DNA of 64,000 bases from an uncultured Mycoplasmatota bacterium. Its GTDB lineage: Bacteria; Bacillota_I; Bacilli_A; Mycoplasmatales; Mycoplasmoidaceae. The translations under genes were made by a program, and so were the position numbers. Below the pieces are notes generated by a model, which saw nothing but the letters and a program-made list of their open reading frames with translations, ran no database searches and was not told the origin of the DNA. Below are positions 1 to 64,000 of the stretch, in pieces (position 1 is the stretch's first letter; each line of letters opens with the position of its first letter). The stretch lies in NCBI GenBank assembly GCA_949517355.1, contig CATDIL010000001.1, forward strand, positions 1 to 64,000. Direction: 5' to 3'.

Positions 1-118
1 CGCTGTTTTTTTCTTGAATAGAATAAACTATTCCACCTATGCCGACTGCAACTGTAGCCGTTATTCCACTACATAATGCAATTAAATTTAGTAATTTCTT
101 ATTTAACTTCTTGTTCAT
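1..118 (-). CDS. Surface protein, N-terminal part (runs off window)
   Basis: Minus-strand gene starting at 118 and cut by the left window edge. The 39 visible codons encode a Lys/Asn-rich start (MNKKLNKK), a hydrophobic segment with CSG near residue 16, then a Gly/Val/Ala-rich stretch up to SIQEKN. This is a signal peptide or N-terminal membrane anchor; the Cys could be a lipidation site but the lipobox (LIAL-C) is imperfect. From the CSG codons on, it is nearly identical at the DNA level to the truncated gene at 237-881, so the two are paralogues. That paralogue has BspA-like repeats, so this gene probably does too (inference). Its promoter carries a long A tract. Confidence 0.7.
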   Translation of the reverse strand, partial: MNKKLNKKLLNLIALCSGITATVAVGIGGIVYSIQEKNS

Positions 119-139
119 ATTCGTCTTTGTATATTAATA

Positions 140-173
140 AATATACTCTCTTTTTTTTTTTTTTTTTTTGCAA
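140..173 (-). promoter_or_regulatory. Putative phase-variable promoter with A19 tract
   Basis: On the minus strand a possible -35 (TTGC plus the first A residues, from 173) is followed by 19 consecutive A (169-151), then GAGAG, then a -10-like TATATT (145-140). The start codon is at 118, so the leader would be about 15 nt. The homopolymer forms most of the -35/-10 spacer, which is about 22 nt as written, longer than the optimal 17. The arrangement matches the known vlp promoters of Mycoplasma hyorhinis, where A-tract length switches transcription. Switching here is inference. Confidence 0.55.
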
Positions 174-195
174 CAAAATTTAAGGAATAGGACAA

Positions 196-223
196 AAAAT
201 ATACCCAATTTTGTGTATATTTT
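196..223 (-). terminator. Hairpin terminator after the truncated BspA-like gene
   Basis: Inverted repeat AAAATATAC (196-204) / GTATATTTT (215-223), 9 bp stem with a 10-nt loop, 14 nt past the stop at 237. On the minus strand it is followed by a short T-rich stretch. It probably ends transcription of the 237-881 gene before the promoter of the gene at 118. Confidence 0.5.
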
Positions 224-236
224 GTAGTTAAGTTAA

Positions 237-881
237 TTAATCTTCTGCTACTCGTCAACCAGATGGTAATCCAGAATTTTGTTTCAAATATGCAAGTAAT
301 GCTGCACTATTATGCGTATCATCTATTGGATTAGTTACAGTAACTGTTCCACCATCTTGACAAACGCCATTGAATGGAGTAGATTGAAAAATAATATTAC
401 CATTTCAAGCGTCTCATCTAATACTGCTTAAATTAAGACAATTATTAAAAGCTTCATAACCGATGGTTGTTAAACTGCTTGGAAAACTTACAGAAGTTAA
501 TGATGAACAACCATAAAAAGCACAATGATCAATTCAAGAACAATTAGAGTTTTCTTCAAAAGTTAATCTTGTAATAAATGATGGAATTGTTGAACTTGAG
601 TCATGATAATCATAAAAAGCATTAATACCAATACTTGTTAGACTTGCTGGAATTTGCATAGTGTTACAATCTTTAAAGTTGTCTTTATAAATAGGAGAAG
701 TCGAATCATTTAAAAAAGCATCTTGAAGACCTAATAACGTTTTACCATCTTCAGAAAATTCATAAACTTCTTCTGGTGAAACTTTTTGATCAACTGGTTC
801 ATCACCACCATTTTTTTCTTGTCTAAGTGAGTAAATTACTCCACCAGTGCCGACTGCAACTGTAGCTGTTATTCCACTACA
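237..881 (-). pseudogene. BspA-like leucine-rich-repeat surface protein lacking its 5' end
   Basis: An open frame of 214 residues without internal stops (UGA=Trp), ending in TAA at 239-237. It begins at the CSG codons shared with the gene at 1-118 and has the same Gly/Val-rich segment, then LRR_5/BspA-type repeats: IPASLTSIGINAFYD, LTFEENSNCSWIDHCAFYG, and SLTSVSFPSSLTTIGYEAFNN. BspA-type repeats are known from bacterial surface adhesins. No start codon precedes the CSG codons: the signal-peptide start is replaced by an (AT)9 run, and the ATG formed at the junction is followed at once by TAG. The frame stays open to 938 but has no ATG, GTG or TTG. A TATAAT (911-906) survives upstream. It is either a recent pseudogene or a silent donor copy that could recombine with the intact paralogue; an unusual AUU/AUA start cannot be excluded. 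Confidence 0.7.
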
Positions 882-898
882 TATATATATATATATAT
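881..898. repeat. (AT)9 dinucleotide tract at the broken 5' end
   Basis: Nine AT units sit exactly where the signal-peptide start of the 237-881 gene should be, between a surviving TATAAT (911-906, minus strand) and the TGT codon at 881. Slippage alone cannot restore a start in this copy, because the ATG formed at the end of the run is always followed by TAG. Confidence 0.85.
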
Positions 899-964
899 TA
901 ATTAAATTATACTTTTTTTCAGCAAAGTTATATTTTGTTTAATAAATCACATCAAAATAAATAA

Positions 965-991
965 TTAGCACTTTAATGTAAAGAGTGCTAA
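965..991 (+). promoter_or_regulatory. CIRCE operator of clpB
   Basis: TTAGCACTT (965-973), 9-nt spacer, GAGTGCTAA (983-991). This is the CIRCE inverted repeat bound by the repressor HrcA, with one change from consensus (last base of the left arm). It lies just before the clpB -10 box, so HrcA binding should block the promoter until heat stress. hrcA itself is not in the window. Confidence 0.95.
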
Positions 992-996
992 TTTTG

Positions 997-1005
997 TGTT
1001 ATAAT
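997..1005 (+). promoter_or_regulatory. Extended -10 promoter of clpB
   Basis: TGT followed by TATAAT (1000-1005) gives an extended -10 element directly after the CIRCE. The clpB ATG is 31 nt further on, preceded by a good Shine-Dalgarno AAGGAG at 1023-1028. Confidence 0.8.
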
Positions 1006-1035
1006 ATGGTTGTTTAATAAAACAAGGAGAATATT

Positions 1036-3159
1036 ATGGACTTTAATTTTACACCAGGTGATAACAACCAAAACCCATTACAACAATTTGGTAGAAATCT
1101 AACACAGGATGCTAAAGATAATAAATTAGATCCTGTAATTGGGCGTGATGACGAAATTAGAAGACTAATCGAAATCATGTCACGTAAATCTAAAAATAAT
1201 CCTGTTCTTATCGGAGAACCAGGTGTTGGTAAAACTGCAATCGTTGAAGGATTAGCTCAACGTATTATTAATAATGATGTTCCAGAAGAATTAGCTAACA
1301 AAACTATTATTGAATTATCATTACCTTCATTAATAGCAGGAGCTAGCTATCAAGGACAATTTGAACAACGTATTAACTCAGTTATAAAAGCTGTAAAAGA
1401 TAATGGTAACATTATCTTATTCATCGATGAATTACATCAATTAGTAGGTGCTGGACGAACAGGCCAAGGCGGGATGGATGCTGCCAACATTTTTAAACCA
1501 ATGATGGCACGTGGAGAAATTAAAATTATTGGAGCTACTACATTAAATGAATATCGTCAATACATTGAAAAAGATGCTGCTCTTGAACGTAGATTACAAA
1601 AAATCTATGTCAAAGAACCATCTAAACAAGAAGCAATTACTATCATGAGAGGATTAAAAGATAGATGAGAATTATTTCATAAAGTAAAAATTCATGACTC
1701 TGCTTTAGTAGCTGCTGTTAACCTCTCTGATAGATATATCTCTGATAGATATCTTCCTGACAAAGCAATTGATTTAATTGATGAAGCAGCTGCTAAAGTA
1801 AAAACTGAAATTCACTCATTACCACCTGAATTAGATCGAATAAACAGACAAATCATTCATGTTGAAACTGAACGTGCAGCTTTATTAAATGAAACTGACG
1901 ATAAATCTAAAAAAAGATTGGTTTCAATAGAAAGAGAATTGCAAGACTTAAAAAAATCTCAAGAAAAAGAAAACAAAAAATGACAAAAACAAAAGTCTGA
2001 ACATGATCAATTAAATAATTTAAAGAAAGATTTAGAAACTTTTAAATCAAAGATTGATAGATATCAATCAGATGGAGAGTTTGAAAAAGCATCAAAGTTA
2101 CTTTATGAAACTATTCCTGCTACTCAAAAAAAGATTGATGATTTAGAACAAAAGATTAATAGTGATCCAGATTCTTATATTTCTGATTCTGTAACAGCTA
2201 ACGAAATATCAGAAGTTATTTCAAAAGCTACCGGTATTCCATTAAACAAAATCATGGAATCTGAAAAGAATAAATTAGTCAATTTAAAACCAGAATTAGA
2301 AAAATACGTTAAAGGACAAGATGAAGCAATCACATTAGTTTCTAATGCAATTCTAAGAGGACGTGTAGGGATTAATGACCCAAACCGTCCTATTGGTTCA
2401 TTTCTATTTATGGGACCAACAGGTGTTGGTAAAACAGAACTTGCTAAATCATTAGCCCGTGCGTTATTTGACAGTGAAAAATCAATGATTAGATTTGATA
2501 TGAGTGAATATATGGAAAAACACTCAGTTTCAAAATTAATTGGAGCTCCTCCAGGTTATGTAGGCTATGAACAAGCTGGAGAATTAACTGAAGCAATCAG
2601 ACGTAGACCTTATTCAGTTATTTTATTTGATGAAATAGAAAAAGCACACCCAGATGTTCTAAACTTGTTACTACAAGTTTTAGATGATGGTGAATTAACT
2701 GACTCACAAGGCAGAAAAGTAAACTTTAAAAATACAATTATCATTTTAACAAGCAACATTGGTGGTGCTGAAGTTCTAAATGATAAAAAAGATAAGGCTA
2801 TTGAAGAATTAAAGAAAGCTTTAAGGCCTGAATTTATTAACAGAATTGATGAAATAATTATTTTTAATAAATTATCAGAATCTGTTGTAGAAAAGATTGT
2901 TGACAAATTATTAAACGAATTGTCTTATAGATTAAAACAACAAGATATCTTAATCGGATTTGATAAATCTACTATTACTAAGATTAAAAAAGAATCTTAT
3001 GATCCACTATATGGAGCTAGACCGATTAAACGTTATATTCAAAAGAATATTGAAAATTTCTTAGCATCAGAAATAGTAGAAAATAAAATTAAGAAAAACA
3101 TTAAATATTCAGCTAAAGTGGTGGATAACAAATTCAAATTAGTTAATGACAAGAATTAG
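1036..3159 (+). CDS. clpB: ATP-dependent disaggregase ClpB, short form
   Basis: Hexameric AAA+ chaperone that extracts and unfolds aggregated proteins together with DnaK/DnaJ/GrpE in the cytoplasm. 707 aa. First AAA module: Walker A GEPGVGKT at residues 60-67 and Walker B ending in DE at 131-132. Then the coiled-coil middle domain. Second AAA module: GPTGVGKT at about 460-467 and sensor [10 protein letters not shown] near the C terminus. The N-terminal Clp_N domain is missing, since the protein begins directly with the linker to AAA1; this fits other mycoplasma ClpB of about 715 aa. Several UGA Trp codons, for example at 1666. It heads the CIRCE-controlled clpB-dnaJ-grpE operon. Confidence 0.96.
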
Positions 3160-3196
3160 CACTTTATTATTTTAATTGCTAAATTATCTTTATAAT
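3156..3196 (+). promoter_or_regulatory. Second CIRCE plus promoter for dnaJ-grpE
   Basis: TTAGCACTT (3156-3164), 9-nt spacer, AATTGCTAA (3174-3182): a CIRCE with two changes in the right arm. The left arm includes the clpB stop codon TAG (3157-3159). TATAAT follows at 3191-3196, 12 nt before the dnaJ ATG. dnaJ-grpE therefore probably has its own HrcA-sensitive promoter inside the operon. Confidence 0.8.
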
Positions 3197-3207
3197 AATA
3201 TATTATT

Positions 3208-4416
3208 ATGGCTAGTAATAAAAGAGACTACTATGAGGTATTAGGCATTTCTAAAAACGCTAATACTGATGAAATCAAGCGTGCTTTTAGAAAGCTCGCT
3301 ATGAAATACCATCCAGACCGTAATAAAGCCCCTGATGCTGAAGCTAAATTCAAAGAAATCAATGAAGCTTATGAAGTTTTAAGTGATGAACAAAAACGTA
3401 AGACTTATGACCAATTTGGTTTTGATGGTTTAAATTCTCAAGGTTTTAGTGGGGGTAATCCTTTTGATATCTTCAACCAATTCTTTGGTGGTAGAGGCAA
3501 CGCCTCTAATGTCCACTTTAGTTTTGGCGGAGATGAAGATGGTAGCCCTTTTGATGATATCTTTGGTAATATTTTTGGAGGTAATCGTTCTTCTAGAACT
3601 AGAAGCAATAGAAACACTGAAGAACAATTGTATGACATCAATATTAAAGCAAGATTTGGTATCACATTTTTAGAATCAATCTTAGGTTGTCATAAAAAAA
3701 TTAAATTTAAAATTAAAAAAACTTGTCCTGAATGTAATGGTACAGGTGCAAGTAATGAACAAGGATCAACAGAAGTGTGTGACATGTGTCATGGGTCTGG
3801 AGTAGTTATTAAACAACAACGTACCCCTTTTGGTGTAATGCAAACTCAAGGAGTTTGTCCTAAATGTCACGGACAAGGTAAAATTATCCATAAGAAATGT
3901 AACACTTGTGGTGGAGCAAGATATTTAGAAGCTGAAAAAGAAATTGAATTTGATATAGAACCAGGTATCATTAACGGAGAAACAATTGTCTTCAAAGGAC
4001 ATGGTAACTCTATTAAAACTAGAACAGGAGATTTATATTTAACTATCTTTGTTCAAGACTCTAAAGTCTTTCAAAGACAAAAAAACACCATTTATACTAG
4101 TGTCTTAGTTGATCCTATGAAAGCCATTGTAGGAGGCAACATTAAAGTTAATACTCCTTATGGAATTAAAGAAATTCAATTAAGACCTGGAACAAAGAAC
4201 AATGAACAAATAACTCTTAATAGTTTTGGTATTAAATCAACTAAGAAAGGTTTATTCAACAGAAACAATGGTGATCTTGTAGTTAATATTGTTTACGCTT
4301 CTCCAAATAAATATTCTTCAGATCAAATCAAAGAGTTAAAAAAAATAGCAAATATGGATAACCCTGAGGTAGAAAAATATTACAAACATGTTGAAAAGGA
4401 GTTAGAAAATGAGTAA
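3208..4416 (+). CDS. dnaJ: Co-chaperone DnaJ (Hsp40)
   Basis: Stimulates the DnaK ATPase and hands it unfolded substrates. 402 aa, usual length for a type I DnaJ. J domain at residues 7-70 with the catalytic HPD at 35-37, then a Gly/Phe-rich region (about 75-135). The zinc-binding domain has four Cys motifs, CPECNGTG (from about 173), [16 protein letters not shown] and CNTCGGAR; the fourth lacks the final Gly of CxxCxGxG. The C-terminal substrate-binding domains follow. The gene overlaps grpE by 8 nt, so the two are translationally coupled. No clear Shine-Dalgarno before the ATG; the leader is very short. Confidence 0.96.
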
Positions 4417-5017
4417 AGATAAAAAAATAGAAGAACAAAAACAAGAATCAAAAATTGAAGAATCTAAAAAAGAAAATGAAGATAAGATTTTAATTGAACA
4501 ATTAAAATCTGAAGTTTCTTCTCTTCAAAAAAAAGTTAATTCTTATGAAGTGCAAATTAATGAGATAAACAAAGAATATGTTAGTAAACTTAATGAGAAA
4601 GCTAAACAAGCTTCGTTATTAATCGAACAGCAAACTAATGAAATCAAACAAAAACTTCAAACAGAATTTACTAACAAAGCAAAGTATGCTACAGAATCAA
4701 TTGCTATAGAAATTGTTAATGTTACTAACCAGTTTGAAATCGCATTGTCTCACACCCCTAATGATCCTAATATTCAAAACTATCAAAAAGGTTTTAACAT
4801 GTTTTTAACAATGTTAAAAACAATTCTTAATAACATTAGTGTTACTGAGATAAAGGTTAATGTTAATGATGAATTTGATCCAAATACCATGGAATGTTTT
4901 GAAGTTGAAAACAATCCAAACTTTAATGATAACCATGTCATTAAAATTATTAAAAAAGGTTATAAATTACATGATAGGGTTATTGTTCCTACATTAGTAG
5001 TAGTATCAAAAAAATAA
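4409..5017 (+). CDS. grpE: Nucleotide exchange factor GrpE
   Basis: Releases ADP from DnaK to complete the chaperone cycle. 202 aa. A charged Lys/Glu-rich N terminus (1-35) leads into a long coiled coil (about 28-85), then the C-terminal beta domain with the family-like ending [24 protein letters not shown] (spread over the last 25 residues). AAAGGAGTTAG before the ATG, inside dnaJ, is a good ribosome-binding site. Last gene of the CIRCE operon. Confidence 0.93.
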
Positions 5018-5107
5018 TTTACTATTTTTACTAAAATTTTATGATTAAAATTACAAATTTTAAATAGTTCAACCGCTTGGTAAATTGGCATTATTTTTTA
5101 AATATTC

Positions 5108-5135
5108 TAGACTGTAAAATAGGTTTTACAGTCTA
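5108..5135 (+). terminator. Hairpin after grpE
   Basis: Perfect 12-bp stem, TAGACTGTAAAA (5108-5119) and TTTTACAGTCTA (5124-5135), loop TAGG. It lies 90 nt after the grpE stop. The T tail on the plus strand is weak (TTTAATT), so it may work together with the next hairpin or as an mRNA 3' stabiliser. Confidence 0.5.
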
Positions 5136-5147
5136 TTTAATTAAAAA

Positions 5148-5169
5148 ACTACTAGCAATTGCTAGTAGT
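5148..5169. terminator. Bidirectional terminator between grpE and the tRNA cluster
   Basis: A perfect 22-nt palindrome (arms ACTACTAGC / GCTAGTAGT around AATT), with AAAAA on its left and ATTTTTTT on its right. It reads as a Rho-independent terminator on both strands: for the heat-shock operon on plus, and for the tRNA operon, whose last gene ends at 5184, on minus. Confidence 0.75.
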
Positions 5170-5183
5170 AATATTTTTTTAAA

Positions 5184-5259
<76 letters not shown>

Positions 5260-5260
5260 A

Positions 5261-5336
5261 TGGCGGTCCAGACGAGAATCGAACTCGCAATCTCCTCTGT
5301 GACAGAGAGGCATGTTAACCGGTACACCACTGGACC
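5261..5336 (-). tRNA. tRNA-Asp (GTC)
   Basis: 76 nt with encoded CCA. Acceptor GGTCCAG/CTGGACC, discriminator G, anticodon loop CTGTCAC giving GTC. Only one base separates it from tRNA-Phe, so processing must cut very close. Confidence 0.95.
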
Positions 5337-5339
5337 AAA

Positions 5340-5416
5340 TGGTTGCGGGAGATGGATTTGAACCAACGACCTTCAGATTATGAGCCTGACGAGCTACCAA
5401 GCTGCTCTATCCCGCG
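5340..5416 (-). tRNA. Initiator tRNA-fMet (CAT)
   Basis: 77 nt with encoded CCA. It carries the initiator hallmark of an unpaired first base: C1 faces A72 (5' CGCGGG, 3' CCCGCA-ACCA). The anticodon loop is CTCATAA. The anticodon stem is TCAGG/TCTGA, so positions 29-31/39-41 read A-U, G-C, G.U instead of the usual three G-C pairs. The T stem has one T.T mismatch (second pair). Confidence 0.9.
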
Positions 5417-5420
5417 ATAA

Positions 5421-5513
5421 TGGCGGATGATGAGGGATTCGAACCCCCGCGTGCATTGCTGCACCTTTCGGTTTTCAAGACCGATCCCTTCAACCGGGCT
5501 TGGGTAATCATCC
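5421..5513 (-). tRNA. tRNA-Ser (TGA)
   Basis: 93 nt, class II tRNA with a long variable arm. Anticodon loop CTTGAAA giving TGA; acceptor GGATGAT/ATCATCC, discriminator G, encoded CCA. Confidence 0.95.
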
Positions 5514-5558
5514 GTTTTTCATTAATTATAAAAAAATTAATGAATAAAATATTGTTAT

Positions 5559-5635
5559 TGGTGGAGCTTGCAGGACTCGAACCTGCAACCGACCGATTAT
5601 GAGTCGGGGGCTCTAACCAATTGAGCTAAAGCTCC
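5559..5635 (-). tRNA. tRNA-Ile2 (CAT, to be modified to LAT)
   Basis: 77 nt with encoded CCA, acceptor GGAGCTT. Anticodon loop CTCATAA. The stem context CCGA/TCGG and overall sequence resemble Ile2 tRNAs of other mollicutes and E. coli ileX, whose C34 becomes lysidine by TilS so that AUA is read. The assignment rests on similarity; an elongator Met role is the alternative. Confidence 0.75.
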
Positions 5636-5640
5636 TAATA

Positions 5641-5717
5641 TGGTGGCAGGAGTGAGATTCGAACTCACGACACCCCGGGTATGAGCCGAGTTCTCTAACC
5701 AACTGAGATACCCTGCC
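5641..5717 (-). tRNA. Elongator tRNA-Met (CAT)
   Basis: 77 nt with encoded CCA, acceptor GGCAGGG/TCCTGCC with the discriminator A. Anticodon arm CTCGG-CTCATAC-CCGGG. The CATAC context resembles mycoplasma elongator Met tRNA, unlike the CATAA loops of the fMet and Ile2 genes in this cluster. Confidence 0.8.
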
Positions 5718-5722
5718 GTAAA

Positions 5723-5799
5723 TGGTCGGGAAGACAGGATTTGAACCTGCGACCCCTTGGTCCCAAACCAAGTGCTCTACCAAGCTAAGCTACTTCCCG
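5723..5799 (-). tRNA. tRNA-Pro (TGG)
   Basis: 77 nt with encoded CCA. Anticodon loop TTTGGGA giving TGG, which would read all four Pro codons in a mollicute. Acceptor CGGGAAG/CTTCCCG, discriminator A. First gene of the cluster. Confidence 0.95.
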
Positions 5800-5818
5800 A
5801 ATATTAATGAATATATAA

Positions 5819-5824
5819 ATTATA
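5819..5824 (-). promoter_or_regulatory. -10 box of the tRNA cluster
   Basis: TATAAT on the minus strand, about 20 nt before the 5' end of tRNA-Pro. No convincing -35 at the right distance. Confidence 0.45.
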
Positions 5825-5876
5825 TTAATTACAGTTGTTAATTAAGTATTATTTGATATATTCACTAACACAAATA

Positions 5877-5893
5877 CAATTAGTTTCTAATTG
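5877..5893 (-). terminator. Weak hairpin after rpsO
   Basis: CAATTAG / CTAATTG with a 3-nt loop, 10 nt beyond the rpsO stop, followed on the minus strand by TATTTGTG. Short stem and poor T tail. Confidence 0.35.
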
Positions 5894-5902
5894 CATTATT
5901 AA

Positions 5903-6172
5903 TTAATTTCTTAAATTTAATTCTTTAACAAGTTTACGATAAGCTTCAATATCTTTATTTTCTAAATATCTTAATAAAGATTTACGTTTACTAACTTTTT
6001 GAAATAAACCTCTTTTAGATGAATTGTCTTTTGGGTTGTTAACTAAATGTTTAGTTAACTCATTAATTTCAAGAGTTAATAAAGCAACTTGTGTTTGAAC
6101 ACTACCAGTGTTCAATTCACTACCACCAAATTTCTTGATAGCTTCTTTTTTAGCTTTTGTAGTTACTGCCAT
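5903..6172 (-). CDS. rpsO: 30S ribosomal protein S15
   Basis: Primary 16S rRNA-binding protein of the small-subunit platform. 89 aa, exactly the usual length. Recognisable family sequence: FGGSELNTGSVQTQVALLT, the H-L-x-x-N-P-K-D segment (here HLVNNPKDNSSKRGL), and KRKSLLRYLENKD. Shine-Dalgarno AAAGGAAG on the minus strand just before the ATG. Monocistronic, with its own promoter. Confidence 0.97.
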   Translation of the reverse strand: MAVTTKAKKEAIKKFGGSELNTGSVQTQVALLTLEINELTKHLVNNPKDNSSKRGLFQKVSKRKSLLRYLENKDIEAYRKLVKELNLRN

Positions 6173-6179
6173 TTCTTTT

Positions 6180-6263
6180 TACTTCCTTTCTTTGGCTATT
6201 ACTGATTACCAAGTAATGAATGGAAGGTTTTCATAACCTAGTAATAAGTGTAATGGTATTATA
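6180..6263 (-). promoter_or_regulatory. rpsO promoter and leader
   Basis: TATAAT at 6263-6258, about 85 nt before the rpsO ATG. The leader contains the inverted repeat ATTAC/GTAAT and related repeats that could fold. S15 is known to repress its own mRNA in several bacteria through leader structures; that this leader does the same is inference. Confidence 0.4.
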
Positions 6264-6320
6264 TCTATAAAGTAAAATAATAAATTATTTTTTAATCTAG
6301 TTGATATTAATTAATGATAA

Positions 6321-7172
6321 CTATGAATTAGGGTTGTTAGAAATTTGTAAATCTTTTATATATTTATAAATTGAAGTAGAAGGATAAGTCCCTAAAGATG
6401 GCAAATAATGACTATTTAACGTTTGAGTTTCACCATCTTTTGTTATTTGAATTGTTATAAATTCATTATTAGATTCTAAATCAACTAATAAAATTCCAAA
6501 ATGATATAAAATGCCATCACGATCTTCATGAAAAATACCTCCAAATTGTGAAAATCATATTTTCTTATTCGTAAAATTTACAATAGTTTCAACAGTGTGA
6601 TATTCATCTTCTTGGTAGTTTTTTGCAACAAGATTCATTTTTCAACTTCCACTAAAGCTAAATGTATCACGTCCATCGGCAGCTTTTTCTTCTAATTTAA
6701 GATTAGTTATTTGATCTATATGTAATGAAAAACTCTTTACATTATTATGTATATAATCAGCGAATGTCTCAACAGGTAACGGTTGATCTTTATAAATCAT
6801 ATTAAGTAATTTAAATAAACAATCTCCAAGTAATGTAAAAGCCAAAAAATCTTTAGTTTTTTCAATGTTTCCTGGTTTAAACATATCAGCTGTAACATTA
6901 TTCAAATATTGTATATATTCTGGATCTGTAAAACGAACTTCTCTATTACCGTTTGTATAATCAGTATTTGGATCAAAACAAAAAGTACCATAATTTACTG
7001 CATCAAAATTCAATAAGTCATCAATTGAATCAAAGTCATACAATGAATAATGCGCTTTTGATGAAGGGATAGTACTATTTGTCTTAATAGATGAAATAGC
7101 ACTGCATCCAGTAATGCATCCTAGTAAAATTGGAATGCTTAAAGTCATTACTTTAAATAATTTGTTATTCAT
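6321..7172 (-). CDS. Predicted lipoprotein of unknown function
   Basis: 283 aa with internal UGA Trp codons. Type II signal peptide: MNNKLFKVMTLSIPILLGCITGC, with two possible lipobox cysteines (LLGC and ITGC); the mature part starts SAISSIKTN. The remainder is soluble and mixed alpha/beta with no motif I recognise (contains YNSALY-like segments and an FGGIFHEDRDG stretch). It is anchored on the outer face of the membrane. It lies alone between rpsO and the rplT terminator, behind a T16 tract. An alternative in-frame start at 7232 would add a poly-Phe stretch encoded by that tract, but the signal peptide and the TATAAT at 7193 favour 7172. Confidence 0.8.
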
Positions 7173-7187
7173 AATTTTCTCATTTTT

Positions 7188-7227
7188 ATTATATATCGCT
7201 TTTTTTGAAACAAAAAAAAAAAAAAAA
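7188..7227 (-). promoter_or_regulatory. Lipoprotein promoter with T16 tract
   Basis: On the minus strand: sixteen T (7227-7212), then GTTTC, then TATAAT at 7193-7188, 15 nt before the ATG at 7172. The homopolymer ends at the place of the -35 box (TTTTTG at 7216-7211 gives a 17-nt spacer). Tract-length changes could alter promoter strength; this is inference. Confidence 0.5.
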
Positions 7228-7239
7228 TACATAAATAAA

Positions 7240-7259
7240 AAACCTGCTTATGCAGGTTT
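7240..7259 (-). terminator. Terminator of infC-rpmI-rplT
   Basis: AAACCTGC (7240-7247) / GCAGGTTT (7252-7259), 8-bp stem with a 4-nt loop, 4 nt past the rplT stop. It is followed on the minus strand by TTTTATTTATG and then the T16 tract. A clear Rho-independent terminator. Confidence 0.85.
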
Positions 7260-7262
7260 AAA

Positions 7263-7607
7263 TTACTTCATTGCTTCTGTAGCTAGTTTTTTAAATTCTT
7301 CAGGATTATTAACAGCTAATTCAGATAACATTTTACGATTGATCTTAATGTTTTTCTTGTTTAATTGAGCAATGAATTTAGAATATGAATAACCTAATGG
7401 TTTTAATCCAGCATTAATTCTAGAAATTCATAATTTTCTAAAGTCACGTTTTTTATTACGTCTGTCTCTATAAGCGTAACCACTCGCTTCAATTACTGTT
7501 TGGTGAGCAATTTTGTAAGAAGTATGCTTTGTACCTCAAGCACCAGAGGCTTGCTTTTTAATTTTATTACGACGTTGTCTTGTTGTATATCCACCTTTTA
7601 CTCTCAT
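7263..7607 (-). CDS. rplT: 50S ribosomal protein L20
   Basis: Early 23S rRNA-binding assembly protein; in Firmicutes it also represses its own operon. 114 aa. Typical start [20 protein letters not shown], then [13 protein letters not shown] with UGA as Trp and [18 protein letters not shown] (UGA again). Ribosome-binding site AAGGAGAAT before the ATG. Third gene of infC-rpmI-rplT. Confidence 0.96.
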
Positions 7608-7623
7608 ATATATTCTCCTTTAA

Positions 7624-7824
7624 TTAATCTTGTAATGTATATTTAAGACGTTTGTAGTTTGCTTTAGATACTAAAGCGTCTTTCTTTAGTTGTCTTTTTT
7701 GTTTAGTAGTTTTAGAGTGAGCCATGTGAGAACGGTTTGTTTGTTTTCTTTTTAATTTTCCACTAGCTGTTACCTTAACTCTTTTAGAAACAGATTTTTT
7801 AGTTTTCATTTTAATTTTTGCCAT
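7624..7824 (-). CDS. rpmI: 50S ribosomal protein L35
   Basis: Small basic protein of the large subunit. 66 aa: MAKIKMKTKKSVSKRVKVTA, GKLKRKQTNRSHMAHSKTTK, ending KRLKYTLQD, the standard L35 layout. Shine-Dalgarno AAAGGAGAATC. It lies between infC (12 nt gap) and rplT (16 nt gap). Confidence 0.96.
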   Translation of the reverse strand: MAKIKMKTKKSVSKRVKVTASGKLKRKQTNRSHMAHSKTTKQKRQLKKDALVSKANYKRLKYTLQD

Positions 7825-7835
7825 ATGATTCTCCT

Positions 7836-8354
7836 TTATTTATTTTTAGCAATAGTACATTCGTACATAATTGGGGTAATCTTTTTTAAAGGTTGAATAA
7901 CTTTACCTTTGTTTTGTAAAAGATTAATAAACTTGTTGTATGTTTCATCAATTAGTTCTTGCTTAAAGCCAACACGTCCAGCAGCTCTAATCTTGAATTT
8001 AACTTGACATCCGTCTTCTAATCATTCAATTACGTTCTTTGCGCGTCATTCAAGATCATGAATACCAGTTTGAGGTCTTATTTTAATTTCTTTAACTTTA
8101 ATTACTGTTTGTTTCTTTTTAGATTGTCTAGCTTTTACTTTTTCATTGTAAGTAAATTTACCATAATCTAAAATTTTAGCAATTGGTAATCCTCCTGCTT
8201 TATTTGCTGGAACAAATAAAACTAAATCTAAATCTTTGTTTTTAGCATAATTGATAGCATCTAATCGATTCATTTGTCCGATTTTAGATCCGTCTTCATC
8301 AATTACTAATAACTTTGGATCTCTTATTTTTTCATTAACAGGTCTATATTCCAT
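7836..8354 (-). CDS. infC: Translation initiation factor IF-3
   Basis: Binds the 30S subunit, keeps it apart from 50S and proofreads the start codon. 172 aa, normal length. N domain: YRPVNEKIRDPKLLVIDEDG, then DAINYAKNKDLDLVLFVP; linker rich in Lys; C domain: KEIKIRPQTGIHDLEWRAKN with UGA Trp. It starts with ordinary ATG rather than the AUU/AUA found in many infC genes. Shine-Dalgarno AAAGGAAA. First gene of the operon, behind a structured leader. Confidence 0.95.
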
Positions 8355-8393
8355 TTATTTCCTTTATTGTATATTGCTTTTATATAAAGAAAA

Positions 8394-8448
8394 TAGTGCA
8401 TCACTTGAAAGTAAATGCACTACAAATATTTAGATTAACTAATCTAAA
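8394..8448 (-). promoter_or_regulatory. Structured leader of infC-rpmI-rplT (L20-leader-like)
   Basis: Two hairpins in the leader: TTTAGATTA/TAATCTAAA (8448-8429), then TAGTGCA/TGCACTA (8422-8394) followed on the minus strand by TTTTCTTTAT, which looks like an intrinsic terminator 39 nt before the infC ATG. In Bacillus and relatives an L20-controlled leader attenuates this operon. The position and the terminator-like hairpin fit that role; the match to the L20 leader family is inference. Confidence 0.5.
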
Positions 8449-8552
8449 GCTATTAACCCAAATCTACTAACAGATATCAGGTGAGTGTAAACTACTTTCT
8501 TTATATAGTATTAATATTAACACATTTTTAATATAAATATTAATTTTTTTAT

Positions 8553-9968
8553 TTACTGAGCAGCTTGTCATTTATCTGACAATCCACAATTTTCATGTAA
8601 ATAATCAATAAAGTCTTGATACCCTTGAGGATGACCATTCATAAAACGAATATAGTGAATTTGACCATCATCTACAATATTACGAAATGCTAATGTAGTT
8701 CACTCTGTATATACAGTTGGAATATCAGTAAATCATATTTCTTGAATTTTTGTTCCTAAAAAAGCATTATCATGAATAAATGCTATTGATGCAGGAAGAT
8801 AAATTTTAGAAATTTCAATATCAGCTAAACAGTTATCAATAGTTTTTAACTTTTCGCAATTTGAAAAATCATATTCTTCAAAAGGTTCTGGTGAAGTAGT
8901 TGAAGTTAAAGCGAATTTATCAATTTTAGTCAATTTAGAGTTTTTTTCAAATGAGAGTTTCTTGATAAAATTTCATTTTTCTGTTGTAAAAGATAAAGAA
9001 GCAGACGAGAAAGCACCATAAGGTAAAGTTGTAACAAAATCAGGAATTTCAATTTCGTTATATCCTTTGTTTCTAAGCTCAGTAATTTCCTCATCTGTTA
9101 GATCTTGTCTAACACCATTACATTTTGTTTTATCAAAAATATCTAAATAAGTTTCTGGTAGTATAGTTTCACTTCTAATTTTCAAGAAAAAACTAACTTT
9201 ATTTGAAGTTATAGTACCCAATTTAGCAGTTAACTTAATATTATGTTCACCAGGAGTTTTTGCTGTAGTTGTTGCATCTCAAGATAATTCATAAGCATTA
9301 CCGAATGGTTTAATATGTAATCAATCTGGAGCTATCTGATTGTCAAATTCTAATTCTCAATCGACAGACTGACTCGCTTGTCAAGGTAATACATTTGCAT
9401 TTATTGATGAATCTTCAAATTGTCCTTGTGAAAACGGATCAATTTCCACTTGTTTTAAACCAGTTTTAACATTGATTGAACTAGGCTCAGGTTGAGTAAA
9501 TGAGATGCTTAAACAATTATTAAGTCTACCATAATAAGAAGAATTTTCTGCTTCTATACGTATTTGATGTCTTGTTAATTCACTTGTTGTCACAGGTAAA
9601 TCAGAAGCATCACAAACAAGTCTTCCTAAATATTCATTAGCAGAATAATTTCTTTTCATTGATAATCAATTGATTTTTTGACCAGTAGAAGCATCGAAAA
9701 AACTTCATGTAAGACTTTCAATCTTAATTGGCTTTAAATTATTATCTTTAACAGAAAATAAATGAGTATATGGACCTATTACTTTATCCTCAGTTGTTTC
9801 GCCGGCCTTAAATGATAGTTGATAGAAATTACCTGTTAATGCGCTATTGTATGTTACTAATAACCCTTTTTCTTTTTTATTATTACAACTTGTTACAAAC
9901 GGAATTGAAGAAACGATTCCTAATCCACACGCAATACTTGTAATTACTTTTATTAACTTTTTATTCAT
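8553..9968 (-). CDS. BspA-like leucine-rich-repeat lipoprotein
   Basis: 471 aa surface lipoprotein. Signal peptide MNKKLIKVITSIACGLGIVS ending in the lipobox FVTSC (Cys 29), then NNKKEKG. The N-terminal 270 residues look beta-rich and resemble no family I know. The C-terminal part (about 290-420) has LRR_5/BspA-type repeats: IEIPDFVTTLPYGAFSS, LSFEKNSKLTKIDKFALTST, FSNCEKLKTIDNC, and IYLPASIAFIHDNAFLGT. Such repeats are known in adhesins that bind host matrix or other cells. Many UGA Trp codons. Starts upstream of 9968 (to 10019) lack a signal peptide, so 9968 was chosen. It has a TAAAAT -10-like box about 9 nt before the start, preceded by an A8 run. Confidence 0.82.
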
Positions 9969-10003
9969 ATGTAATAATTTTACTGTTTTTTTTAGAGAAT
10001 AGA

Positions 10004-10030
10004 TAAAAAACATACTCATTCTACTGAGTA
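10004..10030 (-). terminator. Terminator after pyk
   Basis: Stem TACTCA (10013-10018) / TGAGTA (10025-10030) followed on the minus strand by TGTTTTTTAT. Short stem but a good T tail, 40 nt beyond the pyk stop and before the lipoprotein promoter. Confidence 0.5.
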
Positions 10031-10070
10031 CATTTGTTTAACAAAATTGATAAAATAAATATGTTTAAAT

Positions 10071-11570
10071 TTATTTAACTATCTTAAATCCATCTATGTA
10101 AGCGATAGTCTTACCAGGTTTAGATTTAAATGTTTTAACAGCGGCTTTAGATACTTTGTTGTATTCTTTTTTAGCTTTTGCCAAGTCATTAACATAGTAT
10201 GTTTGGATAGCATAACTAATACCAAATGCTGTTAATAGATCTTTACGGTCAGTTATTACAACTATTGTAGCTGCAGGTCTAATATTAGATACAGCTTTAA
10301 TAGTGTTAATATCATTTGTAAATAATGCTACAAATTCATATGGGAAACTAGGAGCTACATCCGAACCATAAGGCAATAGTTTTTTAGCAATTGTTTTAGC
10401 AACTGTTTTAGCTTTTGAAGGAAGTTTAGCTTTAGGGAAATAGAAAGTAAATGCACGATTGTAATCAAATAATAATTCTGATTTAACATCAATTTCAGCC
10501 ATAGTGCTTACAGCACGAACTGGGAATAAACCTTGTGCAGATTCACCAGATAACATTGTAGAGTCAGAACCACGTTCTACTGCGAAGAACACATCAGTAA
10601 CTTCAGCACGTGTTGGTTGAATATTTCTTTCTAATGAGTCTAGCATTTGAGTAGCTACAATTACTGGTTTACCTACATAACGGCATTTTCTAATCATGTA
10701 TTTTTCTCAATAAGGAACATCATAATAAGGAATTTCTAATCCTAAATCTCCACGAGCTACCATGATACCATCAGATGCATCAATAATTTGATCAATATTA
10801 TTGATAGCATGTGTAGTTTCAATTTTAGAAATAATTTGAATATGAGTGTTTTTGTTTTTCTTTAAAATCGCTCTAATTTCTTCTACATTTTCTTTAGAGT
10901 TTGCAAAACTTGCAGCGATGTAATCTAAATTGTGATCACAAGCAAATTGAACATCTTTTTTGTCCTTTTCAGACATAAAAGGCATAGAGTAAGTAGCATT
11001 AGGTAAGTTAATTCTCTTCTTTTCAGAAATATCTGCTTTATTTAAAGCAGTACAATAAATAAGACCATCTTTTTTATTTACTTTATTTACTCTAACTTGG
11101 AACTTACCATCATTAATTAAAATTAATCCACCTACTTTAACATCGTTTGCCATGTTATATTTACCAGTAGAGTCAGTAGCATAAAATTCTTTGCTATTTC
11201 CTACTATTTCCTTTGTAGTATGGATAATCAATTTGTCACCTTGTTGAATAGTAACAAAGTCAGATTCAAATTTTCCTAAACGAATTTCAGGACCTTTTGT
11301 ATCTAACATAATAGAGATATTTCTTTTTAATTTTTTAGCAACTTCTCTAGCAATTTTAATTCTCATAATTTGTTCTTCATGAGAACCGTGAGAAAAATTA
11401 AGTCTAACACAGTTAACACCGGATTTAATGATGTCTTCCATTCTTTGATATGCTAATTCTCTGCTCTTAGCATTTTTAGGATTGTTTAGCATATCAAGAT
11501 CCCATAATTTTTGAGTAATTGCCGGACCTAAAGTAGCAATTATTTTAGTTCTTTTGTAATAACTTATCAT
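10071..11570 (-). CDS. pyk: Pyruvate kinase
   Basis: Last ATP-forming step of glycolysis: phosphoenolpyruvate + ADP to pyruvate + ATP. 499 aa. Start RTKIIATLGPA, substrate-site segment CVRLNFSHGSHEEQ, catalytic IISKIETTHAINNIDQI and DGIMVARGDLGLEIPY, then KPVIVATQMLDSL and the effector-region TRAEVTDVFFAVERGSDSTMLSGE (listed in part). UGA Trp at about residue 289 splits it in standard code. A 20-residue insertion follows LGPA, before the usual helix. C-terminal domain present. Followed by a terminator. Confidence 0.96.
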
Positions 11571-11595
11571 AGTGTTTTAATACACATATTATAAA

Positions 11596-12888
11596 TTATT
11601 TAATAATGCCAAACACATTATTATTAATGACTTGTGTAATTTTAATTTTTAAAATTTGGTTATGCAAAGGTTTGCAAGTATTTACATTAACTTTAAAGAA
11701 ATATTCAGAATGTCCTATTTGAACATTTTTTTGTTTTGGTTTTTCAAACAAAACATTGACAGTTTGGTTGATAAACTGTTTTAAATATTTATTAGTGTAC
11801 TTGTTATTAATTTCATTAACAATTTTAAAACGATTTGTCTTTACTGATTCATTAACAGGATTTCCAATCATATTAGCTGCTGTATACTTACGAGGAGAGT
11901 AGGGAAAGATATGCATATTGGCAAACTTTACTTTATTTAAAAATTTCAATGATTCATTAAAATATTCATCAGTTTCATTGTTAAAACCAACAATGTAATC
12001 TGTAGTAATTGATATATTTTTATTTTTACTTTTAATATATTTGACTAATGAATAGAATTCATCAGTTGTATATTTTCTATTCATAGAATGTAAAACTTGA
12101 TTGCTTCCTGACTGTAAACATAAATGGATGTGTTGACAAAATCTTGAATTATTACTAATTAAATTGATAATCTGATGATTAATTTGAAAAGGTTCAATAG
12201 ATGAAATTCTAATTCTAAAATCTCCTTTGATTTCATTAATTTTTTTTAATAGATTAAAAAAATCTACTTTAAAATCATCTAAATAGCCTGCTGTATTAAT
12301 CCCTGTTAATACTATCTCTCTATGAGATTTAGAAAGCTCTTTGATTTCATCCAAGACAATTTTATGATCTAAAGAACGTTGTCTACCCCTACTAAATGGA
12401 ATTATGCAATAACTACACATGTAGTTGCAACCATCTTGAATCTTTAAAAATGCACGTGTATTATCAATAAAACTAATATTATTAAATTTTTCAAATTTAG
12501 TAATATTGCTAAAGTTTTCAACTTTAATAATTGATTTCTTTTTATATTTTTTTATTAAATCTACAACTTTATTCTTGTATTTATTACCAATAACAATAGT
12601 GTTCTTAAAATGTTTAAAATAATCAGGATTTGTTTGACTAAAGCATCCCATTACCACCAATAATACATTTTTATTTTCTCTCAATACTTTATTAATAAAG
12701 TATTTAGATTTACTATCAGCTTTATTAGTGACACTACAAGTATTAATTAAACAAATGTCAGCATCTTTTATACTATTAACCTTGATTGCACCACAAGCGG
12801 TAAAATCTGAACTAATACAATTAGTTTCATATGCATTAGCTCTACACCCTAAATTAATAACAATAAACTTTTTATTTTTTAGCTGCAT
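11596..12888 (-). CDS. mtaB: tRNA t6A37 methylthiotransferase MtaB
   Basis: Radical-SAM enzyme that adds a methylthio group to t6A37 in ANN-decoding tRNAs. 430 aa. N-terminal UPF0004 domain with the motif INLGCRANAYETN and further cluster-binding cysteines (CSVTNKAD, MGCFSQ). Radical SAM core with CNYMCSYC (CxxxCxxC) near residue 150, then SGSNQVLHSMNRKYT. C-terminal TRAM-like region. The LGCRANAYE form fits MtaB better than MiaB. The ATG lies 17 nt inside the upstream membrane-protein gene. Confidence 0.9.
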   Translation of the reverse strand: MQLKNKKFIVINLGCRANAYETNCISSDFTACGAIKVNSIKDADICLINTCSVTNKADSKSKYFINKVLRENKNVLLVVMGCFSQTNPDYFKHFKNTIVIGNKYKNKVVDLIKKYKKKSIIKVENFSNITKFEKFNNISFIDNTRAFLKIQDGCNYMCSYCIIPFSRGRQRSLDHKIVLDEIKELSKSHREIVLTGINTAGYLDDFKVDFFNLLKKINEIKGDFRIRISSIEPFQINHQIINLISNNSRFCQHIHLCLQSGSNQVLHSMNRKYTTDEFYSLVKYIKSKNKNISITTDYIVGFNNETDEYFNESLKFLNKVKFANMHIFPYSPRKYTAANMIGNPVNESVKTNRFKIVNEINNKYTNKYLKQFINQTVNVLFEKPKQKNVQIGHSEYFFKVNVNTCKPLHNQILKIKITQVINNNVFGIIK

Positions 12889-13483
12889 CTGTTAATCCAG
12901 AAGAGGCTTTTTCACTTGATGAAGAATTATTAGTTTCACTTGCTTTTGCTTCACTAACAGTTTTACCATGTTTTCTTAAATAGATTGTAAGATCAATTTT
13001 GTATCTTGCATAGCGGTATAAACCAATACCTACTAAAGTAATTAAACACAAAATCACTAATCCTATCACATAGAATGTAGTGTTGCTTAGCGTAGAAATG
13101 CTACTTGGATAACAGAATAAATAAACAATAGCAAACAGTATTCCAGTCATGAACACAATTAAACTACTATAGTAAAATTTAAATAGTTTTCTTGGAACAT
13201 GAAATTTAATTAAATTAAAATCTTTAGTATCGTAATAAAAAAATAATCCTAATAATACTATGGCTGCCAAACTACAAATAAGACTAGGAATGTAGTAATT
13301 TGATATTGTAGTAATCTCTTTACTACTCATGATTCATGTTAAAGCAAATCCAAGTAACAACAAGAAACAAAAACCTAATAAAACATATCAAGTTCAATTT
13401 AATAAAAATGAATCTTCATTTTCATTATTTTCTATTTCTGTTTGTTTTTTATCAATTTTTACTTTCTTTGTTAAATCAGACAT
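12872..13483 (-). CDS. Four-helix membrane protein, unknown
   Basis: 203 aa, start at 13483 because Trp codons read UGA extend it upstream of the 13330 methionine. Acidic/basic N-terminal tail (MSDLTKKVKIDKKQTEIEN), then four hydrophobic segments at about 31-50, 60-80, 105-125 and 133-153. The C-terminal tail is rich in Ser/Ala/Lys and ends GLTDAAKK. I recognise no family. Sits between nusB (2 nt upstream gap) and mtaB (overlap), so probably co-transcribed. Confidence 0.75.
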
Positions 13484-13485
13484 AT

Positions 13486-13872
13486 TTATTTAATTATCTT
13501 ATCTAAAATAGCATTTATAAACTTTTTTTCATTTGGTTCACAATACTTGTCAGCTGTTATTAATGCTTGATCAATCATTATTTTTTTATTAATATTTAAT
13601 GCTTGTGATTCACTGTAAGAAGTTATTAATATTGCTTGAGTTACTACAGAAATACGTTCTCAAGTCCAATTATTTTGTAGTCTAGTTGAAATTAAATTAA
13701 TAATTTCTTGCTTATTATTAGCATAATATTCAATAATTTTCATTTGATCAGCAGAAAATGTAAATTGTTCAAAGGCGTTTTTAATAATATCTTTATCCTT
13801 AACATTTGACATTAATGTTGAATAAACATAATGAAATACTTCTACTCTTTTTTCTCACTGATTTTTAGACAT
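13486..13872 (-). CDS. nusB: Transcription antitermination factor NusB
   Basis: With NusE/S10 it forms the antitermination complex on rRNA operons. 128 aa, all-helical. The family-typical C-terminal half is clear: WERISVVTQAILITSYSES and IDQALITADKYCEPNEKKF, ending NAILDKIIK. The usual R-x-x-A start is replaced by WEKRVEVFHYVYSTL. It contains UGA Trp codons and is therefore invisible as one frame in the standard code. Located after efp and the Asp23-like gene, as in many Firmicutes. Confidence 0.88.
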
Positions 13873-13873
13873 A

Positions 13874-14158
13874 TTATTCAAAAATAATTATTGAGAAAAA
13901 GTTTGTAATATTCAAAGAAGAACAAATTGCTTTTTTAAGACTTTTTTGCAATGAAGAAATATAGTTAATATAGTTTGTTAATGAACCATCATTTTTTAAC
14001 ATTACATAAAATGTTAAAATATCTTTTGTATCCTCAGTAAATTTAACTTCTTTTACTGGATATAAACTTAAAGAACTAACAATATTTGTGATAGTGTTTT
14101 CAATTACTTTTTTAGGAATTGTAATAGTCCCGTGTTTGTTTTCAAATTTACAAGTCAT
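13874..14158 (-). CDS. Small protein, possible Asp23/Gls24 (YqhY) relative
   Basis: 94 aa, no membrane segment. The sequence GTITIPKKVIENTITNIVSS, then YPVKEVKFTEDTKDILTFYV, has the spacing of Asp23/Gls24-type proteins (helix after an I-x-I-P strand). More telling is position: in Firmicutes yqhY, an Asp23 gene, lies directly before nusB and near efp, exactly as here. Its start ATG overlaps the efp stop by one base (TAATG). The role in Bacillus is linked to lipid metabolism; here it is unknown. Confidence 0.5.
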   Translation of the reverse strand: MTCKFENKHGTITIPKKVIENTITNIVSSLSLYPVKEVKFTEDTKDILTFYVMLKNDGSLTNYINYISSLQKSLKKAICSSLNITNFFSIIIFE

Positions 14159-14727
14159 TATTTATTCTCTCTACCAGAGTATTCACCCGTTAAGGTGTTG
14201 ATGATTACTTTATCACCTTTTTTTATAAATTGAGGAACTTGGATTTCATATCCTGATGAAATTCAAGCTTTCTTTTGAACAGATTGAACAGTGTTACCTT
14301 GAACAGCTTCTTCAGCATCAGCAACTTCGCAAACTACTTGGTCTGGTAGTTGAACACCTAAGATTTCTTCACCATATTTTTGAACACGAACTTCAGTGTT
14401 TTCATTTAAGAAATTTTTTTCTCATTCCATTTTTGATTTAGGAATTTCAATTGTTTCATATGTTTCATTGTCCATAAAAACAAAATTATTTCCATCATCA
14501 TATGAAAATGTCATTTTAGTTGTTTCAACATTAGCTTTTTCTAATTTTTCACCTGTTAAAACTTCAACAGTAATTGAACCTGTTCTCAAATTTTTGCATT
14601 TACATTTAACAATACCTTCACGCATTGCAGTTTTATTAAATGAGTTTTCTAAAACCATGTAAATGTTTCCGTTTCTTAAAAAAGTGTTACCACTTCTTAA
14701 ATCTTTTGCATGATATATCTCTGCCAT
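14158..14727 (-). CDS. efp: Elongation factor P
   Basis: Relieves ribosomes stalled on consecutive prolines. 189 aa, normal length with three beta-barrel domains. N domain: [40 protein letters not shown] domain: [36 protein letters not shown]. The tip loop reads NKTAMREGI, where the usual KPGKG-x-A loop would carry the modified Lys: Met 35 occupies that place. One UGA Trp at the end of domain II start (14421). Confidence 0.94.
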
Positions 14728-14753
14728 ATTTATTTAGTATCTATATATTAATT

Positions 14754-16226
14754 TTATATATTTTTAAGAGTTTCTAACAATACTTTGTAAATTAAACCAA
14801 CACCTTTAATGTCTACATGTTCAGTATTAGAATGGCAAGCAACAATGTCTGGTCCAATTGAGATCGCTTCCATACCAGGATGTTTTTTAGTTAATACACC
14901 TGTTTCTAATCCGCCTTCAGTTACACTGAAAGTTAAATTTTTATTAAAAAATTTTTTAAAGATCTTTGAATATTTTACTTGAAGAACACTATTACCAATT
15001 ACTGGTGTTCATTCTGGATAATCATCAGTAATTTTGTGAGTTGTTTTTGTTCCGTAAAAAGCAGAAATTAATTGACTTCTAATTCTTCTCTTACATACCT
15101 CAAAAGCGCTTCTTAACAAATAAGTACTACGTATAAATCCTTGTTGTGTTTCAATGATACCTAAATTACTTGAACCATTAGCTATTTTGTAATTTTCATC
15201 TAAAGAGTAAACTCCATTAAATGAACAGTTAATAGCATCAATAATGCTATTAGAATCTTTTAATGATATTGGTAAATATTTTGGTTTTGCTGACTTAATA
15301 GTCATAATCATATTTGCTTCTCTTTGAAAAAATTCTTTTTTAATTAATGCAAACATGTCATTTAAAATTTTTGTTGCAATCTTAACATCTTTCTTATTTA
15401 GTGCAATAGTTGCAACACATTCACTAGAAATTGCATTTGAAACGTGTCCAGCATTAATGTCTACCAAAGCAATATTTGCTTTTTCTTGAACAAATTTAAA
15501 TAACGAAAACATCATTTTAATAGCGTTAATGATCTTTCATCTGATTTGGTTTCCAGAATGTCCACCAGCGCCGTGTTCTAAACTAATTGTTAAATAAGAA
15601 TTTAAATTTTTATCTGCTTTTCTAGCAAATTTAGTAGTAAATTCGATTTGTGTACCACCATTACATCCTAAACAACAAGTGTCTGTTTCTTCGTTGTCTA
15701 AGTTAATTAGATACTTAGATTTTAATGTTCTTGCAGGGAATTCTTTTGCTCCTTGCATATTAGTTTCTTCATTAGTAGTAATCAATATTTCTAATGGACC
15801 ATGTTTAATTTTCTTATCAGTAGCAATTGCTAATGCATATGCAACACCAATACCATTATCTGCTCCTAATGTAGTATCATTAGCATATAAAAAACCCTTT
15901 TTTTGAACTATTTGGATAGGATCTTTTTTAAAGTCGTGCTTTGAAGAATAACCTTTAGCTGGTACCATATCACAGTGCGCTTGTAAACAAACACTAGATT
16001 TCTTTTCACAACCTTTAGTAGCTTTTATTCTAGCTAATACCGTATGGTTTGAATATACAGTAATAGTTTCAGCTACTGGTTTTAAGACAGAAACTAAATA
16101 ATCAGAAATCTGTTTGTTATGACCAGATGGGTGGGGAATATTACATAAATGAGCAAAGTAAGTAAAGACTGACTTTGGTTCTAATTTAGAAGCTAAATTA
16201 AGGTTTTGTTTTTCAATATTATTCAT
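14754..16226 (-). CDS. pepD: Xaa-His dipeptidase PepD (M20 family)
   Basis: Zinc dipeptidase that completes peptide breakdown for amino-acid supply. 490 aa. M20 metal-site motifs: LQAHCDMVPAKG (His and Asp), TLGADNGIGVAYALA (bridging Asp), TTNEETNMQGA (catalytic Glu-Glu), and GGHSGNQI (dimerisation-domain His). The typical start EPKSVFTYFAHLCNIPHPSG favours 16226 as start; the ATG at 16247 lies in the TATAAT box at 16251-16246. UGA Trp codons at about 15516-15536 split it in the standard code. Confidence 0.93.
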
Positions 16227-16280
16227 AATGTATTTATATAAATACATTATATTATTAAAAAATGGTTACTAAGCAAGTAA

Positions 16281-17198
16281 TTAAGCGTTAACTACTACCT
16301 TAGTTTTCTTGTTTCTTTTAAACAATTTAACAATTAATCAAACAATTAAAATTAGAGTGAAAGAAATAGCAAAATAAATTAATGCATCTCTTCTATTTGT
16401 TTTCTTTTTAAGATTTGTAATTTCTTCTTCGTTAATAATTACAAAATTATAGAAATTTTCAATTCTTGTGTATCTAATGTAGTTACCTAATAACATACAA
16501 ACTTGCATAATAAATGTACCGATAACAACTACTACACATCCTCAAAATACTATAGCAAACGCATAATTATTATGTAAAGTGATTGGGGAAATTACATCAC
16601 CAAAATATGTTGGATATTGAATGTAACATATAATGCATGTTGCAAATAATGTAATCAATGAAATTGTGTAAGACAATAAAGACATTCAATTAATATTAAT
16701 GTATCCTACTTTTAAAGATTTGTAAAGTTTTGATACATTAATAGAAATGACTTTCTCATCCTTAAAATTAATTGTTTTTGATTCAGACTTAAAGTTAAGA
16801 TATTTAATTAAGTAGAAGATAAACAATCCAACAGCTAATCCATACAATGGAACAAGTGCTAAGATAGTTCAATTATTTACAACAGAAGAAGTTACAATGT
16901 TTGTAATCATTCAGCAGCAACCAGCAGTCGCTAATGTTAAGATTATAATTCAAGCAATTAAAGTAGCATAGCTATTCCTTAATTCCTTCTTGTAAAATGT
17001 TGGGAAATAAATTTTGTAAGGGTTTTCTTCTTTTTGTTTTTTTGTAGTTAAAATTTGGGTATTAATTGCATCATAGCTAGTGCTTTGAGTGTTTAAATGA
17101 ATCTTTACCGAATTCATTCTTGGTTGATCATTAAAACTTGATGCTACAGTTTCATTTGAGCGATCGATGTTGATATATTTTGTAACAAACTCTTCCAT
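16281..17198 (-). CDS. Mollicute-type membrane protein, unknown
   Basis: 305 aa. Long soluble N-terminal tail (1-80) ending in PTFYKKELRNSYATLIAW, followed by paired hydrophobic segments (about 80-100 and 108-130), a soluble loop with VSKLYKSLKVGYIN, two more membrane segments (about 170-195, 205-235), and a final one near 275-295 before a basic tail. The layout resembles uncharacterised mollicute membrane proteins, but I cannot name the family with confidence. Many UGA Trp codons. Separate from pncB by 21 nt upstream, probably co-directional transcription. Confidence 0.7.
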
Positions 17199-17219
17199 AG
17201 TAATTTATTTATAAGTCTG

Positions 17220-18284
17220 TTAAATATATTTTTTTAAACTATTTTTCTTATTTATATTAATAAATAATTTTCTTCCAAATTTAGCCTCATGATGACCGTT
17301 TTTCAATACTAGATCTGCTGTAACATGCACATTACGAGTTATTAAATTACTGCCAACCCCATAAAAATCAACAGGTAACTTTTTATCTACAATGTGTTTA
17401 ACCCTGTCATAGTCAATCCCAGATGAAACAACAATTTTTGTTTGTTTCATTCCATACTGATCAAGAGTGTGTCTTGCAAACTTGATTAAACTATCACTTA
17501 CTCCATAATTAGCTTTAATTGGTTTTAATGATTTATCACAAACATTCTTGCTTGTATCAATTCTTATTGCAAAGCAATCATTAAAATCTTTAGAAATACT
17601 TTTAATATCTCTTCTAATGTCATTGTGGTAGTCAATTAATGCTACCAAACCTTTTCTACCATATTCATTTGAATATGCTTTTAATGCCTCATTAAGATTA
17701 CCATCAAATTCTTGAATTAATGCATGAGGAATAGTTCCACCAACACTAACATCAGATTTATCTTTTAATAAACTTACAGATGCATCAGTAACAAATCTTC
17801 TAATTCCACCAACATATGCAGCATAGCCATCATACGGCTGAACTAAATAATCATCAGTTCTATCTGCCATATAAATTATTTTATTAGGATCAATTAAAGA
17901 TAAAACTTTTCTACAATTATTAGCTACAGAACTACGTCTTGCCAATATACCATCGATAACGTTTTCAAATTTGCCAAACACATGGTATTTACCAAAAATT
18001 AATAAAATAGGATTTTTAGGACTAACAATAGTTCCGTCTTGTTGCCCATAAATCTCGATATCTTTTAATTCTTGTTTGGTTAAACAAGATTTAATCAATT
18101 CAACAGATTCTTCTATTCCACAAACCATAACTGGTTCTTTAGAAAAATGAGTAAATTGCATACAAACAATTTCATTAGGTTTATATTTTCTAATTAATTT
18201 ACTAGTCTTAATAAAATAATTTGCTGTATAAAATCCTTTATTTAATAATTGTTTGTTAAATTTGAAGTTAAATTTAGAAGACAT
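17220..18284 (-). CDS. pncB: Nicotinate phosphoribosyltransferase
   Basis: Makes nicotinate mononucleotide from nicotinate and PRPP, the committed step of NAD salvage. 354 aa, the short form found in mollicutes and archaea. Visible features: NKGFYTANYFIKTSKLI at the start, ILARRSSVANNCRK, the segment VSVGGTIPHALIQEF with the catalytic-region His, RIDTSKN, and DFYGVGSNLI near the phosphate site. PncA (19069) and NadD (24582) of the same pathway are nearby. The ATG is 1 nt from the plsY stop. Confidence 0.93.
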   Translation of the reverse strand: MSSKFNFKFNKQLLNKGFYTANYFIKTSKLIRKYKPNEIVCMQFTHFSKEPVMVCGIEESVELIKSCLTKQELKDIEIYGQQDGTIVSPKNPILLIFGKYHVFGKFENVIDGILARRSSVANNCRKVLSLIDPNKIIYMADRTDDYLVQPYDGYAAYVGGIRRFVTDASVSLLKDKSDVSVGGTIPHALIQEFDGNLNEALKAYSNEYGRKGLVALIDYHNDIRRDIKSISKDFNDCFAIRIDTSKNVCDKSLKPIKANYGVSDSLIKFARHTLDQYGMKQTKIVVSSGIDYDRVKHIVDKKLPVDFYGVGSNLITRNVHVTADLVLKNGHHEAKFGRKLFININKKNSLKKYI

Positions 18285-18285
18285 A

Positions 18286-19029
18286 TTAAAATGCTTTACT
18301 TTCTTGATGATTGATTAATTTTTGAATATTAGACTTGTGTTTAAATGTTAATAAGAAATTATTAAACATTAACAAAATAAATGTAGCTCCAATTAATCAA
18401 GGAGCTTTTGTATATAGATCAAAATCTATATTGATGTTTGTATAAACTCAATGGTGATCAAATAAATAAAAACTACCTATTTGAGGAACAAATATAAACA
18501 ATGTAGCAATTGTCATGCAAAATAATGATCCTAATGATACACGTCTATCTATCAAGACAATCAGTATTCATATTAAAAAAGCAATTAGTCCTAAATAAGG
18601 ACTAACAGAAAATAATACTCCACCTGATGTAGACACACCCTTGCCACCTTTTCACATTGAGGCTTTATCAACACCATATTTAATTAATGCGCATAGATAT
18701 TGAACAGGATAACAATGCCCAATAACAGCAAACACGCCAGCTAAGTATACTAATGGGTATAAATTTGCAGAACTATTAATTTTAAAAATTGTTACTCCAT
18801 AAATTGCTCAACAAATAAATATAGCAATCATTCCTTTAAGAGCATCCAATACAGAAACTAACAAACCCATTGCAGAACCAAATTCACGTCTTACGTTAGT
18901 AGCACCAACATTGCTACTACCAATTTTTGTTAAATCTTTATTTTTTGCTCAAGCAATAAATTGACCGAATATCAAACTACCAAGTAAGTATCCAATTATG
19001 CAAAAAATGACAGTATATAGGAAAATCAT
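18286..19029 (-). CDS. plsY: Acyl-phosphate:glycerol-3-phosphate acyltransferase PlsY
   Basis: Integral membrane enzyme that puts the first acyl chain on glycerol-3-phosphate. 247 aa with about seven membrane segments. Family motifs: IGYLLGSLIFGQ, KIGSSNVGATNVRREFG (motif 1), GHCYPVQY, and WKGGKGVSTSGG (motif 2, with UGA Trp). Extra length compared with the usual 200 aa lies in the loop and C-terminal segments. PlsC for the second acylation is at 60232. Confidence 0.92.
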
Positions 19030-19068
19030 AATTAATAAACTTCATTATATATTTAGTAAAATAATAAT

Positions 19069-19587
19069 ATGAAAAAATTATTAATAATCGTAGATTATCA
19101 GAATGACTTTGTAAATGGAGTTTTAGGATCTAAACAAGCAATGAAAATAAAAACTCCTATCTACAAAGAAATTCAAAAATATGTTAAAAATAAAGATCAA
19201 GTAATCTTTTTACAAGATACTCATGATAAAAAATATTTACAATCAATAGAAGGTAAAAACCTTCCTATTCAACACGCTATTAAAGGATCAAAATGTTGAC
19301 AAATTTGTGAACCTTTAGATAAATATGTTACTAAATCAAATTGTTTCAGTAAACCAACATTTGGTTCACTAAAACTAGTAAATTATTTAACTAAACATGA
19401 ATTTGAATCTATTCAAGTGTGTGGGCTATTAACAAATATGTGTGTAATGGTAAATGCCATTATTGCTCAAACTTGCCAACCAAACACTAAAATTTTTATT
19501 AACAAAAAATTAGTGGCAAGCAACGATAAATCTCTTGAAGAAGCTGCTTTTAAAATTCTTAAAAACCTTTTTATAAATATTATTTAA
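19069..19587 (+). CDS. pncA: Nicotinamidase
   Basis: Hydrolyses nicotinamide to nicotinate, feeding PncB. 172 aa isochorismatase-fold hydrolase. Catalytic triad parts seen: Asp 9 in LLIIVDYQNDF, metal-site QDTHDKKY, and nucleophile Cys 125 in VCGLLTNMCVMVNA, preceded by the usual cis-peptide region. One UGA Trp (19297). TAAAAT about 9 nt upstream of the ATG suggests a very short leader. Divergent from plsY-pncB. Confidence 0.88.
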
Positions 19588-19622
19588 ATATTTATAATAT
19601 ATAGAAATATTTTCTAACAATT

Positions 19623-21524
19623 ATGCAAGGCTATAAAGATGATAATATTAAGGTCCTAGAAGGTCTAGAACCTGTTAGAAAACGTCCTGGAATGTATATT
19701 GGTTCTACCGATATACACGGATTACACCATCTAGTATGGGAAGTATTTGATAATGCTATCGATGAAGTTATCTCAGGTAATGCTGATACTATTAGAGTTA
19801 CTCTACATAAAGATAACTCTATTACCGTTAAAGATAATGGTCGTGGTATTCCAATTGGAATAAACTCTACCACTAAACTATCTACTATTGATACAGTATT
19901 CACTGTATTACATGCTGGTGGTAAATTTGATGACAATGCATACAAAACATCTGGTGGTTTACACGGTGTAGGTGCGTCTGTTGTAAATGCTTTAAGTGAA
20001 TGACTAGTGGTCACTGTAAACAGAGACAATAAAATTGTAGAATCTAAATATGAACATGGTGGAAAAATTGTTCAACCAACAAAAGTTGTTGGTACAACTA
20101 ACAGAACTGGAACAACTGTGACTTTTAAACCAGATCCATTAATCTTTAAAAATGCTACATTTAATGCATCAGTTATAAAAGAAAGAATTAGAGAATCTTC
20201 TTTCTTATATAAAAATTTAAAGATTATCTTCGAAGATGAGATCAACAAAGAAACCACTGAATACTATTCAACACATGGTATTAGTGAATATGTAAGTTTT
20301 ATTAATGACAATAAAACTACCATCACTAACATTGCAAGTTTTTCAGGAGTAGGAAGTGATAAGATTGAAATTGATATTGCTTTGCAATATACAAATGATA
20401 CAAGTGATATTATTGTTTCATTTGCTAACTCTGTTAAAACCTCTGAAGGTGGATCTCATGAAACTGGATTTAAATCAGCTTTAACAGAATGTTTAAATAA
20501 CTATGGTAGAAAGTGAAACTTACTAAAAGAAAAGGATAAGAATTTTGAAGGAGAAGATGCAAGAGAAGGTTTAACTGCTGTTATCTCTGTAAGAGTTCCA
20601 GAAAAAATCATTGCTTATGAAGGTCAAACAAAAAATAAGTTATTTACTCAAGAAGCAGTAGCATCGGTTAAAAAATTTTTTGGTGAGCGTTTTACTTTTT
20701 GGCTAGAAGAAAACAAAAAAGATGCAATTAAAATTATTCAGAAAGCTTTGCTTTCTAGAGATGCTAGAATTGCAGCAAAGAAAGCCCGTGAAGATACTAA
20801 AAAGATTAAAAACACTAATCAAACATTATTGTTGTCTGGTAAATTAACTCCAGCTCAATCTAAACAATATTCAGAAAATGAATTATTCTTGGTCGAAGGT
20901 GATTCAGCTGGTGGTACAGCTAAATTAGCTCGTAATAAACGTCATCAAGCTATTTTGCCTCTTAAAGGTAAAATCCTAAATGTTGAAAAGGCTCGCTTAA
21001 GAGATTTATTAGCTAATGAAGAAATTTGTACAATCATTTCTTCATTAGGAGCAGGAATTGGAAATGATTTTAAGATTGAGAATCTTAAATATGATAAAGT
21101 AGTTATCATGACAGATGCTGATACAGATGGTGCTCACATTCAAGTGTTGCTATTAACTTTCTTTTATCGTTTCATGCGTCCGTTAATCGAAAAAGGTCAT
21201 GTTTATGTTGCATTACCTCCATTATTTAGAATTGCTTCTAAATTGGCAGACAAAAAAATAGCATATGCATGAAACGAACAAGATCTTGAAGAACAAAAAC
21301 ATAACTTCAAAAGTTATGAAGTTCAAAGATATAAAGGTTTAGGTGAAATGTCTGCTGAACAATTATGAGAGACTACAATGAACCCAGACACTAGACTTTT
21401 CTTAAAGGTGTCAATTCAAGATGCTGTATTAGCAGAACGTAGAGTTAACATTCTTATGGGTGATAACTCACAAGTAAGAAAAGAATGAATCAACAATAAT
21501 GTCGATTTTACATTAGATGAATAG
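19623..21524 (+). CDS. parE: DNA topoisomerase IV subunit B
   Basis: ATPase subunit of topoisomerase IV, which decatenates sister chromosomes. 633 aa. GHKL ATP site: [58 protein letters not shown] domain: [12 protein letters not shown] and [13 protein letters not shown]-terminal [14 protein letters not shown]. Named ParE rather than GyrB because the partner gene right after it is ParC-like. TATAAT at 19593-19598. Confidence 0.9.
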
Positions 21525-24015
21525 TATGGAAAGTAAGAACAATAATAAAGGAATATCAAAAGCATTAGAAGAAATCATGTCTGAAGGATATGGTAGATAT
21601 GCTAAGTACATTATTCAAGATCGTGCATTACCAGATATTCGTGATGGATTAAAACCAGTTCAACGTAGAATTATCTACTCAATGAATAACTTACAGTTAT
21701 TCTATGATAGATCACATAAAAAATCAGCTCGTGTTGTTGGTGATGTTATTGGTAAATACCACCCACATGGTGATTCATCAATTTATGAAGCATTAGTTAG
21801 AATGAGTCAAAATTGAAAGAACAATGTTACTTTAGTAGACATGCATGGTAACAATGGTTCAATTGATGGTGATAGTGCTGCTGCTATGCGTTATACCGAA
21901 TGTAGATTAAGTCAATTTGGACAATTAATGGCAGAAGGTATCAATAAAAATACAGTTAAGTTTATTCCAAACTTTGATGACAGCGAAAATGAACCTTCAG
22001 TATTGCCAACATTATTACCTAACTTATTAATTAATGGTGCAAATGGTATTGCAGCAGGTTATGCTACAAACATCCCTACATTTAATTTCAATGAAGTTAT
22101 AGATACTATTATTACAAGAATAGATTCACCAAATTGTTTCTTATCTAGCGTTATGAGAGTAATGCCTGGTCCTGATTTCCCAACTGGCGGCATCATTCTT
22201 AATACTGATGGTATCAAGCAAGCTTATGAAACAGGAAAAGGTAAAATTACCATTAGAGCTAAAATGGAAAAAGTTGATGCTAAGAAAATTATCATTACTG
22301 AAATTCCATATGAAACTAATAAAGCTCAAATCATTAAAAACATTAGTGAACTAATTGATAAATATGATGCTTTACATTTGTCTGAAGTTTTAGATGAATC
22401 AGATCGTAATGGTATTTGTATTGCCTTAATGACTAAACAAGGTGCTAACTTTGATTTCATCAAAAACTTCTTATACAAGAATACTCAATTGCAAATTTCT
22501 TATAGCATTAACATGGTTGCTATTAAAAATGCTAAACCATATCAAATGCCTATTTTATTTGTCATTGATTCATTTATTGAACATGCAGATCACATAGTGT
22601 TATCATCATGTAAGTTTGATTTAGATAAAGCTACTCAACGTAAAGAGATTATTGAAGGTTTAATTAAGGCAATTAGAATATTAGATGATGTTATTAGTCT
22701 TATTAGACATTCATCTAATAAAGAAACAGCTAAACAAGCATTGATGCAACGTTTAATGTTTACTGAACGTCAAGCAGAGGCAATCTCTAATTTAAGACTA
22801 TATCGTTTATCTAATAGCGATGTTACAGATCTTAAGAATGAATTAGAAGAATTAAACAATAAAATTAATGAACTTAATTTACTAATAAATGATAAGAATG
22901 TTAGAAATAACTTCTTAAAAAATAAATTACGTTCATATAAAAAGATTTTTGGTACTGCTCGTAAAACAGAGATTAGTGAAGAAGATTCTCAAATTGTTAT
23001 TGAGCAAGTTGATACAATCAAAGATCAAGAACAAATTGTTGTTGTGACTCGTGATGGTTATGTTAAAAACATCTCTAAAAAATCTTATATTTCTAGTGAC
23101 TTTAGTCAACTTAAATTAAAAGAAAATGATTTACCTATTGCTAAATTCATCTCTAACCAAAGAGATAAAATTGTGCTAATTACCTCATTAGGTAATTACA
23201 TTTCTATTCCTACTTATAAAGTTGATATTACTAAATGAAAAGAAATGGGTATTCACATTAACAATTTAGTAACTTGTGATCCAAACGAAAAAATTGTTTA
23301 TGCATTTAACTACAAAAACAATTTAGAAGATAATCGTTGTTTAGTATTAGCTTCTAAGAACGGAATGGTTAAGAGAGTGTTAGTAAAATCATTAGGTATT
23401 TCTAAACTAACCAAAATTTCTATGTGTATGAATCTAGATAAAGATGATACATTAGTATCATGTGTATTACTAGATAAATATGATGAAAATACTAAATTAG
23501 GATTTGTTACAAAGAATGGTTTAGGATTAATCTTTAATGCAGATCAAATTAGTATTGTTTCTAAGAATGCAGCTGGAGTTAAATCAATGTCATTAAAAGA
23601 TAATGATCAAGTAGTAGCTGTATTCAATGCATCTAATAATAATGATTATGTTTTAATTGCTGCAATCCAAGGAATGAAACGAATTAGGATGGATTCATTC
23701 CAAATCGGTAACCGTGCCAATGTAGGTAGACACATTATCACTACAATTAAATCTAATCCAATTAAATTAATCAATGCTTATGAAGTTAATAATCAAAAGA
23801 TTATTAATGGATTAGATGTTGATAAAGTTTGAAACGTATTTACACCAAGCGAAATTCCAATTGGTGATGAAACTACCAAAGTATCATCTATAAAGAATAA
23901 AAAATGATCTGATGTTTCTATTTTGCTTAATGAAAATGCATCTGAGCAAACTGTAGAACATTCAGATATAAAACAAAATGAGCAATTATCATTGTTTGAC
24001 AATGAAAAAAAGTAA
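21517..24015 (+). CDS. parC: DNA topoisomerase IV subunit A
   Basis: DNA-cleaving subunit of topoisomerase IV. 832 aa from ATG 21517, which overlaps parE by 8 nt; an in-frame ATG at 21526 is an alternative. Motifs: [20 protein letters not shown], the quinolone-region [21 protein letters not shown] (ParC-type: MSQNWK then [11 protein letters not shown]), AAAMRYTE with the catalytic Tyr, and beta-propeller C-terminal repeats. Gyrase A would have AQDF and a QGNFGS-type segment instead. Ends in a DnaN-clamp-like [10 protein letters not shown]. Confidence 0.92.
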
Positions 24016-24580
24016 CCATTTCTTAATTAATTATTTTAAACCTAATACATTTGTTGAAAACATTGAACAAATAGATGTTTTGTCTTTTAAAAAAAACAAT
24101 ATTAAACTAGTTGTTTGTGATTTAGACAACACATTAGCTCCACACTTTAATAGGTTACCTACTAACACAGCTATTAATTTTTGCAAAAAAATTAGAAATC
24201 AAGGAATTGTTTTTATTTTAGCTTCAAATAACTTTAAGAAAAGAGTTAAAGTTTTTGCAGACAAAATCAAACCTGATCATGTTATTTGAAATTGCAAAAA
24301 ACCTCTTAAACACAAAATTAATAAAATACTAAAAAAATATAATTTTAAACCTGAAGAAATAGTTTTTATTGGTGATCAATTCTTAATTGATGTTTTCTGT
24401 GCAAACAGATTTAATGCTAAAAGTATTTTAGTATTTCCCTTAACAAATGTTAAATATAAATTTCAAAAAAATAAAATCTTAGGTTTTGTTGAAAATAAAA
24501 TCTATAAAAAGATTAGCTTAAATAATATGGGTGCTGGTTTATCAGAAAAAAATCCTTTTGATTTTTATGATGTCGTGTAA
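24002..24580 (+). CDS. yqeG: YqeG-family HAD phosphatase
   Basis: 192 aa HAD-superfamily hydrolase. Motif I VCDLDNTLAP with the nucleophile Asp, motif II FILASNN, motif III region KPLKHK, motif IV FIGDQFLIDV. YqeG-type proteins sit next to nadD/yqeK clusters in Firmicutes; the physiological substrate is uncertain. Its ATG lies 14 nt inside the end of parC in another frame. One UGA Trp (24287). Confidence 0.85.
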
Positions 24581-24581
24581 T

Positions 24582-25619
24582 ATGAAAAAATTATTAATTT
24601 TTGGGGGTACATTTGATCCTATTCATTTAGGCCATATTAAAATGTTAAAAACTGCAATTAATAAAGTTAAACCTAACTTGACTTTATTAATTCCTAATAA
24701 AAATCCTCCATTAAAAGATAGTAATCCAAAGGCGTCTATTAAGGCACGTTTAGATATGGTTAATTTAGCAATTAAAAACATGCCTAATGTTAAAGTGTGT
24801 GATTACGAAATTAAATCTAAATCTAATCAAAAATCATATACATATCTTACTATTAACTATTTAAAAAAAATTTATAAAAATTACAAACTTTTTTTCTTAG
24901 TTGGTATGGATCGTTTAAATGATTTTAACCAATGAAAAAACTATCAACAAATCTTAAAGAATGTTACTTTAGTAGTTGCTGGACGTAATAATGAAAAATC
25001 TAAGTTTCAAGATGCTATTTTATTGAATACTAATGAAATAAATATTTCAAGTGCTGAATTAAGATCTAAACCAAATAAAAAATATTTATCACCAAAAATA
25101 GTTAAATATATAGCAAACAATGGTGTTTATTGTGCTCAACAAATAAAACCATTAATATCTGACTATCGTTACCAGCACACATTAAGAGTAGCAGACACTG
25201 CTATTAAAATCTCTAGAAACAAGTCAAAAGCTTTTGCTAAAAAAGCTTATATTGCTGCAATGTATCATGATGTTGCAAAAGAATTTAATAGAGAACAAAT
25301 ATTGGAATTGATTAACAATAAATATAACTCTAAACGTTTCCCTACAGCTCACACATTACATGGTTGCGCTTCAGCGGCTTACGTTAAAAAACATTTTTAT
25401 GTCACAGATAAAGAGATATTAGATGCAATCTACAACCATGTAATTCCTTTAAGAAAATGTTCTACATTATCAAAAGTTATATATTGTGCTGATAAATTAG
25501 AACCTTCAAGAACTAATAAAGATATTCCAAACCGTGCTAAATTATTGAAAGAATCAATTACTAATTTAGATAAAGTATTTAACTTTATCTTAGATTACAA
25601 TATTAATAGATACAAATAA
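24582..25619 (+). CDS. nadD: Fused NadD (NaMN adenylyltransferase) - YqeK HD hydrolase
   Basis: 345 aa two-domain protein. Residues 1-190: NadD, which joins nicotinate mononucleotide and ATP, with the nucleotidyltransferase motif LLIFGGTFDPIHLGHI, FLVGMDRLNDFNQW, and ISSAELRSK (family ISSTxIR). Residues about 195-345: HD domain of the YqeK/bis(5'-nucleosyl)-tetraphosphatase type, YRYQHTLRVADTAI, MYHDVAKEF, AHTLHGCASA. In other Firmicutes these are neighbouring separate genes; a fused form is known in M. genitalium and relatives. One UGA Trp near 24933. ATG 1 nt after the yqeG stop. Confidence 0.92.
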
Positions 25620-25620
25620 T

Positions 25621-26328
25621 ATGTTAGGCATCATTATTTCATTACCAGCAGAAGTTCCAAATATTGAAAAATATTTTGAGAAAAACCAAAAAATATCAAT
25701 TAATGGTTTTTCTGGATATATTTTTGAAGTAATGCAAAAAAATGTTGTTCTATTATTTTGTGGAGTAGGGAAAGCTAATGCAGCTAGTGCTACTATGTCA
25801 CTAATTAATAATTTTAGTGTTTCAAGTATCATTAACATTGGTAGTGCGGGAAGTATTAGTAAAAAATTAAATCCTAATGTTTTCTTTGTTCCTTCGTCAT
25901 TAAACTACATAGATGTAGATGCTTCATGTTTTGGTTACAAAATAAACCAAGTTCCACATGAACCAGAATCATTTGAATTATCAAACCGCATTAGACAATT
26001 ATTCTTGGAAATTATTAAAGAATATCAAGAAAACTTTATTGATGGTTCATGTGGTACAAGTGATTCTTTTGTTTCAAAAGAAAACTTAAATAAATTTAAT
26101 ATTGATAAATGTATTGCTGTTGATATGGAATCAACTGCCATTGCGCAAGTGTGCAATAAAATGAAAATTGAATTTGCTTGTGTTAAATTTATTTCAGATT
26201 CAATTTATGCAAATGAAAGTTCATCTAAACAATGATCTAATAATGTTAACCAAGATAACAAATTAATGTCTGAAATTATTTTTAATGTCGCTAACAAATA
26301 TGTTTATTTGTTTGATCTAGAAAAATAA
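25621..26328 (+). CDS. mtnN: 5'-methylthioadenosine/S-adenosylhomocysteine nucleosidase
   Basis: Splits MTA and SAH, releasing adenine and clearing by-products of SAM-using reactions. 235 aa. Motifs: LLFCGVGKANAASATMSLI, IINIGSAGSI, CGTSDSFVSK, VDMESTAIAQVCNK (substrate Glu), and CVKFISDSIYANESS with the catalytic Asp. One UGA Trp near the end. The ATG starts 1 nt after the nadD stop. Confidence 0.92.
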
Positions 26329-26329
26329 T

Positions 26330-26968
26330 ATGGGAAGACTAAGAACAAACCCAGAAGCAATTAATTTAATAAAATTAAGTCCATATTATTTGTCTGAAAC
26401 TTCAAATAAATATTTTGATAACAAAAATCCTTTATATGTAGAAATCGGAATGGGCAAGGGATTGTTCATTATTAATAATGCTATTAAATACCAAAACATA
26501 AACTACATTGGTATTGAAAAATATCCTACTGTAATTCTTAAAGCTATTAAGAAAACAGAAGTTTACGAAAATAATTTTCATAATTTAAAAATAATTTGTG
26601 ATGATGCTAACAACCTTAAGAACTGATTTAAGAATAAATCAGTGGACAAGATATTTTTAAATTTTTCTGATCCATGACCTAAAAAGAGACATGAATCAAA
26701 AAGATTAACATCTATAGGTTTCATGAATATCTATAAACAGATTTTAAAACCAAAACAAACTATTGAATTTAAAACTGATAACCAAGGGTTATATGAATAT
26801 ACTTTAGACCAATGAATGCATTCTAAAGATTTTAAAGTAGAAGCACATACAGACGATCTATATTCAAATGTAGATTTACTTAAAGATAACATTCCGACTG
26901 AATATGAAAATAAATTTATCAAACAAGGTATAAAAATTAAGAAAATAATTGTATCTTTGATTAAATAG
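26330..26968 (+). CDS. trmB: tRNA (guanine-N7-)-methyltransferase
   Basis: Makes m7G46 in tRNA variable loops. 212 aa. SAM-binding [19 protein letters not shown], and the family signature [16 protein letters not shown] with UGA Trp, then [17 protein letters not shown] 1 nt after the mtnN stop. Last gene of the run yqeG-nadD-mtnN-trmB; ldh has its own promoter. Confidence 0.93.
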
Positions 26969-26974
26969 AGGTTT

Positions 26975-26980
26975 TATAAT
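26975..26980 (+). promoter_or_regulatory. ldh -10 box, leaderless transcript expected
   Basis: TATAAT ends only 8 nt before the ldh ATG at 26989 and lies just past the trmB stop. The transcript would start at or within a base or two of the start codon. Confidence 0.6.
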
Positions 26981-26988
26981 ATTTATAT

Positions 26989-27936
26989 ATGAATAAGAGA
27001 AAAGTTGGTGTTATTGGATGTGGATTTGTTGGTTCCACAATTGCATTTGAATTAATGCAAAATGATTTATTTGATGAAATAGTATTAATTGATGCTAATA
27101 AAGAAAAAGCAATTGGTGAAGCATTAGATATTGCACATGGTGCTCCATTTGTTAAACCTATGAAAATTTATGCTGGTGATTATGATGATTTAGCAGATGC
27201 CGGTATGATTATCATCACTGCAGGAGTTGCTCAAAAGAAAGATGGCAATGAGACAAGATTGCAATTAGTTCAAAGAAACGTTAATGTTTTTAAAATGATT
27301 GTTCCTGAAATTACTAAACGTAATTTTCAAGGTATCTTATTAGTTGTTTCTAACCCTGTTGATATCTTAACAATGGTAACTTTAAAACTATCAGGTTACG
27401 AACCTCATAGAGTAATAGGTTCTGGAACTGTATTAGATACAGCTAGACTTAAATACCATGTTGGTGAACATTTGAATATTGACCCTCGTTCAGTTCATGT
27501 ATACATTGTAGGAGAACATGGTGATAGTGAAATCGCTACATGAAGTGTTGCAACTGTAGCTGGGTTACCATTAAATGACTTTTGTGAATTAAGAGGTCAT
27601 TTTGAACACAAACAAGCAGAAGACAAAATTCAAGAAATGGTTAGAAGAAGTGGCTATGAAATCTTAACTAGAAAAAATGCTACCTATTATGGTGTTGCTA
27701 TGGCAGTAAATAGAATATGCAAAGCAATTCTTTCTAATGAAAGAGCAATCTTACCTGTTTCAAGTATGTTACATGGCGAGTATGGCCTAAATGACGTATG
27801 TTTAAGTGTTCCTACTGTTGTAACAAGTAAGGGTGTAGAAGAAAAAATTATTCTTAAGTTAAGTCAAGAAGAAATTCAAAACTTACATAAATCAGCTAAT
27901 ACTTTAAAAGAAGTATTTAATGGTATTGAATGATAA
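26989..27936 (+). CDS. ldh: L-lactate dehydrogenase
   Basis: Reduces pyruvate to lactate and restores NAD+ for glycolysis. 315 aa. NAD site [33 protein letters not shown], substrate loop [17 protein letters not shown] with the binding Arg, catalytic [12 protein letters not shown] (His), and SNPVDI. Gln at the specificity loop position (AQKK...) fits lactate rather than malate dehydrogenase. The last sense codon is UGA (Trp) directly before UAA. Convergent with the carrier at 27945, 8 nt between stops. Confidence 0.95.
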
Positions 27937-27944
27937 TTCAATAA

Positions 27945-29765
27945 TTAAAATAATTTTGGAACAGTAGTTCCAATCAAAATTATGGTAATCATTGTTAACA
28001 AGATAATACCTAATATTTTTCAAGCGCCTTTATAGAAATCATTTAATGAAACTTTACACAATGAACATCCAGCAACAAACGGACCTGCAGTTGGTGAGAA
28101 TAAATTAACAAATCCGTTTGCTAATGAGAATGTTGTAATTGCACCACTAACTGTCAATCCTGAAGTAGAAGTTGCAATTGCTGGACCCATTACAGGGAAC
28201 ACAGTTGATGCAAATCCGCTTGTAGATGGAATCAAGAATGAAAGAATAATAAAGATAACAAATATTATTAATATTCCTAATTGAGCATTAATATTATTCA
28301 TCATGTTTGACAAACCACTAACTAATATACTATTAACCCCTGAAGAAGTTAACATCATCGATAACCCTCTTGCAATAGCAATAATGAATGCTACGCCTAT
28401 AAAGTCTCTTGCACCTGTGAATATGTTTTGTAAAAAGTCTTCTTCACTTTTTCATGTAATAATACCAATTATTAATGTAGAAGTAAAGAATAAGAAAGAC
28501 ATTTCAATTAACGATCATCCACCTATACCATGTTCACCTGATCAAATAAATGGTAAGTTTTCTCTTAACCAGTTATTGAATCAAGTAAATCCAGTAAAAC
28601 CTGGTATTAAACCTTCTCAATCAATAACCATTAATATCATTAAAAGAAAAGTAAATCCAAAAATTCACAAAATTGCTTTTCTTTTTGTAGTTAATTGATA
28701 TTGTTCACTATTTCCAATTTTAAAGTGTTTATGATGATCTTCAAATTGTTCATAAACTATTGATTTTTTAGGATCTTTTTTAACTCTATATGCATGATAA
28801 GTTACACAAGTAATTCCAACAATAACTAACAATGCATATGTTATTATTCTTCATGCAATACCAGTGGTAGTTGTCAAACCTTCTATACTAGCTGCCTCAA
28901 CTGCAGGTGCAATTAAAAATGGGTTAAGAATTGAACCGGCAACTCCTAAACCAGCTCCAAATAAAATAGTAAACAATGATGTTAATGCATCAAATCCTGC
29001 TGCAAGCATTATTGGAGTAAGAATTAAATAGAATGGTAAAGTTTCTTCACACATACCAAATGTTGTTCCACCAATAGAAAAACAAAGCATTAGAACGGGA
29101 ATAAGATATATTTCTTTACCATTCATTTTCTTAATAATTGCTGATATTCCAGCTTCTATAGATTTAGATGTATTTACTATTTGTAAAAATGCTCCAATAA
29201 TTAATAAGAAAATAATTAATTCACCAGCATCAACAAATCCTTTTAATGGTGACATTAAAACATCAAGGATTCCAGGGACAACACCAGTTACAGTTTCACC
29301 ATCTACTTCATATGTGATTGCACCCTTAGTCAGATAAATAATTCATATAATCAACGCAATTGCTAATGTCAAAAAGAAAAGAATAGTGTATGCACTTGGT
29401 GCATACGTTTTTCTATTTTTAACTAATTTATTTTCTTTAAATTTATAAAGATAAGAGGTTATCGCACCAGCAATTGGTATTCCTGTTGTATATAAATATG
29501 CAATAAATTTTGAATCTTTTAAATTTTTGTTATTTTTCTTTGCGTTCAATATAGTGAATATGACAATTAACACAAATGAAATAATTAACAAAAAACATCC
29601 AAAAGCTAAATTTGCATAAAATTTATTTTTATCTCCATCAAACGCATCTTTTCAACATGCACAACACAATATTAAAAATAATAATGCATATGTAAAAAAC
29701 AAGTTAGATCAAATAATCTTGTTTCAATATTTTTTTTCTTTAATAACATTTTTTGTTTGTTTCAT
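27945..29765 (-). CDS. YfcC/DcuC-family carrier
   Basis: 606 aa membrane protein with about 13-14 hydrophobic segments. Recognisable stretches: DAGELIIFLLIIGAFLQIVN, SIGGTTFGMCEETLPFY, FGAGLGVAGSILNPF, SEEDFLQNIFTGARDFIGVA, IPSTSGFASTVFPVMGPA, and NLFSPTAGPFVAGC, all typical of the DcuC/YfcC (C4-dicarboxylate or amino-acid antiporter type) fold. Relatives move dicarboxylates, short-chain acids or basic amino acids; the substrate here is not clear. Two periplasmic-type repeats at the TTFGM and STSGF hairpins. Many UGA Trp codons. Its ATG is 3 nt past the guaA stop. Confidence 0.82.
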
Positions 29766-29768
29766 ATT

Positions 29769-31301
29769 CTATTCTCATTCTATTGTGCCTGGCGGTTTTT
29801 GAGTAATATCATAAACTACACGATTAATACCTCTAATTTCATTTGTTATTCTAGTTGATATTTTTTGTAGAATATCGTATGGAATTTTTGCAAAATCTGC
29901 AGTCATACCATCAATTGAAGTTACTGCACGAATAACAATTACATTTTCATAACTTCGTTCATCACCTTTAACACCAACAGTTTTTACGTTTGGTAAAACA
30001 GTAAAGTATTGTCAAATTGATTTATTTAAACCTGCTTTTGCAATTTCTTCTTGAAGAATCCTATCAGATTGTCTTACTAATTCTAATTTTTCATTAGTAA
30101 TTTCTCCAAGAGTTCTAATTGCTAAACCAGGTCCTGGAAATGGTTGACGACTAACCATTTTTTCAGGTAATCCTAGTTTTCTTCCTAGTTCACGGACTTC
30201 ATCTTTAAATAAGATATTTAAAGGTTCAATCAACTTGAACTTCATATCTTTTGGTAATCCACCAACATTATGATGAGACTTTATTGTTTGAGCTGTACTC
30301 GTACCTGATTCGATAACATCAGTGTAAAGTGTACCTTGTGTTAATCATTTGATTCCTTTTTGTTTGTTAGCATAAGAATCAAACATGTCAATAAATAATT
30401 TACCAATTATTTTTCTTTTTCTTTCTGGTTCAGTTACACCTTTTAATTGAGTTAAAAAAATCTTTTGAGCATCAATCTTAGTGAACTTGACACCAAAATT
30501 GCTGAATGCATCAACAACATCTTGTGCTTCACAATATCTTAACAACCCATGATCTACAAATAAACAAGTTAATTGTTTACCTATTGCTTTTGCGATGATA
30601 GCAGCAGTTACAGCAGAATCCACTCCACCAGATAATGCACAAATTACTTTATCTTTACCTACTGTAGCTTTAATTTTAGCAATTTCTTGTTTGATGAAAG
30701 AATTCATGTTTCATCATTTCTTTGCTTTGCAAACATTAAAGATAAAATTACTTAGTAAAGTATTACCTTTTAATGTATGAACTACTTCAGGGTGAAATTG
30801 TACACCATAAATTTTTTGCTTTTCATTAGAAATAATAGCATATTTACAAGTAGATGATTTTGCATTATTAACAAATCCTGTAGGAAGTTTTTCAATTTGT
30901 GTACCATGAGACATTCATACTTGTTCAGATTTATTTAAACCTTTGGTTAATGCACAATGTTTAATAATGTTAATATTAGTTTTACCATATTCTTTTTTAG
31001 AACATGCAACTACTTTACCACCATTCATGTGGGTTGTTAATTGAACACCATAACAAATTCCTAAAATAGGTAAACCTAATTTAAAGATTCCTTTATCAAT
31101 TTTAGGAGCACCTTTTTCAAATACAGAATTTGGTCCACCAGAAAAGACAATACCAACAATTGATTTGTCTTTTTTGATATCTGTTGGTTTAATTGAATTA
31201 GGAACTAATTCACTATAAACTCCTAAATCTCTTATTCTTCTAACAATTAATTGGTTGTATTGACTACCAAAATCAACAACAATAATTTTATTATTTTCCA
31301 T
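29769..31301 (-). CDS. guaA: GMP synthase (glutamine-hydrolysing)
   Basis: XMP + glutamine + ATP to GMP. 510 aa. Class I glutamine amidotransferase domain (1-190): [17 protein letters not shown], catalytic [24 protein letters not shown]-loop synthetase: [15 protein letters not shown]. Dimerisation domain: [18 protein letters not shown], ending [10 protein letters not shown]. Start set at 31301 (MENNKI) rather than 31325, since homologues begin there. Overlaps guaB by 11 nt. Confidence 0.95.
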
Positions 31302-32421
31302 GGTAGTTAGGTGCTTTTTCAACAATGTCTAAATCATGAACATGAGATTCATTGTAACCAGAAATAGTAATCTTCACGAATTTAGCCTTCTTCTTTAATT
31401 CTTCAATAGTACGAGCGCCAGAATAACCCATACCACTTCTTAACCCTCCTACTAATTGGTAAAGGATTTTACCAACTGGTCCTTTGTAAGCTAATTTAGC
31501 TTCTACACCTTCTGGTACTAATTTAGAAACGTCTTGGTTGTTTTGGAAGTAACGATCAGATGAACCTCTTTTCATAGCAGCCATAGAACCCATACCAACA
31601 TATGATTTAAATTTTTTACCACCAATTGTAATAATCTTCCCTGGAGCTTCATCTGTTGCTGCTAGCATTTCTCCTAGCATAACTGAATCTGCACCTGCTC
31701 CAATGGCCTTTGTGATATCACCAGAATATTTAATACCACCATCTGCAATTACTGGAATGTGTTTTCTTTTTGCATATGAATACACTTTAGCAACCGCTGT
31801 TAATTGAGGTACACCTACACCTGATACAATTCTTGTAGTACAAATAGATCCAGGACCAATACCAACTTTTAAACCATCAACTCCTGCTTTAACTAAATGT
31901 TTTGCACCAGATACTGTTGCAATGTTTCCAGCAATTAATTGTAATTCTGGAAATTTAGCTTTAATTTCTTTTACTCTAGAAATAACATTGTAAGAATCAC
32001 CGTGTGCACTGTCTAAAGAAACTACATCAACCCCAGCGGAAACTAATGCAGTAACTCTCGCAATACAATTAGCAGCAATACTAATTGCTGCACCAACAAT
32101 CAATTTACCCTTATTGTCTACATTTGCATCTGGATACTTTTTCTTATCAAACTTGAAGTGTTTAACAGCCTTAATCATTTCGGCTTGTTCTTCAATAGAT
32201 AAGTTTTTATGAATAAACGCTATTCCGCCAGCTAGCGCCATCGCTATTCCCATATCTTTTTCACTAACTGTATCCATTGCAGCGGAAATGATAGGAATAT
32301 TTAATGAAATTTTTTTAGTTAATTTAGTTTTAACATTAACATCACGTGGTATTACATCTGAATAATTAGGAATTAATAGAACATCACCAAATGTTCTTCC
32401 ATATTGTACATTTTTTAGCAT
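31291..32421 (-). CDS. guaB: IMP dehydrogenase without CBS domains
   Basis: IMP + NAD+ to XMP, the step before GuaA. 376 aa against the usual ~490. The TIM barrel is complete: [28 protein letters not shown], catalytic [33 protein letters not shown], and the flap [11 protein letters not shown]. After [18 protein letters not shown] the Bateman (CBS) module is replaced by a short linker to [12 protein letters not shown]. No UGA-coded breaks. First gene of guaB-guaA. Confidence 0.95.
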
Positions 32422-32478
32422 AAGGGTTATTTAATAAAAGTTATTATATATTAAATATTTAAATAATATATTAAAAGA

Positions 32479-35184
32479 CTATTGGTCTTTAATGGAATTT
32501 AAAACTGACTCAAAATTGATTGTTCCATTGCATCCACCTTGAGCAAAAGTGTCCCTTCCACCACCGCTTCCCTTAGTAATTACATTAAGTTTTTTAACTA
32601 GTTCACCTGCATTAAAGTTATTTTCTTGACAAAATTGTTTGTTAGCCATACAAACATATTGAGTTTTAGTGTCTAATAAACTTAAAGCAACATAGGCGTG
32701 TTGTTTATCCTCGTTAATCAATTCAGTTAATGCTGATGAAATTGTTTTTGAATCTAAATTACTAAATTTATTAATTAAAATTTTAGGAGATTGATCGATA
32801 GATTTATATTCTTGTTTAATCATCCTAATGTTATTAGAAGCATTTTGCTTGTTATAAGATAAAATCAATTTATTGTAAATACTATTTAACTCATTAAATT
32901 TATTTACTAAATTATGATATTCTGCTAAATCATTTTTGTATGAAACTGTAGCCAATAATTTAGTATATTGATCATCATTTATCTTCTTTGAAGATAAATC
33001 TTCATTCATTAAACTAATCTTTTGTTGAATTTTATTAATTTGTTCATCTAAATATTTAGAAATAGTTTCATTTGAAGTAATAGCTTCGATTCTGTATAGT
33101 CCACCACCAACAGAGAAAAGTTTAGTAATCATAAACTTTTCAATATCTTTAGTATTTTTAACATGAGTACCACCACATATATCAGTTGTAATGCCTTTCA
33201 TCTTAACAACTCTTAGTTTACCACCAATCTTCTTGTATACATCTTCAAAGTGTCCTACTGCATTTTCTTGTTTAGCTTCTTCTAAGGTTAACATGTTTAT
33301 GCATACAGGTTTATTAGATTGAATATAACTATTCACTTCATCTTCAATTTTCATTAATTCATCATTTGACAAATGATGATCACATGAAAAATCAAAAGTA
33401 ACTTTTTCAGGTGATTTAAATGCACCTTCTTGGTTAATATTTTTATCGATTAAAGTTCTTAAAGCTTTATGTAATAAATGTTCTGTTGAATGATTTTTAG
33501 TAACTAATGAACGATTATGTTCATTAATTTGTAAATTAGCATAATCATTAAGTTTAATGATTGCATTAACTACATGATGAAAGTGTTGACCGTTAGGACC
33601 TTTAATTACATCATCAACTTTAACTTGATGATTGTTGATAGTAATAATTCCTGTATCACAAATTTGACCACCACTTGTCGCATAAAACACAGTGTTATCA
33701 AACACTACTCAACCATTACCATTTAATGAATTAACTTGATTAAAATCTTCATCAAACAAACCAATAACTAATGCATTATTCAACTTTGTTGAATCATAAT
33801 CAAATGTCGAAGTTTCTTTATAGTTAAGCAATGTTGCATTTTGTTGCATCATTCCCTTAACATCTTTTCTAGATTTAGAAACTTCTTGATGAGTTTTAAT
33901 CATCTTTGCATATTCTTCCTTATCAATTTTAATATGATGATAGTTCATCATCTCTTCAACTAATTCATATGGGAAACCATATGTTTCTGTTAATCTAAAA
34001 GCTGTTCTAGCATCAAAGTTTTTACTATTTAATGCCTTATTAAATAATTCAAAACCATTGTCAAGAGTTTTATTGAATAAAACTTCTTCTTCTTGTAAAA
34101 CCTTAATAACTTTGTCTCTTGTTTGAATTAAATAAGGATAAAATTCTTTATTGACATCAATCAAAGCATCGACTGTAATTGAAATAAATGATTCTTTAAT
34201 TTCAAGTCTACGTGCACACACCATAGCACGTCTAATAAGTTTTCTTAATACAGAACCACGATCTTTTGCAGATGGTAAAGCCCCATCTGAAATAGCAAAC
34301 ATATTTGCCTTGATATGATCAACAATTACTATGTAATCATGATTAATTAACTTTTGAGTTAAATCATTTCCAAAATAAGCATTCATATCATATTGCTTGT
34401 TGGTCAATTTGCCAATTGCTCTAATAACACTTTGGAATTCATTGGTATCGTAATTAGTTGGAACATCTTGGAAAATACATGCAAATCTTTCTAAACCTGC
34501 TCCAGTATCTATATTCTTTCTAGCTAATTCAGTGTAATGATTAGTTCCGTCATTGTTGAATTGGCTAAACACAATATTTCAAATTTCTACATAACGATCA
34601 TTTTCAATATCTTCAAAGATTAATTTTTCTCCAAGTTTATTTGAATCATATTTTTCACCACGATCAAAATAAATTTCAGTACAAGGACCACAAGGTCCTT
34701 GACCTACATCTCAAAAATTACGATCACGATTGCCTTTAATAATTCTATTAGGTGATACACCTAATGAAACTCATTTATTAAAAGCAATTTCATCATCTTC
34801 AAAAATAGTGAAATATAGTTTTGATAACGGAATTTCAAAACGTTTAGTTAATAATTCAAAAGCAAATTCGATAGCTTCTGGTTTGAAATAATCTCCAATA
34901 GAGAAGTTACCCATCATTTCAAAGAAAGTATGGTGTCTTGCCGTTACACCAACATTAAAAATATCATTAGTTCTAATTGACTTTTGAACATTAACTAATC
35001 TTTGGCTAGGTGGATTTGATTTTCCTGAAAAATAATCTTTAAGAGTAGCTACTCCAGAGTTAATTCATAGCAATGAAGGATCATTTATTGGAATTAATGA
35101 CTTTGGCTCTACAAATAAATGATTTTTTTCTTTAAAAAAATCAATTCATATTTCTCTTATTTGCTGAGCAGATAATTTATCCAT
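32479..35184 (-). CDS. alaS: Alanyl-tRNA synthetase
   Basis: Charges tRNA-Ala. 901 aa, full length with UGA Trp codons. Class II catalytic core with [18 protein letters not shown], the loop [18 protein letters not shown], and WNIVFSQFN. Editing domain: [12 protein letters not shown] and CGGTHVKNT (the zinc-binding His and Cys). The C-terminal DHHA1 part ends [13 protein letters not shown]. Upstream of fmt-facing direction: its start is 20 nt from the fmt stop, so likely co-transcribed. Confidence 0.96.
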
Positions 35185-35204
35185 ATAAGTATTTATTATA
35201 TTTA

Positions 35205-36134
35205 CTATTTAAAGAAACTTAAAGGCTTAAATATATGATTACCATTAACTAATTGAGAAACTTGCGTTCTTTTTTTACCAGGTAATTGAATCTCTTTTAA
35301 TAACAAACAATTTTTACCTGTTTCTACTAAAATTCCTTGTTTATCAATCTTAACTATTTTTCCAGGACTCGTTATAGTTTGTTCTACAACTTCTGATTTG
35401 TAAATTTTCACATTAAGATTTTCATATGTTGTAAAAGCTGCTGGTTTATCATATAAACCACGCAATAGATTATTGATTGACAAGGCATCTTTTGTTCAAT
35501 CAATTTTCTCATCTTCATGAGAGATTATTTTACAAAATGTAGCTTTAGTATCATTTTGTTTAATCACATTAGATGGATTAAATAATTTATCAAAATTATT
35601 TTTAATCATCTTCACAGATAATTGACTTAGTTTATCATACAATGATAAATAGTTATCAGAAGCATCTATTGTTATTTCTTCTTGAAATAGAATATCTCCT
35701 GCGTCTAATTTGTCAGTAACATAAATAAAACTTACTCCAGTTTTATTTTCTCCGTTAATTAATGCACTTTGAATAGGAGATGCTCCTCTATATTTTGGTA
35801 ATAATGATGGGTGAACATTAACTGATTTATATCTAGGTAATTCTAAAATTGAATTTGGAATTATCTTTCCATAGGCGCATGTAAAAATCAAATCAATATT
35901 CATTCATTTAAGTTCTTCATAAATATCAGATGGATGCTCTGGTTGAAATAATTTAAGATTATTTTTAAGTGCTAATTCTTTAACAGGACTGTAAATAATC
36001 TTGTTGTTTCTACCAGAAGGCTTATCACTTCGTGTGACAACAGCAACAATGTTAGCATTAACATCAATTAATGCTTGCAAACAGTCTGCTGCTATTTGTG
36101 GTGTTCCAATAAAAACTATTGATTTATTACACAT
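35205..36134 (-). CDS. fmt: Methionyl-tRNA formyltransferase
   Basis: Formylates Met-tRNAi for translation start. 309 aa. Start IVFIGTPQIAADCLQALID, tetrahydrofolate/catalytic segment VNVHPSLLPKYRGASPIQ, and LDAGDILFQEE (catalytic Asp). C-terminal OB-like tRNA-binding domain with LLRGLYDKPAAFTT. Two UGA Trp codons split it in the standard code. TATAAT only 6 nt before the ATG, so leaderless. Confidence 0.94.
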
Positions 36135-36140
36135 ATCTTT

Positions 36141-36163
36141 ATTATAAAGTTAACATATATAAT
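36141..36163. promoter_or_regulatory. Divergent -10 boxes for fmt and cutC
   Basis: In the 40-bp gap: TATAAT on minus at 36146-36141 (6 nt from the fmt ATG at 36134) and TATAAT on plus at 36158-36163 (11 nt from the cutC ATG at 36175). Both transcripts would be leaderless or nearly so. Confidence 0.6.
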
Positions 36164-36174
36164 AATTAATAACT

Positions 36175-36795
36175 ATGAAAATTATTAGAGAAGCTTGTGT
36201 AGAAACAAAAAAAGAAATAGATTCAGCATATGCAAAAAATGCTGAAAGAATCGAATTGTGTAGTCATCTAGATCGTGGAGGTTATACCCCTACTCCTAGT
36301 CTTGTTAAGTATTCAACTAGTTTTAAGAATAGTAATGTGTTGATTATGATCAGAAGAAAAGATGATAATTTTGTTACTAACAAAAAAGACATGGCAAAAT
36401 TAATAAAAGATATTAAAACTTTTGCAAAAAGTAAAATTATAGGTTATGTCTTTGGTTTATTAACAAAAGAAAATAAAGTTGATGTTGAAAATATGAAAAA
36501 ATTAATGAACTATGTTCCTGCTAACAAATACGTAGTTTTTCATATGGCATTTGATTTAATTGAAGACAAGAAAGAAGCTATTGATCAATTAACTCAATTA
36601 GAAGTTAGAAGAATTCTAACTAAAGGTGGAAATGATATAGCAATCAATAACATTAAATCTTTAATTGCATTAAAGAAATATGCTCATGAAAAGATTGAAT
36701 TAGTTGTTGGTGGTAAAGTTTCTGATGACAACTATTTAATAATTAATAAAAAAACTGGAATTAATCAATTCCATGGACGTAAATTAGCTTGTTAA
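36175..36795 (+). CDS. cutC: CutC-family protein
   Basis: 206 aa TIM-barrel protein of the CutC family. REACVETKKEIDSAYAKNAERIELCSHL (given in part), GGYTPTPSLVKYS, VLIMIRRKDDNF, FHMAFDLIED, RILTKGG, and INQFHGRKLAC are family-type. CutC was first linked to copper handling, later doubted; the role in mollicutes is unknown. Stop codons overlap with the convergent ECF gene by 3 bases. Confidence 0.87.
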   Translation: MKIIREACVETKKEIDSAYAKNAERIELCSHLDRGGYTPTPSLVKYSTSFKNSNVLIMIRRKDDNFVTNKKDMAKLIKDIKTFAKSKIIGYVFGLLTKENKVDVENMKKLMNYVPANKYVVFHMAFDLIEDKKEAIDQLTQLEVRRILTKGGNDIAINNIKSLIALKKYAHEKIELVVGGKVSDDNYLIINKKTGINQFHGRKLAC

Positions 36796-37718
36796 TTAGA
36801 AAATCACTTATTAACATCTCAACGAGAATTTAAACCATTTAACATATTATCAAACGAAGGTGTAAGAGCTCAAATTATTCCTACGAATAAAAAACTTTCA
36901 AACGGATCTTTAACTGATTGAATAATAACTTTTGGTATCAAATAAACTATAAGACCATATTGTTCAAATTTTGCAGGAAGCTTACCTTTATTTAAAGCTC
37001 TCAGATATTCAACTGTTGCAATAGGACCTATTGCAAATGAAAAAATTTCCATAAGCAAAACAACTAATGTTGTTCCATAAATGAAGAGTAATAAATGAGA
37101 CTTATTCTCTTTATACGTGTGATACTGGTATACAGTTACAAACTCCATAATGATGATGAATAGAGCCATCAAACATAATGCTAATACTTTATAAAAATCA
37201 TATTTCCCATCAAACTTACCTGCAACATTTCCTGGATCTGCTCATGACAATAACGCTCCTAAACAAATAGCACCAAATAAGAAATAAATAATTTGTTGAG
37301 CAAGTAAGTCAATTCAAATCTTTAAATGTTTTGATTGACTTCTTGTTCTATAAACAAATCCAAAAATTCCCGATATTACACATACACAAGATTCTTGAAT
37401 TGCATACATTCAAAATCAAATACCACTTGTGAATATTAAATAACACAATGTATCTGTAGCTCATCCAAAGAAGAAACCAACTACTGGACCAAAATATCAT
37501 CCTGCTACCATAAGTGGAACTCAAGAGAAAGAAATATTTTGAACAAAACCAGGTATTGGAATACTTACAATACTAAAAATTAATCTTAATGAAATTAAGA
37601 TTGCTAAATAAGCCATTAGTTTAGTATTTTTAAAAACACTTAGTGGATAAAGTGGAAATAAAAAGTTTCAAAATGTGTGTTTTTTAATAACATTAAATCC
37701 ACCTTGTTTTGTTTCCAT
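36792..37718 (-). CDS. ECF transporter S component, folate-type
   Basis: 308 aa membrane protein. The first third has the S-component pattern: LISLRLIFSIVSIPIPGF, then ISFSWVPLMVAGWYFGPVVG, FFFGWATDTLCYLIF. Such subunits bind a vitamin and join EcfA-EcfA'-EcfT to form a transporter. The pattern is closest to FolT-like or related S components, but I cannot fix the ligand. It is longer than the usual ~200 aa, with extra helices after residue 160. No ATPase or T-subunit genes are in this window. Many UGA Trp codons. Confidence 0.75.
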
Positions 37719-37720
37719 AG

Positions 37721-38845
37721 TTAACAACCAAAACTAGTTCCTCTAGACATGTCATCCATATATTGTTGGATTAATTGATTTACCTTTACTTTATCAACTT
37801 TTGGATTGAAAACATTACCACAGACAATTACAATTAATGTAACAAAAAATGTTACCAATGATAAAACTTCACAAGAAAAGAACCCATATAGTTCTGCTTT
37901 AATATTTTGGTTAGCATTTATCAAATCATTCAAACTATCAAATATGCAAACACGAGAAGTATATTTGATAGAGAAACAATCAAAAATGTATCAAAATACG
38001 AAGAAAAAGATTATGAAATATACTCCCATAAACTCAAATCTATATAAGAAATTTTCATTTAAATTTTTCTTTCCATTTGCAAATACATTTTTATAGCATA
38101 CATATGCATAGTAATAGAAACCCGCTCCTAGCAATATGTACAAACTTGAAGTTCAAGATAAGTATGTATATGTTTCTTTACCATCAACAATACCACCATT
38201 TTTAAACTGACCTATAGCTAATCCAAAAATTCCAGTCAAAAATACAAATGTTCCTAAAGCTAATAAACAAAAGAAAAAAATCTTCTTTATGACAGGAATA
38301 ATTTTTGGTTTAGAATCATAAACATAAACTCTTCCGTTTCTAATATCATCTTTTAACTTGACTTGAGCAGACATTTGTAAAAACGGATTGTTAATACCAC
38401 TTGTTCCTGCAAATTTACCGAAAGGATTTGAATAAGTGTTGTTTGTTTGTCTTGGATTTACGTCTTCTGTTTTAACTTCTTCAACTTTAGAAGTATCCAA
38501 TTTGTTCAAATCAGAAATATCTACTTTAAAAATATTTTTAATGTAAATAGATAAATAGTTAATGTCATCTAATAATTGGAATTTATCAGAATAATTAATT
38601 GTTTCATCAACAACAAAATTAGATTTTGACAATTCATTAAAACGATCTAACAATTTATTAGGCAATGTTTCAGAAGATTTATTCTTCTTTTTTAAATAGA
38701 AAAGAATATTTAATTCTTTTTTAATAACATTTTTGAATTGTTCATCTGAACTAATTTTTGTTAAAACATCTTGTCTTTTTGTATGCAAAACAACATCTAG
38801 TTCATCTAACAATTTAGTCTCACAAATTTTTGAGTCAAAATCCAT
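37721..38845 (-). CDS. Membrane protein with long cytoplasmic N domain, unknown
   Basis: 374 aa. Soluble charged N-terminal part (1-185) with helical segments (FDSKICETKLLDELDVVLH, LLDRFNELSKSN), a low-complexity Asn/Ser/Gly stretch, then four hydrophobic segments at about 187-210, 232-250, 264-285 and 315-335, and a cytoplasmic tail KVNQLIQQYMDDMSRG. No family recognised. Its stop is 2 nt from the ATG of the ECF S component, so it could be an accessory to that carrier (inference). One UGA Trp at 38152. Confidence 0.7.
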
Positions 38846-38872
38846 ATTTTTATATTATAGGTATCTAATGAA

Positions 38873-39778
38873 TTATTTAATTAAATTTACAGATGAGATT
38901 AAATACTTTAAACCTTGATAAGGATCAACCAAACCTTTTTTAATATTACAGTCTAAATCAAAGAAAGCATCTTCAATTTTTTCAATTTTAGATAAAGGTA
39001 TCTTATAAACATAAGACAATTGTTTTGCTTGATATGGTGTAATTCTTAATTCTTTTATTGTGGCATCAAGATTAGAAGATGTGGTAATTGCCTTTTTAAA
39101 AAGTTTTATCTTAAATAATTGAGTAGCCATTATTTGAATCATTTCGATTGGTTGATGTTTTAAATTTATTAAATTTTCATATAAATTAATGCAAATATCT
39201 ATATTGTTTTGCAACAAATAATTAATTAATGAAAAAATGTTTGATTCACCATTATCAATTAAAATTTCATCAATATCTTTTTTTGTAATTAATTTACCTT
39301 CAGAATAAATTAATAATTTATTCAATTCATTCTTAATCATTAAATAGTTGTCAGGTAAGCAATCAACTAAATAGTTATATGTTTGATAATTGTCAGTTTT
39401 AACTTTTAATTCATCACAAATAACCTTTATTTCTTTTGCTTTGTTGAAAGCATTAATTTGTGTTTTCTTAATAGTCTTAATCTTTTTATTCTTAATACTT
39501 GGATTAAAATTGTCTAACTTATCATTTTTAACGAAACAATAAACTTCAATTTCATAGTTAGCCAAATAATTAATTAATGCAGATGCTTTTTCTTCTTCAT
39601 CTAATAAGAAAGTAGAATCATAAATAAAAATAGCATCTGGTTGGTTAAACAAAGATATTTGATTTAGTTCATCATAAATTGATGAAACATCATCTAAATA
39701 ATTGATTTTCAATGGATTATTGCATTTTAGATCTTGGTGATTGATTTGATCCAAATCATTACCGTAATAGATTACCAT
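38873..39778 (-). CDS. holA: DNA polymerase III delta subunit
   Basis: Clamp-loader wrench subunit that opens the beta sliding clamp. 301 aa. The sequence matches the family only loosely: MVIYYGNDLDQI, ELNQISLFNQPDAIFIYD, LPDNYLMIKNELNKLLIYS, NIFSLINYLLQNNI, ITPYQAKQLSYVYKIPLS, and C-terminal DCNIKKGLVDPYQGLKYLI. The order comEC-holA is the same as in Bacillus. Its ATG overlaps the comEC stop by 7 nt. Confidence 0.85.
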   Translation of the reverse strand: MVIYYGNDLDQINHQDLKCNNPLKINYLDDVSSIYDELNQISLFNQPDAIFIYDSTFLLDEEEKASALINYLANYEIEVYCFVKNDKLDNFNPSIKNKKIKTIKKTQINAFNKAKEIKVICDELKVKTDNYQTYNYLVDCLPDNYLMIKNELNKLLIYSEGKLITKKDIDEILIDNGESNIFSLINYLLQNNIDICINLYENLINLKHQPIEMIQIMATQLFKIKLFKKAITTSSNLDATIKELRITPYQAKQLSYVYKIPLSKIEKIEDAFFDLDCNIKKGLVDPYQGLKYLISSVNLIK

Positions 39779-40866
39779 GAATATTTAATCTTTTTATATG
39801 TAATCATTATAGTAATAAAACACAATAGATAATAAGCACAATTAAACCATTTATTTTGAAAAGAAAACATAACCATAATGTTAATAACATTAAATCCGTT
39901 AACAATCATAAATACCAATTGAGTTATAAAATCATGAATTGGTCACAAAATTCAAATATATCAAAAGAAAAAGAAATAAATGAAGACAAAGCAGAAAAAA
40001 TAACTAAAAATAAATGAGTTAATTACAGCCAATAAAGAAATTTCTTTATTTATCGACAATACAAAAGGTAAACTTAAAATAATTGCCATTATATTCATTA
40101 ATACTTTTTCTAATATAAAATTCTTGATTTCTAATGAAGCCACATAAATTATTCCGAATGTGCAAATATAACTCAATGCATAACTTAATGAAAAACAAAC
40201 CGAAGGAAAAAAGAATAAACAAAACATACCTGCCATTGCAGTAAATTCATAGTCTCCTTTACATCTCTTTGATGTAAGTTTAGAGAAAACCATTGTTAAA
40301 AACACTCTAAAAACGCTCATAGAAAAGTTAAGGATAAAACTGTAAAAGAAAAATATTATTAAATTAATTGCTAAACTAATTTTTGGAACTTTTTTAAAAA
40401 TAAATTCTACTAACTTTCTAATAAACATTAAATGAAATCCACTGATTACTATTAAATATACAATTGATAGACTAATCATCTTTTTGTATAAATAATATGA
40501 TTCATCTACTTTAATATTTAAAATCATTAATTTAATGAATGAACTAGTTAAAGGATCATATTTATTATCTAAATAATTACTCATTAAATCTCTAACTGAA
40601 AAACCTTGTTTTTCGTTTATTAAATTAACAAAGTAAACTAAAAAATTAAAATCTTTAATTAAGAAATAAATAATTGAAGGAATAAAAGATAATATTAAAA
40701 ATATTAAAATTAATTTTAATTTTAACTTGTTATATCATGCATATACAAACGGTATTGTTAATAAAAGAATATAAATGGCATTTTTAAAAATTGTTAGCAT
40801 GATAACTACTGCTAACATCAGTAGAAATAAGAAATGGTAATTCTTTTTTAACCTCTTGTCAATCAT
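39772..40866 (-). CDS. ComEC/Rec2-like membrane channel, minimal form
   Basis: 364 aa with about nine hydrophobic segments. Family marker: IVYLIVISGFHLMFIRKLVE, the competence-domain 'SGxH' region, and NFSMSVFRVFLTMVFSKLTSK resembling the S-x-x-R-A-x-x-M motif. It lacks both the N-terminal DUF4131 domain and the C-terminal metallo-beta-lactamase domain of full ComEC (~750 aa). The full protein forms the DNA-uptake channel. Ends with several UGA Trp codons and stops inside holA. Confidence 0.8.
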
Positions 40867-40896
40867 TTATTTATTAATTTTTAATTAATATAAAAT

Positions 40897-40924
40897 AAAA
40901 CCAGGAAAAACCTTTCCTAGTTTT
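40897..40924 (-). terminator. Terminator after ffh
   Basis: On the minus strand AAAACTAGGAAA / TTTCCTGGTTTT, 12-bp stem with one G.T pair and a 4-nt loop, then ATTTTATATT. Lies 29 nt past the ffh stop and before comEC on the same strand. Confidence 0.7.
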
Positions 40925-40952
40925 GTACAAAATTTTTTCAAAAATTTTTTAA

Positions 40953-42296
40953 TTAATTTCCAAAATTTTTCAAAATACTTTGTGGGTTTTTCCCTTTTTT
41001 TAGCATTGAACCTATTTGATCCATCTTTTTCTTAGATTGTTCAAATTCATTTAACATTTTATTTAATTCATCAGGTTTTCTACCTGAACCTTTAATAATT
41101 CTTGTTCTTCTAGATAATGAACGACGAATTAAAGATGGGTTTCTTCTTTCTTTTAATGTCATTGAATTCATTAATATCTTTCAAACTCTCATCTTTTCTT
41201 CAGCAGCATTTATTTGACTTTCAGAAATTTTAGCAGTTCCTGGCATCATTTTCATAACAGAATCTAATGAACCTAATTTATTCATCTGTTGAACTTGTCA
41301 TAACAAATCTTCAAGATCCATTTTTCCTGATAACATTCTTAAAATAGTTTTCTTTCCTCTATCTTCATCAATGACATCAGAAGCTTTTTCAGCTAAGGTC
41401 ATAATATCACCCAAACCTAAAATTCTGTCTGCCATTCTTTCAGGATAGAATAAATCTATTGAACCTACTTTTTCACCAACACCAGTCATTTTAATAGGAA
41501 CATTTAATAAAGATGCTAAAGATAAAGCAACACCAGCTTTAGCATCTGAATCTAATTTTGTAATGATAATTCCTGTTAAATTTAATTTGTTATTAAATTC
41601 TTGAGCAACATTAATCATGTCTTGCCCGCTCATAGCATCAACTACTAATAAAATATCTGTTGGATTTATCGTCTTTTTAAGATCAATTAATTCTTGAATT
41701 AATTTTTCATCAGTTTGCAATCTACCAGCAGTATCAAAAACAATAAAATCATTGTTGTTATTCTTAGCTAATTCAAGTGCTTCAATAGCAGTTTGTCTTG
41801 GATTTTGATTTCCATGATCATAGAAATCAACTTTAATTTCATCAGCTAATTGTTTTAATTGATCAATAGCACCTGGTCTATAAATATCTAAACCAACCAT
41901 TAAAGGTTTAACAGCGTTTTTATTTCTAAAATAATTAGATAATTTTGCAGCAGTTGTAGTTTTACCAGAACCTTGTAAACCAACCATCATAATTTTTGTA
42001 GGTTTTCCAAGATTTATCGGTTTTTGTTCTTTTCCCAGTATTTCAATTAATTCTTTTTTAATAACATTTAATAAAAATTGTTCAGGATCTGTTTTTGAAT
42101 CTATAACTTTATCTACTACTTTAGATTTGATACTTTTAATAAAGTTTTTAACAACAATTAATGAAACATCAGAATCCATCAAAACAATTCTGATTTGCTT
42201 TAAAACCTCAGCAACATCTTCTTCAGTAATTGTGTTGTTGATAAGTTTTTTCTTCATGTGCTTAAGCACAATGGAACTAATTTTTGTATTTAGCAT
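40953..42296 (-). CDS. ffh: Signal recognition particle protein Ffh
   Basis: GTPase that binds signal sequences and 4.5S RNA and targets proteins to the membrane. 447 aa. N domain, then G domain with GLQGSGKTTTAAKLS, LDIYRPGAIDQL, FDTAGRLQTDE, ITKLDSDAKAG and GVGEKVGSIDLF; M domain with Met-rich and basic segments (MKMMPG, RRNPSLIRRSLSRRTRI-RIIKGSGR). UGA Trp codons at about 41295 and 41172 break it in the standard code. tyrS ends 7 nt upstream. Confidence 0.96.
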
Positions 42297-42303
42297 ATTA
42301 GTT

Positions 42304-43533
42304 TCAATTAATTAAGAAGTAGTTCTTCTTCCCCTTTTTAATGTATGAAAATTTATTGTCAATTGAGTTTTCTTTATCAACAATAAAATTAATATCTTCA
42401 ATTAGTTGTCCATTAATTGAAATAGATTTTGATTGAACTAAAGTTCTTGCATTTGACTTAGAAGGGCAAACTCCTAATTCAACTAATACATCAAGAATAT
42501 TAGTTGATTTACTTAATGTAATTGAAGGAGTGCTAGATAAAGCATCATATAGATCATTGTGAGACAATGAAGCGATTTCTCCTGAAAATAATTTAGCAGA
42601 AATTTCTTCACATTTTGTCGCTACATCTTGTCCATGAATATCTTTTACAATTTCAAAAGCAAGTCTCTTTTGGGCTGTTTTTTTAAATGGTGCTTCATTA
42701 TGAGCATTCATAATTGAATTAATTTCATCAACAGAAATAAATGTTAAAGCAAATAAAAGTTTTTTAACGTCTGCATCTGTTTGATTAACTAGGAATTGGT
42801 ACATTTGATAAGGAGAAGTAATTGAAGAATCTAAATAGATTGCTCCTTTTTCTGACTTACCAAATTTAGTACCATCTTCTTTAGTTAGTAAATTAATTGT
42901 CAAACCAAGGGCATTATTGTCGTCACCACAAACTTTTCTAATCATTTCAATACCTGTAGTGATATTTCCTCATTGATCGCTACCACCAATTTGCATTCAA
43001 ACATTATGATTCTTGTATAAATTTAAGAAATCGTAACCTTGAACAAGGTTATACGAAAATTCAGCATATGAGATACCAGACTCTAATCTACCTTTAATAA
43101 TTTCTTTTTCCAATAAATAATTAACATTAATTAACTTACCAACATCTCTTAGAAATTGCAAGATGTTCATGTCTTTATAAAAGTCGTAGTTGTTAACTAT
43201 TTCACAATCAAATAAACTTTTAATTTGATTTGTTAAACATTCAATGTTATTTTTAATAACATCTAATGGTAATACTTTTCTTTCAGCTTTTTTACCTGAT
43301 GGATCACCAATTAATCCCGTTGCTCCACCAATCAAAATGTATGGTTTAAAACCAGCTTTTGCTAATCTATTAATGGTAATTAATGTGTAATAATTACCTA
43401 AATGCATAGATTTAAATGAAGGGTCTACACCAACATAAACACTAGGTTTATTTTTAATAAACTCTTCTAATTTCTTTTCGTTAGTGATATTGTTGATAAC
43501 ATTTCTTTGTTTCAACTCATCAAAGATAGTCAT
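42304..43533 (-). CDS. tyrS: Tyrosyl-tRNA synthetase
   Basis: Charges tRNA-Tyr. 409 aa class I synthetase. HIGH-type motif HLGN (in SMHLGNYYTL), GGATGLIGDPSGKKAER, SYAEFSYNLVQGYDFL, MQIGGSDQWGNITTG, and KMSKS-type KFGKSEKG. C-terminal S4-like domain (VCPSKSNARTLVQSKSISIN). One UGA Trp at 42996. Confidence 0.95.
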
Positions 43534-43558
43534 GCTTATAAATATTATATTTTAGTTA

Positions 43559-44200
43559 TTAGATAGTTTTAATAATTTCATCTAAAATGATTGCAAAATC
43601 ACTTCATGGGTTCTTTTCAAGAAAGATTCTTGAAGTTTTAAAATTTTTATTTAATTGATTGTTGTATGGAATTACATAAACTAAAGTTTTAAATGTTTTT
43701 CTTAAAATTAATAAATTTGATAAATGAATTGAGTTGTTTTTATCATAACCATTAAGAATAATACAAGAAAGTTTAGGGCGCGCTTCACCGGAAGAATTTT
43801 TGATAAAAGATAAATCTTTTAATACTTGATCTGAATTAAAATGATTAGCATTGTAAATCAAAATTACATCTGTTGAAATGGATAATATTAGTTGATTGTA
43901 ATTGATATCAACTAATGACGATTCAATAAAACAATATGCTTTCTTTTTTGAAACGTAGTTAACATTCTTAAGAAACAATTTCTTTTTTGCAATTAGATCT
44001 TTTTCACGTTTAATGTTTTTATCAGCATTAACATAATACACAGATAAATTCTTATTTATCTTTTCTTGTGATTCAACACTAGGAGACTGAGAAATAATAA
44101 CAGTGTTGTTTAATTTAGATGAGATTTTAAGTGCTAGATTATAAATTAGCGTATTCTTTCCAACCTCTGCTTGATCACTGTAAATAAAAACTTTTTTCAT
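43559..44200 (-). CDS. Degenerate ParA/MinD-like protein
   Basis: 213 aa. Layout of a ParA/MinD NTPase: MKKVFIYSDQAEVGKNTLIY, NLALKISSKLNNTVII (Walker A region), a middle strand VDINYNQLILSIST with 'VILIYNANHFNSDQVL', and CIILNGYDK where ParA has L-N-x-x-D. But the P-loop K-G-G-x-G-K-T is AEVGKN: the signature Lys and the Ser/Thr are gone, and the A' motif Asp (V-x-D-x-D) is Ser. ATP hydrolysis is doubtful. It follows rsmG by 2 nt; soj/parA is beside gidA-gidB in many bacteria. Ends with a UGA Trp near 43600. Confidence 0.55.
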
Positions 44201-44202
44201 AC

Positions 44203-44901
44203 TTATACGTTCTTAATAATCTTTGTTCATTCCCTAGGATAAACATGATTAGTTTTTTTCTTTTTCTTAAAAATTAAAACATTATGAACTACATCATTCA
44301 ATGATGTAAATGTTAATATTTCTTTTGATACATCTAATGCAGACATTAATTCATTTAGTCCATTTGTTTCATTTATATAATTAACAGATTTTGGAACAAT
44401 TATTTGCCCACCCACTTTTGCATAAGGGGTTGATAATTCTAACATTACTTTAATACTAGCAACAGCTCGTGAAGTTACTAAATCAAACATTTCTCTTTCA
44501 TTTGGTCTAATTATTTCTGCACGTTTAGTAATTACTTTAACATTTTTTAAATCCAATTCTTTGATTAATTCATTTAAAAAAATAGTCTTTTTGTTATTTG
44601 ATTCAATAATAGTTAAGTTTATGTGTGGGTATAAGATTTTTAAAACAATTCCCGGAATTCCACTACCACTGCCTATGTCTAATAAAGAATTAATTTTACT
44701 AAAATCAACTGTTTTGTAAGGAATGATTGATTCATAAAAATATGAACCATATATTTTTGCTTCATCATCTAATCTAGTTAAGTTAACTTTTTTATTGTAT
44801 TCTCTCAAAAAAACTTTGTATAGTTCTATTTGATTGGTTCAATTTGAACCAATGTCTTTAAATACATTTGTAACACTTTTAATAAACTCTTCTTTATTCA
44901 T
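44203..44901 (-). CDS. rsmG: 16S rRNA (guanine527-N7)-methyltransferase
   Basis: Makes m7G527 in 16S rRNA; also called GidB. 232 aa. NKKVNLTRLDDEAKIYGSYF, SAM site LLDIGSGSGIPGIVLKI, VITKRAEIIRP, and VTSRAVASIKVMLELS are family motifs. UGA Trp codons at both ends (N-terminal GSNWTNQ, C-terminal REWTKI) mean the standard code would shorten it from 232 to 193. Start overlaps mnmG stop by 8 nt. Confidence 0.94.
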
Positions 44902-46729
44902 TATCTAAATAATACTTGATTGCAACTAAATCTGTTAAATTAATTCCACTAATTCTTTGAGCTTGTCCCAAAGTTAAAGGCCTAATTCTATTTAATTTAT
45001 CAATTGCTTCTAATGATAAATGTTTTACTGTTTTAAAATCTTTGATTTTAGATATATCAATTAATTCATATTGATTAGCTCGATCAATATATTTATTCTG
45101 ATTTTTAATATAACCTTCAAATTTTACTTTAATTTCTATTTTTTTAATTGAATTTAAAGTTAAATTTTTTAACTGATTTTGTTTTAGAATTTGCTTTAGT
45201 TTAACTTCAGGACGTTTTAGCAGATCATAAAGATTATGGCTACTGTTTCCGAATTTTTTAGTTAAACCATTGATATAACTTAATTTGTGAGATTTTAAAA
45301 AACCAATAGTTTTTTTAATTAACTTATCTTGAGTTAAATAAAGGTTATAGTGTTTTTTACTTACTAAACCAATCTTGTAACCATACTTAATTAATCTATC
45401 ATCAGCATTATCGTTTCGTAATAGTAATCTGTGTTCAGCACGACTTGTTAACAAACGATATGGATCATTAACACCTTTTGTAACAATGTCATCAATTAAA
45501 ACTCCAATATAAGCTTCGTTTCTTTTAAGAATTAATGGTTTTTTATTTCTTAAAGAATTAATAGCATTAATTCCTGCCATTAATCCTTGACAAGCCGCTT
45601 CTTCATAACCGCTTGTACCATTAACTTGTCCTGCAAAGTATAAACCTTTGATTAATTTTGATTCTAATGATGGTCATAATTCTCTTGCATCAATTGCATC
45701 ATATTCAATTGCATAAGCATACTTTTTAAATTTAGCACTTTTTAATCCAACTATTGAATGAACAAATTTTTCTTGAACATCTTTTGGTAAAGATGTAGAA
45801 AGTCCCTGTAAATACATAGTATCTAAACTCATAGACTCTGGTTCAATGAATACTTGGTGTCTAGGCTTATCAGCAAATCTAACAATCTTGTCTTCAATAC
45901 TTGGACAATATCTTGGTCCTACTCCATGAATTTGTCCAGAATACATTGCAGATTTATGAATATTTTCTTTAATTATTTTATGGGTCTGTGTATTGGTGTA
46001 TGTTAAAAAACAAACTTGTTGTTTGTTTAATGAAACATAACGTGGATGAAAATGCGAAAAACAATATTTACCTTTAGTACCTGTTTCAATTTGCATTTTA
46101 TCATAATCAATAGAATCTTTATAGATTCTAGGAGGTGTTCCTGTTTTTAATCTAATAATTGTGAACCCTAAATCTTTCAGTTGAGTAGATAATGTTTCAC
46201 TACGTTTGTGATGATTAGGCCCTTCCGATTGTTTTATATCACCAATATGAGTAATTGCCTTCATATAAGTTCCTGAAGTAATAATTACTTTAGAACAACT
46301 AAAATTTTTATTTGTAGTTTTTACACCAACGACTTTTTTATTTTCAATAATTAGTTCTTTAACTTCTGTTTCTAGCAAAGTTAAATATTTATTCTTTTTA
46401 ATTTGATTAATAAATCAGTTGTGATAACTAATTTTATCAATTTGAGCACGTAGCGCTCATACACCAGCTCCTTTAGAACTGTTTAATAATTTCATTTGCA
46501 ATTGGTTAGCGTCTGTTGCAATTCCTTGCATTCCGCCTAAAGCATCTATTTCTCTAGTAACTACTCCTTTGGCTGGTCCACCAATTGAAGGATTACAAGG
46601 AGTCTCAGCAACTGAATCAGCTGAAAGAGTACACATTAATGTTTTGTAACCTAAATTCGCACAAGCAAAAGCCGCTTCTGTACCAGCGTGTCCTGCACCA
46701 ATTACAATAACATCAAAATCATTTTTCAT
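44894..46729 (-). CDS. mnmG: tRNA uridine-34 carboxymethylaminomethyl synthase, FAD subunit
   Basis: With MnmE it modifies the wobble uridine; also called GidA. 611 aa. FAD site [90 protein letters not shown] Trp at the positions between, for example ALRAQIDK after GAGVW. The C-terminal domain is present. First gene of mnmG-rsmG-ParA-like. Confidence 0.96.
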
Positions 46730-46765
46730 ATGATGTTATTAATTATATATTTTTAGAAATATATA

Positions 46766-48400
46766 CTATTTGAATAATTTAGCAATGTCTGTTTTTGCTT
46801 TTGATATATTAAGAGCTAAAGTAGTTTTATCTTTAGCATATAAATTGTAATAAACTTTAAATTTAGGTTCAGTACCACTAACTCTAAATCTAATTCAACT
46901 CTTGTCACTTAACATTCAATCTAAACAATCACCCTTGGTATTTCAAACAACTTTAGTAATTTTGTAATTACCAACTTTCTTTAATTTAGTTGTTTTTAAT
47001 TGTTGAAGTCTTTTTTGAACAACTGGTTTTCAATCTAAAATTCCAAAGAAATTATATGAGACTGTTTCTCCATATCAGTAACCAAATTCAGGATAAATGA
47101 TTTTTTCTAAAATATCAATGAAATCCATACCTTTATCTAAATATTTTGTATAGATTTCTAATGCAGCAGCACTTGCTGTAAACGAATCTTTATCACGATT
47201 AAGAGTAGTATTTAATGCACCGATCGCTTCTTCAAAAGCAACTACAAATTGTTCTTTATTATCAATCTTGGTAATTACATTACCCATTCATTTAAAACCA
47301 GTGCCTGTACGATAAACTTTTGCCTTAAACTTTTTAGCAATATTATCAATCAAATCTGTTGATACATAAGAAGACACTATATAAGGAGTTTTAGTAAACT
47401 TCTTATTTGATAAAATGTATCAACTATATAGAATACCCATTTGGTTACCAGTCATAAGAGTTCATTTACCATTATGATTAATCATCACAGCCATTCTATC
47501 TGCATCAGGATCAATACCAATACAAATTTTAGATCTGTATTTATTAGCATATTTAATTGATAATTTAAATGAATCAGCAAATTCAGGGTTTGAACTTGGT
47601 GAATTTGTAAACATCGGATCCGAATAACATTGTTCCTTTACAGGGATAACATTGAAACCTAAAGATTTCAAAAATTTAGGTAATAATTTACAGCTAGTAC
47701 CGTGATGTCCTGTAAAAATAATTGGAAAATTCTTTTTTTGTTTAATAATTTTTTGATCAACAATTGCACATTTAGCTTTTGTTAAATATGAATCAACAAC
47801 ACTTTGACTAATAGAGCAAACATTTTTAATATTTGGCTTATATTCTATATCTAAAATCTTAGATGGAGCTGGCATTAATTTTTCAATTTGTTTAGCAACA
47901 TCTGGAAGAATTTGTCCACCATCTGGATTATATGCTTTGAATCCATTGTAATCTTTTGGATTATGACTAGCTGTAATGATAATGCCACCACACGCCTTTA
48001 ATTCTCTAATAGCATAAGAGATAATTGGAGTAGGCATTAATTCATTATTTTTAAACATGTATGCTTTAATACCAAAACTTGATAATACTTCAGCACATAA
48101 CTTTGAATATTCAATTGAACCAATTCTGTTATCATGTCCAATAACAACTTTTAAATTCTTTTTAAATTTATTCTTGATAAATTTACCATATGCATAAGCT
48201 AATTGGACATAAGTAAATTCATTAAATTGCTTAGTACCAGGACCAAGTGTTGCTCTGATTCCAGCTGTACCAAATCTCATAAGTGAATCATCAAAAAAGA
48301 TGTCTAATTCTTTTTTAGACATTTTTCTAATAATGTTTTTATCTTTTGTTGATACTTTTGATGAGTTTAACCAAAGATGAGATAAATTATTTTTTGGCAT
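46766..48400 (-). CDS. Phosphohexomutase/phosphopentomutase-type enzyme
   Basis: 544 aa alpha-D-phosphohexomutase. FGTAGIRATLGPG, VVIGHDNRIGS, catalytic-Ser loop IIITASHNPKDYNGFKAY, metal-loop GIDPDADRMAV, and sugar-binding FEEAIGALN (not the GEESGH of typical PGM) and phosphate loop WIRFRVSGTEPKFKVY. In the deoD-deoC-deoA-cdd cluster, as in M. genitalium, it probably provides the ribose/deoxyribose 1,5-phosphate mutase step (inference), though it may also act on hexoses. Many UGA Trp codons. Overlaps cdd by 14 nt. Confidence 0.85.
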
Positions 48401-48791
48401 TGTCTAACTCCTTCTTAGAAAAACTGACTGGTAATAAATCAGAAAATTTATAAGTAGTTTTTTTACCAACAAAAGAATAAACAATAACTGGTGCATTAGC
48501 ATCAAAAAACTCAGACATCACTTGCAAACATACAGCACATGGAATAACATCATCTTTTTTAGAAGAAGAAATTAAATATAATTTCTTGAATTTTTTAGAT
48601 CCATGTACTTGTGCATTAAAGATTGCTGCTCTTTCTGCACAAACGGTTGCTGAATAAGAGGCGTTTTCAATGTTATTACCAAAGAATAATCCTTTATCTG
48701 TTTCAATAGCTGCTGCTGTTTTGAATTTAGAATAAGGAGAATAAGAATTCTTTAATTGTTGTATTAATTGTGAATAAATTTTATCAGTCAT
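48387..48791 (-). CDS. cdd: Cytidine deaminase
   Basis: Cytidine/deoxycytidine to uridine/deoxyuridine. 134 aa zinc enzyme: SYSPYSKFKTAAAIE, zinc site CAERAAIF (Cys, catalytic Glu) with PCAVCLQVM (two Cys), all in standard positions. The deaminated products feed DeoA. Between deoA (1 nt) and the mutase (overlap). Confidence 0.95.
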   Translation of the reverse strand: MTDKIYSQLIQQLKNSYSPYSKFKTAAAIETDKGLFFGNNIENASYSATVCAERAAIFNAQVHGSKKFKKLYLISSSKKDDVIPCAVCLQVMSEFFDANAPVIVYSFVGKKTTYKFSDLLPVSFSKKELDNAKK

Positions 48792-48792
48792 A

Positions 48793-50091
48793 CTATTTTA
48801 TTACCTTTACAATAACAGGAAGCTCTTTAAACTTACTATTAGAGTATAAAATGTTCTTTTTAAATTTTTCAATTAATAATGAATTAATTTTTTTAGAAGA
48901 ATAAAGAGTCGCTATTGTTTCACCTTTATTAACTTTTTCATTAATTATCTTATTTAAATAAACTCCTGCTTGGAAATCAATTGGTGCTCCTTTTACTTCT
49001 CTTCCAGCACCTAGTAGGAATGATATCATTCCTACTTCTCTAGCAGATTTATATTTAACATATCCAGATTTATCAGCTTTAATTTCTAAAGAATATTTAG
49101 GTTTAAAAAATTTATTTTTATAAACTTCATTAGCGTTTGCATGTTGAGAAGATATTCATTTTTTAAATACTTCTAATGCTTTTTTAGAATTGATCACTTC
49201 ATCAATTTTTTCATAAGCTTGTTTCTTATTTTTGCAAATCTTAGTAGCTACTAAGATATCACTTGAAAATTCATAAATTAATTCCTTAACATCTTTTGAT
49301 TCTGGTTTTCCATCAAGAAATTCGATGGTAGTTTTCATTTCAATGCAGTTACCAATTGAACGACCTAAAGGTTGATTCATATTAGTGATATGAACAATAG
49401 ATTTTCTATTGAATTTTTTAAGAATTGAAATTAAAATTTTGCCTAACTTAAATGCCTTGTCATAAGTTTCACAAAAACCACCATCGCCAACTTTTACATC
49501 TATAAAGATATAATCAGTTCCCATTGCTACTTTTTTAGAAGCAATTGAAGAAGCAATTAATGGTAATGAATCAACTGTGCTTGTAGCATTTCTTAATGCA
49601 TAAATTTTTTTATCAGCTGGTACAATATCATCTGTTTGACTAGCAATAAAAATTCCATTATCTTTAAGAAGTTTTTTACATTGTTGTAATGTTAAATTAG
49701 TATTGACTCCAATTGAATTTAATTTATCAATTGTACCACCTGTATGTCCTAATCCAGGACCCGACATCTTAGCAACTTTCAATCCACAAGCAGCTAATAT
49801 AGGACCAATGATAACAGAAACTTTATCACCTACTCCACCAGTAGAATGTTTATCAATTTTAATTCCTTTAATTGACGAAAAGTCAACTGTATTACCAGAA
49901 TGCAACATTGAGTTTGTTAATCAATATGTTTGTTCTAATCCAATATTATTAATATTGATTGCCATAATAAAAGCAGTAAATTGATAATCTGGAATTTTAT
50001 CATTTACATATTGATTAATAGCGAATTCAACCTCCTCTTTTGTTAGAGGTTTTTTAGTTCTTTGCTTTTCAATAATGTCAAGGAAATTCAT
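48793..50091 (-). CDS. deoA: Pyrimidine-nucleoside phosphorylase
   Basis: Splits thymidine, deoxyuridine and probably uridine into base plus (deoxy)ribose-1-phosphate. 432 aa. KHSTGGVGDKVSVIIGP (phosphate/base site), GLGHTGGTIDKL, LRNATSTVDSLPLIASSI and KVGDGGF are family-type. C-terminal domain with a GREVKGAPIDFQAG segment. UGA Trp codons at 49153 and near the N terminus. Its ATG overlaps the deoC stop by one base. Confidence 0.95.
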
Positions 50092-50732
50092 TATTTAATT
50101 AAATCCACTCCTCTACTTGTTCCGATTCTGTCTGCTCCTAATTTAACAAAACGAACTAGGTCATCATAAGTTCTTACTCCACCGGCTGCTTTTACTTTCT
50201 TGTTTTTATTTGTATATTTTCTTAGTAATTCAACATCATGTGCATTAGCGCCTGCTGTAGAAAAACCTGTCGAAGTTTTAATAAAATCAGCCTTTGATTT
50301 ATTAATGCATTTGCATGCATCAATTTTTTGTTCGTCTGTTAATAAACAAGTTTCAATAATAACTTTAAGAGTTAATTTACCACAAGCTTGTTTTATTTTG
50401 TTAATTTCGTTAACAACATATTTAAAGTTTTTGGCCTTTAATTGAGAGATATTTAATACCATATCAATTTCTTTAGCACCTTTTTTAATAGCATCTTTTG
50501 TTTCAAACACCTTTGTTTCTGTAGTCATTTGTCCTAAAGGAAAACCAATAACTGTACAAATCTTAACATCTCTTGAATTTTTTAAAACTTTTTTACATGT
50601 TGGAATCATGCAAGGATTAACACAAACTGAAAAGAATTTATGTTTAAGTGCTTCTTTGCAAAGATTTTCAATTTGCTTAGTTGAAGCATCTGGTTTTAAT
50701 AACGTGTGATCAATATATCTATTGTATTTCAT
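50091..50732 (-). CDS. deoC: Deoxyribose-phosphate aldolase
   Basis: Deoxyribose-5-phosphate to acetaldehyde and glyceraldehyde-3-phosphate, which links nucleoside breakdown to glycolysis. 213 aa. YIDHTLLKPDAS, CTVIGFPLG, EIDMVLNIS, KVIIETCLLTD (Schiff-base Lys region), ADFIKTSTGFSTAGA (catalytic Lys), VKAAGGVRTYDD, RIGTSRGVDLIK. Complete family signature. Confidence 0.96.
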   Translation of the reverse strand: MKYNRYIDHTLLKPDASTKQIENLCKEALKHKFFSVCVNPCMIPTCKKVLKNSRDVKICTVIGFPLGQMTTETKVFETKDAIKKGAKEIDMVLNISQLKAKNFKYVVNEINKIKQACGKLTLKVIIETCLLTDEQKIDACKCINKSKADFIKTSTGFSTAGANAHDVELLRKYTNKNKKVKAAGGVRTYDDLVRFVKLGADRIGTSRGVDLIK

Positions 50733-50739
50733 ATTAATA

Positions 50740-51459
50740 TTATTTTAATTTAATAGCAGTATTAAGTGCTAGCTTAATCATAGTTTTAGTTGATTCTTGC
50801 CTTTCTTTAGAACTCATTTGTTTTTTAGAAAAGAATGAATCACTACAAGTCAAAATAGTTAAAGCATTTTTCTTTAAATATTGAGCATTTGCATACAATG
50901 CATATGCTTCCATTTCAACAGCAATTGAATTGTGATTACGTTTTATTGCTTCTTTCACTGAATATGCATTATAAAATGCATCTTCTGAAGCTGTTTGACC
51001 AACGTGGTACTTTAATTTCATTTCATTAGCTGTTTTAACAGCTGTATTTAATAATTTCTTTGAAGGCAATAATTTTTTAGGAGCATTTTTAATACCAATA
51101 TCTTTAGCATATGTTGAATAACTATAAGCTGCATTAGAAATTATTACATCTCCTACCTCAATTCCTTTATATCCACCAGCCGTTCCAATTCTAATGATGT
51201 AATCTACATCATAGAATTTAAACAATTCGTAGGAGTAAATACCAATTGATGGTATACCCATACCATGAGCCATAATGGTAATTTTTTTACCTTTATAAGT
51301 TCCAGTATAAGCATACATTCCTCTAACTTGGTTTACTAATTTAGAGTTTTTAAGAAATGTTTCAGCTGCAATTTTAGCCCTTAAAGGATCACCAGGCATT
51401 AAAACAATTTTAGCAATGTCAGTTTTTTTTGCTTCATTATGAGGAGTAGGAATACACAT
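50740..51459 (-). CDS. deoD: Purine-nucleoside phosphorylase
   Basis: Splits purine nucleosides into base and (deoxy)ribose-1-phosphate. 239 aa hexameric PNP type: MCIPTPHNEAKKTDIAKIVL, MPGDPLRAKIAAETFL, IRIGTAGGYKG, VEMEAYALYANA, and LTCSDSFFSKKQMSS. Start at 51459 gives the standard N terminus; an in-frame ATG at 51567 would add a tail that overlaps mnmA and was rejected. First gene of the deo cluster. Confidence 0.95.
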   Translation of the reverse strand: MCIPTPHNEAKKTDIAKIVLMPGDPLRAKIAAETFLKNSKLVNQVRGMYAYTGTYKGKKITIMAHGMGIPSIGIYSYELFKFYDVDYIIRIGTAGGYKGIEVGDVIISNAAYSYSTYAKDIGIKNAPKKLLPSKKLLNTAVKTANEMKLKYHVGQTASEDAFYNAYSVKEAIKRNHNSIAVEMEAYALYANAQYLKKNALTILTCSDSFFSKKQMSSKERQESTKTMIKLALNTAIKLK

Positions 51460-51486
51460 ATTATTTATTTTTATATTAATATAAAA

Positions 51487-51494
51487 ATTATACT
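51487..51494. promoter_or_regulatory. Overlapping divergent -10 boxes for deo operon and mnmA
   Basis: TATAAT on minus at 51492-51487 and TATACT on plus at 51489-51494 share four bases. The plus box ends 6 nt before the mnmA ATG (leaderless); the minus box is 28 nt before the deoD ATG. RNA polymerase cannot occupy both at once. Confidence 0.55.
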
Positions 51495-51497
51495 TAA

Positions 51498-52602
<1,105 letters not shown>

Positions 52603-52610
<8 letters not shown>

Positions 52611-53898
52611 TTCCAACTCTCTTATAGATTTCGTTTACGTGTTTTTGATAATATTCTAAAGTGAAACAACCATTAATGTCTTTCTTGGTTAGTTTCTTTG
52701 AAACTACTGGATGAACTAGTAATAAATCTTTAAATTGTTTATTATTGAAGTAAGCGTCCATGGCAATTGGTTGAACAGTATCGTATGCTTGTTCTCTTGA
52801 GAATCCTTTTTTAATTAAAGCATTCATTACTCTTTGAGCAAAAATAACACCATTTGTTTTGTAAATATTTGCAATCATATTTTCTTTAAAAATAGTCAAG
52901 TTATTTACAATGTTTGTGAATCTCTTTAACATGTAATCCAATAAAATTGTTGCATCAGGAAAAATAATTCTTTCAGCACTTGAATGAGAGATGTCTCTTT
53001 CATGTCATAAAGGAATATCTTCATAACTTGTTAACATATAACCTCTTAATACACGAGCACAACCACACATATTTTCTGAAGAGATCGGATTACGTTTATG
53101 AGGCATTGCAGATGAACCTTTTTGTCCTGAAGCAAAATATTCTTCTAATTCATGAACTTCAGTTCTTTGTAAATGTCTAATTTCAGTTGCGATTTTCTCA
53201 ATTGTACTTCCAATTAATGCAAGAGTTCCCATATAAGCTGCATATCTGTCTCTTTGAATTACTTGTGTAGAAATATTAGCAGAGCTAATATGTAAATTTT
53301 TACAAACATAATCTTGAACAAATGGTGAGTTATTTGCAAAATTACCTACTGCACCCGATAATTTACCTACTTCTACATCTTTAGAAGTCATCTTGAAACG
53401 TTTTAAATTTCGTTTCATTTCTTCATATCATAAAGCGTATTTTAATCCAAAAGTTGTAATATCAGCATGGATGCCATGTGTACGGCCAATGCAAGGATAA
53501 TCCTTATACTTAAGTGCTTTAGCCTTAAGTACTTCCATAAATTCTTTGATATCTTTTAATAAAATTTTATTTGCTTGTCTTAACAAATATCCATTAGCTG
53601 TATCAACAACATCAGTAGATGTTAATCCATAATGAACTCATTGTTTTTCAGTGCCTAGTGATTCACTAACATTTCTTGTAAAAGCAATAACATCATGGTG
53701 AGTTACTTTTTCAATTTCTTCAATTCTTTTAATGTTAAATTTAGCATTCTTTTTAATCGCAGCAACATCTTTTGCCGGAATTACTCCTAGTTTACTTCAT
53801 GCTTCACAAGCAAGAATTTCAATTTTTAAATAAGTTTTGAACTTGTTTTTAACTGTTCAAATATTTTCCATTTTTGGATTTGAGTAACGTTTTATCAT
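52603..53898 (-). CDS. purB: Adenylosuccinate lyase
   Basis: Releases fumarate from adenylosuccinate, giving AMP (salvage from IMP). 431 aa. [40 protein letters not shown], the signature [19 protein letters not shown], and [22 protein letters not shown] Trp codons break it in the standard code. Stop overlaps mnmA stop by 8 nt convergent. No purA seen in this window. Confidence 0.95.
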
Positions 53899-53907
53899 AA
53901 CATATAA

Positions 53908-53928
53908 ATTATATAAATAATTTATAAT
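53908..53928. promoter_or_regulatory. Divergent -10 boxes for purB and the glycosylase gene
   Basis: Minus TATAAT at 53913-53908, 9 nt before the purB ATG; plus TATAAT at 53923-53928, 8 nt before the ATG at 53937. Both suggest leaderless transcripts from a 38-bp gap. Confidence 0.6.
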
Positions 53929-53936
53929 TAACAAAA

Positions 53937-54566
53937 ATGAAAAAGACATATTTTAAATACGTTAAAATTGATCCTTCTCAATTGAAAAAATTAATAGCTA
54001 TTGAACCTAAAATAGCAAATTTTGTTGATATAGAAAAACCTTTTTATTTTAGAGTAATGCCTGATCATTTTTCATGTATTGTACACACAATCATTTCACA
54101 ACAAATTTCCAATGCAGCAGTTGATAGTATTTGAAATAAAGTTATTGCAAAATTTAAAAAACTTACTCCGAAAATAATTGCTAATGCATCTTTGGAAACA
54201 TTAAGAGATGTTGGTTTGTCTGAATCAAAAATTTGAGGATTAAAGCAAATCTCTTATGACATGGTTGACAAAAAACTTAATCTTAAAAAATTAGGAAAAT
54301 TAAGTGACAAAGAAATATATGAAAAATTAGGAAAATATCATTCAATTGGTAAATGATCAATTGATATGATTTTAATTTTTAGTTATTATCGAAACAACAT
54401 CATTTCGTTCCAAGACTTTGGAATAAAAAACGGAATAAAGATTTTGTTTAGTATTAAAGATATTACTCCAAAAATTTGCCAAAATATTTATGATAAATTT
54501 TGTGATAATTTAACATTGCTTTCATTAGTTTTGTGAAAAATTTCTAATGAAAGGAATTCAAATTAA
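53937..54566 (+). CDS. HhH-GPD DNA glycosylase (AlkA-type)
   Basis: 209 aa DNA base-excision glycosylase of the 3-methyladenine type. FSCIVHTIISQQISNAAVDSIW is the usual N-terminal helix of the HhH-GPD fold, ANASLETLRDVGLSESKIWGLK the following segment, then the hairpin and catalytic region YHSIGKWSIDMILIFSYYRN, with the active-site Asp in SFQDFGIKNG. Removes alkylated bases from DNA. Several UGA Trp codons. Confidence 0.83.
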
Positions 54567-54604
54567 ATTTTTACTTAAAAGTAGTAAGATTGAGCGACAG
54601 TCAA

Positions 54605-56056
54605 TTAATTGTTTTTAGACTTGTTATCTGTGTTTAAAGCAAGTGTTGTTGTTTTTAACACATCAGTCATTGCTTGAGTAATTAAATTCACACATTCATC
54701 TGAACTTAGTGTTTCTTGTTTTTCAACATTATCTGATTTTTCTTTTTCAAAGAAAGATTCTTTATTAATGTAAGTTTTATGATAATTATTAGTTTTAAAA
54801 GTTTCTAATTCTTTTGGATCAATTATTGCTTCATTATCATGTTTTTCTAAATCCATTGAAGAATCAAGATTTTCATCATCTGAAAAGATTCTTTGTTGTG
54901 TTTGTTCTTTGTAAGAGTCGAATTTAAAATCTTCATCTTCTTCGATGTTATCTTTTTTATTGCTTGTATCTTCTTTAGCAGAAACTAAAGATGAAATTTT
55001 AATATTTCTATTCTTAGTGTAATCTACACCACAAACTAATGAAAGTTCATTGTTTTTAGTAATAGATTTAAATGTCTTAGTTACATCATTAATGATTGTC
55101 GGAGGAGTTGAATCATTAATTTTTAAGTTAACAATAATCTTATCAGCATTATCAATATTGATGTCAGTATATGATGTACGTAAAGAAGTACATATAGCAT
55201 TTTTAATGTTAGTTTCTGAATATTCTTTATCTAATAAAATTGAAGTAAAACTAAAAGTTTTTGATTGCTTAAAAAATGATTTTAAATCAGCATAATCTAT
55301 ATTCATTTCAGTTGCAATATTAATCATGTCACAAATTTCACTTATAGTATTTGTAACTTGTTCGTTAGCTTTTTCAAAAGCTTTCATAAATGAAATATCA
55401 TCACCACTGTTTTTAATGATTAAGTCATTACTGATAGTTGTTATTGAATCAACATTATTTTTTAATTCTTTTAAATGTAATAGAGCATTTTGGTAAACCG
55501 CATTACCTTCAGAATTAATAGAAGGTAAGTTTACAACAGCTACTGTTAAAATTCCCATTTCTTTTGCAATTCTTGCAATTTCAGGAGTAGCACCACTTCC
55601 TGTTCCCTTACCAAGACCTGCGACTAAGAATAAAATATCTGTACCTTTTAAAGTGTTTTTAATATTTTCTTTATCCTCTTCAACAGCCATCTTTCCTGTA
55701 TAAGGATCTCCGCCTGAACCACTTCCTCTTAAAATCTTTTTACCTAAAAGGTAAACATTTGATAAATTACTAATTTTACGCAAAGCAGTAACATCAGTAT
55801 TAAATGCAAAAATATCTACATTATCAGCTCACGGACGTGCGTTTCTCATGTGTTTGATAACATTACAACCAGCTCCACCAACACCAAAAATTTTGATATC
55901 GAAGTTGCCAACATTTTCTTCAATGTCATCTAAGTTGTTTAAAAACTTACCTTTTAATGGGTTAGTATTAAAATTTGCTTGAAATGTTGTTTCAGGCTTT
56001 TGTTCTTTTTTGTTGTTGTCATCAACTTTATTAATTATTTGATTTAATATGTCCAT
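54605..56056 (-). CDS. ftsZ: Cell division GTPase FtsZ
   Basis: Tubulin-like protein that forms the division ring. 483 aa with a long N-terminal extension (50 residues) and an acidic C-terminal tail. GTP site FGVGGAGCNVIKHM (from 58), the tubulin signature reads AGLGKGTGSGATP (residues 149-155 GKGTGSG), and the T7 loop MNIDYAD (252-257, NxDxxD) is intact. The tail has no PxFLR-type FtsA/ZipA-binding motif. A strong GGAGGA Shine-Dalgarno lies in the end of the upstream gene. UGA Trp at 55826. Confidence 0.95.
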
Positions 56057-56058
56057 GA

Positions 56059-57324
56059 TTATCCTCCTAATTTAGCTGATCATTTTGTAGTTATTAAACC
56101 AATGTTTAATAACACATCTCTCTTCACGCTTCTATTTGCATATTCTTGTGAAACATATGGATCAATGCTATATTTAATATGGTTTTTAGATTTTTGAACA
56201 TTGTATGTGTATTCAATTGAACCTACTAACACATCAATGTTGTTATCATCAATTCCGATGATATTAGTTTTAAAGAATTCATAGTTAATGTTAGTTGAAA
56301 TGTCTAAAAAACTATAAGCCATACTGTTTGCATTTATATATATATGGTCATAAGACAATTGATTCTTTCTACATAAAATATCATTAATCTTGTTTTGAAC
56401 AACATTCATAAATTTTTGATTAATAATCTTAACATATTTTGTTAATTCGCCAGCAGAAGCACACATTAAATTTAAGAATTTTGGTTTATGCACATTGATT
56501 AAAGAAGTTGATGAATCAACTAGATTAACTGTTTGTAATGAATCAATGATTGGAATTAAATTAACATTTTCTGGAATGTTAAACTTGTGTTTTAATTCAT
56601 CAACCATTCAGTTGCTGCCTCAATTTAACGATTCAGAATGAATTAGAATATTATGAGTGTCATAGAAGTTAATGGTTGAGCTATCACTTTTAACATCGAT
56701 TACAACATTTTTCTTTCCTGAATTAGATCTAGCTAATAAACCACCAAACGATAATTGATTGTTAATAAAACCAATTATTGAAACTTTACATTCGTGAACT
56801 AAATCTCTAAATGCTTTAAGAAAATCAGCATTTGCTACATATGCATAATATTCAAAATTAATATTTTTTCCAGTTTTACCATATGGGAATTCACTATGAT
56901 TCATTCCATCTAACGTTCATAAATATGGGTGTAAATCAATGATAGTTTTATCATTGTTACCATTTAAGAAGTTAACTTTTGATGTGTAAGACATGTAATC
57001 AGCTAAATCTAATTCATGATCAATCTTAACTTCATGATCAGTAGAAATATTTTTAATAATTTCTACTGGCATATAACTAATATTTACAATGTAACGTTTA
57101 ACAACGATACCGATAAATTCATCAGCCTTAGTTAACATATTTAATAATGTTTTAGACAATTCTTCTTTGTTAATAAACTGATTATTCGCATTTAAGTAGT
57201 TTAAACTAACGCAATTGTTATACAAACAATTAACTTTACCAGATTCAGCACGTTCAACTACAAGAACTTTAATTCTTGATTTATTAAATGAAATTACTCC
57301 ATATACATTTTTCAAGTTATACAT
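56059..57324 (-). CDS. FtsA-like actin-family protein (MG223-like position)
   Basis: 421 aa between rsmH and ftsZ, where M. genitalium has MG223. Segments resemble the FtsA/actin ATP core: phosphate-1 VYGVISFNKSRIKVLVVERA, phosphate-2 NVVIDVKSDSSTINFYD followed by HSESLNWGSNW, and adenosine-like KNQLSYDHIYINANSMAYSF. Actin-core Asp/Gly residues are partly replaced, so ATPase activity is uncertain. FtsA tethers FtsZ to the membrane; no C-terminal amphipathic helix is obvious (ends KWSAKLGG). Start at 57324 follows the SD AAGGAGGT, which lies inside the end of rsmH. Several UGA Trp codons. Confidence 0.6.
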
Positions 57325-58259
57325 TAGTTGTACCTCCTTAAGCATCTTAGCTTTGCACTACGTGCACGATTATTTAATTTAACCTCTTCTTGTGAGGCAA
57401 CAATTGGTTTTTTAGTTAATATCTCAAAATCAGTTGCTGTATTCATAATTGGAACTTCTTTTGGGATATGTGTTACAGTTATATTGTTAAAGAATTGTTT
57501 CACAATTCTATCTTCCAAAGAATGGAAAGTAATAATTACCATTCTACCATCCTTATTTAATAAGTTAATTCCATCATTCAATAATTTTTTTAAATTATCT
57601 AACTCATGATTTACTTCAATTCTAATTGCTTGGAAATAAACACGAGCTGGATGTTTAGATTTAAATAATTCTTTTTTATTAATATTGTTTTTAATAATAT
57701 TAACTAATTCATCAGTTGTTTCGATAGCATGATTTTTACGAGTTAAAATAATTGCATTAACAATTCTTCTTGGATTTGATACTTCACCGTATTGTTTAAA
57801 GATTCTTGTTAATTTTTTTGCATCATATTCATTAATAACCTTGTAAGCATCTAATGAATCATTTTGATTCATTCTCATGTCAAGTCTTGCATTTTGGTGA
57901 TAACTAAATCCACGTTTTGCATCATCAAACATAGGAGAACTAACACCAAGATCAGCAATAATACCATCGACTTTCGAAATATTTAGTTTGTTCAAAATCA
58001 TTTTGATATTTTTGAAATTATCATTAACCAAAATAACATTAATGTTGTTTTGATATTTTTTTAGTAAGTAGTCATAAGCTTGTTTGTCTGTATCTAAACA
58101 AATAATCTTGCCTTCATCATTTAAGCAAGATAAAATTTTATTTGTATGTCCACCTCTTCCACAAGTGCAATCTATATAGACGCCGTTAGGTTTTATTGAC
58201 AAATACTTTATTGATTCGTTAAGTAAAACTGGATTATGTAAACTATTCATTGTCTTCAT
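57324..58259 (-). CDS. rsmH: 16S rRNA (cytosine1402-N4)-methyltransferase
   Basis: Also called MraW; methylates C1402 in 16S rRNA. 311 aa. SAM site YIDCTCGRGGHTNKIL, IIADLGVSSPMFDDAKRGFSY, RVYFQAIRIEVNHELDNLK, MVIITFHSLEDRIVKQFF and ARSAKLRCLRRY are the family motifs. Starts at 58259 (alternative ATG 58250), overlapping mraZ by 17 nt. Its last codons include the Shine-Dalgarno of the next gene, and the stop overlaps that ATG (TAATG). Confidence 0.96.
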   Translation of the reverse strand: MKTMNSLHNPVLLNESIKYLSIKPNGVYIDCTCGRGGHTNKILSCLNDEGKIICLDTDKQAYDYLLKKYQNNINVILVNDNFKNIKMILNKLNISKVDGIIADLGVSSPMFDDAKRGFSYHQNARLDMRMNQNDSLDAYKVINEYDAKKLTRIFKQYGEVSNPRRIVNAIILTRKNHAIETTDELVNIIKNNINKKELFKSKHPARVYFQAIRIEVNHELDNLKKLLNDGINLLNKDGRMVIITFHSLEDRIVKQFFNNITVTHIPKEVPIMNTATDFEILTKKPIVASQEEVKLNNRARSAKLRCLRRYN

Positions 58260-58677
58260 TTAATTTGTCCGCTACAGTTTCAAACACTTTATCTGTTTGG
58301 GCTTTATATTTGTTGTAAGTGTTTGCATCTCAAATTTCAATTTTGTTACCAACACCAATGATTGTTACACTTTTTGAAATTTTAGCTTCTGCTAATAAGT
58401 TAGCGGGAACTAAAATTCTTTTAGCATTATCTAATTTAATATCAGCAGCATTTGCTAATAATTGTCTTGTTACAATTCTTGTATCTTTTTTATTTTGAGC
58501 TAATGCACTTAATTTTGATGCATAGTCATTAAAAGAGTTTACATCTCTTACTTCTAAGCAGCAGTCAAAGCCTTTAGACACTACAACATCACTACCTAAA
58601 GCTTGTGCAAATTTTGCAGGCATTGATAGTCTGTTTTTAGAATCTAAGTTGTGATTGTACGTTCCTAGGAAAATCAT
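58243..58677 (-). CDS. mraZ: Transcriptional regulator MraZ
   Basis: DNA-binding ring protein that controls the division cluster. 144 aa with two SpoVT/AbrB-like repeats: MIFLGTYNHNLDSKNRLSMP, AKFAQALG and DIKLDNAKRILVPANLLAEA. Start at 58677 rather than 58719, since homologues begin with MFLG-type sequence. Upstream lie three MraZ boxes. In M. gallisepticum MraZ activates this operon. One UGA Trp at 58327. Confidence 0.95.
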
Positions 58678-58683
58678 ATTTAC

Positions 58684-58709
58684 CACTTTGTCCCACTTTT
58701 TAACACTTT
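58684..58709 (-). promoter_or_regulatory. Three MraZ boxes, 10-bp spaced
   Basis: CACTTT (AAAGTG on the minus strand) at 58684-58689, 58694-58699 and 58704-58709, each exactly 10 bp apart, i.e. one helical turn. AAAGTG[G/T] repeats with this spacing are the known MraZ-binding sites, here just downstream of the -10 box over the expected start site and leader. This location suggests control by MraZ of its own transcription. Confidence 0.85.
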
Positions 58710-58710
58710 T

Positions 58711-58738
58711 ATTATACATAAAAGATAAATTTTGTCAA
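58711..58738 (-). promoter_or_regulatory. Consensus promoter of the division operon
   Basis: On the minus strand TTGACA (58738-58733), a 16-nt spacer, TATAAT (58716-58711). A full match to the sigma-70/A consensus, which is rare in this window. Confidence 0.85.
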
Positions 58739-58784
58739 TTTTTTTTAAAAATTTATAAATATGCTTGGTTTGCAACCAGAAAAA

Positions 58785-58806
58785 AAGACGCCTTTTTAGC
58801 GCCTTA
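58785..58806 (-). terminator. Terminator after the ackA unit
   Basis: On the minus strand AAGGCGCT / GGCGTCTT around an A-rich loop, followed by TTTTTTT, 16 nt past the stop at 58822. It separates ackA and its small partner from the division operon on the same strand. High GC for this genome. Confidence 0.75.
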
Positions 58807-58821
58807 ATTCTTTTATTTTTT

Positions 58822-58974
58822 TTAGATTTTATGCTTTTTTTCAAAATCTTCTAGAGTAATGCAAATCCCTTCTCCGTCGCAGCATTTTTTGTTTTTACAT
58901 CTTGGATTTTTATCTAAATCTGCAATAAATTTTTCTAAATCATCTTGAGAAATTTTTTCTTCTTTTTTAACCAT
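58822..58974 (-). CDS. 50-residue Cys-rich micro-protein coupled to ackA
   Basis: Starts MVKKEEKISQDDLEKFIADL; the middle holds four cysteines in RCKNKKCCDGEGIC (spacing Cx4CCx5C), then ITLEDFEKKHKI to the stop. No membrane segment. The ATG lies 2 nt after the ackA stop, so it is probably translated from the same mRNA, and a terminator follows it. The cysteines could bind a metal ion or iron-sulfur cluster (inference). I do not recognise a family. Confidence 0.65.
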   Translation of the reverse strand: MVKKEEKISQDDLEKFIADLDKNPRCKNKKCCDGEGICITLEDFEKKHKI

Positions 58975-58976
58975 AA

Positions 58977-60170
58977 CTATTTAGTTAAATTTTGAACATC
59001 GTTTGCAATCATTAACTCTTCATCTGTTCTAACTCTATATATAGGATATGTAGCATTGTTTGAAGAAACCAAGATGTAATCATCGTATTTTTCAATTAAT
59101 TTTTTATCATTAATTTCTGCATTAAATAGCTTGATATTTTTGCAAGTTTCATTAACAATATAATTTTGGTTTTCACCAACGCCTGCTGTGAAAACAATTG
59201 CATCAACCTTTCCCTCTAATTCGTTTGCATATGAAACAACGTATTTAGCAATTCTTTTAACATACATTGTTAATGCAAATTTAGCATCTTTATTACCTTT
59301 TTCAAGTTTATTACATACATCACGAACATCTGATGAACCTACAAGTCCTTGTAAACCTGATTTTTTATTTAAAGTTTCATCTATTTGTTTATCATTCATT
59401 CCTTTTCTCATTAAGAAAACAGCAACAGATGGATCCATATCTCCACATCTTGTTCCCATTACTAATCCTTCTAATGGAGTTAACCCCATTGAAGTATCAT
59501 AAGATTTTGAGTTCTTAATTGCAGAAATAGAAGCACCATTACCAATATGACAAACAATTAAATTTACTTGTTTCTTATGAAGAATCTTTTCCATTTGCTT
59601 TGTAATGTATTTATATGAAATACCATGGTAACCAAATTTTCTAATTTCTCATCTATCTGCTAATTGTTTGTCAATTGCATATCTATAATTTAATTCAGGA
59701 ATTGTTGAATGAAATGAATTATCAAATGCTGCAATATTTTTTACCTTTGGTAATTTTTTCATGAAAATCTTAATAACTTTTAATTCATGAGGATTATGTA
59801 ATGGAGCTACTGGTATATGATCTTCAATAACTTTTAAACATTTATCATTTACAAGAACAGAGTCAGTGTAAACTGTACCACAGTTCACAACCCTATGACC
59901 AATACCACTAAACTCAGTAATTTTATTATAAATTTTATGAGCTTTCATTTGTTTCAAAATTAAATCAATTGCATCAGTATGGTCTTTAATATTGATTTTT
60001 TTCTGATAAGTCTTAAATTTCTTACCATCTAAGCAATTAATTTTAAAATTACCATCAATTCCAATTCTTTCACAAAGACCATAACAAATAACTTTATGAT
60101 TTTTGCCTAAAAATACTTTGTATTTTAATGAGCTGCTACCAGCATTAATAATTAATATTTTCTTATCCAT
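58977..60170 (-). CDS. ackA: Acetate kinase
   Basis: Acetyl phosphate + ADP to acetate + ATP, the final step of acetate formation from pyruvate. 397 aa. Start ILIINAGSSSLKYKVF, HRVVNCG, catalytic AFDNSFHSTIPE, FGYHGISYKYI, IVCHIGNGASISAI, GDMDPSVA and FTAGVGEN. Standard length. One UGA Trp at 59646. No pta in the window. Confidence 0.96.
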
Positions 60171-60231
60171 AATTTTGTTATTCTCTATTAAGAATTATAT
60201 TATTTATTTATATAATATAAATAATTAAAAT

Positions 60232-61017
60232 ATGATCAGAGTTATAAAAAGTTTCTTTCATTATTTACTAGTTCCATTTGTATTTATTAGTTTAGCTTGA
60301 AGTATATGAAGAGCAAAAGTAAAAGCTAAAAAATACAAAAGAGAACCGTTGGTTCATACAGCTGATGTTAGATATAAAATGGTTTACAAGATTTGCAAAA
60401 GAGTATTGTTTTGTAAAAATATTCATATAGATTCCCAAGGTTTTGAAGACATGTCATTAACTCCAAAACTATTAATTGGTAATCACAAATCTAATTTAGA
60501 TTCAATTGTAATGATTAAAGTTTTGTATGAAATAAATCCTAACTTCCGTTTTACTTTTTTGTGTAAAAAAGAGTTACAAAAAAATGCAGCTATTAGAGCT
60601 TGTATAGATTTGATTGATGGTATTTATATTGATCGTAATAATCCAAGAGCAATTCTTGATGTTATTAGACAAGAAAAAGAATTATTAAACCAAAACTATA
60701 CATTAGTTGTTTTTCCAGAGGGAACAAGAGTGTTCTCACATGAATTTGGAGAATTTAAACCTGGTGCATTTAAAGTGGCTTACGAAAGTTTTGTCCCAGT
60801 TGCTTTCTTCACACTTTATGGAACAAGCGGAAGACTTGATAAGAGTAAAGAGTATAAAACTAAAGGTGACATTGTTGTTAAATACAACGGCATGATGAGA
60901 CCTCAAGATTTTATTACAACAACTACAATTAATTTAGCTGGAAAAATAAAAAACATCATTAAAAATTCTTATGATAAAATTTTTAATGAGAATACTAAAA
61001 AAGGAGAAAAAAAATAA
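60232..61017 (+). CDS. plsC: 1-acyl-glycerol-3-phosphate acyltransferase PlsC
   Basis: Adds the second acyl chain to make phosphatidic acid. 261 aa. N-terminal membrane helix (4-24, UGA Trp twice), then motif I NHKSNLDS (the NHx4D box), FLCKKELQ, motif [13 protein letters not shown], and [16 protein letters not shown]. The 60232 start includes the membrane anchor; TATAAT at 60211-60216. Its stop overlaps the thyA ATG by one base (TAATG). Confidence 0.92.
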
Positions 61018-61886
61018 TGAAACAATATCTTGATTTATTACAACACATTTTAGATAAAGGTAAAAAAAGACACAACCGTACAGGAGTTGATACAATTTCA
61101 ACTTTTGGTTACCAGACAAGATATGATATTTCTGAATCTTTTCCATTGTTAACAACAAAAAAAGTTTTTTATAAATCTATGATTTATGAATTGCTTTGAT
61201 TTATTAAAGGGGACACTAATATTAAATACTTAGTTGATCATAACTGTAATATTTGAAATGAATGACCTTATGAAATTTACAAAAAATCCCCTGATTTTCA
61301 AGGCGAAGATCTAAAACAATTTGTAGAAAAAATTAGAAACGATGCTGAATTTGCTAAAAAACATGGTAATTTAGGTCCTGTTTACGGAAAACAATGAAGA
61401 GATTCTTATGGATTTGACCAATTACAAAATGTGGTCGATCAAATCAAGAATAATCCTGACTCTCGTAGATTAATTGTTTGTGCTTGAAACCCAAGCCAAG
61501 TATGTAATATGGCATTACCACCTTGTCATGCATTATTTCAATTTTATGTAGAGGATGGAAAATATTTATCATGTCAGCTATACCAAAGAAGTGCAGATGC
61601 TTTTTTAGGTGTTCCATTTAATATCCCAAGTTATTCATTATTAACTTACATAATTGCTGATATGACTGGATTAAAACCAAAAGAGTTTATTCACTCATTT
61701 GGCGATTTACATATTTATGTAAACCATTTAGATCAAGTACATGAGCAATTATCACGTACTCCTAAACACCAACCAAAACTAATTATTAAAAATCATCATG
61801 ATAGAATTGAAGACTATGTCTTTGAAGATTTTGAAATTGTAGATTACGATCCAGCTCCTGCAATCAAGGCTCCAGTTGCTGTATAA
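61017..61886 (+). CDS. thyA: Thymidylate synthase
   Basis: dUMP + methylene-THF to dTMP + dihydrofolate. 289 aa. [45 protein letters not shown], catalytic Cys 170 in [29 protein letters not shown] and [12 protein letters not shown] are all present. Several UGA Trp codons. Followed by folA after 9 nt, so the cell can reduce the dihydrofolate again. Confidence 0.97.
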
Positions 61887-61895
61887 ATAAAATAT

Positions 61896-62348
61896 ATGTT
61901 AAAAATGATTTGATGTGAAGATGCCAATCATGGTATCGGTATAAATAATAAAATGCCTTGAGATATCAAGGAAGAGATGAGACATTTTATAAAAACAACT
62001 AAAGGTCATACAGTTGTTATGGGTCGTAAAACTTTTGAATCAATTGGTAAGCCGTTACCAAATAGAACAAACATTGTTTTAACTAATAATCCTGACCTTA
62101 AAATTAATGGTGTTCAAATTATTCATGATTTTAACAAAATCATAGAATTAGCAAAATCACAAGATATTTTTATAATTGGTGGAGCATCTATATATAAGCA
62201 ATTTTTGCTATTTGCTGATGAATTAGTAATTTCAAAATTGCCTGATACTTACCATTGCACTGAATACTTAAATTTTGATTTATCAAATTTTAAACTTAAA
62301 AATACAGAAGATTTTGGATTATTCAAAGTTAACTATTATGCAAAATAA
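61896..62348 (+). CDS. folA: Dihydrofolate reductase
   Basis: Regenerates tetrahydrofolate using NADPH. 150 aa. MIWCEDANHGIGINNKMPWD (UGA Trp in the substrate loop), HFIKTTKGHTVVMGRKTFES, GKPLPNRTNIVLT, FIIGGASIYKQFL. The start at 61896 rather than the later 61977 includes the whole first strand. scpA starts 11 nt before its stop. Confidence 0.95.
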
Positions 62349-63150
62349 AGACATTGAGTTTAATATTGATATTGAAGGATTCTCTGGACCACTTGATGTT
62401 CTAGATACACTTATTCGTGAAAACAAGATGGACATTCTTGATCTTAATATTTCTTTATTAGCTAATCAATACTATGAATTTATTAAAAAGAATTTTAATA
62501 AATTCGAAATAGATAAATTAGGTAATTACCTTGTTATGGCTACTTATCTATTAGAGCTAAAGACAAAGAAAATCCTTCAAGGATTAGAACAAACTCAAGA
62601 AGAATCAAATTTTGAATATGAACGCGATAAACTAGTTGCTCAAATTATTGAATATCGTAAATATAAAGAAGTTTGTGAAAAGTTAAATATTAAACGTGAA
62701 AAACGTCAAACGCTTTATGCAAAATCAAGTGATATTACAAAATTGAAAGAAGGATCTGAACGTTTCTATATAGAAAAACTTCCAAGTTATATAAATCCAG
62801 ATAAATTATTGAAATCAATTATTAGTGCATATGAAAAATATCACTTCTCTTTATTTTCTAAAAATAAAATTATTGTCCAAGAATTGTCTGTTGATGACAT
62901 TAAAAAAGATCTTATTTCTTTTCTAAATACATCAAAAAAAATTACTTCTTTTGGTGAATATCTATTCTCGATAGATGAATTAAAAATTTCTGAACAATAT
63001 ATTGTCACAACTTTTTTAGCTCTTCTAGAATTAGTTAAATATGATGTTATAGTTTTGGAACAAAATGAACAAACAAATGAGATAATAATTACTATTAAGG
63101 ATCTAAATAATTCTAAAATAGCTTTGGGACAAGGAGGATTACATGAATAA
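62338..63150 (+). CDS. scpA: Segregation and condensation protein A
   Basis: Kleisin that bridges the SMC dimer for chromosome segregation. 270 aa. Typical beginning IDIEGFSGPLDVLDTLIREN, then MDILDLNISLLANQYYEFIK, and YLVMATYLLELKTKKIL. C-terminal winged helix: FLALLELVKYDVIVLEQNEQ. Start at 62338 overlaps folA by 11 nt. A GGAGG inside the end is the SD for scpB. Confidence 0.94.
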   Translation: MQNKDIEFNIDIEGFSGPLDVLDTLIRENKMDILDLNISLLANQYYEFIKKNFNKFEIDKLGNYLVMATYLLELKTKKILQGLEQTQEESNFEYERDKLVAQIIEYRKYKEVCEKLNIKREKRQTLYAKSSDITKLKEGSERFYIEKLPSYINPDKLLKSIISAYEKYHFSLFSKNKIIVQELSVDDIKKDLISFLNTSKKITSFGEYLFSIDELKISEQYIVTTFLALLELVKYDVIVLEQNEQTNEIIITIKDLNNSKIALGQGGLHE

Positions 63151-63715
63151 TAAATCAATTATTGAGAGTGTTCTATATACATCAGGAAATGATGGAGTTG
63201 ATATCAATACTTTTAAAAAAGTATTAGGCATTGAATCAGAAGAAATCATTAAGTTAATTAATGAGTTAAAAACTAAATATGAATCTGATCAAGACTCGGG
63301 TTTATTAATAAAAAAATATGGGAACTCTTTTTATTTATTGTCTAAAGAAGATAATAATCAACATATTGCTAAAGCAATGAATTATGCTTCCAAAAACCCC
63401 TTAACTCCTGCCATGATGGAAGTATTGGCAATCATCGCATACAATAATCCTTGCACATCAACTAAAATTGAAAAAATTAGAGGTGTGGACTCTAAAAATG
63501 CAATTAGTAAACTAATAGCATTAAATTTGGTTAAAGAAGCTGGACGTGACACAACTCCTGGCTGTCCATATTTATACAAGACAACTCAAGAATTCTTAAA
63601 TTTATTTGGTATTAAAGCTTTAAGTAACTTACCGAAATTAAAAGATTCTGATCAAAGTTTACTTGAAGAAACCGATGTTGATTTTTTCAATTCTAATAGA
63701 ATTGAAGAAGAATAA
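63143..63715 (+). CDS. scpB: Segregation and condensation protein B
   Basis: Dimer that binds ScpA in the SMC complex. 190 aa, two winged-helix domains: IIESVLYTSGNDGVDINTFK, then PLTPAMMEVLAIIAYNNPCT, KIEKIRGVDSKNAISKLIAL, EAGRDTTPGCPYLYKTTQEF. Overlaps scpA by 8 nt. End of the plsC-thyA-folA-scpA-scpB run. Confidence 0.95.
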   Translation: MNNKSIIESVLYTSGNDGVDINTFKKVLGIESEEIIKLINELKTKYESDQDSGLLIKKYGNSFYLLSKEDNNQHIAKAMNYASKNPLTPAMMEVLAIIAYNNPCTSTKIEKIRGVDSKNAISKLIALNLVKEAGRDTTPGCPYLYKTTQEFLNLFGIKALSNLPKLKDSDQSLLEETDVDFFNSNRIEEE

Positions 63716-64000
63716 TTATTCTACTCTTAAAATGATTGCAGCATAATCAATACCTGTATGCACAGTAATTACTGATGGTAAAACATCTCTTGGTGTTTTA
63801 TCATTTAATTTATATTCTTTCTTTAATAAATCTATTAATGGCTCAATGTGATACTTGTTGTCATGATAATTTACTTTCATTAAAACTGCGTTTTTAATTT
63901 TAGACTTATCTAAATTAATTCTTTCATTAAATGTTTTAGTTAAAATCTTAACACAATTTTCATATTTAGATGCTTTGTCTAAAAATACTAAACCATTATG
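63716..64000 (-). CDS. DegV-family protein, C-terminal part (runs off window)
   Basis: The 94 visible C-terminal residues include LMKVNYHDNKYHIEPLIDLLK and VITVHTGIDYAAIILRVE, where DegV proteins have G-x-H-T-G-P-G-A. DegV-family proteins bind fatty acids for FakA-type fatty-acid kinases. The Gly-Pro-Gly of the family is replaced by Gly-Ile-Asp. Convergent with scpB; stop codons are adjacent (TAA at 63713-63715 and 63718-63716). Confidence 0.65.
   Translation of the reverse strand, partial: HNGLVFLDKASKYENCVKILTKTFNERINLDKSKIKNAVLMKVNYHDNKYHIEPLIDLLKKEYKLNDKTPRDVLPSVITVHTGIDYAAIILRVE

Follow-up and report, generated by a model that had tools for sequence, protein, structure and literature searches.

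Does a long run of a single base beside the start of a surface-protein gene act as a switch for that gene? The window analyzed here, a stretch of 64,000 nucleotides, opens contig C1 of a 636 kb genome in nine contigs (G000) that translates sensibly with genetic code 4. Positions 151–169 of its plus strand are a run of 19 T, or A19 on the minus strand. Such a run is expected 0.02 times per window by dinucleotide shuffling; across the 64 kb, A/T runs reach a length of 8 (12 runs of that length), and above that there are just two, of 16 and 19. The first-pass annotation had placed the A19 tract in the –35/–10 spacer of a gene starting at 118, and this placement was borne out. On the minus strand, the order is TTGC-A19-GAGAG-TATATT, with a spacer of 22 nt (17 A plus GAGAG) between TTGCAA (173–168) and TATATT (145–140), and 21 nt from the end of TATATT to the ATG at 118. 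The accompanying arithmetic, by which about 14 A would give a 17-nt spacer, was correct. The gene assigned to a start at 118 is truncated, however: the contig ends at base 1 of the window. A consensus promoter scan called no promoter at the A19 site, because the scan permits only spacers of 16–18 nt. Tract lengths here and below are assembly consensus calls, in which an error of one base or more is possible. The features of this region are:

1–118, minus strand: 5′ part of the putatively controlled gene (MNKKLNKKLLNLIALCSGITATVAVGIGGIVYSIQEKNS...), truncated where the contig ends
140–145, minus strand: –10-like hexamer TATATT; a TATA element stands at the equivalent place in 48 of the 48 long-tract sites described below
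146–150, minus strand: linker GAGAG, from tract to –10; other copies have GAG, GAAG, CGAG, CAG, etc.
151–169, minus strand: A19 homopolymer, the proposed length switch; paralogs have 14–22 at the same position
168–173, minus strand: –35-like hexamer TTGCAA, assigned from the sequence, its last two A shared with the tract
237–880, minus strand: second BspA-like gene, first ~20 codons missing, with an LRR_5 match in 237–659
881–898, no strand assigned: (AT)9 repeat, at the site of the second gene's missing start
906–926, minus strand: remnant promoter TTTGCTG-A7-G-TATAAT; the equivalent place holds A15 in genome G026 and A19 in G035

With a contig end as the left edge of the window, no more than 39 codons of the gene at 118 can be read. 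The start of this gene is repeated with 100% identity on C5 and at the opposite end of C1, and with 92% on C2, and the C5 and C2 copies read on into BspA-type LRR proteins (PF13306, E = 2e-43 and 7e-42). The LRR_5 domain (PF13306) scored above its curated cut-off in the C2 and C5 paralogs and in window 237–659, while the gene at 118 ends after 39 codons; its LRR nature is thus probable by inheritance from near-identical paralogs, the closest long ones being BspA-type LRR surface proteins. The BspA-type family occupies many loci, and several contigs break inside it. Upstream of the 237–880 gene, on the opposite strand, lies clpB, and the G026 ortholog of that gene adjoins clpB with its start intact. 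A CIRCE-like inverted repeat (TTAGCACTTTAATGTAAAGAGTGCTAA) at 963–993 precedes clpB and is kept in the G026 and G035 alignments.

Runs of at least 15 A occur at nine places in G000, six of them in the equivalent position before BspA-like-type genes; C1:163122, the seventh such site, precedes another lipoprotein gene. Measured from the TTG-like hexamer, these seven sites are:

C1:169: A19, linker GAGAG, spacer 22 nt
C1:196554: A17, linker GAAG, spacer 18 nt
C5:1374: A17, linker GAG, spacer 17 nt
C2:1528: A16, linker GAG, spacer 17 nt
C7:211: A16, linker GAG, spacer 17 nt
C2:2911: A18, linker GAAG, spacer 19 nt
C1:163122: A16, linker GAG, spacer 17 nt

The long tracts before surface-protein genes of this genome thus differ among copies, from 16 to 19, and an A14 site lies upstream of a GT2 glycosyltransferase gene. 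The pattern A10-GA-N0-2-GTAT gave nine matches in G000 and its reversed control none. Short forms (A7–A10) precede other family members. At 9977–9997 (minus strand) of the window, a lipoprotein gene starting at 9968 (MNKKLIKVITSIACGLG...) has a short-class promoter, CTCT-A8-CAG-TAAAAT, and at 7188–7227 (minus strand) a T16 run lies directly upstream of the lipoprotein promoter GTTTC-A7-GCGATATATAAT of the gene at 6321–7172. A BspA-like lipoprotein gene on C2 with an A18 promoter (L018, 2842–2875, minus strand) has a first ATG whose frame stops after 8 codons, the remainder being in another frame.

The pattern A12-N1-5-GTATAA was present in 6 of 36 genomes of the genus, and its control in none. 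A ClpB tree groups these six as a single clade (support 100/99), with 87–99% identity to the window ClpB inside the clade and at most 74–75% outside it. In all, 48 long sites were found in these six species, each an unbroken tract of 14–22 A with a TTGC-like box on one side and a TATA box on the other; the reversed control pattern had no matches in the genomes searched. TTGCAA was the most frequent upstream hexamer (22 of 48). Spacers at the long sites were 17–25 nt, with none below 17 nt and eight at exactly 17 nt; in G035 most were 19–22 nt, centered at 20–21 nt. When the gap in TTGCAAA-N0-24-AGTATA was left free to be any sequence, gaps at the promoter position in the clade species were pure A, of either 6–10 or at least 16, with pure-A gaps of 11–13 absent, and other species had mixed-sequence gaps at control level. 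In the short class of related promoters (A6–A10), the TTGC cannot serve as –35 for that TATA. Tract lengths were bimodal in G000, G026, G029 and G032, at 6–10 and 14–22 with none at 11–13. No significant compensation between linker and tract length was found over the 48 long sites by permutation (P = 0.24 and 0.61).

Among the 38 long sites followed by an ORF of at least 100 aa, inspection found an export signal at the start of 36. Many of the long-site ORFs match LRR_5, and several are lipoproteins without a Pfam match. The remaining two of the 38 are a GT2 pair, and poly-A promoters were seen before GT2 membrane glycosyltransferase genes at L154 (789–2417, minus strand) and L145 (364–1983, plus strand). 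That a GT2 glycosyltransferase carries such a promoter suggests that a surface glycan is switchable as well.

The first-pass annotation had also described the homopolymer as one that mutates often, and tract length indeed proved to be the fastest-changing feature across paralogs and orthologs. At the C7:211 locus, the tract is A16 in G000 and A17 in G026, with flanks 98.5% and 95.4% identical, and at the GT2 locus it is A14 and A15 in the same two genomes, with flanks of 95–96% that are gapless outside the tract. A third ortholog pair from these genomes has A16 in both. The locus on the clpB side holds A7 in G000, where the gene is decayed, A15 in G026 and A19 in G035; that of the lipoprotein at 7172 has A7 in G000, A10 in G026 and A22 in G029.

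A sister species to the poly-A clade (G023) has the opposite base. Here, TTG(C/T)G-T(15-21)-GTTAAAAT or GTTATAAT precedes 16 paralogs with a different leader, several of them LRR_5 positive, so that tracts of T15–T21 lie between TTG(C/T)G and TAAAAT or TATAAT before BspA-like genes, with spacers of 16 to 22 nt and a mode of 17 nt. In G022, tracts of T15–T17 stand before GAAGTTATAAT or GAGATATATT-like sequence, some at LRR_5 genes, with a –35 that is not clear-cut. Since A is exchanged for T while place and length range are kept, it is length, rather than A-tract structure, that appears to be conserved. At five G022 loci (L250, L270, L281, L286 and L287), (CA)n repeats lie just 3′ of the poly-T promoters, reminiscent of the CA repeats of BspA genes in Ca. 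M. girerdii.

The likeness to vlp of Mycoplasma hyorhinis, which the first-pass annotation had drawn, is also upheld by these comparisons, in that an uninterrupted A or T tract flanked by a TTG box and a TATA box persists in paralogs and orthologs alike. A poly-A promoter tract in the M. hyorhinis vlp genes was reportedly described by Citti and Wise in 1995. A Vlp signal query gave one close match (94%), in the public genome G076, where the vlp-type locus has a similar upstream layout, TTTGC-A19-GACTGGGACAAT. The same query gave no match in G000, where the paralogs match LRR_5 instead, and membership in the Vlp family was rejected.

All vlp promoters have a poly-A tract (PMC10502178), tract indels are reported to turn vlp on and off (PMC10502178, PMC2268961), and indels between –35 and –10 likewise switch maa2 and vmm (PMC2268961). 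What the present loci share with vlp is a poly-A tract that each member of a lipoprotein family has in its promoter; they differ in that the proteins are unrelated (BspA-type LRR, GT2 and others), the loci lie scattered along the chromosome, the –10 (TATAAA or TATATT) directly follows the tract near the start codon, and switching is predicted. In vmm of M. mycoides and maa2 of M. arthritidis, –35/–10 spacer indels also alter transcription (PMC2268961, PMC10502178), but the vmm repeat is a dinucleotide and the proteins differ. Ca. Mycoplasma girerdii is another uncultured mycoplasma with a large BspA-like LRR family and length-variable repeats, seen in the reads of one population (PMC5476646), but its repeats are mostly dinucleotides that shift the reading frame, in contrast to the promoter homopolymers found here. 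The vpma promoter of M. agalactiae has poly-T directly upstream of its –10 (PMC2268961), as in G023, but there a single promoter serves a locus switched by Xer1 inversion, whereas the tracts described here are one per gene.

We consider it highly probable that these tracts mediate promoter phase variation by slipped-strand mispairing, working as in vlp on an unrelated protein family. The homopolymer lies between –35 and –10, the layout is shared by several members of a surface-protein family, and its pure tracts differ in length among copies and between close genomes; together with the vlp precedent, this argues for slippage and on/off control. The tract would be a slip-prone spacer inside a sigma-70-type promoter, in which replication adds or removes bases and thereby shifts the distance between TTGCAA and TATATT. 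RNA polymerase would bind well only near 17 nt, an optimum that we infer for this organism. Every surface gene with such a promoter would then switch on and off independently, giving mixed surface coats within one population.

A-tracts bend DNA, and the tract might instead be a fixed structural element, a bent or stiff spacer setting a constitutive strength, whose length drifts without any switching. The retention of tract and position in dozens of promoters would fit such a role, but length is the least conserved feature among near-identical orthologs, the sister species has T rather than A on the coding strand, and multi-copy surface-protein genes are the usual targets of phase variation, all of which makes this explanation unlikely. 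Roughly half as likely as that is a by-product of mutation: as the gene family spread, an AT-rich promoter cassette would have been copied along with it, its homopolymer slipping neutrally. The family is indeed duplicated and recombining, as seen from identical 5′ ends and from contig breaks within it, but uninterrupted tracts of 14–22 stand at one place in six species, the only runs above 8 in the window are the two tracts before surface-protein genes, and unrelated genes (the GT2 glycosyltransferase, lipoproteins without Pfam hits) have the tract too.

Short-read assemblies miscall homopolymers, and position 1 of the window is a contig end within a repeat family, both of which could point to an assembly artefact. 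The layout recurs in seven separate genomes, however, including uniquely flanked loci distant from contig ends, which limits the doubt to exact lengths and makes an artefact very improbable.

Under slipped-strand switching, the 22-nt spacer of the copy at 118, as assembled, predicts that this copy is OFF or weak, and the copies at C2:1528, C5:1374, C7:211 and C1:163122, with their 17-nt spacers, are predicted to be ON. The spacers in G035, mostly 19–22 nt, count against this reading and would mean either that most copies there are off or that 17 nt is not the optimum. The non-significant linker–tract compensation also speaks against it, as does the short class of promoters, whose TTGC and TATA cannot pair as –35 and –10. 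More tentatively, and with the balance somewhat against it, homopolymer-spacer promoters might be a switch cassette of general use in this genus, dispersed at up to ~18 sites per genome and controlling unrelated surface functions, from BspA-like proteins and further lipoproteins to a GT2 glycan synthase, with the base being A in one clade and T in its sister and in a third lineage. Such a base exchange would show that selection keeps spacer length and not A-tract chemistry.

The system would thus be another case of the known vlp-type promoter-spacer switch, in an uncultured mycoplasma lineage. Its 48 poly-A and 16 poly-T loci provide replicates for relating spacer length to promoter activity and, if the switching is real, promoters that flip independently could give this lineage a very large number of surface coats.
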